A DNA stretch of 64,000 nucleotides from Bugulina stolonifera (Eukaryota; Bryozoa; Gymnolaemata; Cheilostomatida; Bugulidae). Below, in pieces: positions 1 through 64,000 of the stretch (positions are counted from its first letter, which is position 1; every line of letters begins with the position of its first letter). Below the pieces are notes generated by a model. It worked only from the letters and a program-made list of their open reading frames with translations, ran no database searches and was not told the DNA's origin. A program made the position numbers and the translations under genes. The stretch covers positions 16,974,099-17,038,098 of the forward strand of contig OW285193.1 of the NCBI GenBank assembly GCA_935421135.1. Reading direction: 5' to 3'.

Positions 1-3000
1 CTTTTTTCTAATCACGCTTATAGTTACTTCTGATTTTAAAGGAGAGTTTGTGACAAGTTACATGTACATGTATAATATATTGGTATGGTACCCCTTCCAA
101 CTACCCAGTACACACCTCCAACCAAAGACTTAAATCATTGGTGTACAGCCTCGCCATACTTATACACTGAATAAAAATGTGTGACCATTGGTCACGAACA
201 CTGCAAAACTTTGTGTTATTTTTGCATATTAGTCACCTCTTCCCATGTGCTACCCAAACCAACTCATATTTGCTGCAAAGTAAAATAGCTCAGTATGGCA
301 GCACATTCTTATGCCAACAGCTCTTCTCAACAACGAAGTACAATCTATGTAAACTGCCGAATGATCCGTTTGATGTTCACCTCAGTGATCTATTGCCAGT
401 AGCTCTATATTTCACTAGCCCAGAGTCATAACGAAACAGTTGAGAAAATTCACCATCAGCCAGCTTGGAACTTAAGATATAGATGAAAAAAAGGAAGGTT
501 TCGTAAAAGAAATACTCATATCATGTGCTTTTAAGAGGACATTTTAAAAACCAGAACTTTAAAAAAAAGTGTGTGTGTGGTTCGGCCTTCACAAAAAAAT
601 GTTGTTAAAATGCAGTCGTGTGAAAGAAAAGCTTGGATGCTCCGGACTTAAATGCTGAATCTGCCGAGTTTAGCAGCAAAGTCTGTTGATCTCATTTGAG
701 CCTCAGATTTTAACGCTACTGAGGAGAGATTTGTGTTAATCCCATGAGTTTATTAACACTAATCCACAGTTTGACAAGGAAGGGATATAATCACCAGCAC
801 ATTACTGGTTTCTAGTCGCTCTAAGTAGTTCAGGATTATCTAACAACTCCATATTAATCCAGAGGAGTACTCTCACCATACATCAAGTGTATATAGTCTG
901 TTAACCTGGTTTCTACATGCTAGATGTCTGCTGACAGTGTGAGAGTCTTCACAACACTCCCTCCCCTGAATGATATCATGAAAATAATATTTACCTCTAT
1001 ATGCATTACCGAACTGCAACTTAAATAATAATTACAGTATTTCACTCGAGAAAAATTATCATATCCTCATGATTTACCATCTTCATGCACTAGAAGTAGC
1101 TTCAGTCTCTCAGCCTCATCAACTAATATTCAGACAAGGACAAGTGAAATGGCTAAATAATTTATTGAAGTTAGTGTTATTGTATTCATGCAGGACTACC
1201 AAAATATTGAACACATAGAATAGATAAAGACCTTCATCTTTGCCTGATTCTAAAACCAAGTTGCAATCTTCTACTAGATTGACGTTAGTTTTACCAGAGA
1301 CTATATTATCACAACAATTTTGGTACTCGTGGTTAAAAAGCAAATCTCCAGATTGTAGGACCTACAGTTCACGTACTAATATACTAATACTTATCTTGTG
1401 ACATTTCAATCATTTAGGCGCCAGCCTGACAGCAAAAATAGCTGGAACTTTGGTATTAATTTAAAGTATGTCACAGCTATAAATAAAATGTACATGTCTA
1501 CATGTACATGTATCTATAATGTTATAAAAAATCTAAACGCCCTCAGTTTGCTCGACGTTTGGTCCATTTAGCATTTCTATTAAAGTTCATTTCAGGGTAG
1601 GATATATACATGTAACAGCCACATTAACATGTTGTAAATTACCATACCATCTGTACTTCTCAGAACATACACCCCTGCCAAAAAGAAAAAAGTCTTCCTT
1701 CTTTCTCGAAAATTGAAAAAAGTTACAAAAATAGTCTACTTCTTATAAGGGAAGAATGCATTATATCAGTTACCATTTGTAGGAATACTAATTATTGTCT
1801 TGTCTTTAATTAGATGCTTCTGCACTTAGCTCAGTCTCCCAACACACCCCTTTCTAATCCCACATGACATGGGTTAGCACCAGTAAATTCTTTGTTAATT
1901 AATTCGAAGAGGTTTGAGTGGTGTAGGTTATATTAGTTGCAACTGGGGTTCTACATACACCGTACAGTTACACCCTTGCCAAGCAGCCATTTGTTACAAC
2001 CGTAACACCCCTATTCCTATCGCAAACCAATGAGTGCAGTCATGTGTCTTTGCTCTTGAGGCCTTTCCGTTATACACATTACAAGTTGTATATTGCTGGC
2101 TAAATTAAAGTTTAAAGTTTTTTCCAAACTGGCTACATCTGTTTCAGATAACACGGTGGTGTAGGGGACGTGTTCAGCTTCAAATAACTTTAATATACAT
2201 GTAATTACACTATAATGAGTTTTGATTTATTATCAGATGAAAGTTCTGAGAAATTAAACTGTGTGGTATACATGTAGTACAATTTCTGGAACAAGTTATC
2301 ACAGCATTATTTGGCTTCACTTCAACTACATGAATGATATTGTATTATTTGATATACAATACCTATGTACATGGCTTTCGAATCCAAAATCACCTGTCTG
2401 TAGCCTATGTCATTTAGGGACATAATATTAGCCTGTGGAGTCTATAAACCACTCTAAGGAACGGATTAGGATACCGTTAATAAGAGATATTTGTTCCTAT
2501 CAGGTATATTAGCATTACATGTAATACGACATGTAGGGTGTTGGCTACAAATCCACTGCTAAACACTTGGATATAAATTAAAGACATTTCTCACTCCTTG
2601 TCTGTATCTGAGAGCTTTACTAAAATATTCTGATTGATGACACTATAATATCAGTATGATAATCCTAAAATATGCTAGCTAATCCATTTAATCTCATAGA
2701 GATTTACCAATGGCAAAAAGGCTCTTTTTGAAAGGGTAAAATGAAGTTGATTGAAGGAAGTAGAGCTGCAAACTTTATGAATTAGAGTGCCTGTCTTAGA
2801 AACTTGATATTCTTGTATTAGTTTGTTGGATAGAGATGCAACTGACGATGCTTGCTCCCACTTGGGCACAGGGTACGTTTTGTTCTTCTAGACAGAGATC
2901 AACTTGAAAGATCTTCTTGATGGTCTCCTGTGATAGGTTAATCTTGAATAAAACAGTTTCAACCATAGCTTTTATTTGAAAGAAAATAAAGCTGATAGAC

Positions 3001-6000
3001 TGGCTTATGGCTAACCTAGTAGCCAGGCCAACAAACAACCGGAGGCCAACGGAAGCCAACATCGTATGAACTGCCACAATACATGTGCACTGTGCACTGT
3101 AGGGCGGATGTGTACATAATATTGGAAATGAATGAACTATTTTAACTGTAATGTTTTGGAACCCTTCCAACTAATTTAGATCATACATGTAGACTTACCA
3201 CTTGTGTTGAAAATGCTTTGAGACAATTTTTCACCAAACCTTGATAGATGCACATAAACACATAAATATATTTTCATGTACCCATGCAGCATAGCCTAGA
3301 GAACCTAATATTTAGCTTAATATACAACCTTCATTCGCACATTGATATCCAATTATAGGTTTTATGTCAGGGAACCTTTAAGGCAAAAGAGCCCTCAAAC
3401 AGTTTGCTGGTTTGCTCTCTTTTAGAATTTTGATGCGTGTAAAATTAGAGACAGATTGGATATTTTCAGAGTTGAAGATTTTACATGCTGCACCCACTGT
3501 TATACTTGTTTTCCTGATCATTCACAAACTAAAAATTTTTATAGCTACTTAGGCCAATAGATGCTTTTTTCAGAATTTGAGGGTCTTGATCTATATGAGA
3601 GCTACGCCCCAATATGCTCTGCCTAACTGTATGGCTCAAGCCACTGCAGTCTCACATTTACTTCTCTCTGGCAATTATACCTACATAAGTAAATTAATTT
3701 TTTTTCCACATTTCAGTGGTGGAGACATTTCAAGTCTAAAGATGGGGCGTTGCCAGTTCTATCTTCATAATCATTTGCTAATCTTAAGCAAGAACTGTTG
3801 TTATAAAACCATCTGAACCTATATCTTCTTCCGACTACGTCTTTTAGTAGTAAGATTTGGATTAGGAATCTGAGACTAAATGAGATTTGTGACAGCTTAA
3901 ACATTAAACAGAATTTATGCGTTGGAAAAGAATAATGGTAAATATTTCTGACGTGAACCGAGGTTTCAACTTACAGTAATACATTAATTAATGTAAATTA
4001 AGGCTTTTGACCTAGTAAATAATCAGCATGTCTTAAACAGACCTTGTAATCGAATCTTGGAATGTAGAAGTCCTGGAAACCATTAGAATATAGCTGACTG
4101 TTACCATAAAAAAAGTTTCTCAGGTCCATAAACTATTGTTTACATGCAACTTGGAAGTATTGGAGTGCAGACCTATTTAAATATTGAAACATTTTCACTT
4201 AACTAACTAAAGGAGTGTTTAAACTTAAACTGGCTGTGTCACACGTATTGGTCTGTTTCAGCCGAAATATGTCAAAAATTGGTGAGATTGAACCTGCTCA
4301 TGTGGAGCAATTTATTTTTTAGCCGTGTGTAGGAAATGAAAATGAGTCTACACAAATGTGGGGGAGGGAGGGAGGAGCAAATCAGTGCAGACTGAAACTG
4401 ACAGCAATGGTGGTCAAGGATTGGAAAGTAACATGAGCTCTATTGCAGAGTCTGGGCAGCAAACTTGTTGAGTTTTTCACACTCCAGTAACAAAGGATGC
4501 TTGTATCTGTTGCAACCCGGCTGTATAAATTGGGTCCCAAGTGAACCCACTTTTAGATCACAAAGCTAAACCTACACATTATTGGAAATGGAATTTGCTG
4601 GAACTAAATGTACTTCAGATCCTTCCTGACTAGAGAGACTTGATAGATAGAATTTTTTTATACAATCATTTAGAGTTATGTCCCCGTTATTCTATGATTT
4701 GCATACAAATCCCGAGCAAACATTTTCGATACAGCAGTTTAAAAACGCAATATAGCAGTATTTTAACTGACATAAAGAACAATTGTTGTGTTATCATTAC
4801 GGACTGACTTTTAGTTCGAGAGGGAAGTAGCTGACGTGTGTACTGCAGGTAATGTACATGATAAACCGCATGTTCCCATTGTGAGACTTCCTTTGCCTGA
4901 AACATGGGAATGACCTGAGTGTCCATTAAGCTGGTAAATGCTTTAATTATAGTTCTGGTCTGTCATTATTACCTCCCATTCTCCAATCACAGAACCAGCA
5001 ATATTTTAGATGAGTTAGCTAAATTGACTTATTTAGATCTTGAAGCTACAGGATGCGGTTTCTTTTGCACAATACATTTCATTGCAGATGAAGTGACCAC
5101 CTCTTTTTATATGACTTGTAAATGTGGTGCACACGCTGCTATAATTTGGTGTGAAACTAGACCTCCACCCACCAATCACAATCACAGGCTGCATAAATCT
5201 GCAATATGTGCATGGGTTTGCACAAAAACCAAAAGTTGTCAGAGACTTCATTACACAGCACTTTGTTATACGTTGCCATCATGGTTTTTGAGTTTTTTGA
5301 GTATCATATCAATGTAGGCCTATGCGTTATACGCAGCATTTCATATCAGCATGAAAGCAGAAGTGGTGATAATATGAGATATGGCGTGATCCACAACAGA
5401 GTTGTCCAGAATTAGTGCAAGAAGACAAGGAAGTGAAACAACTAAGCATTCTGTCACATTCAGTATGTTAGAATGTTCTATTTTATAATTTAGCATAAAT
5501 ACTGTCAAACTTGTGGTTAATTGATGTTACGGGGCAGGGTAGCAAAACTACTTTATTTTGTAACCCGCAGACCGTGGCCCCGTAGCCTATTCAGCAACAC
5601 AGACCCACCTTTTATTGCAACGTATTGAGCTATGTTAAACATCTCTTTTGAGGGACTATAGATCTAAATGTAGTTTTTAAACTCATTTTCAGTTGATATT
5701 ACAATGTATATAAATATGACAGATCATTATGTCACATTGGTTTTCCACTTTTAGCTGATACTGACTGGTGACCAGTATTATGACATCCACACATACAGCC
5801 ATTATAACAAAGTTGGCACGAAGCAGTCACGTAAATTTATAGGTTCCATATCCTTGTTTCTTAATGTAAAATAATACTTGATTAGTAATATTTTTCATAG
5901 TCATATGATGTTATATCCTGTCATATCCCTTTTATTACTCTGTATACTGCTTTTAGCATCAACTCGTCGCCATAAACATATTATTTCATACTACATACTA

Positions 6001-9000
6001 CATACTGATAGCTGACAGCTTGGTCAAAAATGTAAGACTGAATCTCACCCTATCCTCAACAAAACACTTTTGGTGCGCATGAGTAAATAGCGCTTTGAGT
6101 CCGCGTGATTGGTAAAAGTGCAGCACCACAGCAGCTGAGCTAACCTTAGCACCACAGTCTGCATGCCCCAATCTTCATATATTTTTCCAGATACTGCATC
6201 GGCCTACCCCTGGTGCAGACCTGCATTACTTAGTTACATGTATATGTAGGCTATATAGTATACATCTACCATGGTTTATAGATGGATTTTGTCATAAACT
6301 TTTACACTAATGGGTATCTCTTTAGATGAGAAAACTGAATTCCACGAATTTGCAATTATTACACAGCAACTTCCATATCAATTCATCAATGAGTCTTACT
6401 TAAATATTAAAGTAGGAAGAGTAATAATGAATAGTAAAATCTAACAGAGAATCGGAATCCTTACCATGTGATGTAACGTTTACAACCATACTGGAAGCCA
6501 CAAGTAATAAACCACACAGCTGGGTGATAGTTGCAGAACAGCAGTGGGGTTATCCTCCCTCTATTCTTAGATCAGACGCTATAGATCTTCAACAACGTGC
6601 CCACTGATTCTGTTTGACAGCTGGGAACCCAGGCTATTTGCAGGTGTCCTTGAAAGAAATAAGAATAGACAACATCAGTAGGCTACACATTAGGAGGAAC
6701 CAAAAGTGAACAAAGATGGTAGAGCCTACATATCACAGCAGACTAATATTTGTTGTAGGAGTTTGGTTAGTTATATTGATCGCTGCATCAACATTACTCC
6801 AATAAGATTCGAACAAACCGAACCCATGAGCAAAACTATTCATTGGTACCAAGATTCCAAAACCTTGGTACATACCAGTGCGAATGCTTGGAGTAAACCC
6901 TATCAACTTGATATCTAGAGCTCGCATGCATGTATTGTGTACACATATTCTCTCCACCTACATATCTAGAGCTCACATGCACCACCTTCTCAGCTTGATA
7001 GCTAACCTTGTGTGACTTAGTGTGCCATCTATGCTCTCCTCTGGGGCTCTACCATTACTGGGCACTATGTAGTGTATCCAAAACCATACTTGAGCAGCTG
7101 ACATCTAGAAGGGAAGAGAATTAAGATAGGTGACATATATTTGGCTAAAGTGAAGATGTGAATCTTTGTAAAGCATTCCAGCTGTTTTATATAGCTTTAC
7201 ACTAAGACTAAGGATTCACACATGTTCATCTGATAAGGCTGGAGAGCGGCAGCAGAATAGATGGAAGTGCATTTCTATGGAGATCAGCAGCTCTCTACTC
7301 TCTTGTGTCTCATATTTGGAAGCGGAGACGAGGCTGAGGCAGACTGAGCATGAAACGCTCGGCTGACTTGTAGCAGCTATCTGATGACTTGCCAATTTTT
7401 TTCAAGTTGTATATTAGTGTTATTGTAGTAGTGCATTGTATGTAGATAAGGTGTTATATGAACGATATCAGTTTCCACAACACTTGTCCCTTAGGTAGTT
7501 CAGCTACATGTCCATATACGCTCCTATCGACATGCAGTATTATAATCTACATCGTGAACTGTGCACTGTAGTTAGATTGCTATTAAAATTCACCTGCAGA
7601 ACGCACATGCAAATTGTAGTCATAATATTATTCCAAACATGGTCATTATTGATGCAGCATAGACTGCCATAGTCAATATTGTGTAATAGTATTTCATTAT
7701 AAAAACAAGTTATTTTAAACTCTACATGCATAATTTACTTGAATATAAAAATAATGATTGGCTAAAATACACCCACAAACTGCCAAACGTCAAACAGCCT
7801 AACCATAATACAGTTATGCCTTTACTACCATTTTACATACAGTTAGTATGCATTTTCAATATAATTATTATTTCATAATGGTTCAAGTAAAAATAGTGTT
7901 ATTAGAAAAAAATTATACTGGTTGTAAACTCTTGCAGTTCCAGCCTGGGTTCCAACTATCCTAGAAGTGTAAAGATCTACCATAAATCTACATCAATTAA
8001 TCAGTGGATAACACCTGTGTACACCCATTCCCATGCTAAGGAAGAAAGATTGCCCGACCAGCTTATAAGAATTTGCAGTGGATATAAGCTAGCTTTCTAG
8101 ATGACCCTTACTGTAGGTTCTTAGTGCAAGGCTCACCTACTTACACAGCCGCCCATCTCCAGAATCCAGATAGCTTCAAAGCTGTGTCACAAAATATGAG
8201 GCTGCATAGAGATTTTTACCACATATAGGCCTAATAAACACGATGGCAATTTTGACCTGGAGATGTAGCACTAAAGTAAATAAAGTTAAGTTAGATATCT
8301 GACGATATGCAAGTTCTTGTAAATCAAAACTTTTCAACTTTCACTTATTAGGAAAATCATCAAAGTGAGGTCAGCATTCGCTGAGAGTGGTATTAGAGTA
8401 CGCTGAGAATAATTGATTACCTCCGTGACAAGCGTCTTTATATATGAATTTTGGTTGACCGCCAACACCCCTCAGCAGTAGAATCACCGCTCTTCCAGTT
8501 CCACCTACGTACTTCCATACTTTAAGACTTTCCGTTTCAGGGTTTCTCTCTTGTTATTGGAACTGTACATAAATTCATATAATTAATTATGCACAACAGC
8601 ATGTTGCAATCTGGTGGCATGGGTTAAACTGTTAAACAGTTGTCAGTTTATTGTATGTTTGAGCAGAAGATTGGGTTTTGACAAATCAAGTTTTTTGAGA
8701 GCACTTCCACCAAATTATGTACACAATCCAGAAATCTGTCTAATTAAAGAGCTACTGTCATAGTAACTGGCCATCAAGTGTGTGTCTAGATTATTATACC
8801 TGCAATCAGAGTGATCTATTGCATTACACTATTTTCCTAATTACTGTACTTCCCAGACAGGCTGGTAAAAGGTCACTTGTTTGTGTATAAACATACCTAC
8901 TCGGCAGATCAGACCTTTAATAACCCATGTGACTCTCTCTCTCCGTCTGCACCATCAGAACTTACTCATCCCTCAATGAGTGAATGTTGCACCATAATCC

Positions 9001-12000
9001 TACGACAGGTAATGTGGAACAATATTTAACTCACAAAAAACGTTTTAACCTAATTTTGAGACAATGGCAGCATTTCTTCCAATCTATGAGATAAGTCTGA
9101 GAGCAAACTTTAGCACTGCATGATTATGGTGGGGTTCAGAGCAAAGTATGAAATGCAACTCTCTCAGTGCAGTCACTGAGCAGATAAAACGTAGTAGTTG
9201 AATCAATGAAAAAAGTATATGTTGACATCCACTAAGCATAGGGGCCTATAGGTTATTGTTCTACAGCAGGTTATGCAAATATTAGAGGGATTTTGGAGTT
9301 ATTGAACTTGCCTTGGTTCTGTGCACTGTATACTATGTTGTTGACAGACATAGAATTGAGGTGGTTTAATAAGGACAGATCTTCAGCTCAAGTTGGGAGA
9401 TGTGCCACCCAGTCTGTGAGAATCAGAGAACCCTTTAAATCTCTCAGCAGCTTCTACAAACATATTAAGCAAGTAGATTAACAAGTGGTCTAATAAATTG
9501 ATCTCTTCACATTAGCTATACCATTACTAATAGTTGTGTGGCAAATGTAACCTTATAACAATATTACTTACGCAGCACTTAGACTCAGAGTCTAGCAGTT
9601 CCCTTTTGGAGTCATATTGGTGTAAGATCTCAAGTACCGTAAGCCTTAGATCCTTCCTAGTGTGAAACTATGAGCACCAGAATATCGATGTCGTAACATT
9701 GCCTTGAGTAAATGTACCATGAGAATACTATGAACATTAGGCAACCCCTAACCTAGGCTAGAGAAGTAGAAGTAAGGCTAATAGAAAAATTTTATGCATA
9801 ACATTTGCAACGTAAATATATTAAGGATGTAAATTTATGTTGTTGTGTTTGTAATGTAGGTTGTAAATGCTTCCATCCAACAAGGAGTTAGTAGACCAGA
9901 AGGATGGGTGGTACCTGGACATGCATATTCATTTATATTTGATTTACTACATCCAGAAGGAAGTTTATCTTCTCAAATAGTTAAATACATCCTTTAGCAG
10001 AATCTATTTCTGTTAAATCAGAATACCTTCCGATCAACAGCTGAAACATATTTATTTGTTCATAATAAATTATGCATTTCCTCTTCTACTTATAAATATA
10101 TCATACAACTTAGGCTTTCGTGTCTTCACTTCCTGTTGGATCGGCCTGGGTTTCAAATAAAAATCCCAATATGGTCTTTCGGCCGAAAGAGCTGTTTATC
10201 TGGAATTTTGCTTGGTCAGAGGAAACTATCCCTACCTCATCAGCATACCCAGGCTTCTCACACAACAGTGGGGATTTTACTTTTGGTCTAAGCCGGAAGT
10301 TGGCCGGAAAATTCTTGAGCAAGTTAGTCTGCTCATGAAAATAGGTCACGAAGACATGATTAGCTCTCTGCAAAAAGTACCAGTGTTTAGTTAGGACCAT
10401 ATTAGGTACTGAGAATGTATCATTCTGGGGGTGTGGTAAATGGATTCAGGTGATTGGAGCGGTGGTGGAAATTAAAGAACCCATAACTTTGGTAATATTG
10501 ACAGTTGATTTGTCAACATTCATTCATTGTTATCAAGTAAGAGATTAATAAATGACTGTTATGCCTATGCCTCAAACTTGATTGATGAGTACTTGTGGAA
10601 GTTATGTTTATTATGAGGATCATTCATCATTTCTGATTTATGTAGCCAACTGTGTGTCAAAAAACTGAGTAATTGTCAACCTTATTCTTCAAACCAGTTT
10701 CAAACTTCTTCCATGTACAAAATTGCTCGCTTCCCAGAGCAACAGCGAGTGAGTAGCTGAGGCTATTTTCAAGCTGCTTCCTAGTTCCCTACATCAGGAT
10801 CAGTTGTGACTGACAGCAGCTAGTAACGGACTATCAAAATATGCACTGATCTCTGTTTGACATTTCACTCTGGTCACTAAAGGTTGTCATCATGTAGTGT
10901 ACAGGACTAGTAAGAAAAGAGTATGAAGCAAGATGTTTTTGTGTTTAGATTAGTTCATACCACATAAATAGGACATACAGTAGTTATCCAATATATACAT
11001 ACAAGGACAGCTGATTGGCATGGTAATCAAATCGCTATCTCAGTGAATAGAACACAAAAGTACAGCAAACTTTGCTACTGGGTACAAAAAATATCACACA
11101 GGCGACTGAGTAAGGCCTAATGGGCATGTCCTTTGCTACGATTGCTGAACTTTGTTTTTGCTAAGCACAATATTATGATAACACCATAAAGATAAAATAA
11201 TATACAGTATCTAATAGTTGCACAGAAGTTTGTGAGGGTTTAGCTGCAGATGTTTAGGTATTTATGTCAACTGGTTAAAGGGACAAGGTGCTAGTTCGAA
11301 GGTTTAACTACTTGACTAGGGTCACCAGTGTAGGGCTATCACCTGATCTATGCCTCTATAATCTCTTATTTCCCTATTTGACAGCTGATATGGACTAAAC
11401 ATTCAAACAGCAAGTGGCATAATGGAAAATTTTATAACTCCAAGGTTATTTTGGTTACTCATATGACATACATATTTGCTAATCATACAGATATCATTGC
11501 AGATGAACAAAAACTCCTGTGTAGACCTTGCAACAGCACACACCAAATTATCCCATATCCTATGTAATGCAATTATATATTTGTGTGTAAAGTAGGTTAT
11601 TATTTACATGCTGGTCTCTTACTAAATCACTAGATTGGTATTAAATTCTAGACCATTAGTGCTCTCTGCAGTCTAATGCACAATTGTAGCATATCCTTCA
11701 TGGGTGCAACTCAAAGCTATATAGGCATCTTATGCAGACCAGAGGGAAAGAAATAAGAAAAACTCATTATTTTCATGTGAATCATAAGATAAAACAAGTT
11801 TTCCCATTGCTGTGCTTACAAAAACATGTATTTATGAGCTCTGGCTATAAATATTGAATCAGGGGGTCTTATAAATCATCTGGCAATGAGTCAACAGGTA
11901 GCCCCTCTAATGGACACTTAGCTAGGCTTTTTGGTCAACCTTGCCAAGGAATACTGGTTTGTTGTCAGAATATGACTACTTAGAGGTTGATATTTCCTTA

Positions 12001-12080
12001 TGTTTTATAACATTCTGAAATGTGTTTTATTCACTAAAAATAGAAATAAATTGGTTTTGAGGTGGTTTCAAAATTCAAAT
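1..12080. other. Long stretch without a supportable gene
   Basis: I found no run of exons with consistent phase, no recognisable protein domain and no RNA gene here on either strand. Open frames are short (at most about 130 codons) and have the composition expected of AT-rich non-coding DNA. Palindromic acatgtacatgta-type words are common, as elsewhere in the window. One dispersed repeat copy lies near 10132-10310. The stretch could be intergenic or part of a long intron of a gene outside the window. Confidence 0.5.
10132..10310 (+). repeat. Dispersed repeat, copy 1
   Basis: This segment resembles 34650-34818 read on the opposite strand. Both begin with a cct-ttgga-cg-cctggg core, continue with caaataaaaat, and share a ttgcttggtc block followed by a similar stretch rich in cc and ggaa. 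The forced translations of both copies also align (a LP-G-WV-NKN start and an AWSE-TIP block), but this only reflects DNA homology because neither copy has a gene context. No terminal repeats or target duplications were identified, so the element class is unknown. Confidence 0.55.
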
Positions 12081-12367
12081 ACAGTAGCTTACCTAATAGG
12101 CCTATCAGCCTACATACTGTAGCTTACCTAACAGGCCTATTAGCCTACATACAGTAGCTTACCTAACAGGCCTATTAGCCTAAATACTGTAGCTTACCTA
12201 ACAGGCCTATTAGCCTACATACAGTAGCTTACCTAACAGGCCTATTAGCCTACATACAGTAGCGTACCTAACAGGCCTATTAGCCTATATACTGTAGCTT
12301 ACCTAACAGGCCTATTAGCCTACATACAGTAGCTTACCTAACAGGCCTATTAGCCTAAATACTGTAG
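12081..12367. repeat. 35-bp minisatellite, about 8 copies
   Basis: A tandem array with a 35-base period. Each unit carries agcttacctaacaggcctat followed by tagcctacata and either cagt or ctgt. The first unit differs (aatagg, tcagcc); later units are nearly identical, with cagt and ctgt versions mixed. There are no unique spacers between units, so this is a minisatellite and not a CRISPR array. Confidence 0.9.
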
Positions 12368-14231
12368 AACCAGATAGTTACCACTCTAAATAGTACAACC
12401 AGCTTTCAATTCCCTTATGCTCAGCTCATTTAGATTCTGTTACAATGGACTTGCATGTTGGAAATTTTCCCATGAGAGTATAAATAGAACTACCTGGTAG
12501 ACTATATTGTATTCATTTACATAATATATGCTAGTTTATATATACATATACAGCCTAGTCAGGTACTGAAATGTAAGTTGGAGGTCTCTTTACATTTTTT
12601 GCACAAGTTGAATTTAGCTGCTGCCAATTCTAGACGATGCCCTGTCGTAGGCGACACTAGCATTTGATCAGACAGGTACAGTTAGTGTGCCACAAATTGG
12701 GAGTTACTTTCCCAAGCTCAGGTTTCTTTCCAGCAGTGGAAATACTGACAAAGCAGTGTATTAATTCCATTGCATTATAAGTAAAACGTGGGACACTTTG
12801 ATTCCTCTATCTCTATAGAGACATAAATCACACATGCAAGTATAATTAATGCTTCATAATTGAAATAATTAGTAGTAATGCAGGCTAGATTAATTATAAC
12901 TAACTGATGTCAATACAAAGGTCAGTGGTTACACTCCAACTATATTTATAATCAACTCAAGAAGAATTCCCACTGCAATAGAACTTTAAATTGCCTCTCA
13001 CACCCAAGATATTAAAACCATAATCTAAGTGAAATAGGTTTACATATTATGTTAAACTCAATTTTATAGGCTATGGCAAAAACTGACTAGCCAGTAGTAG
13101 ATTGTATATTTAGTATTAGTTACCAATTTACATGTAGTAGGGTAAAACCATAGTATGCAGAAATTACACTAAACATCTCTCTCTGTTTTCCCAAACTGCA
13201 CCATTTCTGACCAGGTGTTATTCACCTGCACATCTTCTGTCTGTTGCGAAAGGAGTTCTAGCACACAGGCATGCATATGTAGTAATGTGAGCAGATTGGC
13301 TCAAATAGAGCAGCGTTTTAGAAATAATAAACAATAGTAGTACGAAGTCCAGCAAAGTTTAGTTGGCTAATAAGTGAGATGTTTTTCTCCACTAGCCTGG
13401 TTTCTTCATATTTGCAATGTTTAGGTTTCAACTATGGTTCTTTAGTGTTGGCATGTAGCCATTGCTGCCAACGTAAATGGCAGTACATGTGAACTTGCCA
13501 GCACTATTATAATTTCATTCGTTTGAATTAACACTGGGTCATAAATTCCAAAGCCACAAGCAATGTAAGGAAACCAGAATTGTACTAGACTGTTTCTGTA
13601 ATAAGATGTTTATGATAACATAATTACCTACAAATTAGATAACACAATATACTGAGCCTGTTCCTTCATTGCACAATGTGTAACCTCCGTGTCATGTGGA
13701 AACAGTGTTCCTTAAATTTATCACTAGTTCTTCTTCCTAAATACTGGACATGTCAAACACAGCACATCAAAATTCTCATTTTTATTCTGATAGTACCAGC
13801 AAGTACCTGGTACCAAGTGTGTTACAGCCAACTATATTTCCAGTTACCCTGGTCTATAATTATTCTTTAACAACAATGATTAGACAAAATCAATTCTGTG
13901 GTATCACCCACATGGAACTACAAAAATAACATCATTTAGTCAGTGTGTTATTAATTGACAGGTGAAATCCTCTGATCCAATAATTTCCTATTCATCAGTC
14001 ACACTTTAGCCTTTGGTTCATAGCCTTGGTTTTACAGCTCAAGTGGTGACAGACCATTGATAGATGTTAGATAGGTTTTCATATGAGACCAATGTATATG
14101 TCTACTGAACTAGAGTTCTTACGTAACAGATATATTTTTAACTGTAATTATGGGGGTAACTCCATGTCTGGTTCTTGGTCACTGGTCAAAAGGATGAACA
14201 TTATATGATTATTGTAATACAGTCCTATTTG
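12368..14231. other. Non-coding stretch, nothing recognised
   Basis: AT-rich sequence without a coherent exon, RNA gene or repeat that I can define. The one open frame above 60 codons (13676-13870, +) has no family features and no flanking splice context that would make it an exon. Confidence 0.4.
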
Positions 14232-14353
14232 CAGGCTTGCCAAGTTCTACTGATGAAAATCAGGGAGATTCAGCATTTGGGTGGGGGTGTCCATTTTGGG
14301 TAGGGTGGGGTACCAAAATTTCAGTTGAAAATCAGGGAAACTTGGTAAGCCTG
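14232..14353. mobile_element. hAT-type MITE, 122 bp
   Basis: A short element bounded by inverted termini: caggcttgccaagttct on the left and the complement of a matching gaaacttggtaagcctg on the right. It is flanked on both sides by the identical 8-base word cctatttg (14224-14231 and 14354-14361). An 8-base target duplication and termini starting CAGG are typical of hAT elements. The interior is G-rich (gggtgggggtgtcc) and has no coding capacity. A related, more decayed copy lies at about 38937-39075. Confidence 0.8.
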
Positions 14354-15269
14354 CCTATTTGTGTACCAATGTGGTAAGTAGACCAATTCTTGTTAAATTT
14401 TTCATAACTGAAAGTTAGTTGCATCAATTACATGGGGAGCAAGCTCACAAATTGTCAATATTTGCTTTGCTGTTTATATTGTGCCTAAAAAGCAAACTAT
14501 GGCCTAGTAAGTAGATCAGTTTGGAATTGCTATGCCACTAGGTCTAGCTAGAGCCCTAGATAGTTCCATGACATGAATTGCGGTTGCAGTGGTAATGGTA
14601 GTTTATTGTACAAGTTGTTAGTGAGTAGGTTTTGACGAGCACTGCTTTGAGGTAGCAACCAGTAACCTTATAAAATATCCCTTGATATTTGCAGCCCACA
14701 ATATGAAAACATGTTTATCAGTGGTTGTGTATGCACAGTACCTAGCTATTGTTTGCAAAAGACTGGGTTGATAATAGTGTTGATTCACTAAACCTACATA
14801 CTACCCTGAGAGCCTGATATCAGCGAAGAATGTAAACAATATCCCAATGCCATTATGAATCCAAGTAGAAGAGAGAATGCTATCTAATTGTTATTCACTT
14901 TTTTTTATTTTTTTCAATATTTTTGTACAGCTGACATTTGTAGAAAAAGATGCTATTGGTATAAATGCTAACTCAATAAATTTTTCAACCCTTTTCAGTT
15001 TTTGCCCGCCTTTGAGCCTTAGTACTTGTAAACTTTCAAGTTGACTGGTATAAGAAAATATAATATTACTGTATCAATTTATGTACACGTATATCACTTG
15101 AAAAATAATTATATACAGAGCACATTAATAGAGGAGTAATGCATGATAAATGAAAAGAGATGCGATCCTGTATGATTGATTGGTTTCTATAAGTTTGATT
15201 TTAAACAAAATGGAACAAAAATGTATTAAATTACTAAAGAGAAATGATTTGAACGTAGGTAGCTCTAGC
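14354..15269. other. 3' flank of the TENT5 gene
   Basis: No gene seen. On the minus strand an AATAAA polyadenylation hexamer occurs at 14909-14904, about 360 bases beyond the TENT5 stop codon. It could mark the 3' end of that transcript, but this is not proven. Confidence 0.35.
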
Positions 15270-17552
15270 TTAGTAGACATGCTGTAAGCATGGATGCATA
15301 TAGAAAGCGGGAGTTGAGAATGAATAGTAATGATGCTGCGGCATGTAGTTGTAAGTGTCATAAGCTGGGTTGTATTTGTTGTTCTGACCTCCATACAAGT
15401 AGTGCAAGTCGGACTCCATTGCTAGTTGGCGATCCACTTCGCACCTGACATGGTAGGCCATCTGGGAGATCATGTCCAACGCTTGCCGTCTTTCATGGCC
15501 CATAAGACAGACTGTACTATTGTTCACAACAACATGAAGCTCATTCAAATATCGGAGCATCAGTGCAAAGTCTCTTCCAAAGTGATTGATGAGATACGAG
15601 TCAAGTTTTTGATACTGTGATGAGATATCGGAGTAATCGATGAAGAACCGAGAGCACATCAATCGCTCCAGAGTTTCGATATCAGAAACGGTGCACTCCG
15701 GAGTATAACCACGAGCAAGGAGATCACAGTATTTGAGCAGCCCACCACCCCTAATCTCCTGGGGAGTGAGTGTGCAGATAAGTTTTTGGTTGAGATGTCG
15801 GAGAGCCTCATGATAGTTGCCATATACACTTTCAACTATCACAGTCGGATAGAAGTCCTCAGTCATTTCCGCTGAAGACAGGTTATGAAATTGCATGAGA
15901 CTATCCAGAACTATTTGGAAGGAATCCACGCTAAACTGGTATTTTCTTTTCATAGTGTCTACAAATTTGAGCTCTAGATTCATACCGTCGTTGTTGGATA
16001 ATGTCACAAGGGTCCACTTGTCCCCATTTACACTCCACACTTTAGCAAGCTTGCTCACATATGCATCAGCCAAAGCGGGAAGACTAAGTTTGCTTAAATT
16101 GGTCTCCTCTGGTAAGTAGGTAAGCAGGCACTGCACAACCAGGTCTTTCAAACACAACAACATTTCTTCACTCTCCAACTTCACGGAGAATATAAGATCA
16201 ATATCATTGTAGCTGAGCTTGTTCTGTTCGCTGTCACCCACAATATAGGAAGCTACGCCACCATTAACTCTGACGTCATAAATGGCTATGTTATTCTCCT
16301 CTAACTTGTGGTGTACTTTCTTTACTAGATCTTTCATCTGCACCTAAAAATTGTTTAGGTATTTAGTGCACTGATTTTAGGAAATCAAGGAAGACCTTGA
16401 AAATTTTATGTGCAAAGCGATCATACATTTGTTTTTAAGTGCTAACCAGAAAGCGGTAACCACTACATGAATACCAAAGTAACCTGGACAGAAAACTAGC
16501 AGCTAAACAAAAGAAGATTGTTGAAGGATGAAAGTCTGTAAAATGTTGAAGAAAATTACCAAGTTGCACAACCAGTTTATTGGAGCGAGGCTTTTGATGA
16601 GTTTTTATTGTACTCTTGTTTATGGAAAAGAACAGCAGTCCAGTAATTAAATTATTATTAGCATTTTACTATTGATGTTGTGCATGCTAACCTTTTAGAG
16701 TTGAAAGTGACATGAAATTTGAGAAAGTGAAAAATGCTTCAAAAAGTATGCAAATAAGAAATTCCAGGTTTTGAAGATGCAAGTGACTGTCAATGCGACT
16801 AAATTACTACCAGTAGAAATTGCCGATACTGTGATATTTCAATAAAATTCTTGGGATCAATGCTTCCTAATTCTCTAGTCTTCGGAAAAATATACACTTT
16901 CTCTTTGGCAGGCTAGCCGCTAGCTACGTATTGCGTATTATTTGCAGCATCAAATATACTATTAATAAGCTATATGATCTGTTGAACGATTGATGCTTTT
17001 TTGAATATTTTATAATTATTATATTCGTCTTCAAATTTACCTCAGGTGAGGGCGGGTTAGCTTATTTATAACAGTATTATAATATAATTAAATATAATAT
17101 CCACACTGCATTCTGACTTTGCACTACACTAAAAGTTCCTTGGCTTTTATACTGGTGCTAAAGCTTGTTTTGCAGTTACAATAAAATAGTAAGTATAATT
17201 ATTTTTATAGTAGGCTAATAGTTTTGCAAACACAAGACCATTTGCTGCAGTACTCTACTGCAACTACACTAACCATCCCATGCGATGCCAATGTAACAGC
17301 AATTCAATATCAATATATATATACATATGAATTTACCATATGGTATTGATATAAATGAACACAGGAATAAGATTATCTGCCACAGTAGAGTATAGAATAG
17401 TATGTATTTGAACTTTATTTTACTTTACTTATACTAACCTTCAAAGTAGGAAAATTTCCTTTCCCATGAACTTCAACCCCCATTTGGTATGCATTGTTCA
17501 ATTTCTGCACTTGTGCAAAAGTTAGAGTTTCCAGTGAAGCTTGTGGTATCAT
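15270..17552 (-). CDS. TENT5: TENT5 (FAM46) family non-canonical poly(A) polymerase
   Basis: Two exons: 17552-17439 (38 codons, start ATG at 17552) and 16343-15270, joined across a 1,095-base GT-AG intron in phase 0, giving 395 residues. Vertebrate TENT5 proteins are about 390-440 long. The family adds poly(A) tails to selected mRNAs, including those of secreted proteins. Exon 1 ends with the conserved HGKGNFPTLK block. Exon 2 holds the nucleotidyltransferase core: NGG at 65-67 (GS in human paralogues), the catalytic DID at 85-87, and the third carboxylate in LELKFVD (Glu162). Other family blocks follow: FSVDSFQI, EIRGGGLLKY, LERLMCSRFFIDY and STVCLMGHERRQ. The C-terminus is rich in Tyr, His and Pro. 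The start was chosen because it gives a human-like N-terminus; extra 5' exons cannot be excluded. Confidence 0.95.
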
Positions 17553-19481
17553 AATGAGATGCAAGAGGAATAAGATTGAGAATGAATGACAAAGATTTAT
17601 ATGTAGGTGAGGTAAGGTAGGAGGAGTTTTGCACGTGAGCCCGAGTGAATCTCCCAGATCGCACTGATTTATGTTTCACCATGCTCTGCAAGCACCAAAC
17701 ACCTCAGTTGAATTGTTGCGCGGATATGTTATTTTTATATCTTTAAAAGCTTCTTTGATTGTTGCAATTATAATATTTTATTTACAATAGGATGCAATAA
17801 AACTAAATTAATTTATTGAAAAACATTAATTTTAATAAAGTAAGACTTAACATCTCGGAGTTAATTTTATTGCGGATTAATGTCGACTGTTCCAGAAAAC
17901 CATAACCATCGGTCTTTGTTCTAGAATGTTGGCTAAATGCGGGCTTTTGTATGGCCGCCCAACTATAAACACAAAAATATTTAACGACTAAAGCAATTGG
18001 AAAAAGTGCTGTTTGGCCTGCGATGAATTTGGCCTCCGAGGAGACACCGGAAATCAGATGGAAATTTCGATTTAACTCTCACTCCGACTCAAAGATTCAG
18101 TTTTGCCCAACCACAATATATGTGCGTTATAATTTTATGTTAGTTGTTTACCTAAAGAGTTTTTGCTGTAGTCAGCGTTTTAATACTGATTTAAAGAGGT
18201 ATTCAGTATGCGTGACCAGATGCAATAGTGAATTGGTGTCTTTTAAACTCATACTGAATTGCCAGTGAATGTCAAAGTGAAAATATAATATTAATATAAA
18301 TATAAATTAAAGTTAATTTTTTTAAAAAAATCATTTTCATTTTTATTTTGACAATCACTAACCTCAAACCTGAACTCAGCTGTTGTATCCGGCCAGGTAG
18401 CAAGGTGTAGTCATCACAAAATACCAGAAGAAGTCAACCAGTGAGTGTGCAATGCCAACTAGGCAGAGAGCCGATATGACTTATCAGAAGAGGTACGACT
18501 CTACTAGTGTCACTAGTGATCTAGGTGATACACGAACCTACTGCGAAAAAGTGGGGACCAACACAGCTAAATGCTGGTGTCAAATTCGCAGTGAAGCTCT
18601 TGACTGCTTCGCACTTTTACTAACATGAAACGCTACCTAGTTTCAGCCGTTCTCGTGAGAAGGCGCCACATCCTGTTAGTTTTCTATTAATACTTTGATT
18701 GTGAATGTAATCATATAATTTCATGAAAATTCAATCACTTCAGAAATTCAATATTTTATGACCACATTGTGTTCGGGTGCCAAACATGTGATTTATGAGT
18801 TGCACCAATACTAAGGGTGTCACAGCTCTTTGACCCGCATTTTCCACATGGCTCCCAGTGGAAAGACAAGCATAACCTGATGTATCTGTGATGGAAAATG
18901 CTCTAAGTGAGCTATTATGTGGCAGTCCACTTAGTCGTCTGTGATTCTGCGCCTATCCTCAAAAGATGGAAGGCCTTGCTCAGAGCTAGCCTCACTGATA
19001 CCTTTATAACCTGTGGTTCTTAGCTAAGGAATCAAACTGCTCAACTCTGAATTTTTGTCGAATCGATGACTTTAATCATTGAGGGATCCTAGGCATCATC
19101 TGAATGTATCAGCATAAGGCGATACGGACTGGCAAGGGAATGTGCAGCTTGGGGTGTGCTGTAAGATGTGAATTGACTTCAACAGACTATATTGGATGTT
19201 CTCCATTTCTTACTTCAAGTCAGACTGTATCTCTGTGGTTACGTGTGTTGCTTTCAAATACTTGTGCAATTTGAAGAGGTGGACGCAACTTTCAACTGGA
19301 GGGGCGGAGTGATTAAATGGCATTTAGTGCTATCAAATGGCACCAAATGAGAGATACCAAACTTTTAATATGAATAAGGTCAAGTGGCCAAGATTAATGT
19401 ACGTGTATAGCCCAGCCAATGACTATACAAGATAAGACAAGTTACTCGATAAAAATGTGTCCAAAAATGCCAAACCCTAGA
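17553..19481. other. Intergenic region upstream of TENT5
   Basis: This holds the presumed TENT5 promoter and 5' leader (minus strand) and separates it from the divergent USP16-like gene. I saw no clear core promoter motif. A plus-strand open frame from 18023 begins with a plausible protein-like stretch (EETPEIRWKF) but has no partner exon or known domain, so I do not call it a gene. Confidence 0.35.
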
Positions 19482-19997
19482 GTCTAGACCAGGGCTGGCC
19501 AAACTGTGGCCCGCGGGCCACATGTGGCCCACTTGCTCATTTTTGGTGGCCCACTTGAGCTTTGTGTAAAAATCGGCATTTTTAGTATTTTTATTTGGTG
19601 CGGCAATCAAGATGAATTTGCAACAGAAACCCGTTAATGGTGTATCAAGCATCATAGAGCTCTGCACCATAAAACATAAACAGAAGTAGAAAATGTGTAA
19701 AAATAATTTGAATTGCACTTTGGACAGTTCAGAAATTTACATATTAAGCTAATTGACATGATTAAGTGTCCAATTCAGGCTGAACCACTGGTTGAAAATG
19801 TGTGCAAAGAACGCAGTGGAATTGTGTAGCCTCAAAGCAGCAGAATTCAACATCGAAGAGTTTTTTTTTACAAAGGCCACTACTGCTGAAGAGTACCCTT
19901 AGTTGACAAATGTAGAAAGATCTACTCATGGTGTTTACAGTAACCTAGCATTGAGCATCCTGCTTTCTCAAACCAAAACTTCATAAAGAGTAAATTC

Positions 19998-20093
19998 AGA
20001 TCAAGTCTTAATCCAGAGCACCTCCATAAGCTACTAAGGATGTCATGTACACACTTGGAGCCTAACTATGAGGCCATAATGACTAGTGGATGA
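19998..20093 (+). pseudogene. hAT transposase C-terminal fragment
   Basis: In one frame this reads RSSLNPEHLHKLLRMSCTHL, then EPNYEAIMTSG and a stop. The pattern of an EHLH-LLR core followed by a short EP-x-x-EA-I tail is what hAT transposases of the ZBED5/FAM200/GTF2IRD2 type show at their extreme C-terminus (family knowledge; no alignment run). Upstream the frame is lost. The fragment sits inside the terminal repeats of the 19490-20742 element, which supports the identification. Confidence 0.65.
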
Positions 20094-20109
20094 GCATCTC
20101 ATCGGTCAC

Positions 20110-20430
20110 ATACAGCTATACGTACACCTACTCCTACAGTTACACCTACAGCTACACGTACACCTACTCCTACAGTTACACCTACAGCTACACGTACACC
20201 TACTCCTACAGCTACACTTACAGCTACGCGTACACCTACTCCTACAGCTACACTTACAGCTACACGTACACCTACTCCTACAGTTACACCTACAGCTACA
20301 CGTACACCTACTCCTACAGTTACACTTCCTCTTACCCCTACCCATACACCTACAGCTACACCATCGATATCTACACCTACACATACACCTACACGTACAC
20401 CGACAATTACACCTATACCTATACACACGT
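20110..20430. repeat. 36-bp tandem array built on a tacacc-like 6-mer
   Basis: Units of 36 bases (tacacctacagctacacgta then cacctactcctacagt) repeat about six times, then decay into tacacc/tatacc hexamers. Because the period is a multiple of three and stops are absent, four reading frames stay open (Tyr/Thr/Ser-, Leu/His/Gln-, Val/Gly- and Cys/Arg-rich). The array begins within about 25 bases of the transposase remnant's stop and lies wholly inside the hAT element. Confidence 0.85.
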
Positions 20431-20742
20431 ACACATACACTTCTCAGAGCATGCATATACATGTACTTTTTAAGTTACATGTACTTAAAAAATATTTTAA
20501 AGTAGCTGTGTGATTACTGTAGATAGAGGGTTTTGTCTGTCACTGGCAGGTCAAATTATGTTTTAATGCTGACTTATTTGCTCTTTTCGGTTGTCCTCTG
20601 TTGAATGAACATGCAAATGTCAACGATTTCAACCACTTAATTTTATGTTCAACTATATTTAATTGAAACAAGAATGAAGTGGCCCACCTCAAGTGTGAGA
20701 ATTTTATATGCGGCCCACTTCCAAAAAGCTTTGGCCAGCCAG

Positions 20743-21256
20743 GTCTAGGCGGAGCAATCAGTTGTAACTAACATCATTTCTTCTATATTGTATTGTCAAA
20801 TGCTGTGTACATATGCTGAGATTTTACAGTATTGCTTTGCATTTTGTTGGTCAACCACAATCACGAAAGCTCTGCTCCCCGGTTGGCAAATTTAAAGTGA
20901 AGTAAAACGACACCAATTTAGCCATAAAATCAGCCTATATTAGCAATGTTTAGCAAAATAACAGAGGACACAAACTTATAGTAGCATTATCTCTTCCATT
21001 TCTTAGCACAACTTGTATCGGGTGATCTGTTTTCTCTCATGAGGTTGCTAGCTTGTTTGGTTTACTCGCCTGTCTCCTCCAATATGTTGCATAATCATTT
21101 AGCAACATAAATTTCTCTTATTATTTTGTTAGCTAGACTGCCGTATTGTTTTAGCAGTGAGAACGTTGCCCCATGTCCTATCCAGGCTCCTTATGACGTA
21201 CTCGTCTTGTCCCAGAAATGAGAGTGATTGAAGACAGGTGTCCATTTTCAGCAGCT
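20743..21256 (+). promoter_or_regulatory. Putative promoter and leader of the USP16-like gene
   Basis: The 500 bases before the USP16-like start hold no other gene. A tgacgta word at 21194-21200 resembles a CRE half-site, and there is no obvious TATA box. An in-frame ATG at 21218 would add 13 residues; I prefer the ATG at 21257 because it gives MAKKGK, like the MGKK start of vertebrate USP16, and has a better context (cagctATGG). Promoter function is inferred from position only. Confidence 0.3.
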
Positions 21257-24200
21257 ATGGCAAAGAAAGGGAAAAGGCGTTCCAGTCAAAGGAATGCAAC
21301 TGCAAATAGTAATCTGTACAACAGTTTAGCCAATGTTGATGGCGATTCGACTGGTAGCGTATCTTCTTTACTATGAGATGTGTGGATAGGCAATTAAACT
21401 TTATACCATCTACCCATCTGTGAAACTATTTAGTGACATTCACTTATAAATGTAAAGTATGCAAGATCTAAAACCTTGATGCATATCTCTGTATTAATTA
21501 TCGGCATACACATATTACAGTAACTAACTGCATATCGGTGTGTCATCCTAATACAGGATGTTTCTATATTATTTATATAACAATGTTTTCCGTGCCATGT
21601 AGCTATGTGCTTGCAAGAATGTAATTCCATTTTAAAAGGATTTCTTGTGATCAAATCATGGATTAAAATAATTTATATCACACCTAAAGATCGCAACTGT
21701 ACAGTGGAGTAGTAAAATTTATCTCTCTCCTCACATTGTATTACTTCTTTCAGATGGAGTAATAAAGAGGACAGCCTGCAGTCATATATCAAAGTCGGTG
21801 AATATGTCTGCATGTAGAAAAGCTCTGAAGACTGCCCATATGCAATGTTCTGTAAGTTCATGTCTACACGCGTACAGACTATTTCTTATAATATTCGGAA
21901 CATTATATTATATTCAGTAATTATACTGGTGATGTTTCTTCATCTCTATGGTTATATACATTGTTATGTTATAGGCCTACCTTAATTATATACCATAACT
22001 GTAGCAAATGTGTGTACCAGCATAGATTCGTAGGCTTAGCCAGGGCTCCAACCTCACTCCAAGTTCTGCAAACTTGATTATACACACCCATTCCTTTAAA
22101 GAACTTGGCACCAAGGCTAAGCTTATGCTTTACATACCGGTAATAAAACAGTAAAGATGCAACACGTTACTAGTTACTATGTTACCTGAAACTCGCTGTG
22201 TTCCACACTATTAACTCTTTATACGACTTCACAACAATTGTAGGGCTGCGCCAAGGAGTCAGTCAACAACGCAGAGAATAACTCAGACTTGCAAAGCATC
22301 TGGTTCTGCTTGCAATGTGGATATCAGGTTTGTCTATCTGCATTGATAAATCTTTCTCCATCACAAACTACACATCATTTTCACATGTATAAATACAGCT
22401 TGATGGCATTTACATCCAATCACATCACCCTTGTGGCGTTTCTGAATACAGTGCTATTTTGTTAGCGTAATGTTACTTTTTATTGTTTCAGGGATGCGGT
22501 AGGACCACCTTATCACAGCACAGTCTGAAGCATTACGAACAGCCTCATTCTGATTCTCATAACATTGTGGTTAACGTTTACTCAGAGATGGTGTGGTAAG
22601 TCTAGCCATTATCAGCAACATTGCACGTTGAGAATTCCAATTAATGTGTTTATAGTGATATGTACATGCTTTGAAAATTTTTATTTAGGTGAAGTGATTT
22701 TCAGTTTCATTCATCAAAATCTCCAGCGTTTCAAACAACTTTAATTTGTCATTTTCACTGAGAAAGCAGGTGTTAGTAGCTTCAAAGCCTGGCTAGTCTG
22801 GAAGGGCTTCTAGTATACAAATGACATACATATGTTTGTCATTCTGCTGTTACTTAATAAATCTAATGAATAGTACACTATATTGATACTATCAAAGTAT
22901 ACGTACATACATGTATGTATTGTAATAATGGTATAGTAATTGCTATTGTGTGCCATTTAGGTGCTATGAGTGTGACGATGAAATACCCCCACATACAAAT
23001 AAACCAATCACAGATATGATTGCACTAATACGTAAGCAGCTTGGAATAAATCACTCGAAACATTCACGGCCAAACTCATCTGAGATGGTTATTTCCACTG
23101 AGCCAACTACTACCTGTGCCCCTCACCAATCACGACGGAATAGAAATGGCAGTGGTGGAGCTGTTGTACTCGGAGTTGCTACTAAATCCTTTCCTAAGAT
23201 GAAGGTACGCAGACATGTACATATGTTGCACACAGAATATAGTATTTGTTAACTATTTTAGTTTTTCTATTATGAACTGCTACATTGTTTCATTGACCAG
23301 ACCAAATTGAGACATGATATCATTGTTTACAGGGGTTGCCTAACCTTGGGAACACGTGTTTCTTCAATGCGGTCATACAGAGTCTGTGCCAGGTGGGGGA
23401 ACTGAATGAGCTGTTAGCAGACATGAGACACCTACCTGGCTATACCACTGGCAGCACCTGCTCCGCTTCTCCTCTCGGCAGCGACTACGAGGACAGTGAG
23501 ACAGATGACCATAAGCCGTGTAATCTTGTATGTACAGTAGCCATTGCTCTGTAGTAACAGTAGCCATTAGTTTACATGTAGTAGCAGTAGCCATTGGTTT
23601 ACATGTAGTAGCAGTAGCCATTGGTTTATGGTACCCGTTCACTCCAACCCAATTAACACTTTCTGCTCGTTCACACAGATATACACATTTACTATCTCAT
23701 CCTGCAGATTTAATATATACACAAGTCAAGTGGCTTGGATATTACTCATTTCCAGTATATCCTAGTAGTATTATCTTATTCAGACGTGTTAGTTTCAGTA
23801 TCAACCTGTATAAATAACTCGGTTGCACATAATTGGCTGAATGATTATTTATGTGTATCTACTGAGCATCGACCATGCATTATAATATTCTAAGCTACTT
23901 GGAGATCCTTTTAAAGGAACGTTTAGCATGTTAAAGGGCCTTGTATGCTTCTGTCGGCTATATCCTGTTGCGATAGATATCTGAACAATGGATGTTAGTA
24001 GTAAGTTGCCTTTTTTCATATGCACTGTTTGTATCTAATTTTAGCCACCGCTGAAGATAAACCTCTCCAAGGAAAGGATGGCCCTCACCGATTCTCTGGT
24101 GAAACTGTTCAGGGATCTCAACTCTGTAGAGGACGGAGGGAAGCAAACAGTAAAGCCAGGCGTTCTCTTTCACCAGCTGTGCCAGAAGGTGCCCAGGTTC

Positions 24201-27200
24201 AAAGGTTACCAGCAGCAGGACAGTCACGAACTGCTGCGGAACCTTCTAGATGCACTCAAGACGGAAGAGATGAAGGTATTTATCATTTGAATTGTGTGCC
24301 TGTGGACGTCTTCGTTATACAGACATCTGTTGGTTAATGTCACTTACTTATTTATCTACTCTGTCAACAGGGAATACAGGCTGGAATACTGAACACGTTT
24401 GATTACAAGAACCTGGATGATCAGGAGAAAAAGCAAGTGGTTTGTGATATCAAGAGTTATGGTCGACAGGCAAACCATACGACTGTCGACTCTTTGTTTG
24501 GAGGTTACCTGCTTAGTACTGTACTCTGTACTGAATGTGGCAAGGTAATGGTAATCCTACAACACTCATGTCACTAGTTACCTGATGTCATACTAGCATG
24601 AAATCTCTAACGAGAAGTTAACAGGCAGCTATTCTGATTGCATATAATATGCTCAGATATAGCATTGATGGGGTGGTTTTATGATGTTAGTGCTCTGCTT
24701 GGCAAAGTAATCCAAACCATGTACCCAACACGGTGGCTTGTGGGTAGGCATGTACTCTGGTGACCTTATTTGTAGAGTGTAGGGATACAGTGTAATTATG
24801 TCTGTCTACAATGTACCAAAGATGCACAATATATATTACGCATTTTTCTCAGCCCTACTGTATAATTTAGCTTATTTCTTCGTGTTCATCAAGTAATGGA
24901 CAACATTGCACATGTTTTACCTTGTTGCTTCCCTATTTTATATGCAGGTCTAGGTGATGAATATGGACATGGGATGTGCACTATGCCTGTGTATGATGTT
25001 TGAGAATAGCTCTTTATGTTGCAGGCTTCTCAAATATTTGAACCATTTTTGGATTTGTCTCTACCTGTGTATGAGGAGAAAGGTCGGCATACGATACCAA
25101 AGAAAGGGTTCAAGAGTATAGCAGATACATATATGCCAGTAGAGGAAAGGAGAGGTCCAAGTAAATACCAGCAGAAAAAAGCGGCTAAAAATGCAAAGAA
25201 GGCAGTAAGTTTTATATGGCTGTCATTCATGTGTGATGCAGTATGTATGCCTATGTAAGGTCGGGCCTATTATATGCGCACTATACTATACTGGTACCTT
25301 CATTGACACATAGTGCTAGTTACTAATGGCTACCTTGCTTTTTATCTCCTAATTTTTATACTCAACATTGCCTGTTTAGATAGTATGTTCTCCTATACTA
25401 TCCAACCCTCTTGTATCTTGGTGCATACTTGTTATATAAATATGATTTACCTGTCTAATTCAGAAGAAGAAGAATAAGCAGACACCTGTACAGGCTCAAG
25501 ATAAGACAATCCCTGCTGATGATGAACCTTCTACAGCGAGCTCTAATCTACTAACAACTACCACAACCTCTACACACAGCATAACAGATAGTGAGCTAGG
25601 TAGAGGGAGAGACCAAGGTGATGTTACTCCAGTGACCTCTAGTGCATCGGCTAGTACACTAGTAGAACATACAACAGATAATCATAGTCAGACATCAAGG
25701 TCCACAACTCCCAAATCAGAGCTGGGTTACAATACTGACTCCGAGGGAGGTATGTGATGATTGTGTAGTGAAGTGTGATAGGTGTTCAGTGTTAACATTA
25801 GTGCACTATCAAACTAGGTGACTATTCTAAAACATGGTGGGTGAAGATAAACGAGTGCATCTTCTAGTGGGGATCCCTTCATGCAGGCAGTAACCAGTAA
25901 CATTTGAATTATAAAAAAGTACATTTCCATGCAAGAGAAATATCACCTTAAAAAGAAATTATTTAAAGTTATCTCCCTTGGGTGTATTGTAGATTCAGGT
26001 GATGGTATAGCTAACGGCTCTTTGTCACATAGCCTAGAGAAGGTAATGTATATTAGATCAGAGCTAGTATATTATATCCTCTTTACCATGTACCAGGATT
26101 AGGGTGAGAGGAAATGGTGTATATTTATATTGTTAGGAAACACACTGATTCACCGTGACAGCTGTGTGCTTTCCGTCATTCTTCTGTAATTGATATAAAA
26201 TCAATATTCAGGAAATGTAGACTGTTCTCCTAAACGGTACCAAGTACATGTGGTACTGACTCTAGGGCTAGTGACATATGGTGTATAATGTATGCAGAGA
26301 TGGTTCAGAACTGTACCTGTTAGAGAGATGCGAAAACCTGAGTGTTATGCTCAAGGAACTATATTTGCTAATAGACTTGTCAGCTGTTAAGTTGATGGTT
26401 TCCCCAAAGTGTGAACATTATTGTGGCCCAACTAAATAAATAAGAATCACTACCATGTGCTTTTGCCTACTATTTGTATATTATACACTGTGTGTACTGT
26501 TTATGTATTATATACTATGTGTACTATTTGTATATTATATACTATGTGTACTATTTGTATATTATATACTATGTGTACTATTTGTATATTATATACTATG
26601 TGTACTATCTGTATATTATATACTATGTGTATTATTTGTATATTATATTATAATATGTGTCCTACACACATGTCTATTATTGTCATTATAGCTGTCACTA
26701 ACTGGTGGTACGACTGCCTGTAATGGTATGGATAGCAGTAAGAGTAAGAGAATAAGGGACGCTGTAGACATGTCCCTAAAGCCCCTCTCAGATAGACTAG
26801 ACTGTGCCATACATGAGTGCAGTATCTTATCTTCTCTCGGTCTATTTACTCATCCTGAACTTCTCACTGGCTCCAACAAGTTTGCCTGTTCCTTCTGCAA
26901 CAAGAAAGCCAAGAGACGAACTTCACCCCCTAATGGTATTAGCTCTTGTTTTCAGCTTTATCACCATATTATTGTTTCACCTCTTTGGTTTGGCATTTCC
27001 AAATATCTGACTAACATTGACTTCCACATTAGGGATAATATGTGAGATGTTAACAGAGTTATTGCCAAATTAGTGAAAGTTTTGTAACATATAAGAATTA
27101 TTATGAAATATTACAGAAAAAAAAGCATAATATGTTTCAATGAAAGCTATTTTAGAATTAATTTCCTAAAAACAGGCAAGAAAACATTTTATGCTTTGGT

Positions 27201-30200
27201 AATTATAGTTGGTGAGGTGGTGTGGGGAACATATCTGGTGTTTTTGTCAATTTAGTTTTAGCATGAAATAATTTTGGATCCAGATTCGCAACCAAGCAGT
27301 ATTTATCTGTCAAACCCAACGGTTGCGCATCCTACACTATTTACAGTTTAGATTGGTAGCAGTCCCCCCCCCCCCCAACTGATAGTGTAATATATACATG
27401 TATAACTGTTATATAAACTGATAGTGTAATGTGTATAACTGTTTTAGAGAAGAGTCTACCAACTGTGTACACTAATGCCAGGAAACAGCTTCTCATATAC
27501 AGTCCACCAGCTATTCTCACTCTTCATCTAAAGAGGTTCCAACAGAATGGTTACACTTTCAGTAAAGTTAATAGACATGTAGAGTTCTCTATATCACTGG
27601 ACCTCGCTCCCTTCTGCTCCACCCTTTCCCAGGTAAGTGTTGGGCATGAGGTTACTCTGCTAACACCACTTCGGTTAGGTTAATCTGTAAACCAGGGGAC
27701 ACAACTTCAGTTGTGTTTGGTTCATCTCCAAGCCTTATTCCAACCATGTACATGACTGTATTTAAGTGTTGCTGAGATGTTGTCATAGCTGAACCATATC
27801 AGCTGCATCACCACAATGAATTACCAGAGTCTAGTTACTGTAACAATCGTTAAGTGATTGTTTACTTGGGTGACAGACTAACTGCTACAATTCAACCATC
27901 CATTACACAGCATCATTTGGCAGGATGTTTTGTTTTTCCATGAAAGTGTGATGAAATGGAAAGCTGGGGTTCTAGTATCTGACCTTCATAGCTCACCTAT
28001 ATGTAACTAGATAGGGTAGTGTCAGCAAAAGTGATAATTGTTTGTGTGGGCCTGGGAGAGTGTCATATGTACCCTCATATCAACAGCATAATAGTATAGT
28101 TAGCTGTATCTACGCAATGGGTGGATATTTATGGCGAATCATCTCAGTTACATGTTTACGCAAACCTGATTGGCCAACATACTGGTCTAATAGATAAATA
28201 GCATACAATTATCACACATTTTGGAAGTTATGTAATAGGTGTTGTTCCACATTTAGTTAGGTGTAACAGTTTCACAGTTCTATCTGATGTACTCTAATCT
28301 CTTAGTACATTGTGAGGTTGTTATCTCAAGCTAAAACATGTATAAACATGTATAATATGTATATACATCATGTATTATACTACGCTCTTCACATAGTAGG
28401 GGCAAGCAAATGTGTGTTTATATTTAACTTCACACTTGATTAGTAGATTAAGGAGCTATAACCTAAGTGTTGTATTGGTTAGATACATTGATCTACAAAC
28501 CAATATTGACCCTCCATTAGGTGTGGTATCACCTATACTGGGATATAGTATCATATGTTGTGGGGTGTTAGACCAATGTCATGGTATATTATGCCTCACA
28601 TATATTTCAGTATTAGTACTAACGTAGAGCACAACAGAATACCCTGACTAACTACACCTGCTAGTCTGTGAAATAAACTCATAACTATAAAGAAATGAAA
28701 CAAGTTAATGACATCTTTGTTACTTTAACACTCGATTGGAGTTGTGTGCTCATAGATTGTCCATTAAAACTGTCACCAGTGAGAGAGAGTTGCAATGGTA
28801 ACATGATTGTGTGTGTATGTTACAGGGTGTTGAGGCTGGACAGACTAGTGTTAACTATCTTCTGTTTGGAGTAGTAGAGCACAGTGGAAGACTAAATGGT
28901 GGCCATTATACCGCCTATGTTAGACATAGATCCTCTGCTACGCTGCATAAGAATATGCTACAGGTAGGTGCCAGCAGGTGCTCGCCAACTCCCTGCTCAG
29001 TACACTTAAAAGTTGCCTTCCCTTGGTTACATGTAATACATACTATTATTATGCTGTACTATACTATGTTATAGTCTATATAATATATTATACCATTTGT
29101 TACAGAAATCACTGAGTAATCAGACCCCATTAACTGTGCTATTGGAGCGTGTGGCCAGCTTACAAACAGAGATGGAGATTAGAGATATGGTGGATGGGTA
29201 TGTACTGCAGTGTGCTGTGTTACTGTTGTACTGTGTGTACCTGTAGTGTGTACCTGTAGTGTGTACCTGTAGTGTGTACCTGTAGTGTGTACCTGTAGTG
29301 TGTACCTGTAGTGTGTACCTGTAGTGTGAAATGTGTGGTGTGTACATTTGGTGTGTGTAGCCAATGACTTGCTGTTATGGTAGTAGAGTAGGTATTGGTT
29401 ATTTAGTTTATTTTCCAAATATGGAATGCATATAGGAGAGCAAACTGATAAATAGAGCAGTCTGAGAGCGAAATGGTTGTATTTGATTGCAATTATAGCC
29501 GTGTTGGAGGTGATCACCTTGCTGTATGTGACCTATCCACTGTCTATGCCCTACATAGCCTGCTCATCTAACTTTCTACTGTTTATTCTCACCAGTATTC
29601 CCATTGATTTGCAACGTGATATCACCTTTCATTATCGCAGCATTAATTACTGTCATGTAATGCAGTGTTTGTGCAAGCATGTACACAGAGCTTTACAATA
29701 AATGCAGCATCTATCATTGTGTTTAGATATACTGCATCTCATTCAACTTCAATGTTATGAACCTAAATTATAGATTCTTTTGTGTCATTAGCCCTGAGGC
29801 TAGGGAGTACCCACCCACTCCTTTAGTTTATAGGTATTACTTGTACTTAACATATAGCTCTGCCAAATCTTTGGTGTTGTCTTCTCCTTCTTACAGTTAT
29901 GTATATACATAATAATTATATACCTATATATTATGTATACACACAATCTGATTACAGTGTATTGTTTTCGGTGTTTGGCACCTCATCAGTGCAACTCAGA
30001 GATATACCTAGGAGCACACCTTAGCAATACTGTATATTTACAGCAAGGCGTATTTAAAAGGTGTGGCATACACTGAACCAGAGAATTGCACAAGGCCAGC
30101 AGTTCAGTGTATCCCCCAGTAGAGTGCTCTAGATATTGGTATATTATTATAATATGCATGTATGTAAATGTATATAAAATAATATATTATATCATTGGTT

Positions 30201-30394
30201 ACAGCACTGAGTGCTCCAAAGAAGAAATGACCTCTACTGACATCAACGGCATTGGAGCTCATTGTGAGCAGATCAAAGCCCAACAACCTCTACATAGATG
30301 GTATCATATATCAGACACGCATGTGAAGGAAGTGAGTGAGAGATCAGTGCTTAGTTCTCAGGCTTACCTGCTCTTCTATGAAAGAGTTAGTTAA
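21257..30394 (+). CDS. USP16: USP16/USP45-like ubiquitin carboxyl-terminal hydrolase
   Basis: Sixteen exons in consistent phase: 21257-21353, 21754-21851, 22244-22327, 22492-22595, 22961-23204, 23333-23527, 24045-24275, 24371-24544, 25025-25204, 25464-25749, 25993-26042, 26692-26935, 27448-27632, 28826-28963, 29106-29197, 30205-30394; 863 residues (human USP16 is 823). This is a thiol protease that removes ubiquitin; USP16 acts on histone H2A and USP45 on ERCC1. The N-terminal ZnF-UBP domain keeps its ligands: C41, H43, C64, C67, C87, C90, C95, H103, H107, H112/H116, C129, C132. The USP core shows the Cys box [11 protein letters not shown] (Cys218), [12 protein letters not shown], structural CxxC pairs at 404/407 and 647/650, the His box GGHYTAYV (His751) and WYHISDTHV (Asp838), ending [11 protein letters not shown] Ser/Thr-rich insert lies around 470-570. 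USP16 versus USP45 cannot be decided here. Confidence 0.96.
23536..23627. repeat. 27-bp tandem repeat in USP16-like intron 6
   Basis: About three copies of a 27-base unit (acatgtagtagcagtagcca plus ttggttt), starting just after the exon 6 donor. It is intronic, and its open frames are not coding. Confidence 0.7.
26469..26650. repeat. 27-bp tandem repeat in USP16-like intron 11
   Basis: Six to seven copies of tgtactatttgtatattata plus tactatg. It lies 40 bases before the exon 12 acceptor, so the array probably forms much of the region around the branch site. Open frames here (Cys/Tyr/Val-rich) are produced by the repeat. Confidence 0.85.
29233..29328. repeat. 13-bp tandem repeat in USP16-like intron 15
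   Basis: About seven copies of tgtgtacctgtag, starting some 35 bases after the exon 15 donor. Each unit contains an acctgtag word that looks weakly like a splice acceptor, but the following sequence is not coding. Confidence 0.85.
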
Positions 30395-31983
30395 TGATTG
30401 GCTAATTCTAGGTTAGTGTTATATCATACTGTAACTCCGCTATACATAGTGATGAAAATATGCAATATTATCTATAACGTTTTATTATATGGATCAAATT
30501 TATTAGGCAAAAATGTAATTTTGTGCTACAATACTATGGATTGTAAGAGCAGGTTTGCACCATGCAGTATGTAGCTAGGTATGAAGTACTAGCATCACTG
30601 TGACATTACTATTACTAAATGTAGTAAGTACTGTCAACTGATGAATGAGAACACAGTAATGTTAGTTTTGGTATAATTAGCAGCTGGTTGAATGGTAGAC
30701 ACTTCCCTATTAATACCATTCTAATACACAGGTGTTTGATGTAGGCAAATTGACTGAACTCTTGTTTTTACCCATTTTCTATAGGTTCTAATGCACTGTG
30801 TTACTAGTATTTGGTGTTGTAGTTATCCACTCTTGTTTATCAGATAAAAGAAGATAACTTCAAAATGTAAATTGTGTAATCTTGCATGGTGTCTTATGGG
30901 ATTGAACATATGGTCAGTTTGAATCATTCAGCTGTATCAGTAGTGTCTACCTTTCTTAGATTATCAGCTGTGTACATGGCATGGTAATGTTCTATATCAG
31001 TGATATCTGTAGGAATATGTATTTCTTATATTAAAAATGTGATGATTTTCTATAATCACTTCTTTCTCATAGCTGTTATCTATTATTTATAATTATTATA
31101 ATAAACTAGAAGCAACCCTGAAGAATGTGTTCTATTGGGCTGAGACCCCCCTCCCCCCCCCCCCCCCATTGAAATGCTATTAATATTCTATTGCAGTCTC
31201 TGATATGCACTTGGGGTGATACTGTGCTATCCTATGAGATTGTCTGGACAGTTTTTCTGGGATATAATTATACAATGGGCAGTCAGTGTAGCCCTGAGTA
31301 GGGATACTCCACGCCTCTCATGCCATGAGTTACTGGCATGTCATTTTATTTATTTATTTCATTTGTTTAACAACAAGATAAGATAACAAACCTCTGCTAA
31401 ATATAATTGACACTAAGGAGTAGTCTGCCCATGTCTACTGAATGATGCAGGAGTAGGTAACCCCAAGTCATGTAGGATTAAACTGTTCGTTATTAGCAGC
31501 ACGGTTCTATATTGATATTGCAAAAAGATTAGCATTGCTGTTGAAATGGTTGTTAAAATGTGCAACCATGTTCAAGTATTATTTTCTAGACTTAGATTGT
31601 AGCTAGACAGCAAACTACTTTATTGCAAGTGTACATGTATAGTATAGTAGATTAGAGAGTAATATGATTATAATTACATGTATAATAACATTATTATCAC
31701 TATATTTGCAATATCCCTTAATTTACCAACAAAATTTTCAAGAATTTAACAAAAATAATTTCAATTATTAGTATGAATTATATGTTTTTAACATATTTTA
31801 CAAGTATGGGTTTGAATCGATACTTACATAACTAATAATTTGGGGGTAATAATATATTAGTGGTAAAACAGGACGTTAGGCGGCAGGCCTACTAAACATT
31901 GTGCAGTAATAATAGTGTTAAAATATAATTGTTATACTACATGTACATATTGTATAATATTGTCATTATTGGGAACACTGTTA
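30395..31983. other. Convergent intergenic region
   Basis: This lies between the stops of the USP16-like gene (+) and the unrecognised gene on the minus strand. It should hold both 3' untranslated regions. An aataaa hexamer occurs near 31100 on the plus strand. A C-rich tract of about 20 bases lies at 31148-31169. No gene seen. Confidence 0.4.
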
Positions 31984-34900
31984 TTAAGCCTTTTCTAATG
32001 ACTTGAGAAAGTCCTCTAATTTCTTTTGTAGTGTAACATTTGGTTTGACCTTGAGTGACCTCTCTATCTTCCTATTATTCATCTCCACTAGCATACAGAG
32101 TGCAGATTTTCTAGAGTTGGTTGAGAATGCTCCATTCAGCAAATTTTTACCAATACCTGCAGTCGAATCCGCTGGTATAGATCTTTTGAGAAATCCGAGT
32201 CGCCGAGACGTTGCAATATCGTATTTATGTCTTTCTTGTGGTCGAATATATCTTATAGAATCTTTGCAGTCTGCACGCGTTCCATCTGGATTAAGAATGA
32301 TCTGAGTTCGTCTCACAGACTTCCTTTCAAATTCATCCATACGTTGGATGTTTCCAGAATGAAGTCCACTATCGTCTGATTCAGCCAAGAGAGACTTGTG
32401 ATCATCATCATTGAGATATGTAACTTTGCTAATATGTGAGTGTGTGTATCCAGGTACAGACTGTGATCTTACGATGATTGGTCTAGTAGCTAGCGGGTGG
32501 CCTGCAGAACCTACTGTTAATTGCCGAGCTACTATTTTAGATTCAACTGTAGCTGGTTTATCTTCTTGGCTTGTCTTACTTTGTGTAGGCATGAGTGTTG
32601 GAAGTTGTTGGATTTTCCTTGACACTGCATGTATTGGTTCTGTCTGGTCTAAAGATCGCAATGGCACTTGCCATCTTGCTTTCAGAATGTGACTAAAATA
32701 TTATAATAATTCAAGAGCATTTTATGTTGGCCAACATGCATTCAATGGTTTGGTGAAAATGACATCATTATGATAAAGCGGCTCAGATTTTTACCAATAT
32801 AATGGCAACTTGCTCTCCTTAGATCAATGAATTTGCCTTTGTAACTGTATTGAGTGAAACTACACTATATTTACACTAATCTACCATATTGACACGTGAA
32901 GAGGTATCACCATATCCTAAACAATTAAACAATCTCAACTATCCCATTTGTTTTTATGATTTGTTTTAATTGAACCTGCTTGACTACTGTGTTTGCATAT
33001 ATTGCCAATTCACACATTATCGCTCGTTGTATCCTGTCAGATTTGTGTAAATAATTAACATTGGGCATGCTATTCACACTATTTTATCCATTGTCAGCTT
33101 TTTCAAACGAGATATTAGAGAAAGTTTTGTTTTACCACTCGAATGTTACAGAGGTCGCATGTTACAGAGGTTGTTTTTAGATATGGCAGGAGTCAGTTCT
33201 CAATAACCAATCAGAGTTAAAATGTCTATGAGTGTGTTTTGTTGGCTAATGAAAGCTGTTCAGTTGAACTATTGAACTTTATAGTCTTGAGCTTACTAAA
33301 GTTTGACAGAATAGACTGCCGTATAAAACTTGCGCGTTTAAATTTAGATACCAAATTATAGAGTACAACAATTTCATGCTTCATGTCTTCACAAATGCCA
33401 AATACAGTTGACTTTCTTTGAGATGAAGGTGGGTGCATGTTTCAACAAATGAATAAAAATCAATATGGTTTCCGTATTGGCATAGTGCATAATATCCTAT
33501 TATGTTTCGCATCATTTTGTTTTCTTACTACTTCAAGCAGTATTGTATGGCATCTACAGTTAGCTCTATACTATCATAATATAAGAGTTCGTACCTAAAA
33601 GTTTTACTTCTTTTTTCCATTTACCCTCAACCTCATAATTGTAATATTTATTACAATGCTCACAAAATAGCAAAATATGACACATTTTCCTAGAGCTCGT
33701 AGTTTCCTGGTTAGTACACATGGTCTATTACATCCAATAAAGTAAAAGGTACATCACTAATATACATGTATATTCTAATCTCAAACTCGGGTTGGCATTA
33801 CTAATAAATACAGTAGATGGGCGCACAATGATGGAAGCAGAGAAGGGTGTTCATGGATTTCAACACCTGGTTATCTGTTATGTGTACTGATATCAATTGA
33901 CAACTACATGTAGATGTTCTGCAGAGAATGATAAGCCGACCAAACTGCATTAAGGACTATCATTGTTATGATATATTCGGGGGTTTCAAGTTGCCCTCAA
34001 AAGTAGACAATAATGCACGTTGGGTAACATTAGATAACATAATACACCTTAGGTAACGTCATGCAATAGGGAACATACAATGTAACATACTATATAATAT
34101 TATATATTAGGTAGCATATGTATACAGTATTAGGCAACATATACATGTACATTAGGTAGCATGTTACACTGTATATACATGTCCGTTAGGTAACATAATT
34201 ATACATTAGGTAACATATATACATTAGGTAACATACAGTATATACATGTACATTAGGTAACGTATAAACATTAGGTGACATACGAGTATACTATAGGTAA
34301 CATATTATAGTTGGCTACTTAGATTAGGTCAGCACCTACACCAGTTACTTGTCTGAAAATCATTGGGTATTGAGGCCTATCTGACTTCACTCTGCTAATT
34401 TTAACTTGACATCTCAGCCAACTGATATCTAAGGAATTGCCCAAAATGGCTATACAAAGATCAAATTTGCTTGAGAGTCAATCCCTCTATAAGGTATATT
34501 ATACTGGTTGTTGAGAAATTCTTGCCATGTTTTGAGTTGCGGCCAAGATCACTTCAATTCTTATTGTCTTTGCGACCTAAATTTCAGGCACAGGTAACCT
34601 TGCTAAAAAATCTTCTGACATACATTCGTCACAAAGTCGCGAACACAACGACCTGGGCCGGAAGCAAAATCTTCATTTGCGCTCAAAAATTCCAAGTGTG
34701 CTAATGAGCTAGGGATGGTTTTCTCCGACCAAGCAAGATCCCGGGCCAATAGCCATTTGGGCCTAGGCCCAACGCCCATCTTTGAATTTTTATTTGCGAC
34801 CCAGGTCGGTCCAAGAGGTAGCAAAGACACTATCTAAGGATTTTTCAAATGTTTTTTCTATTATAGACTTACAAGTCATAACACAACCATGTAAGCAGGG

Positions 34901-35476
34901 AACAGATGATTGCGGTTTGTAACACTCTTCTGGTGTAAATTACCTGTGGCGACGCAAGTCCGAAGCCTCTTTTTGAGAGCAGACAACTCCTGATTTGCTC
35001 CTCCCAGACGACTGTCTAAACTTTGTTAAATCATCGTTAACTGTGATTATATCATGTGTAGACCTCTCATGCTTCTTAACCTGTTAATCAGTAAAGGGAT
35101 ATCTATTTAGGTAAGAGCAATAATGTCAGAATGCGGCTGTTAGCACCTGCTACTCACTACAGCATTTCTATACTTCAAGTAGCTGCTGCTACACATAACA
35201 CGTTTTACAGTTTCCAATGGGTTAAACTACCATCTTATCTCCAGAGTGCTAGGTTTCACATAAATGTAGGTGGATAGACCTAAATTTAAGGCATCATTGA
35301 TTATTCCAAAGCGAGCAGCAGCATAGGCCTACCTGTCTCATGTTTAGAGTTCCTATTATACTGCTCAGCTTCTGTCTCTCTATGTTGTTACGAGATATAA
35401 CTTTCATTTCCTTTTGGAGTTTAGACATCTTGTGACACAGGAACCCTTTAGGACTGGCTAATGTTAGATCGTACTC
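31984..35476 (-). CDS. Unrecognised basic protein, 3' exons (5' end uncertain)
   Basis: Three exons join in phase: 35476-35333 (48 codons), 35080-34944 and 32692-31984, with GT donors and AG acceptors, giving 329 residues; upstream exons may be missing. I do not recognise the family. The first exon reads like a short amphipathic, coiled-coil-prone helix (KMSKLQKEMKVISRNNIERQ), followed by a KKHERSTHD segment. The middle is Ser/Thr/Pro-rich and probably disordered. The C-terminus is basic (ERKSVRRTQIILNPDGTRAD, then RRLGFLKRSIP) and ends in a short helix, LQKKLEDFLKSLEKA. There is no signal peptide or membrane segment. A Met at 35428 could be the start if the acceptor before 35476 is not used. 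The gene is convergent with the USP16-like gene and in tandem with the oxygenase. The long in-frame last exon and the phase match are the main support. Confidence 0.7.
34000..34310. repeat. Degenerate acattaggtaacat repeat in an intron
   Basis: Many imperfect copies of an attaggtaacata word with variable spacing, mixed with tatacatgta words. It lies inside the 32693-34943 intron of the unrecognised minus-strand gene. The unit is about 14-28 bases and irregular. Confidence 0.6.
34650..34818 (-). repeat. Dispersed repeat, copy 2
   Basis: The second, inverted copy of the repeat at 10132-10310, more GC-rich than its surroundings and lying in an intron. The shared core on the minus strand starts cctcttggaccgacctggg and includes ttgcttggtcgg. 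Similarity may continue beyond these bounds. Confidence 0.55.
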
Positions 35477-35567
35477 CTATAGGACTTAAATAGTGTCAGG
35501 TTGTACTCCTATAGGACTTAGATAGTGTCAGGTCATACTCCTATAGGACTTAGATAGTGTCAGGCTC
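35472..35567. repeat. 32-bp tandem repeat carrying an acceptor-like site
   Basis: Three 32-base copies (starting 35472, 35504 and 35536) of tactcctataggacttagat followed by agtgtcaggt. On the minus strand each unit reads ctaagtcctatag then gagta, like a branch-point word followed by a 3' splice site. The copy nearest the gene supplies the acceptor in my model of the first known exon of the unrecognised gene. Confidence 0.8.
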
Positions 35568-36479
35568 AGGCAGTGTCGGCTCTAAGATATTGCCATAGAG
35601 AAAATGAGAATCGTAATAGGACGTGCTGCATGTACATGTACATCATTATACTGTGTAAAGTAGGCCTATCAAGTGATGTTATTTTATTCAAAGATTTTTA
35701 ATACTGTATTTCTCAATTGAGCCGTCACATCAATGAAAATATCCATAGGTTCTTCTCTGCCTTTGTACTTACTTCTTTATATTAATTTCAGCATGTACTT
35801 GTGCTTGTACAAGTAAAAACATGCAGTATCTCTTAGGGTCTAGAATTAAGAATTATGTACCTATATGGCTTTTGTTTTACTGAAGTTTTATTATATTCTT
35901 TTGATACATTATTTATGAATTATCTTTGTAGAAATTACAGCATTGTTATTATACAAAATCTATGTTCTAAGAATACCAGTTTCAAACCTACCGTGAACTT
36001 CAGCAATGCAATCTAGAGCAATTCCTGTGTTATAATTTGTTATCTACACAAGTATTATAGCCAAAGCCTATATCACTAATGCCAGCCTATTACATTGGCT
36101 CTCTGCTAATATCCACAAATCAAATGTATGTACTATGTAATATTGTTTACTTTGGAGCACGATGAATCAAACATTATAATATACCTTTTAAAACATAGAA
36201 AATTAAATGGCACATTAAAATAATTCATTAATAGCAAATATTCTAACCATTCAATACATTACACATACATCATGTGCTACTTGTGCAGTATAATATAAAC
36301 TGGGGTTAAAATTTAAGAGTGTTATCCTTCTGACTGTCCTCACATTAGTTCTATTTGATTTTGATTCTATACCATTCCTGCATCTAAGACTATATTATCC
36401 TACAATTAGTTATTTGGTGGTCACTACCTAGACACTTCAAGTCTATTAACTCAAAGCATTCACTTCAAGTCGGTACTAC

Positions 36480-36855
36480 TCAAGTCACTGCTATTCATAT
36501 CAAGTCATTAGTCAAGTCACTATAATTCATATCAAGTCATTACCCAAGTCACTATAATTCATATCAAGTCATTACCCAAGTCACTATAATTCATATCAAG
36601 TCATTACCCAAGTCACTACTATTCATATCAAGTCATTGGTCAAGTCACTATTCATATCAAGTCATTAGCCAAATCACTACAATTCATATCAAGTCATTAG
36701 CCAGGTCACTACAATCCATATCAAGTCATTAGCCAAGTCACTACAATTCATATCAAGTCATTAGCCAAGTCACTACAATTCATATCAAGTCATTAGCCAG
36801 GTCACTACAATCCATATCAAGTCATTAGCCAAGTCACTACAATTCATATCAACAC
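36480..36855. repeat. 32-bp minisatellite, about 12 copies
   Basis: Tandem units of 32 bases containing tcatatcaagtcattagcca and agtcactacaat, with variants (tacccaagtc, ggtcaagtc, one shortened unit). It lies between the 3' end of the oxygenase gene and the unrecognised gene. No unique spacers, so not CRISPR. Confidence 0.9.
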
Positions 36856-36978
36856 ACCAGAATTTTAAACTAATATTACAACATTACAAAATCTAAGAAA
36901 GCTAACTTAATGTACTAGTACATGTAGGTTAACTAAGTATGATATGTAGCCTATTGCTTTTTCTCTGTGATGGGTAAC

Positions 36979-39900
36979 CTATTCTCTTCTGTACTCTTTA
37001 AACAGTTTGTTACGACTTATAGTGTGATCCATAAATGTTTTAACTGGGTACTTTCTTTCTTCGTTTGGCAAGAAAATCTTGGAATCTATCTTGGCAGTAT
37101 AATTTCCATTGAAGAAGTATGGGACAGATAGTCTTTCTGTATTACCCAACTTGACTCTGTGGTAGGTAGCCTATAAACAATAGAATACAACAGTCTACAA
37201 CATGTACTTGTACATTGTTTGTGTGTATAACATTTACCATGAGTTGTGACTTGCAATCATTTTGCAACTTTTGACTTTCTAAGATATTTTTTATTGTAAT
37301 ATTAAAGATACAACTCCCTATTATTATACCAGCATATACATGTATATTATAAGATGAATAGAGCAGGCAACTCTTGAATTTGTACAGATCTAGAGTAGAC
37401 AACTTCACAAAATACATTATAATATTATAACCTAGCGACATTGGCAAGAAAACTACTGTTAGTTATCAATATACTCTTACATTTACATTCATATATGTAT
37501 ATGCACATTACCTCACTATATAGCTATTTACTACATTGCAATGGTTTATTTATGTAGTCACATTTTACATTATACATGTAGCGTACACATCATAGGAAAA
37601 TTTATTGATAACCATGTAACTATTATACTTTAAATGCATGTACAAATGCTACAATGTCTAAACACTAAAATCTCACTGGAAATACAGTATTTTATACTTT
37701 CTAAACCAGGGGTTCCCAACCTTTTTTAGCCTAAGTACCCCTTAGCAGTCATGTAGCAAGCAATGTACCCCTTTGCAAAACTGTGTTTAATCAAGGATTT
37801 CTTTGGTTTAATTCATTTAATATTCCATGTGTGCATTATCAAAATGTGTCACTTAAAGAAGTAAATATTGTAAATACAGTATGGTATGAAATAATCTTTA
37901 TTAGTGATGCACGGTGTTTCAGTTTTTCAGGTTTTTTTTTTCGGTTCAAAAACCATGAAAACTTAAAATGCAAACCGAAACCGAATGTAGCGGTTCGGTA
38001 CAGTTCAGTTTTAAAATTCAAACCGCACTTGGCCGCTTAGCGCACCCACTTTCGATAATGGCTGGTGGTGCGAACACGTGAATTCATGTTATGCTTTTTT
38101 CAATCCTTATAATTCGATGTCATCCTTTGAATCGAGACTTAGCTGCAACCATCATTTTTACCCAGCAGTGGTTATTTATTGTAGTTTCACTCAATTCTAG
38201 TAGTCTTACTTGCATATTGTTATAAATTGTTAATTGTTAATTATTAAACGAAATTAAAATGGCCACCATTTTTATGCTTCTTCAAATCCTTATAATGCAA
38301 TGTTATCCTTGGAATACAGACTTAGCTGCAGCCATCATTGTCACTCAGTGATGACTTACTGTAGGTTCACTCAATTCTAGTAGTCATAGTTGCATCTTAT
38401 TATAACTAATTAGTATTTAATAATCACAATTTATTAAAACAATGCCCACCATTTTAATTAAAAGCAAAGTGTGACAACTCCCAAGATTGAGTATTTAATT
38501 TTCGTTTCGATTAGGTGTTTTTTCCTGAATTTAAAAAACCAAATTAAACTGAGGGGTGAGAAGACAACTTCGATATCAGCAAAGAAACTGAATGCACATG
38601 GAAAACTAAATTGCCCACCACTAATCACTTTATTCATTATCATTCATTAACTTTCATAGATTGTAGTGTTTTGTGGCTGTCACACTGGTTTAGCTCAACT
38701 TCAATTATATCAGTGAGCAATTTGATGTTTAGTTCAATAGTAGATAATAATAATTCATAATTGATAGTTCTATAACTGAAAATTACTGTTAAAAATGTAT
38801 TGTACCCCCTAGAATTCTAAAATGTACCCCAGGTTGGGAACCCCTGTTCTAAACGGAAGTGCAAGGTTTCTAACTTTTAATTCTCCATTGCGGAACATGT
38901 AATACATAAGACAACAGAAGTTATCTTGAAGTAATGGTACCAAGTTCTACTGTGAGGAATAAAGGAGATTCATCATTTAGGTGGGGTGGGGATGTCTAAC
39001 TTTGGGTGGGGTACCACAATATGACTTAAAAAATCAGGGAGTAACCTGTGGAATCAGGGAGACTTGGTAGGTCTGCATGAAGGGATACTTGGTGTTAGCA
39101 GAGCCATTGACTCAATGGCTCTGGGTGTTAGGAGCTAAATATCATCAGGTGGGATGTCAGGTGGAACATGAGGTGAGACATCAGGCAAGACATGAGGTAG
39201 GACACTAGGCGAGACATCAAATGAGGTGGGACACTCAAGGTGCAATGCTAATGCTCTAAGCACATCACTTATCATGTACTGATCATTCGTGAGCATCTGC
39301 AGGGCAAGTCCTGTATTAATTACAAAAGCCTTCCTATTACAAGGTACGTCATGCCAGGTTTTGCTCTTTGGATCTTGAACTTGTAAACCTTTTAATGTAA
39401 ACTGTTTGTGTTAGACAACCAGGTCAGCAAATGATACTAATTGTGGTATGCATGCATCAGACATGACACTTGACAGCTGACAGGTGGTTTCCATTCTAGG
39501 TTTAGTGTAGCCCAGAGCCATTGAATAGAGTTGCGACAACTGAGCCGGAAACAGATATGCATAGTTCCAAACAATGGCATGCGGTCCCATTGATTATCAT
39601 TGAAAAATCTGACTTGACATTTTTATTTCCAATTTATTTGATAGGGAATAGTGCTATATAGACAAATAATATATCAAAAGATAGCTTAGGAACTAGGCTT
39701 TCATCCTATATAATTTATAATAAAGTTATTTCTGTACTCCACCCACTAGTGGCAGTTTTCTCCAATTTTTATTTGCTAGGAGAAAAGACTACACAAATTT
39801 AATTGCTTTACAATGAATGAATTTTGCTAGGACCATATTGTGACCACAGAAGATGTTTTTACCAGTTGCGATAACAAAACTAATGACTTGGGTGTCAATA

Positions 39901-42900
39901 TCCTGCTACTTATGACTAGCATACAAGTATTTTGATCTTTATTTACAAACCTGAATAATGTTCTAATATACAAGTCATGTAGTGCCACCAGCATTATTTT
40001 TGAAAATGATACCTGTAAAATTTCATAAGCTAATTCATATAATGTACACATGCCCTCAAACATTACAAGACAGTAAGGAAAAGTAACATGTCTCAATAAA
40101 GATGTCATGTGCTAAATTATGCATATTTAGTAGTTTTCAGAGTTTGAGAAAGTAAGTGATGCCACTTTCTATCTCTATCCACCAATTAATTCAGCATAAT
40201 CTCCCCTTATATACACGTGTGTACACTTGTACGAATATGTACAGAACTAGATGGTACATTACTTCTTGGTTGCTGTTTTATTTGTGCTCCTTTTTCCAAT
40301 GTACAATGTACCTGGGTCCAGATATGGTCACCTGGATACAATAAATCTATAGGCTGCATATATTTTATTCATAAGCAAGCATGTATTTGCCCCTGGAATG
40401 TATTCTGGCAGTTGTGGCCATAGATAGCCTTAGGGCCTACAAAGTTTCACAAAATTTAATTGATAGAAACTTTTATACATTTACCAATCATAACTTTCCC
40501 AAAGCCCATCATAGCATTAAGACTTGCTTTTTTGAGTATTTTATTAATTGATAATTATGTAATTGTCCCTGTTAGTACATGTAGATGGTTTTTACTTTTT
40601 ACTCACTCTTCAAGACTGCTCAAGTTATACAACTGTAAGTCCCTGAATGCTTGTTTTGTACAATTTAGGGTAAATTCTAGTGTCATGGAAACAGTGCACC
40701 AACAGGATGACATAAGAGGAAAACTGTCTTGTTTTAGTAAATGTGTTCTATAATTTCTAAAAGTATAAACTATTGATTGCACTAGGACAACTACATCTGC
40801 AGCTTAGCGAAATAGGACTAGGGCTGTAAGATAAGAAAATCATTGGGTTTACACTCTTATTCACAAGTAAATTGAATAATCTGGTTCTTTCATAACAAAA
40901 GGTGTCCTAGACCATTCAGTTAATGATGTACTCAAACCTGCTTTCACATACCACTTATGAAACCAACAGGTGATGTCAATTTCAGAAGTTAAACAAGTTG
41001 TAAGTGGAGTTGTGATTACTTTTTTGAGAAAATAAAATAATCATCTTGTAGCCTAGGAGCTTCTCTATATCATGAGAGAGGGCATTTGTGGCTCAGTTGC
41101 TATAAAATCCCATAAAAATGCAAATTAGCATAAGCTCACAAAATCAGCACGTGGCCATTGCATTATAACATATATGAATCAGCTTGACCAAATGGGGGCG
41201 TGGCCTGTTTGTTTAGAACTATTCAGGGTGTCTTATATGGCCTATAGGATTTCGCAACTCTCTTTCAATGGCTCTGGTGTAGCCTACATATGGGTGCAAT
41301 TTTCAATTATTTTCATAGCCTTAGATCTTATGAGTTATGATTATGTTTAGGTTATGTCACTAAATTGTGTCCTATATAGCAGATAATGCAGACTTTCCTG
41401 CTAGAATTTCAACAAAGAACTCGAGCTAAATGTCAAGCTTGACTACAAAGCTGCAACTACAACTACAACTACACAGCATAACATTTCCCGGTATCACTTT
41501 ATATCAAGTATATAATAGCAGTATATTATCTACAAATGCAAGAATACAGGTTTCATCCTCCCCAGCCAATTACCCCAGTCACAAACCAAGACTAAAGGCT
41601 ACGTAACACCATGCAATATCACACCTTTCTACACAGTAATATTGGAAGAGTTGCACCAGAGCTGTTTATTGTACAATTTAGTGCAGAATGGTTTAACGTT
41701 AGCCCGACAGGAGTGTATTACTCAGCTGCTGCGCAGTATCTTTATGTTATGTTGCATTATGCAACAATAAAACCTATTACAACCCCAGTTCCACGACAAC
41801 TGTTGGTTGGGATGGTTTGATACACATCCTGCTTTGGGTAGGTACCCAGGTCCTGAGGCCATGTTGACATTCCCCAGGAGTTATTACACAAAGTCTTCGA
41901 TATCGCAGCCTATCACTGCCTGAAGTTGAAATGAGTCTGGTTGCCCTTATAACCTCTATGCAATTCAACCACTCACCTCTGCCCTGCCCATATAACCACT
42001 CACCTCTGCCCTGCCCATATAACCACTCACCTCTGCCCTGCCCATATAACCACTCACCTCTGCCCTGCCCATATAACCATTCACCAGTGCGGCTTTTGGT
42101 TGAGCATCAGGTTCTTAATCACAATAAACTACTCAGTATGGCTCCCATGAGCTAACACACTGTCAAACTTCCATTGAGTGAGTTGAGTGAGAATCAGAGA
42201 AAGCAGCCTACTTACTCATTTAGTCGTTGCCAAATATGTCCTAATACAAATGTTCTAATCAAACCTGAATATTTTCCTCAAAGGCTTCAAAGTAGCGTTG
42301 TCCGCCTAGTAGAGTCAATCAACACAGATAAGTGGGAGAAACATGATTTAGTCAGCTAGCGTGCTGAAATCACTGGCAATCACATAGTACAAACATATGA
42401 GAAAGAAGTTGAGTTACTAACTGTAGCCTTGACCTACCAGCCATATATCTGATGATACAATATCACCCACCTCCAACTGCATCTTGATACAGGACAGTAA
42501 AAAAGGCGCTATCAGTGTGGGTCTCACAGGCTAAGAGAGTTCCATCCTCAGCAGATATCTCGGCAGCGTTATAGTCAGCCTCATGTTGAGGATAGTAAAT
42601 GAGTCTGAGGGTGGTACCAACTGGTCTCTCTATCAACTCTTCTACCTAATGCCAGAAATTGTATTGTTGTTATATAGCACACATCATACAAACTAATACA
42701 TACACAAATATATAGGCCTACTAACACTGGACTGGCAGCTACCACGTTGGTACCACCGTTCAGCTGCCCACGATCATCTTCAAGCAGAGGTGGGGGAGTA
42801 GACAGCCACTAGCTAATCTATCAAATCTAGGTTGTGGAATCTTACATGTACTGGTATGCATCCATCATGCACTACATGTATTTTATAGCTCTACAAGGAT

Positions 42901-43696
42901 CGAGACTTCAAAAAGGTACCACATAAACAAAGTGCATATACAGAGCTGGTGTGGCAAAATCACTTCCTGGACAGCTCTTTGAACCTTAAAAAAATGTAAT
43001 AATTATAGTAGGATTCTTGCACTGTATTATTTGTAGATCGACTTGAATGTGACAAATCAATGGGGGGGGGGGAGGAGAAGGAATCTGTTTCGAATTGTAA
43101 TACTGGGTCATGCTAGCAAGCACGAGCCATGTAACTCACTAGGCTGGAAAGCTAGTGAAAGTTACATGATATATAGCTACTTCCTACATGCTCTGATCCT
43201 CACCTTGGTTTTATCAGCTCCAAATATTCTAGCTATGGCGTGTGTCAAAGTGTGTGACAACTTGAAAATTTCTGTATGGTATTCGTCAAAAATACTTTTA
43301 TATTCTTGGGGCATCTGAGCGGGATATACACTTTCCTCGTACAAGTAGTTAGATGGATCCAGGCTCTGCCTCATCTCAAGGTCAGACATGTCTAGACATT
43401 CTTTACCAAATACTGTGGCAAGTATATAGCCTCTGTAGAGGTTCTTGTTAGATGGGTTGTGTTGCTCAGGAGCCACAGACATCTTCACATCTTTTGATAG
43501 GTAGAAAAAAACTGAAGGCCGTTTTTTCCAGCCTTTCAATCAGCTCAGTGGACACTCCGTGGTTTATAATGGACATGAAACCGATATCTCTGCAAGCAGT
43601 GTCAATCTGTTTTAGCACATTCTCCTGGTCTGTGAGGTCATTTCCTTCTGTCACCAATGGGTCAATGTCTATCTCTGGTATAACAGAGCAATCCAT
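36979..43696 (-). CDS. Isopenicillin-N-synthase-like 2-oxoglutarate/Fe(II)-type oxygenase, frame broken by one base
   Basis: Four exons: 43696-43204, 42645-42471, 39388-39264 and 37170-36979; about 327 residues, normal for the family. These are cytosolic non-haem iron oxygenases; the substrate cannot be told. Exon 1 has the N-terminal family box CRDIGFMSIINHGV and, later, YRGY. Exon 2 has LRLIYYP and the iron ligands in THTD (His207, Asp209). Exon 3 reads LQVQDPKSKTWHDVP and FVINTG. Exon 4 has the second iron His (YHRV, His268) and the co-substrate-binding R-x-S (Arg277, Ser279). In exon 1 a run of seven T (minus strand; 43511-43505) shifts the frame: as given, translation stops after 76 codons at 43468-43466, while downstream family motifs are intact in the next frame. 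Exon 1 minus one base is exactly 164 codons. The exon 3 donor (GT at 39263-39262) is weak and tentative. Confidence 0.85.
37707..38846. mobile_element. hAT transposon (non-autonomous), 1,140 bp, in an oxygenase intron
   Basis: Termini caggggttcccaacc and ggttgggaacccctg are inverted repeats, flanked by the perfect 8-base duplication ttctaaac (37699-37706 and 38847-38854). The interior has no transposase. It contains a near-tandem duplication of about 180 bases (compare 38090-38230 with 38272-38412: both run from ttatgctt through gacttagctgca and tcactcaattctagtagtc). A second hAT-like element appears nested inside (about 37902-38623). Confidence 0.88.
37902..38623. mobile_element. Possible nested hAT-like element
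   Basis: The left edge tagtgatgcacgg and the right edge ttgcccaccacta are imperfect inverted repeats of the TAGTG type common in hAT elements. A convincing 8-base target duplication is not visible, so nesting is an inference. The first part has a cggttc/aaaccg-rich region. Confidence 0.45.
38937..39075. mobile_element. Decayed relative of the 14232-14353 MITE
   Basis: It shares the accaagttctact start, the gggtgggg-rich middle and the gggagacttggta end with the intact copy. The termini and target duplication have decayed. It lies in the intron between oxygenase exons 3 and 4. Confidence 0.65.
39389..42470. other. Oxygenase intron 2, non-coding
   Basis: Three kilobases between oxygenase exons 2 and 3. 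No exon with family similarity lies here, and the joined protein needs none: the phase-1 donor of exon 2 and the acceptor of exon 3 restore the expected GGLQV motif. It contains a 27-bp tandem repeat at 41967-42078. A plus-strand open frame at 42174-42359 has no recognisable feature. Confidence 0.5.
41967..42078. repeat. 27-bp tandem repeat, about 4 copies
   Basis: Units of aaccactcacctctgccctg plus cccatat, essentially identical to each other, which suggests a recent expansion. It is intronic to the oxygenase gene. Confidence 0.9.
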
Positions 43697-44924
43697 TTTC
43701 TACAACGACGCTATATACATGAATATACACCTCCCTGTCTAGTTCTTGCACTCTCTACCCTGTAAAATAGGATATAGCCCTGCGAATTTGCGACTGTTGA
43801 CGAATACAGTTTGAAACAAGACGTTTGGAAACTGGACAGTTCGAAGCAGGACAGTTCAAAATCCCAAACCCCAACTGCCAGATTTCAACTAATTTTTATT
43901 TTTAATATTATGTTTTTAATTATCTGTGAGTTGTTTTTTTCGAAATGTCCCTTTACCTAGCCCTGCTCACCTTGTTCACTGACTTTTCCTATGAGCATTA
44001 CGTAAAGCTATTAGTTATAGTGTGAGGTTTCCCTCTATATTACATTAAAATTACCATACAGGTAAAGCTGTGTCAGCAAATGATTGAACTATTTCCCAAC
44101 TAAAAATATAGTTGGGAATATCCTGCTGTGAACGGCTCTTCTTCTGTAGATATACAAATGTACATTGATATAAGCATGGAGGCCTAAGTAGTAACTACTT
44201 GCTGTACTTACAATAACTCCCCAGTCCCACAAGTAACAGCAAACAAAGCTACATTAGAGTAGATCAATATTTGCGCGGAGAACAGAGTTTGTACTGTACT
44301 TTATAGGTTGCACTGCTACAGTAAAGTCCCGAAATTGACCAGTTGCCATGTACAATGTAATTACATGTATAACAATTGTGGTACAGTCATTGCCTGGAAT
44401 ATTCATAATTAGAAATTGTCCTCCCAATTGAGAGGAAGGGAAAATTAAAGAAGACAACTTCTAACTAGGATCTGTGAGTTTGTGCCAATGGTCCTTTTCC
44501 TATGTCAACCATTAAAACAGACTTCTCTCACATCATGCAGGTTTCTGGTTGTCTTTCTTCCATGCGCTGGTGTAAATATCAGTCAAACTAGACATGCATA
44601 CTTACTGTAATAAAATAATAAAATAGATGCAAACAAGTTACAGCATCCCAAGTATAAAATGGGTTGAGTGCTATATAACGAGTGAATATTGTTAATATTG
44701 TTATTATTACTTGTACATTGTGTATTGTACATATAAGAGAAATAAATGTATACTGTATACTTACCATTGGTTTGGTGTTCCCATTTATCTAAACTAATTA
44801 TTGACATATAAAACATTCAGTTTGGGCACTTTCGGCTACATGCAGAATATAAATAGACCTACATCAATAAATAAACAGTACACTGTATGCAGATTGAGTA
44901 TATTATATATTATAATATATATTA

Positions 44925-45061
44925 TTACAATAAAACCAGAGCGTTCAAAACCATTTTATTACTATTAGTTTCGTATTAAAACACTCATCACTTTATCTGA
45001 TGTGTTTTAATACGAAACTAATAGTAATAGAAGGGTTTTGTACACTTTGGTTTTATTGTAA
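44925..45061. mobile_element. Hairpin (foldback) MITE-like element
   Basis: Two arms of about 61 bases, starting ttacaataaaacc and containing ctattagtttcgtatt, are inverted copies with only a few mismatches, separated by about 15 bases. Such a near-perfect palindrome fits a foldback MITE. I saw no clear target duplication. Confidence 0.65.
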
Positions 45062-45236
45062 GATTTTAGCTCTAAACATGTTTTATCGAGCATTTTTGCC
45101 ATTGATGCAATTTTCTTTAAATTATAATATATATGTACATGCCTGTATATGACAACATGTATGAATATAATGTAATGTTTTAATGAACTGGAACAGATTT
45201 TCTTGTTTTGAAAGAGAAGAGCAGCAAGCCGTTTAC

Positions 45237-45360
45237 CTGTTCTCTTTTGTCTGCTGTAGACCTATGTAGTAATGAAACATCAAAGTTAGGATTCTTGCTA
45301 ATTGTATGTTTTAAAATTGCAGCAGCAATAATAAAATTAAAATAAACTCGATCATTCAGT
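45237..45360 (-). other. Candidate isolated exon, unknown gene
   Basis: On the minus strand an attacag acceptor-like site precedes a 124-base open stretch that ends CAG before gtaaac. The encoded stretch includes KNPNFDVSLLHRSTADKREQ, which looks more like real protein than the flanking AT repeats do. No partner exon was found, and I do not recognise it. Confidence 0.2.
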
Positions 45361-45763
45361 CTGTAATTACACTGTTGTGTGTTTAGGTCAGTAAGTGATA
45401 TACACACAGTTATACAAGTATTCATAAAATAGAGAATAGGTTTATACAATATAATATAATATAATGTAACATGATATAATATTATAATATAATGTAATGT
45501 AATATGATATAATATTATAATATAATATAATATAATACAATATGATATAATATAATGTGATGCGATGCGATGTAATATGATATAGTAATATAATATATAA
45601 TGTAATATAATATGATGACATAGCATAAAATAACATCACATAATATTATAATGTAATGTGTACATGCAGCATTATATGTATATGACAGGTGTGTGTGTAA
45701 TATATGATACATGTAATTATGTGTTATGTTATGAATTATGATATGGAGCAAATTTTGAAATAT

Positions 45764-46550
45764 TGTAATGGTTTCTGTGATTTGGTGCGGTCGTCCTTGG
45801 ACGACTATCGACCCAGAAATGAAGTGCCTATGAGTGGTGCTAGGACTTCGCATTACATGAAAGATCGAGCGGTCTCAGTAGCCCAATAACTACCAGAGAC
45901 GACCCATCTGGTCCCAAGTCTGACCTTCAGACTATACGTTGAAAGAGAGTGATCCGACCTAGTAGGCGGTTCGCTAAGCGAATGACCTGACAAAAGGAAG
46001 TGAAAGTCTCTGTATCAAGTATAGATGTGTCTTTATTGAAAGCCAAGTGAAGACTGAGACAATGATCAGTAAAACAATGCCCTTTATATAGTATAAGGAC
46101 TTCCGGCCGACGTAGTGTCGGGAAAAGACGACGTGAGGTCGTCCGGAAGTTGCGCAACAAGATGGCCGCCGGAAGCCCGACGGCCGACCTAAAATAGGTC
46201 GGGTTATACAAAAGTTGCTTATAATGGTCCAATTCATGTACAAAATGAATATCAATGGATTCTGAGAGGTCGGGCCTCTGTACATGGGTATAAAAAGGCA
46301 TTAAAAGACTTAGTAATAATTGTACAAGTATATATAATAACATATAATGGGTATAAACACATGAATGCACGTATATAGACAGTAATTAAGTGGTTTAACA
46401 TGCAATACAATTGAATGTGGGTATACCAGCAGCTAGTTATGAGAGTTTGAGTGTCAGCTGAGTAGCGCTGTGACAACTACTAGGCACTTAGGGTGCTGTA
46501 GGTCTTTGTCCGGTAGCTGGAGTCGTATACAAATGTCCTGTACCATTACA
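45764..46550 (-). mobile_element. Solo LTR of a retrotransposon, 787 bp
   Basis: It starts TGTAATGGT and ends ACCATTACA, the TG...CA inverted ends of a long terminal repeat, and is flanked by atat on both sides (a 4-base target duplication). On the minus strand a ctatataaagg TATA box (about 46095-46085) is followed some 55 bases later by an AATAAA hexamer (about 46036-46031), the order expected in an LTR promoter and polyadenylation region. It is richer in GC than its surroundings. There is no second LTR or internal coding region, so it is a solo LTR left by recombination. Confidence 0.75.
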
Positions 46551-47422
46551 ATATGTATGCAATTGCTATAATTTAATATTTCCTTTAATTAGGTAAATGT
46601 TATAGAATTAATCATTGTAAAGTAAGTCATTATACATGCAGAGATAAAGCTATCCAATCAGGTCCCTTAGCCACTCAATTTATGCTAGTTTTGACTATGT
46701 ACATTCCTCATCATATTTATAACAGGTCACTAGGGTATTGTGGGACTGTTTTCATTCTCATTATAAGCAACAGAAAGTTTTCTGTCGCTTTAAAGCTTGA
46801 TTGTTTGCTGGGCCTGAGAGAAGGTTAGATCAGTACAATAACTCTCTAGCAACAGTGGTAAGTAAAAAATCTTACCAGATAACTTTAACAGCATCTATGT
46901 ACAAACACAAAATGGCAATACACTAGTAGGCCGACATTGTGACCTGCTGATAGTTATATTTGTTTTCAATATGCTATTCTAAATATTATTTTACCAATCG
47001 ACAACTACATGTCTTTTATATAGTATTAGTGTCAATCAATTTTCAAAAATTCAACATCTATCGTATTATTAAAATGACATGTGATACTTGTGTGACTATA
47101 AATAGCGCTAATTGAACTAGTAAAAGCATGCAATTAATATGTTTGTAAAATACTCATTAAATTGTAGGGAGTTTACATAAAATAACTTGGATTTTGTGTG
47201 GTGTGTTTCTTTTTTTCAATAGGTCGATGATTTCCGTCACAATAAGTACACTTTATGAATTATTTATGTCTAAATGTTAGAGTTAAATCTTAATAGCCAT
47301 TTAATGGACCACTTCTTTGTTTTCTTGCCAAACTCCAATGTGTATATATTGTTATAAATATATCTGTAGCTGCAGCATAGCCTAAATAACCACATGAGGA
47401 GCTCAACCCAACAGCTCCCATT
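46551..47422. promoter_or_regulatory. Upstream region of lectin/PAN gene 1
   Basis: No gene seen. An AT-rich tataaatata stretch occurs at about 47352-47362, some 60-70 bases before the start codon, and could serve as a TATA element. This is a weak inference. Confidence 0.25.
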
Positions 47423-48990
47423 ATGGTTACCTGTAAGGTACTCCGTTATATTTTATTCATCATCATACATTTTGCACAACTGCTGAGCAGTGTGAATAGC
47501 GTTTGTACATGTGAGTCACAACAGTCTACAAAGGTTGGCACAGTTTGCTATGAAATGTCAAGTAAAGAAAAGAAATACCAACGCGCTACAATATACTGCC
47601 AAAAAAATTTTCCTGGAGGTATCATTGCGTATCAATACACTGACCTCTTCAAGATGATGATGAGTGATGCAAGTGGTGAGTGTCTAGTATAGCTATCCTA
47701 CATGTACATGGTTTAGACATCGCTTTAAAGGGGTAAATATTTTCTTGTACATAATATTATTCAAATCAGTAGGGAATACTCGACATACATAATATGTAAA
47801 TCTAGTGTAGGATATCTACGTATATGTACAACATGCTCACAGTTTTCATGGTTCATAGCAGAAATAACATTTAATTCTTAGTTAGATTTTTACTCAAGTA
47901 TTGGTTTAGATTAACCAGTAGCTTCCCTGCCTGAACGATAGCCTACATACATGTAATAGGATTGTGTATAGACTTGGAAGTGATCTCTTTTTCACCAAAA
48001 GTCGTGAAAAGCATAAAATCCAACAGATTAAAAATTTTCAAAGGCAAGAATCTTCTGAACTACACACCCACTTGGCGAGCCTATGTGAACATTTCAATCT
48101 ATTAGTAGACTACATAATATATATATCGAAATTAGATTGGTGGCACCTACTAGTAATTAATAATTTGATTCTCATTTAGGAAATTGAGATAGGACTGCCC
48201 AGCCATCGCATCACATCAACTGTAAAGCGTGTTTATTAAATATTCTACATGAATGTATACTTACAGTTGATTCCATCCATATAAACAGCAATGCCAACTA
48301 CCCTACACATATGCATGATAGTGGTAAGGTCCACACTGATGGGGATGCTAGCAGACAATTCATATGCCAGTATGACTGTACAGAACCAGGTAAGCTGAAC
48401 TCATCAATTTAATGTCAAGCACAACTTGAAAGTATCCGTCATTTGTAAGAATTAACACTTTTGGCATAGTTTGAAAACCACGTAGAGTCAAAACGCTTAC
48501 AAAACTGAATCAATGGACTAAAGATTTTTCTAATACAGTAAAACTTGCTTAATTCAACCTCGGATAATTCAAAAACTTGGTTAATTCAAACTATTAGCCT
48601 TGGTCCCTGCTGAGCACTAGTATATAATGAGTTTGAATTAAGCAAGTTTCACTGTATAGTGATACGGGTAGAAAAGGAACCAAATTCGTCTGAAATGCAC
48701 AGCTCGTAGCCATAGGTGTTTGGCTTTCCAGGGAATTTTATACACATGCAACTCTGTTACGAGACTTAAGAGCTTTACTCGGAAAACTCATCTTTCTATT
48801 CTATACACTCCTGGTTAATATTTTAATCCTTTTTGCTACTATTTTAACTTTACATGCAAATATAAGTCTACCCTAGATATGTAAGCTGCCAAAAGCTTGA
48901 TTTTACTTTCAAAATACATGTATCTGCCTCTTATCTTTGGTAGTAACAACATCAACACCGACAACAACAACAACACCGACAACAACACCG

Positions 48991-49035
<45 letters not shown>

Positions 49036-49602
49036 CCGACAACACCGACAACACCGACAACACCGACAACACCGACAACACCGACAACACCGACAACATC
49101 AACAACGACAACACCGACAACACCGACAACACCGACAACACCGACAACACCGACAACACCAACAACACCGACAACAACAGCACAAATAACAACAACCACA
49201 CATGCAACACTAACAACAACGACAACTGTTGCACCAACAACAGCAGTTATACCAACAACAACTGCAGTCACCCCACCCACTACAGCTCAACTACCCGAAA
49301 TTACTAATAAACTATTGCCAACAACCACAACAGACGCTAATATGGAACCGCTACAAAAACACACAAAATTTGAAACCAATTCACACTGCTGTGCCTCTAA
49401 ACAGAATTACAGAACTATCATATTCGATCGTGTGACCAAACACTTAGTTGAAATATGTGGTTGCAGATGTGCAAAAGATGTTCACTGTAGCTGCTTTGGT
49501 GTTTCTATTGATAACCAAACCTGTAAACTGTTCAATAGCATCAGCAATAGCGGTGAGGGCAATTCGACAGTGAGTCGTTGTCTTCATAAAGTTTATATGT
49601 AA
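47423..49602 (+). CDS. Secreted C-type-lectin-like / Thr-rich mucin / PAN-like protein (paralogue 1)
   Basis: Three exons: 47423-47675, 48267-48389 and 48944-49602, all joined in phase 1; 344 residues. A hydrophobic signal peptide covers about residues 1-26. Exon 1 then holds the start of a C-type-lectin-like domain (VGTVCYEMSSKEKKYQRATIYC). Exon 2 holds its end (HMHDSGKVHTDGDASRQFIC, then QYDC). From residue 126 to about 255 the protein is Thr with Pro or Ser, encoded by aca/ccg microsatellite DNA: a likely O-glycosylated mucin-like spacer. The last 72 residues form a Cys-rich PAN/apple-like module (C-x3-C-A-K-D-x2-C-x2-F-G...TCKLF) that aligns with paralogue 2. Exon 2 lacks about 33 residues present in paralogue 2, so the lectin fold is incomplete unless an exon was missed. 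No calcium-binding EPN/QPD or WND motif is seen. Confidence 0.82.
48536..48654. mobile_element. Pogo/Tc1-type MITE, 119 bp
   Basis: The termini cagtaaaacttgcttaattc and the complement of gaattaagcaagtttcactg are near-perfect inverted repeats, flanked by TA on both sides. A CAGT start and TA duplication are typical of Tc1/mariner-pogo elements. It lies in intron 2 of lectin/PAN gene 1 and has no coding capacity. Confidence 0.85.
48944..49250 (+). repeat. Coding aca/ccg microsatellite
   Basis: A run of aca triplets (about 15 in a row near 48990-49033) followed by about 18 accgacaac-type 9-mers, with a few variants. It begins at the exon 3 acceptor of lectin/PAN gene 1 and is translated as TTT and PTT units. 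The array is pure enough that its length probably varies between individuals. Confidence 0.9.
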
Positions 49603-51134
49603 ATTATATTTCTCTCTTCTAGCCTGCGAATGAAAAAGTGACAAGTCTTCATCCATTAATAACAATAACAATTGAAGAGCAGTTGGGCTCAGAGTCTGTG
49701 CCTAGAAAGTGGAATTTATTGATAAATTCTGCTTGATACGTCCACAATGCAACTGTTTCTATAACAAGTAGAACTGTGCTTGGCGGTGGTAAAAACACAA
49801 AGGCTGAGGTCAAGTAGACCACACAGCAATGTCAGACCACAGGTTTAGTATATATGGACATGCGATTATAGTATTATGCCAATATTATCGATATTATTTT
49901 AATTTTAATATTTTAAGTAATATGACTGAAATTTAAGAATACAAGCTTTGCCACAATACCTATGCTTAATATGTCACATTTTGCATTTGTTAAACACAGT
50001 TTATGAATTTTGTTCTAAGTAATTCATTTGCGAATAATTCAACCAAATTAGTAGCTGAACCAACTTGCAGATAAAAAATTTGCATCCCTACTCTGTAACA
50101 TAATTTACTTTTCATGCTGCTAAGCGTCAATTTTTGACCACAATCGATACAACAAAAAACTTAATTTATGCACTATGCATTTATCCGAATGAGCAAATCT
50201 CACACTAGCAAAACTGCTGTGTGCATGGAGAAAGCATTTCATACATTTATATCACTGCCATGTGGCCCAAGGACAACATGTACCATGCAGTCATGCATTG
50301 ATTGATGTAGTGCATTTACTGGTGAAAAAAGAGGTCAACTACAAAGAAACGTTTCATTGAAGCTTGTTTCATTAATGCTTGTTCGTAACTGAATTTTTTG
50401 TAACCGATTTGGGTTCTATAATAAAAGTATTGTCTCAAAAGCAAACATAAAAGATAGCATAGCATGTGACTAACTTAGACTAAGTGATCACCCATGACAT
50501 TCAACTGGGAGAAATTCAGTTGTAATTTTATAGACAGGAGCAGGAAACTCCTAATCTTAATAACATGATGGTTATAGAATGGTTATAGAATCCCTAAACG
50601 TAAGATGTGTACTGAATGGGTAGGCAAATATTTACATAGAAAAAACATACAGATTACTACAATGATTGTGAGGAATTTTTAATTGTTGCACAGAACAAAA
50701 TAAAATATTGTTTGCTAGGGAATGAAAAAATATTATATCTTTCATAAAACTTAATTGATCTGTCCTCTCATTATGTACACTATGTTTCATGTGTATCAAT
50801 AATACTGCTTGAAGTTTGGATTATAATGTCGCCTTTTTATTATTATTAACATTAGATTAACATGAATGGTTTGCAAGACTAACATGTTTCTGTATATAGA
50901 GCTGTAATACTATATCACAGCTAATTGAAATGCATACAGTGTAACTGTTTGCTTCTGTAGAGTAAGATGTGTTGGAAATATTAGTAATCAATATTGTCAA
51001 AATTAATACTATATTAGTATAAATTAACAAGGCGTGCTCTTTGTAGCATAGCAGAGGCTCTTTACAACAACAAATGACGCTTTTAGTAATATTGTGGAAA
51101 CCGCCCTTCGTTTTAGCTGGCGCTTTTTGAAATA
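49603..51134. other. Spacer between the two lectin/PAN paralogues
   Basis: AT-rich, without recognisable genes or repeats. It should hold the 3' untranslated region of paralogue 1 and the promoter of paralogue 2; no clear core promoter motif stands out. Confidence 0.4.
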
Positions 51135-52728
51135 ATGACGCTTTGCAATTGGGTTGGGTGCTGTCAGACCTTAGTTATAGCAATATGTATTACACAGTTA
51201 AATGCTAAAAAAGCATCTGCTCAAATAGGGAGCACCTGTTATGAGTTGACAGAAACTGAGAAGCAATATGGAGAGGCTGCATCATATTGTTCTCTTTGCT
51301 ATGATGGAGGTGTGTTGGCAGCACCAAACTCAAAGGAAGCCCAGGATGTCATTGCTGGACTTCTGGCTAAAAAAGACTGTGAGTATATGCTGTATCCTAT
51401 ATAAACATTCTTGAACGGATTTGAGTGTTTTTAGTTTGGATTTGACACTAGATTTGACACTAGAGGCTGACAGAGCTACACTCTAGGACAATTTGAAACA
51501 GCATGTCATTATTTGTCTAGACAAAAATTTGTGTCATTTGTCACAGAGCTCGGTTGTAATTGGTTAATATCGAATGCAGCAAAAAATTTTGAAAGCTTCA
51601 GGATTAGCAGCCTGGCAAACAATTTCTACTTTTAAGATATTTAGGTGGATTTAACATGGATGGACTTACACTGTAATTTATATATGAGTAGACTTGATAT
51701 CAATTTAATATGCGGTCATGTCATATACAGTCATGTAGGTATAAACTTGACATGGGCTTGCATAATTCATACGTCTTGCAAGTATACGTCCAGATACATG
51801 GTATTATTTTATACTCTTTAGTACCTGAAGGCTATATTGGTATATACTCCATCAATGGAGAGTACTATTGGAGTGCTAATGGAAGACCAGTGAGAGATGG
51901 CTACCAGCCTCCTGTTTACGATGAACCCAGTACACATAATCCATCCTATAGATGGCACATACATCCTAATGGAAAGCTACATTTCAATTGGGATTATTCA
52001 ATGGGCTTTGTTTGTCAGTATCCATGCAACAGAAACACTGGAAGTAAGTTATAGAAATGTAAATAGGCCTGATTTTCATGTTTTTTTGTAAAGTTCTACA
52101 ATAATAATACATAGATACAATAAGCCATTATGGCTGTTCTACAATTGCGTTCCCATAAATTATGCCTTCAATATAGGCTACATGTAGAATTAATTGAAGC
52201 CCTTGGCCTTGCCTACATATAAATGTATGAACATAACCCTTACTTTGATTTGGAGTAATCCACTCTTTACTACACTAATATATTCCAGAATTTCTTATAA
52301 AAAAATAATGAACAATAGTTAGAGCACTATCTGTGCACACAAAACACTCACACAAAGAGCTAAACACACAATCTCTTGTCTAGGAACTGTTATAGTAACA
52401 CCAAAACTTCTTGTCTAAGCATTCTAAGCCCTAAATTGCTGTTGTTACCCTTTTGACTTCTGTAGCTTATTCTACGAAAGAGAGGTTCTACATTACTTCT
52501 GCTGACTCGGGCTATTGTGTCAACACTCACAGAGAGATTCAGTTAGATGGAAGAAGTAGCACACTGGAGACCTGTGCTTATATCTGCGCCAAAGACACCA
52601 AATGTATCAGCTTTGGTTTACATAATAAAAGTACATGTAAGCTTTTCACTTACATGTATATGGCTGCAAGAATGAATTGGGGATTTGTTGATATTTGCTA
52701 TCTGAAAGTCACATCACACTGCATCTAG
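51135..52728 (+). CDS. Secreted C-type-lectin-like / PAN-like protein (paralogue 2)
   Basis: Three exons, 51135-51378, 51822-52043 and 52466-52728, all joined in phase 1; 242 residues. The signal peptide covers about residues 1-24. Exon 1 starts a C-type-lectin-like domain (GSTCYELTETEKQYGEAASY, then GGVLAAP). Exon 2 continues it (GIYSINGEYYWSANGRP) and ends with FVCQYPC. Exon 3 is a PAN/apple-like module with TCAYICAKDTKCISFG and TCKLF and a closing ICYLKV. There is no Thr-rich spacer. The domain order, intron positions and phases match the upstream paralogue, so the two arose by tandem duplication. Canonical calcium/sugar-binding motifs are not visible, so ligand binding is unknown. An extracellular recognition or matrix role is an inference. 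An aataaa at 52944-52949 may be the poly(A) signal. Confidence 0.87.
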
Positions 52729-53307
52729 AAGTTGATTATCTTATATTCTATTTCTCATCAGCAATATCTCATAATCAGTGAACAACTTGACTGCGGACTT
52801 CTATGCCTGGCCTATTATGTAACTATAATAATTATGTTACAATTATAGGAAACCAATAACAAGGTCAAACGGGTGACTTGAAATCTTTTCTAATTTTGGG
52901 CCAACTTTTACCTCTTTAGCCCAAGTGGATAGTGAGTATGTATAATAAACGCTTGTTACTAAACATTCAGTACTGTACTTACAGTACTCTACCATGTAGT
53001 GCAAGTGCACTTTCTATTAATATTTATGATTTTTCCTTCAAAAAAATAATAGTTCATTTATGTATGTTATAGTTTTATTATTGGAGCTTTTTAATTGCAT
53101 ACAATATGAATAATTAAATGTTGTATGAAATGTGGTCTAGTCCAGTTTAGCCAAACACTGCTTTGGAGCATGTCATATAAGAAGTGTCAGTATCTGGCGG
53201 CAGTAGAATTAATGGTATAAAAATTACAAATACAATTCAGACTGACCAATTATTTGAATATTATTCTAGTAAATGAAGTGGCTATTTCATAACTTCACAC
53301 TATAATT
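52729..53307. other. 3' flank of lectin/PAN gene 2
   Basis: Contains the possible poly(A) signal at 52944-52949. Nothing else recognised. Confidence 0.35.
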
Positions 53308-53908
53308 CAGAGATGCCAGACTCGAGTTAAAGACTCTCACTCGAGTTAATTCAAGCAACATTTTATAGCTTATTATAAAGACTCGTAACTTGAATATACA
53401 GCTGTCAAAGACTTGTAACTTGAATTGTAATTCAATTATGGCTATGATCAAAGACTCTCAACTCACACATCATTATGTTGAAATATTCAATAACTCGAGT
53501 TTTCATTGGGCAGCTGTGAATTGTAATGAATAGAAATAACCACAGTTATAACCACCAACCACAACCACAATTTATAACACATTTTACACTAAAACTGTGA
53601 CATTTTGCTTTGAAATTTGAACTTCTAACACCATTTCCTAACAAAACTTCACCATTAGCTAAACAATAACCCAATAACTCTAGATAAAGACTCGAGTTAA
53701 ACAAGAAAAGAATTGAATTGAAACTTGCTTGTAGTTAGCTTGGAAAACTTGACAAAAACTTGAGTTTCTGGGGACATGTAAATATTTAACTCGTAACTTG
53801 AAAGTTTTGATCTGTCACTGAAAGAATTGACTTGTAACTTGAAGAGTCACAACTAAGAGTTGGCCATGGAAACTTGAGTTTCCAAAATAAAACTTGCACA
53901 CATCTCTG
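53308..53908. mobile_element. hAT-like non-autonomous element, 601 bp
   Basis: It begins cagagatg and ends catctctg (inverted), and is flanked by the perfect 8-base duplication ctataatt (53300-53307 and 53909-53916). The interior is built from irregular repeats of gactcgagttaa and gactcgtaacttgaa words in both orientations. There is no coding capacity. The short termini and 8-base duplication place it with hAT. Confidence 0.85.
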
Positions 53909-56737
53909 CTATAATTTACTGTGTAGATTGTAGTGATACACATGGAAATGATTATACTATAAACAGTTTAGCTGATGGTCTTGCACTTCACCTTGCTCAT
54001 TCAAAAGCAGGTGATGTAATTTAAATTATAATAACTTTTATATTAATTTAGTCCATGATGACTATTGGATAAAACATTTTAAAAATCTTCCTTAAGACCC
54101 CTACATTGGTGGAATTTCATATCCAAGTATAGAATTACCTAAATAGTGTTTGTGAGCGAATAACATTAGTTGATTATGTAAGAGTTGTTTTACTGTTGTA
54201 CCTGTAATTGTAGAGGTTTTTGTGCCTTTTATATCCTCGCACACGTATATCATTATTTAAATATCATGGGTTCAATATTGTTAGTCATTTTTACAGACTG
54301 AACTATTTGTCGTAATATAATTTTTAATTTTTGTCAAATATTAGATTAGGCCTACAATAATTATTGAGTTGTGCACTTTGTAGCTGTTCCCTCTTCATTC
54401 TACACCCACCAGTAAAATTTATAAATGAGACAAGGAACTGAAATTTATCTGATCACTGGATGTTGCAATACAGAAATAAATTGTCCTTGTGTATACCTTT
54501 CAAAATAGTTAACCTGAGTTACAGACAAGCTTATTGGAACTGATGCTAAATTAGGTAATCTATTCAACAGGGTATGTTCTGGCTATTAGGGGCATGAAAT
54601 ACTTATTACAGACACACACAAAGTTATGCATTTTATACTGTTATAAGAATACTAAATATAATATTATTAATATAAGCAAAATTATTAATATAACACAGTT
54701 TTCTGTTGATAACAATAAATAATATTAGCTATTGGCTATCTCTCTCAAAAAGCACAATAGCCCATTGTATGTTACTAAGATACCCAGAGACAGACATTAC
54801 AGCATGTAGGCACTGGCTATGGAGTTCAGGTAAATATTGATAAAAGTCTAGTATTATGCAATCAAGAATAATATCAATACATGACATAACAATGATTACT
54901 GGCCTTGTCATAACCTTAGCCTAAGTTCTACATATACATGTACATTAAACCAATCAATATTGTGTTTTACCTAAACTATTCACTGATCTATTGGATAAAC
55001 TATAATATTGGTGCACCAAGGAGTGCTCCTTGGGTATACTATAATATTTTAGTAAAATTGTGGGCAAACTTTCAAATTTTGTGTATTTACAGTAACAATT
55101 GGGATATTTATCAACATCCTACAAGTCAATGCCAATGGTAGAAATTTAAGCCACTTGAGAGCAGGACTCATATTTTATTCAAATATTCTATAATTTCAAT
55201 TTTCCAACTGCACATAATTATTAGATCACCTTTAGGCTTTAAAACTGCAGAAAAAAAGATAAATTTCAAGTTTTTAAAAGGCCCTACAAACAGTGTAGAA
55301 TGTGGGTGAACTGGCCAATGCTATTTGTTATCTCAACTGAATGTAAAGGAAATGTTATTGTACAATGTACATCAATTGTATTGACATGAATACCAAGTAA
55401 TTAGATTATGTCTATAACAACAACATTCTATTTAGTTTGGACAAATTCTTGACAATTTATACATATTTGAGTCAATGAGCAGTGCATATCAACATTCAAA
55501 GTCCTGCATTTAGGACGCTGTCGGTATTTTATGTTTTATGTAGAAGATGTGTCGTCATACGTAAATATCAACCACACAATGTAATGGTATGCTATACAAG
55601 AGCATTCTTAAAAGATTTGTACCTTATTTATTCTTTCTATTTACGTCATGTTATTGCCTAGAGACATGCTGTTGTTGCTGACAGCAAAACAAACCCTAAC
55701 ATTACATAACAATTAATTGCACACCGGGCGTTAATACGTGATAGTTCACCGCATGCTATCTGTTTTTTAATAATTAACAATGAGTGCACTTCATTCTACA
55801 TAAACATGATACACTTTTTTAAATTAATACTGATACAATGTACAGAGTGAAATCACATAAATCTATCCATCGTGTCTGTACTGTTGTAGGAACATTTTAC
55901 ATCTTGATCATGTTCAGTCAAATAGTAGGACTCAAAAACTTTTAAGACTTTGATACAACGGACATAGTTTTAATATAACAAATTGATTTATCTTCGATTA
56001 CAATACAGGGAAGTCAACTACTTTGAGTAAGATTTATGAAACAAAAAGTATTATGATTTAATTATTTCAATCAATTATGTCAAACTACGCAACGTTAGCA
56101 GCAATCGGTATGTTTCCTTGTGTGATGTTCCGCTGCCACCCACACCACACAACTATTATACTAGGTTTCAGTTTCCCCTAGTTCGTATCACCTCCCTTAT
56201 CTAACAGCCGATCAGAATAATTCAGTAAATCTGTTTGAATGAATCAGTGAATAGCACTAGTGGAGGGCCAAAACGTGGAAGATAAAATCAGTTGTTCCTC
56301 TTGCATTGGTATACTTACATAATATTATACCTGCATTGTATATCATGCACCTGTGATGCATTCAATTCCTATGAGGAAAGTAAAACCGACTACCTTTTAC
56401 TAAGTATATGGCAGACTTGGCATAAGCTATTTGAGAGATATAAGCTGCATTTCGAATTATAATAATTTCTACTAAAGTGCACCGACCCACTGTTCGTGTG
56501 AATTTTTTTAATTTTTCACTATGTTTAGGCAAGGGTAACATTGTATGTTATTCTCTCCTTGTTGAGTGAAAGTATTGGTTGTATTCTGCTTACCTAACAT
56601 CTATATTTAAAATACTACATTATGGTATGCTAAATCTACATGTTCAATGCCTACCTGAAAAATATGGCCATCTTCACCTAACCTTGAAATGTTACTTTTG
56701 CCTGCCTGGTATGCATGGTTCAAGATTTTATGTGTCG
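53909..56737. other. Non-coding stretch
   Basis: AT-rich (much of it atta/ttaa-rich), with no exon, RNA gene or clear element identified on either strand. Confidence 0.4.
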
Positions 56738-57350
56738 TATACATTATACAGTATACAGTATACATTATACAGTATACATTATACATTATAGTACAGTATA
56801 CATTATACAGTATACATTATACATTATACATTATACAGTATACAGTATACATTATACAGTATACATTATACAGTATACATTATACAGTATACATTATACA
56901 GTATACATTATACAGTATACATTATACAGTATACATTATACATTATACATTATACAGTATACAGTATACAGTATACATTATACAGTATACATTATACAGT
57001 ATACAGTATACATCATACAGTATACATTATACAGTATACATTATACATTATACAGTATACATTATACAGTATACATTATACATTATACAGTATACATTAT
57101 ACATTATACAGTATACATTATACAGTATACATTATACAGTATACATTATACATTATACATTATACAGTATACAGTATACAGTATACATTATACAGTATAC
57201 ATTATACAGTATACAGTATACATCATACAGTATACATTATACAGTATACATTATACATTATACAGTATACATTATACAGTATACATTATACATTATACAG
57301 TATACATTATACATTATACAGTATACATTATACAGTATACATTATACACA
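56738..57350. repeat. Array of 7-bp units with a 210-bp higher-order period
   Basis: About 87 units of two 7-base types, atacagt and atacatt, in a mixed order, with one rare variant (catcatacag). The variant occurs at 57011 and again at 57221, exactly 210 bases (30 units) apart, and the 120 bases following each are identical. The array is self-complementary in part (gtatac) and keeps long Tyr/Ile/His/Ser-rich frames open; these are not genes. Confidence 0.92.
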
Positions 57351-57544
57351 ATTATAGATTATGCATTTACGTTATTCACATACTTTATACATTACATACT
57401 TATATTACAGCATTATACATGTACATGTATGTATGGTGTATTATATATATAAAAATAAGACTTGTCCAAGTTCTAAAATAGTGCTCCAATTTGAAGAATT
57501 TAGCAAATTATAAAATATATTAATGGATAAAGATTATATATAAA

Positions 57545-57651
57545 TATTGCTGTTACACATTTTTGTTTCATGATGGAAACCACTAATCTCCAGACTGCTT
57601 GTGATTCAAAGATTAATAGTTTCTACCATGAAACAAATTTGTAATAGCAAT
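57545..57651. mobile_element. Hairpin MITE-like element
   Basis: Left arm from attgctgttacac to aaaccactaatct and right arm from agattaatagtttc to gtaatagcaat are inverted copies of about 43 bases around a 21-base loop. No coding capacity; target duplication not clear. Confidence 0.6.
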
Positions 57652-58113
57652 GTAAATATCATAAAGCCTTAAACCATAAATATATATACATTGTATATAC
57701 ATAATATACAGATTTGTTTTTATTTGCTAAAGAAAAATGAGACTACGTACATGTTGTGTTTATTTCTTGTCATGTAATTTACATATATATATACTTTACA
57801 ATATTGTGTCTCTATTCTACATGCAATATTTTCCCCCAGAGATCAGAATCAAATTTTTATTGATACGTCATGTAAACAATTTTCTGTGTGCATGAGTCAA
57901 TCCATATCAGACAAAAATATGTCCACCACTATTATTTCATACAAACATAAGCAAACCCAATGATATAGCAATTTTCATTTCCTATACCTTTTTTTGTCAA
58001 TGTGAAAACATCTTATCAATTTTACAACTGCAGTATCATCAATGGAAAATACACCTTTTCGAGCTCAGCCAATCAGAATCAAGGAACTTAATGCATATCA
58101 GATGTTCTGTGAG

Positions 58114-58247
58114 TATATAAATGGAGAGCATCTCGTTCCACTGACATTGTAAATCATATGCCTGCTACTCTTGGATTAGCATCTTGTCTGACAAGCAACT
58201 AGATTGATCTCTACACGAAGCCATCCACTGTCTTATATAACTCTCAA
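58114..58247 (+). promoter_or_regulatory. TATA box and non-coding first exon of the insulin-like gene
   Basis: TATATAA at 58114-58120 is placed to start transcription near 58145. The following stretch ends ctctcaa before the strong donor gtaagt at 58248, and the matching acceptor (ttttgtag) ends at 58473, one base before the start codon context GATG. This gives a 5' untranslated exon of about 100 bases and a 226-base leader intron. The leader contains a 14-codon upstream open frame (58158-58202), which could damp translation. Exon start is an estimate. Confidence 0.6.
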
Positions 58248-58474
58248 GTAAGTAACCTGAAGACATTGTTGTAGTAAATACATCAGAATAGCCTATAGCA
58301 AGCATTACAGGTAACATGGTTGTGTTTTGGTATCTTTAACATACATTAAGTATCTTGGTCATATATTGGCTATAAAACAATGCATTGTATGACAGAAGTC
58401 TTGTGTGGAACCTGCTACTGAAAGAAATCAACCGATATGCAATAAGTAATAATGTTAAATGATTCTTTTGTAGG

Positions 58475-59616
58475 ATGACTTGCAAAATATCATCACTTGT
58501 GTTGCTCTGTGCAGAGCTAGTCATATTGGTTTGCATGCTGTCACAATCTACATCAGCAGCACCTACTGGCAGATGTAGTTACACTAGCGAGCAATACCAG
58601 ACTATCGTATTCAGTATGTGCACGTCTCACCTGAAGAAAAGATCTGTAAACCAACCATCTACTAACAACATTGCAGGTAAGCATTATCACCCAGTCATCA
58701 GGTTTTCCTTTTGGAATCTTGCCAACATACATATTCTTATGTAATATAACTTCTATTCTCGATAAATAGTGCAGTAATATCGGGATAAATCGGTCACCAA
58801 TTGATTTTTGTGTTGTTTCAAAGAATTTAAGACATTTTTTAGAAATAGCTACAACATTCACTTTGATAAATGGACATAATTTTTATAGAGATAATTGTTG
58901 ACTAAAGCAACAGATGGACCATGGGTCATGGGTCATGGGTCATGGGTCATGGGTCATGGGTCATGCTCAAGCTATACAGAGTATTATGTTAAAGCTGAAT
59001 TGAACAGATTAAATGAGTCGAATGTTAATCTACTGCTAATTACTTTAATTAATCCAATTGATTAACTTGAGGAATTTTTCGAGCACATAATTTTCATACT
59101 AAATGAAGCAAGAGTTATTAAACTACATCTAGTCAATGTTATTACGTTTGCTGGCATTGTTGGTATAACAATAGTGTTTGTTTGCGTCGGTGTGAGTTAT
59201 CAGAAATCAATAGCACTGATTGTAAATAGTGAATATTCTAGACACACCAATTCATGCTTCATCTATTAAATCACTTCTATTTTTGGATAAACATAAAAGA
59301 CCCAGTTTATGATTTGCAATATTCATCAATAAATTATTATTCAGCAATAATAGTAGTAAGTTGAAACATGCGATTAATTAATTTTCATTAACCTGTTAAT
59401 CTTACATACTTCACTAGTGTACATGTTCTTAAAATTATTTTCAATTTTCTAGTTGCAGATATTGAAAGATTAGAGAAGATGGGTATACATGTTGAAGCTG
59501 AGGAACACAGAGTAAAGAGGAGCGACACCACCTTACATCTCATAGTGACCTATTGCTACAATAACTGCTGTACCTACGATCGTTTAGAGTACATATGTGG
59601 CTCTAGTTCTTCATGA
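58475..59616 (+). CDS. Insulin/relaxin-like secreted prepropeptide, non-canonical Cys spacing
   Basis: Two coding exons, 58475-58676 and 59453-59616, join in phase 1 to give 121 residues. Residues 1-28 are a hydrophobic signal peptide ending STSA. Next comes a B-chain-like segment with two cysteines (Cys34 and Cys49, C-x14-C), then the basic site KKR (54-56), an acidic/helical connecting peptide (IERLEKMGIHVEAEEH), the site RVKR (87-90), and an A-chain-like segment with four cysteines: C102-x3-C106-C107-x8-C116, ending YDRLEYICG. Insulins have six cysteines arranged 2+4, with A-chain CC-x3-C-x8-C and B-chain C-x11-C. Order, size, cleavage sites, C-terminal tyrosine/leucine pattern and the phase-1 intron in the connecting peptide fit insulin; the CC position and B spacing do not. 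Alternative: an unrelated Cys-rich secreted peptide. Expression and processing are unknown. Confidence 0.72.
58920..58965. repeat. 7-bp tandem repeat (catgggt)
   Basis: About six and a half exact copies of catgggt in the intron that splits the connecting peptide of the insulin-like gene. Confidence 0.9.
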
Positions 59617-62128
59617 TAAACATGCGAATGCTGCCGGGACTATTTCTAGGATCGTGTTATATTGCACGTTGCGTCATCTGATGACAGCTTGGCATGACAG
59701 CTATATATCAAGATATGACATTGGCACATTCTACAAGTGCCCAACGTGAATACGTCAGCACGAGTATAGAAGTGCGTGTTATACTAGGAGAGATCAATCA
59801 ATTGTATCTAAGTAATCCATAGTCTTAAGCATTATCTGTGATATTTCAAGCCAAAGGGCCTTAAGGCAACTAGTCAACCAAACATGATAATTAGGGGCAC
59901 ATAATTAGACTAATCTGATCAAAAATTTCTGCAATGCCAGCCATTGTACAATATATTATTTTCCTATAATAGTTTTAACAATTAGTTATACTATAGGTGC
60001 CCATTATTCTATAATACCCCATTCACCTAAAATCTGTCCGCTGTTATCCCTATTATATGTGTGTGTACATGAAAAACTCTAAGTGCCCTTGCATCATTCC
60101 AAAGATTATATTACAGAATATAATCCTAATTTATTTTGCTATTAGCATGCATTATATTATAATATACCACATAATATAGTATTTATTTGATAATTTATTG
60201 TGCATTTATTTAAGCCTATTATCTGGTATGTCCTACATACACATGTATGTGTTACTAATGTTTTCTAATGCATTACATAATTTATTTAGCAAATTACTAA
60301 TTATATTCCGGTTTGATAGTTTTATAGCCACTCAATGGAACTTTTTAAAGTTTCAATCATAGTATTTTTGTTGATTGTAATCATAATTTTAACCATCGAT
60401 TGTTTTGCTTTGCATTTAGCTCACTAATGCAGATTTCTATGGTGCTTACATTTGCCTTGGCAGCAGCCAAACTTTTTATAGTAAATATAATTTATTTTTG
60501 TCTAAATAAATTTTTCACAAAACAATAATCGACAAACACTCAATTTATTCTCTACGAGTACTACATTGAACAGACATAACTCCATTACACAAAACCCAAC
60601 AGAAAACCGAAACCTTCATGCTCTTTTTGCAACTAAACTAGGCAACTAATGTACCTCTATTTTCAGTTGTTAGTTCTGTAAACTGTTACTAGTTATTAGT
60701 AGGTTCTCAAATATAAAATCTATTACTCTATACTATAGTTTTGCCAAAATTCACAAAATATTAATTTGGAGCGTCCTGTTATATAAGCCACCATAGTGTG
60801 TGATGAATACAGGTATGGTTGCAAGCACACACACACAGGAAAAATAAAACATTATTATTGATGTTAGAGTGATAAGCTCAGCTTTTGAGGTGTTTATAAA
60901 CACAATCTGAAGGTTTTAGTTCACCTTGTGAACAGTGTGAAATTACTGAAATAGGCTTATAAGTGATACTGTTTGTGCTTGCTCATACTGTAGTACATGC
61001 ATGTAGTTCCACAAGGTCACTTGGTGCCCACCACCGCTATGCCCCTCAGTATAGCGCTTAGTGTTCATGGGTCCCAGTGGTCAGTCCCCTTGGTCCCTTT
61101 ACCAACGGTCACTCCAAGTGTCTAAATCACACTCTTTTCCAACGATCAATTCCAAGCCAAACCAGTATGATTCACGCAAGGGGGCGTAGCGTATAGTCTA
61201 CTTTATACTCGTGTAGTGTCTGGGAAAACTCCCACTAATTGTATGCAACTCTATAAAAACAGACCAATAATTTGTAGTTATGAGAGCCAACGGGAGTGAT
61301 CATTGTGAAGTTACACATTTAGCGGTCGAGAGCAAAGGAAAACCATTTGTGCAAACGTCACAAACAGACGGTGCAGCGGAAGTGACCATGTGAATTGTAA
61401 ATTTGCCCGCTGTAAATTGTAAGGTGCGAATCAATTTCTAAGAACTCATTTGTACCTATACCTGTTTTTACTAAAAGTTGCACTCTATAAACTGGTTATT
61501 AGTCCAAATTCTTGAATTCTACCTGCAAAAAAGACAGTTCCTAGCTTGTTGGTAAGTACAGTAGTAAGTGCATGTAGCAAACAACTGTTCCAGCTCCTAC
61601 ATTTTTTACCAACTGTGTGACATCTACTGAGCAATGTTGCATACAATTCAATCCAACAGCTACACAGTAGCTTAGACTCAAAAGTTCACTTGGGTCTCTA
61701 GTCCTTCAATGACTCATTGAGCTCTCTATCTTGATGAATGTTGATATCATGGCTTTATTCGGTTTACCACTACAAAGTCATAAAGCTACATAACAATTTC
61801 ATGTAAGCATCAGTATTATTGTCAATTTCTGGCATCCAAAATGACTGCCATGTAGGTGTGCCATTTATTTAATAGTTGGTAATTGCCAATGTAGACTACT
61901 TGTAGTTTTATTCTCATGTGCAATGTCATAATATATTATTCTCTAGATAGGATCCTCATGTGTACTGTATTGTAGGATGTTATCTCAGTCATGGATTATC
62001 ATATTATTCCCAAACAGTAATCTCGAAATTATTGAGGACTGTTTGCATCCACCCCACATGATACAGGAACTTAGGCTAATTCTCACATGCACTGTTTCTG
62101 AAGAAGTTTAGAAGAAACTCATGCTTAG
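59617..62128. other. 3' flank and intergenic DNA
   Basis: It should hold the 3' end of the insulin-like gene. No firm gene. A TATAAAA at 61252-61258 lies just before a 37-codon plus-strand open frame (61280-61393) of balanced composition; the spacing leaves almost no leader, so I do not call it a gene. Confidence 0.35.
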
Positions 62129-62630
62129 ATACCACAAGGCCAGGCGGCTGCACCAGACAAAGAGACAGACAGACCAGTTAGACAGATATTAGGTCCATTG
62201 GTCAGACAGAAGGCAGAGACAAGGGTAGAATCAGCCAACCCACTAGCTGAGTGGAGGTGAGAAAGGAAGTATTTAATGTTAATATTTCCACATCCTGTGC
62301 TTTAGTGATGTAGCATGGGGCTATGTGAGATTAAAGTTAGATAATCCATTTAAACTAAAGATTACTTAAAGTAAGGTAGTAGTAGATGATCTTACTCAGT
62401 GTTCTCCCACTGTCATAGCTTTCAACTCTGCTCCTGTATATACAGTATATACTAAGGCTATTAGCTTCTCTCTGTCACCATGTTCATAGTAGAGTATTCA
62501 ATATTATTATGTTTCAAGTATGATAGATGAGTTTCCTGGGCTGAGACTCTGGTACAGAGGCTTAGCGCTGGGTATCTGGTACAGATTACTCATATACGTA
62601 CTTTCTGTAGGCCCTATCCTGCTCTGGTAG
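62129..62630 (+). CDS. Two candidate exons of an unrecognised gene
   Basis: A 128-base open stretch (62129-62256) lies between an acceptor-like atgcttag and a donor gtgaga. It reads APDKETDRPVRQILGPLVRQ and ends NPLAEW. Its phase-2 end joins in frame to 62519-62630, which follows tttcaag and reads MIDEFPGLRLWYRGLALG and then a hydrophobic stretch (LLIYVLSVGPILLW) before a TAG stop, possibly a C-terminal membrane segment. Support is limited to splice-site matches, phase and composition; no family is recognised and upstream exons were not found. It may be chance. Confidence 0.22.
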
Positions 62631-64000
62631 CTCCAGGCCTCCACTAAATAGTAGGCCTACGCATTCTCAAATAACCTACAGGATATCTCTAACTGAACTA
62701 ACAAACTCATGATATTGTCTATAATAGAATATAATACAAATTAACAGGGTTCCACCTCATATGTTGTCCAAACGACAAATTTGACCAAGTGGCAAGGTGA
62801 TTCATTCACATTGAGCTCTCTTCTAAAGAGCACATTTTACTACATGCTTTATCACTGCAGTACATGGAGAGGCTTATGAAGAATTAATAATCAACTCAGC
62901 AACTGTTTGCAACCTATATAATAGCGAAATAGATGACTTATAGCTGGTATAGTAGATAATATATAGTATGCACTATCGGTCATTCACTGCACAGGTTTCA
63001 AAGTTACACTATTCAGTTTAATAGTTTTTGCCTTTCTCTTCAAATTGATAGTGGGCAGCAACTAGCCCATAGCTAATAGGTTTGATAGGCAGCAAGGTTA
63101 TTAGCTGGCAGCTAGACTGTTATTGCATAACGCTGACTTTGGACCGCACCTACACACTAAGTTCTACAGTAATGTTGGTATACAAACAATTAAACAACTT
63201 ATTGGCTTATTAAACCAACATTATACAAAGTCCGTGTTTTCTTAGAACAGGCCTATTTCGGATTTTTGACGTTCTTATACAAGGCATTAATATATGAGCT
63301 GTATATATGCTTGTAAGTCTGTATATATACTTGTATGTGTATATTATATATATGTACATGTGGGTACTTAAACATTAATTGGTGCCACTCAAGTACTTTA
63401 ACTGACGAGAATTTTGTCAAATGGTAGATAAGCTAATGCACCATCATCATTACAACTGCTTGCTCACCCCTCTATTAAGTCACATTGAAAAGTGACGCAA
63501 AATATTGAAATAATTCATTATAAGAAGTGGGTATAATAAAATATTTCTACAAATTCGTGTATTTCCCTATTATTCTGGTGACTATGTGGGTTTTATAAAT
63601 ACATCCTAATAAATCACTCATCAAATAATAAATGTGACATAATAATGGCAATAAAAATTCAAAAGTTATTAACCAATAGCATCTTCCGAGAATAATTCAA
63701 TCTCGAAATAGTTTCATAAAATCTGTTACAAAATTCTTTGACATCATCCAATAACATCCCCATATACCGGTAGTCCGTTTGGTTGGTAACATGTCCTATA
63801 AAGTTGGTGTACAGTATATGTTACAATGTATTCATGCATGTATTACAATTATCTAGTCAGTATGAGATTGGCAAAATACTCTTCTTTCAAAAATTGCAAA
63901 ATTGAAAAACTTTTTCCCTACTTTTTTCCCATGTATTGGCGAGCATTTCAAGTCTCAACCAAAATGGGAACAAAGGAAAGAGTCTTGTTGCAATTTATGG
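62631..64000. other. Non-coding end of the window
   Basis: AT-rich sequence with no exon, RNA gene or element that I could define. Confidence 0.4.

Follow-up and report, generated by a model that had tools for sequence, protein, structure and literature searches.

A probable insulin-type hormone gene with a displaced cysteine pair in the bryozoan Bugulina stolonifera

Introduction

To our knowledge, the disulfide bridge between Cys A7 and Cys B7 is usually treated as a fixed element of insulins. Consistent with this, the hormones compared in the available text of one study share similar disulfide motifs (PMC10560217). A gene of Bugulina stolonifera, a cheilostome bryozoan and thus a lophotrochozoan, rather than the early-branching animal that the original prediction had supposed, raises the question of whether a peptide lacking both of these cysteines, and carrying two others nearby, can still be an insulin. 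The gene lies in a 64-kb stretch of DNA (contig 7, 16974099-17038098; hereafter “the window”) of an assembly of 234,951,659 bases in 27 contigs; the published assembly of the species, tzBugStol2.1, is described with 234,982,697 bp in 30 scaffolds (PMC10213821).

Results

Structure of the gene and its surroundings

As read from the sequence, the gene occupies positions 58475-59616 of the window, from an ATG at 58475 to a stop codon ending at 59616, and its two exons encode an insulin-type precursor of 121 or 119 amino acids, depending on whether the intron acceptor lies before 59453 or before 59459, both of which keep the frame (Table 1). From 5' to 3', its parts are a signal peptide, a B segment with C-x14-C spacing, KKR, a connecting peptide, RVKR, and an A segment with C-x3-CC-x8-C spacing. 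The preproinsulin build of the original prediction (KKR, RVKR, a two-Cys and a four-Cys segment) is therefore present as described, and both of its cysteine spacings were read again from the sequence unchanged. The signal peptide was called by eye, from its hydrophobic core and from the small side chains at -3/-1, together with a hydrophobicity rule. The precursor would enter the secretory path, and excision of the connecting peptide at KKR and RVKR would leave a B chain and an A chain of roughly 25 and 31 residues. For residues 29-53 joined to 89-119 (numbered in the 119-residue form) by three disulfides, the calculated monoisotopic mass is 6326.71. The B chain stops four residues past B19, and the A segment ends five residues beyond its last Cys. 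Together, the mature parts hold six Cys, an even number, with one canonical Cys lost and one gained in each chain. A candidate 5'-UTR intron precedes the ATG; vertebrate INS also has an intron in its 5' UTR.

Table 1 Features of the insulin-type gene (positions in the window; splice marks and cleavage sites shown by a slash)
Feature	Position	Strand	Basis or remark
TATA-box-like TATATAAA	58114..58121	+	Sequence reading; putative promoter role
Candidate 5'-UTR intron, CAA/GTAAGT ... TTTTGTAG/G directly 5' of ATG	58248..58473	+	Splice consensus
Coding exon 1: signal peptide, B segment, KKR, first part of connecting peptide	58475..58676	+	
Predicted signal peptide, residues 1-28, cut TSA/APT	58475..58558	+	By eye
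B segment, residues 29-53, C-x14-C	58559..58633	+	
Cys at B4 position, replacing Cys B7	58574..58576	+	Register counted from B19; equals engineered Cys B4, PDB 4efx_B
Cys B19, kept	58619..58621	+	
KKR processing site (predicted)	58634..58642	+	
Phase-1 intron within connecting peptide; alternative end 59458	58677..59452	+	GTAAGC donor (58677), CTAG or TTGCAG acceptor
Coding exon 2: remaining connecting peptide, RVKR, A segment, stop	59453..59616	+	
RVKR furin-type processing site (predicted)	59509..59520	+	
A segment, 31 residues, C-x3-CC-x8-C, I-V at A2-A3, L-E at A16-A17	59521..59613	+	
Cys A6, kept	59554..59556	+	
Cys A10, replacing Cys A7 (Tyr here)	59566..59568	+	Equals engineered Cys A10, PDB 4efx_A
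Cys A11, kept	59569..59571	+	
Cys A20, kept	59596..59598	+	

The surrounding DNA holds several repeats: a short GGTCATG tandem repeat within the coding intron (58917-58965), a strong tandem array of TATACATTATACAGTATACAT units of 14/21/35 bases that precedes the gene by about 1.1 kb (56737-57348), and, at 57557-57642, an inverted repeat of 33 bases (82% complementary, arms 20 bases apart) that is possibly the remnant of a small mobile element. Farther away, an open frame of 357 amino acids on the minus strand (15270-16343) matches PF07984 (NTP_transf_7; E 9.7e-113), which we take to be the TENT5/FAM46 nucleotidyltransferase family. Another open frame (48901-49602), in which a Cys-rich stretch comes after a long Thr/Pro-rich repeat, had no Pfam match at E 0.01 and appears to encode a secreted mucin-type protein.

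Canonical paralogs in the same genome

The genome search revealed at least nine canonical A-chain exons of the molluscan type (CECC-x3-C-x8-C; within L031-L036). Six of these form a tandem array of ~20 kb at 13.518-13.538 Mb of contig 7, 3.5 Mb from the window gene, while the others occur singly on contigs 6 (9.17 Mb), 8 (7.81 Mb), and 9 (10.05 Mb). No close copy was found when the assembly was searched with the window precursor. These eight-Cys peptides share with the window gene the genome, the exon layout where read, and an ungapped A register, but combine CC-x3-C-x8-C with a Cys at A4 (9/9 A exons) and an extra Cys in the B chain (all five B exons found). The window peptide, with six mature Cys, lacks this extra pair, i.e., it has Cys neither at A4 nor upstream of B7 at the additional site. 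Six insulin-like precursors are described from the related Bugula neritina, a member of the same animal family, all predicted with four bridges (PMC4990251); the six-Cys form is thus not among them as described there, and this four-bridge description alone sets them apart from the window peptide. By number, the A exons of Bugulina (at least nine) exceed the six precursors given for Bugula neritina transcripts in the same source (PMC4990251).

Cysteine register

When aligned on A20, the A segment runs without a gap along the nine A chains from the same genome and human insulin, and MAFFT returned the same register. Cys A6, A11, and A20 are common to the window gene, the nine paralogs, and human insulin, and Cys B19 is kept as well. 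Counted from A20 and B19, positions A7 and B7 are taken by Tyr and Thr, respectively, and A10 and B4 have each become Cys. The shifted cysteine pair of the original prediction was thus correct in its spacing, but in this register the change amounts to one displaced Cys per chain (A10 for A7, B4 for B7). Since MAFFT pairs the shifted B-chain Cys with Cys B7 and opens a three-residue gap after it, a moved Cys and a three-residue insertion are equally possible. With either alignment the shifted Cys lies three residues farther from B19 than usual, so that only the way in which this arose distinguishes them.

Ungapped identity of the A segment amounts to 4 to 8 of 20 residues against the nine paralogs, the highest value being reached with L001, and to 7/20 against human insulin. 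Ile-Val at A2-A3 and Leu A16 occur likewise in L001, L018, and human insulin, with poorer agreement in the other paralogs; Leu-Glu at A16-A17 is the same as in human insulin, and Thr A12 matches four of the nine paralogs. No A chain among the nine paralogs has a Cys at A10, and no intermediate was seen among them.

Membership in the insulin superfamily

Like members of the insulin/IGF/relaxin superfamily (PF00049), the window gene encodes a signal peptide followed by B, C, and A parts separated by dibasic cleavage sites, retains Cys A6, A11, A20, and B19, and, as read from the sequence, has its connecting peptide split by a phase-1 intron; the donors after the B chain of three canonical paralogs (L001, L014, and L015) were read as phase 1 too. 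It differs in the absence of Cys A7 and B7, and hence of the canonical motif (CC-x3-C-x8-C with C-x11-C in B), in its Cys at A10 and B4, and in escaping detection by Pfam. The RxxxRxxI/V motif of relaxin-type B chains is absent from its B chain. In the portion of the source available, relaxin/Dilp8- and Dilp7-type genes are described with a phase-1 intron at this place, and the relaxin/Dilp8 type has no further coding intron, likewise none being seen in the window gene (PMC11863921).

Profile and database searches returned little for the native peptide. Neither the precursor nor its A segment gave an insulin match in Pfam, the precursor thus staying below the curated PF00049 cut-off of 23 bits, while each of the nine canonical A exons, scanned by itself, matched this profile, four at or above the cut-off and five below it. 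Once its two displaced Cys had been moved in silico to their canonical places, the precursor had PF00049 as top Pfam match, at 16.5 bits (cut-off 23) and across profile positions 4-81 of 81; one of eight shuffled versions of this Cys-moved precursor also matched PF00049, at 11.2 bits. No homolog emerged from a protein-database search with the native precursor, and a sequence search of the PDB gave a single match, to a DNA polymerase subunit (E 0.16), which we attribute to chance. Either chain alone had no match in the PDB, where the canonical L001 A chain found 69. Strictly by motif and Pfam rules, the window gene is not a member of the superfamily.

Similarity beyond the cysteines was modest. 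The joint similarity of non-Cys residues in A and B to the gene’s own paralogs (nine A and three B chains) was reached by 132 of 20,000 shuffles, and that to human insulin by 2,679 of 100,000. Similarities appear weak when the chains are taken singly: for A, 11,023 (own paralogs) and 7,582 (human insulin) of 200,000 shuffles did as well, and for B, 3,219 (three paralogs) and 43,236 (human insulin) of 200,000. An hhalign comparison with three paralogs was not significant (E 0.21). AlphaFold modeled the precursor alone with low confidence (pLDDT 41.8) and, when paralog A exons were supplied, with moderate confidence (mean pLDDT 69.3, pTM 0.43), predicting helices at residues 38-57, 88-103, and 107-115; no insulin was among the Foldseek matches listed for the latter model. 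Overall, a derived relative is the most economical reading of the gene, and the insulin-type prepropeptide first proposed for it gains support from architecture, the phase-1 connecting-peptide intron, and the A-chain register.

An engineered precedent for the new cysteine pair

The human insulin in PDB entry 4EFX, whose sequence we checked, carries Cys at B4 of chain B and A10 of chain A, i.e., at exactly the two positions of the new Cys in the window gene. This strengthens the earlier proposal that the shifts in the two chains are connected. The entry is named a four-disulfide insulin in the available text of one report (PMC13386395, 2026), and a 2025 review describes, in the part available, a tertiary structure little affected by the A10-B4 bridge and a similar receptor affinity, together with a compromised pharmacodynamic response of the analogue (PMC12567236). 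Since A10-B4 closes in 4EFX, the new pair of the window gene sits at a disulfide-permissive site of the insulin fold, and we infer that the bridge would close in the bryozoan peptide too. The engineered molecule, however, retains Cys A7 and B7, whereas the bryozoan peptide has A10/B4 in their place. From the text of open-licence literature, we know of no natural framework in print with A10-B4 for A7-B7.

Weighing other readings

The simplest alternative is that chance open frames are joined here by chance splice signals, which we regard as scarcely credible. Search patterns for the A and B exons had one match each in the window, with order, spacing, and phase all correct, and neither matched any of 60 random 64-kb sequences generated by a Markov-1 model, although both patterns were designed after the gene had been seen. 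In 200 kb of other DNA from the same genome (L031-L050), the A pattern had no match and the B pattern three, one in a true insulin-like gene and two elsewhere, a rate of non-insulin matches in real DNA that speaks for chance; the patterns are also narrow, that for A catching none of the nine canonical A exons contained in these 200 kb. Taken together, this confirmed that the gene is real and unusual, as first noticed. Decay of an insulin-like gene, with Cys positions drifting after loss of function, would fit the strong divergence from the nine paralogs and the failure to find a close copy in the genome, but is very unlikely given that the frame is open, that the sites for splicing and processing are intact, and that the mature Cys are even in number, each chain having exchanged exactly one canonical Cys for a new one.

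Two further alternatives take the gene as functional. A convergent secreted peptide, either another hormone or a defence peptide with two Cys-rich chains and only the looks of an insulin precursor, would account for the missing canonical motif and the want of significant sequence or profile matches to insulins; we consider it rather unlikely, since the parts follow each other as in insulin precursors, the A segment is in ungapped register and shares IV (A2-A3) and LE (A16-A17) with human insulin, the connecting peptide has its phase-1 intron, and insulin becomes the top Pfam match, if below the cut-off, after the in silico Cys move. Alternatively, an insulin-like gene may pair its Cys differently (e.g., A6-A10 with A11-B4) and adopt a non-insulin topology, as the adjacent Cys A10-A11 would permit and as the Foldseek result for the predicted model, with no insulin listed, might suggest. 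This too is unlikely, considering that A6, A11, A20, and B19 are all kept and that A10-B4 closes in an otherwise native insulin (4EFX).

Discussion

Our analysis indicates that the window gene is probably a divergent insulin-type hormone gene that keeps Cys A6, A11, A20, and B19 and has A10-B4 in place of A7-B7. The two chains would then be held together by bridges A6-A11 and A20-B19 and by a relocated interchain bridge, A10-B4. Of the two standings that had been envisaged for it within the superfamily, a divergent insulin type is favored, while a whole new branch is not established because the evidence comes from one gene in one genome.

The gene would have descended from a canonical insulin-like gene. 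In one likely route, a canonical ancestor gained A10-B4, a bridge tolerated according to 4EFX, and the resulting four-disulfide form went on to lose A7-B7. The fuller proposition, i.e., a natural hormone of the insulin superfamily in which A10-B4 replaced A7-B7, perhaps via such an intermediate from which the native bridge was then discarded, we judge to stand at about an even chance.

How might this peptide signal? Among exons with a Recep_L domain, one (L008) has insulin receptors as its best match (first domain, E 1.9e-28) and another (L009) the EGFR family. Since RXFP/LGR3 receptors are reported as lost in bryozoans in the available text of the source (PMC11863921), a kinase receptor is favored for the window peptide, which may signal via this genome’s insulin-receptor-type kinase. 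The manner of binding could have changed: a B chain without aromatic tail and altered residues at A1, A19, B8, and B12 suggest an altered receptor contact. Specifically, because the B chain ends so soon after B19, it lacks the aromatic contact that human insulin makes through B24-B25; with this loss and Ile at A19, the peptide should touch its receptor differently from classical insulin.

If true, a natural exchange of A7-B7 for A10-B4 would mean that the insulin fold is able to trade this disulfide, would suggest an eight-Cys form as a step on the way, and would provide a natural template for stable insulin analogues, evolution having reached the same bridge as the engineers of human insulin. 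Given that Pfam, at a loose threshold, finds the nine canonical A exons and misses the window gene, other relatives with moved Cys may sit unannotated, which hints that profile searches may overlook moved-Cys members of the insulin superfamily.
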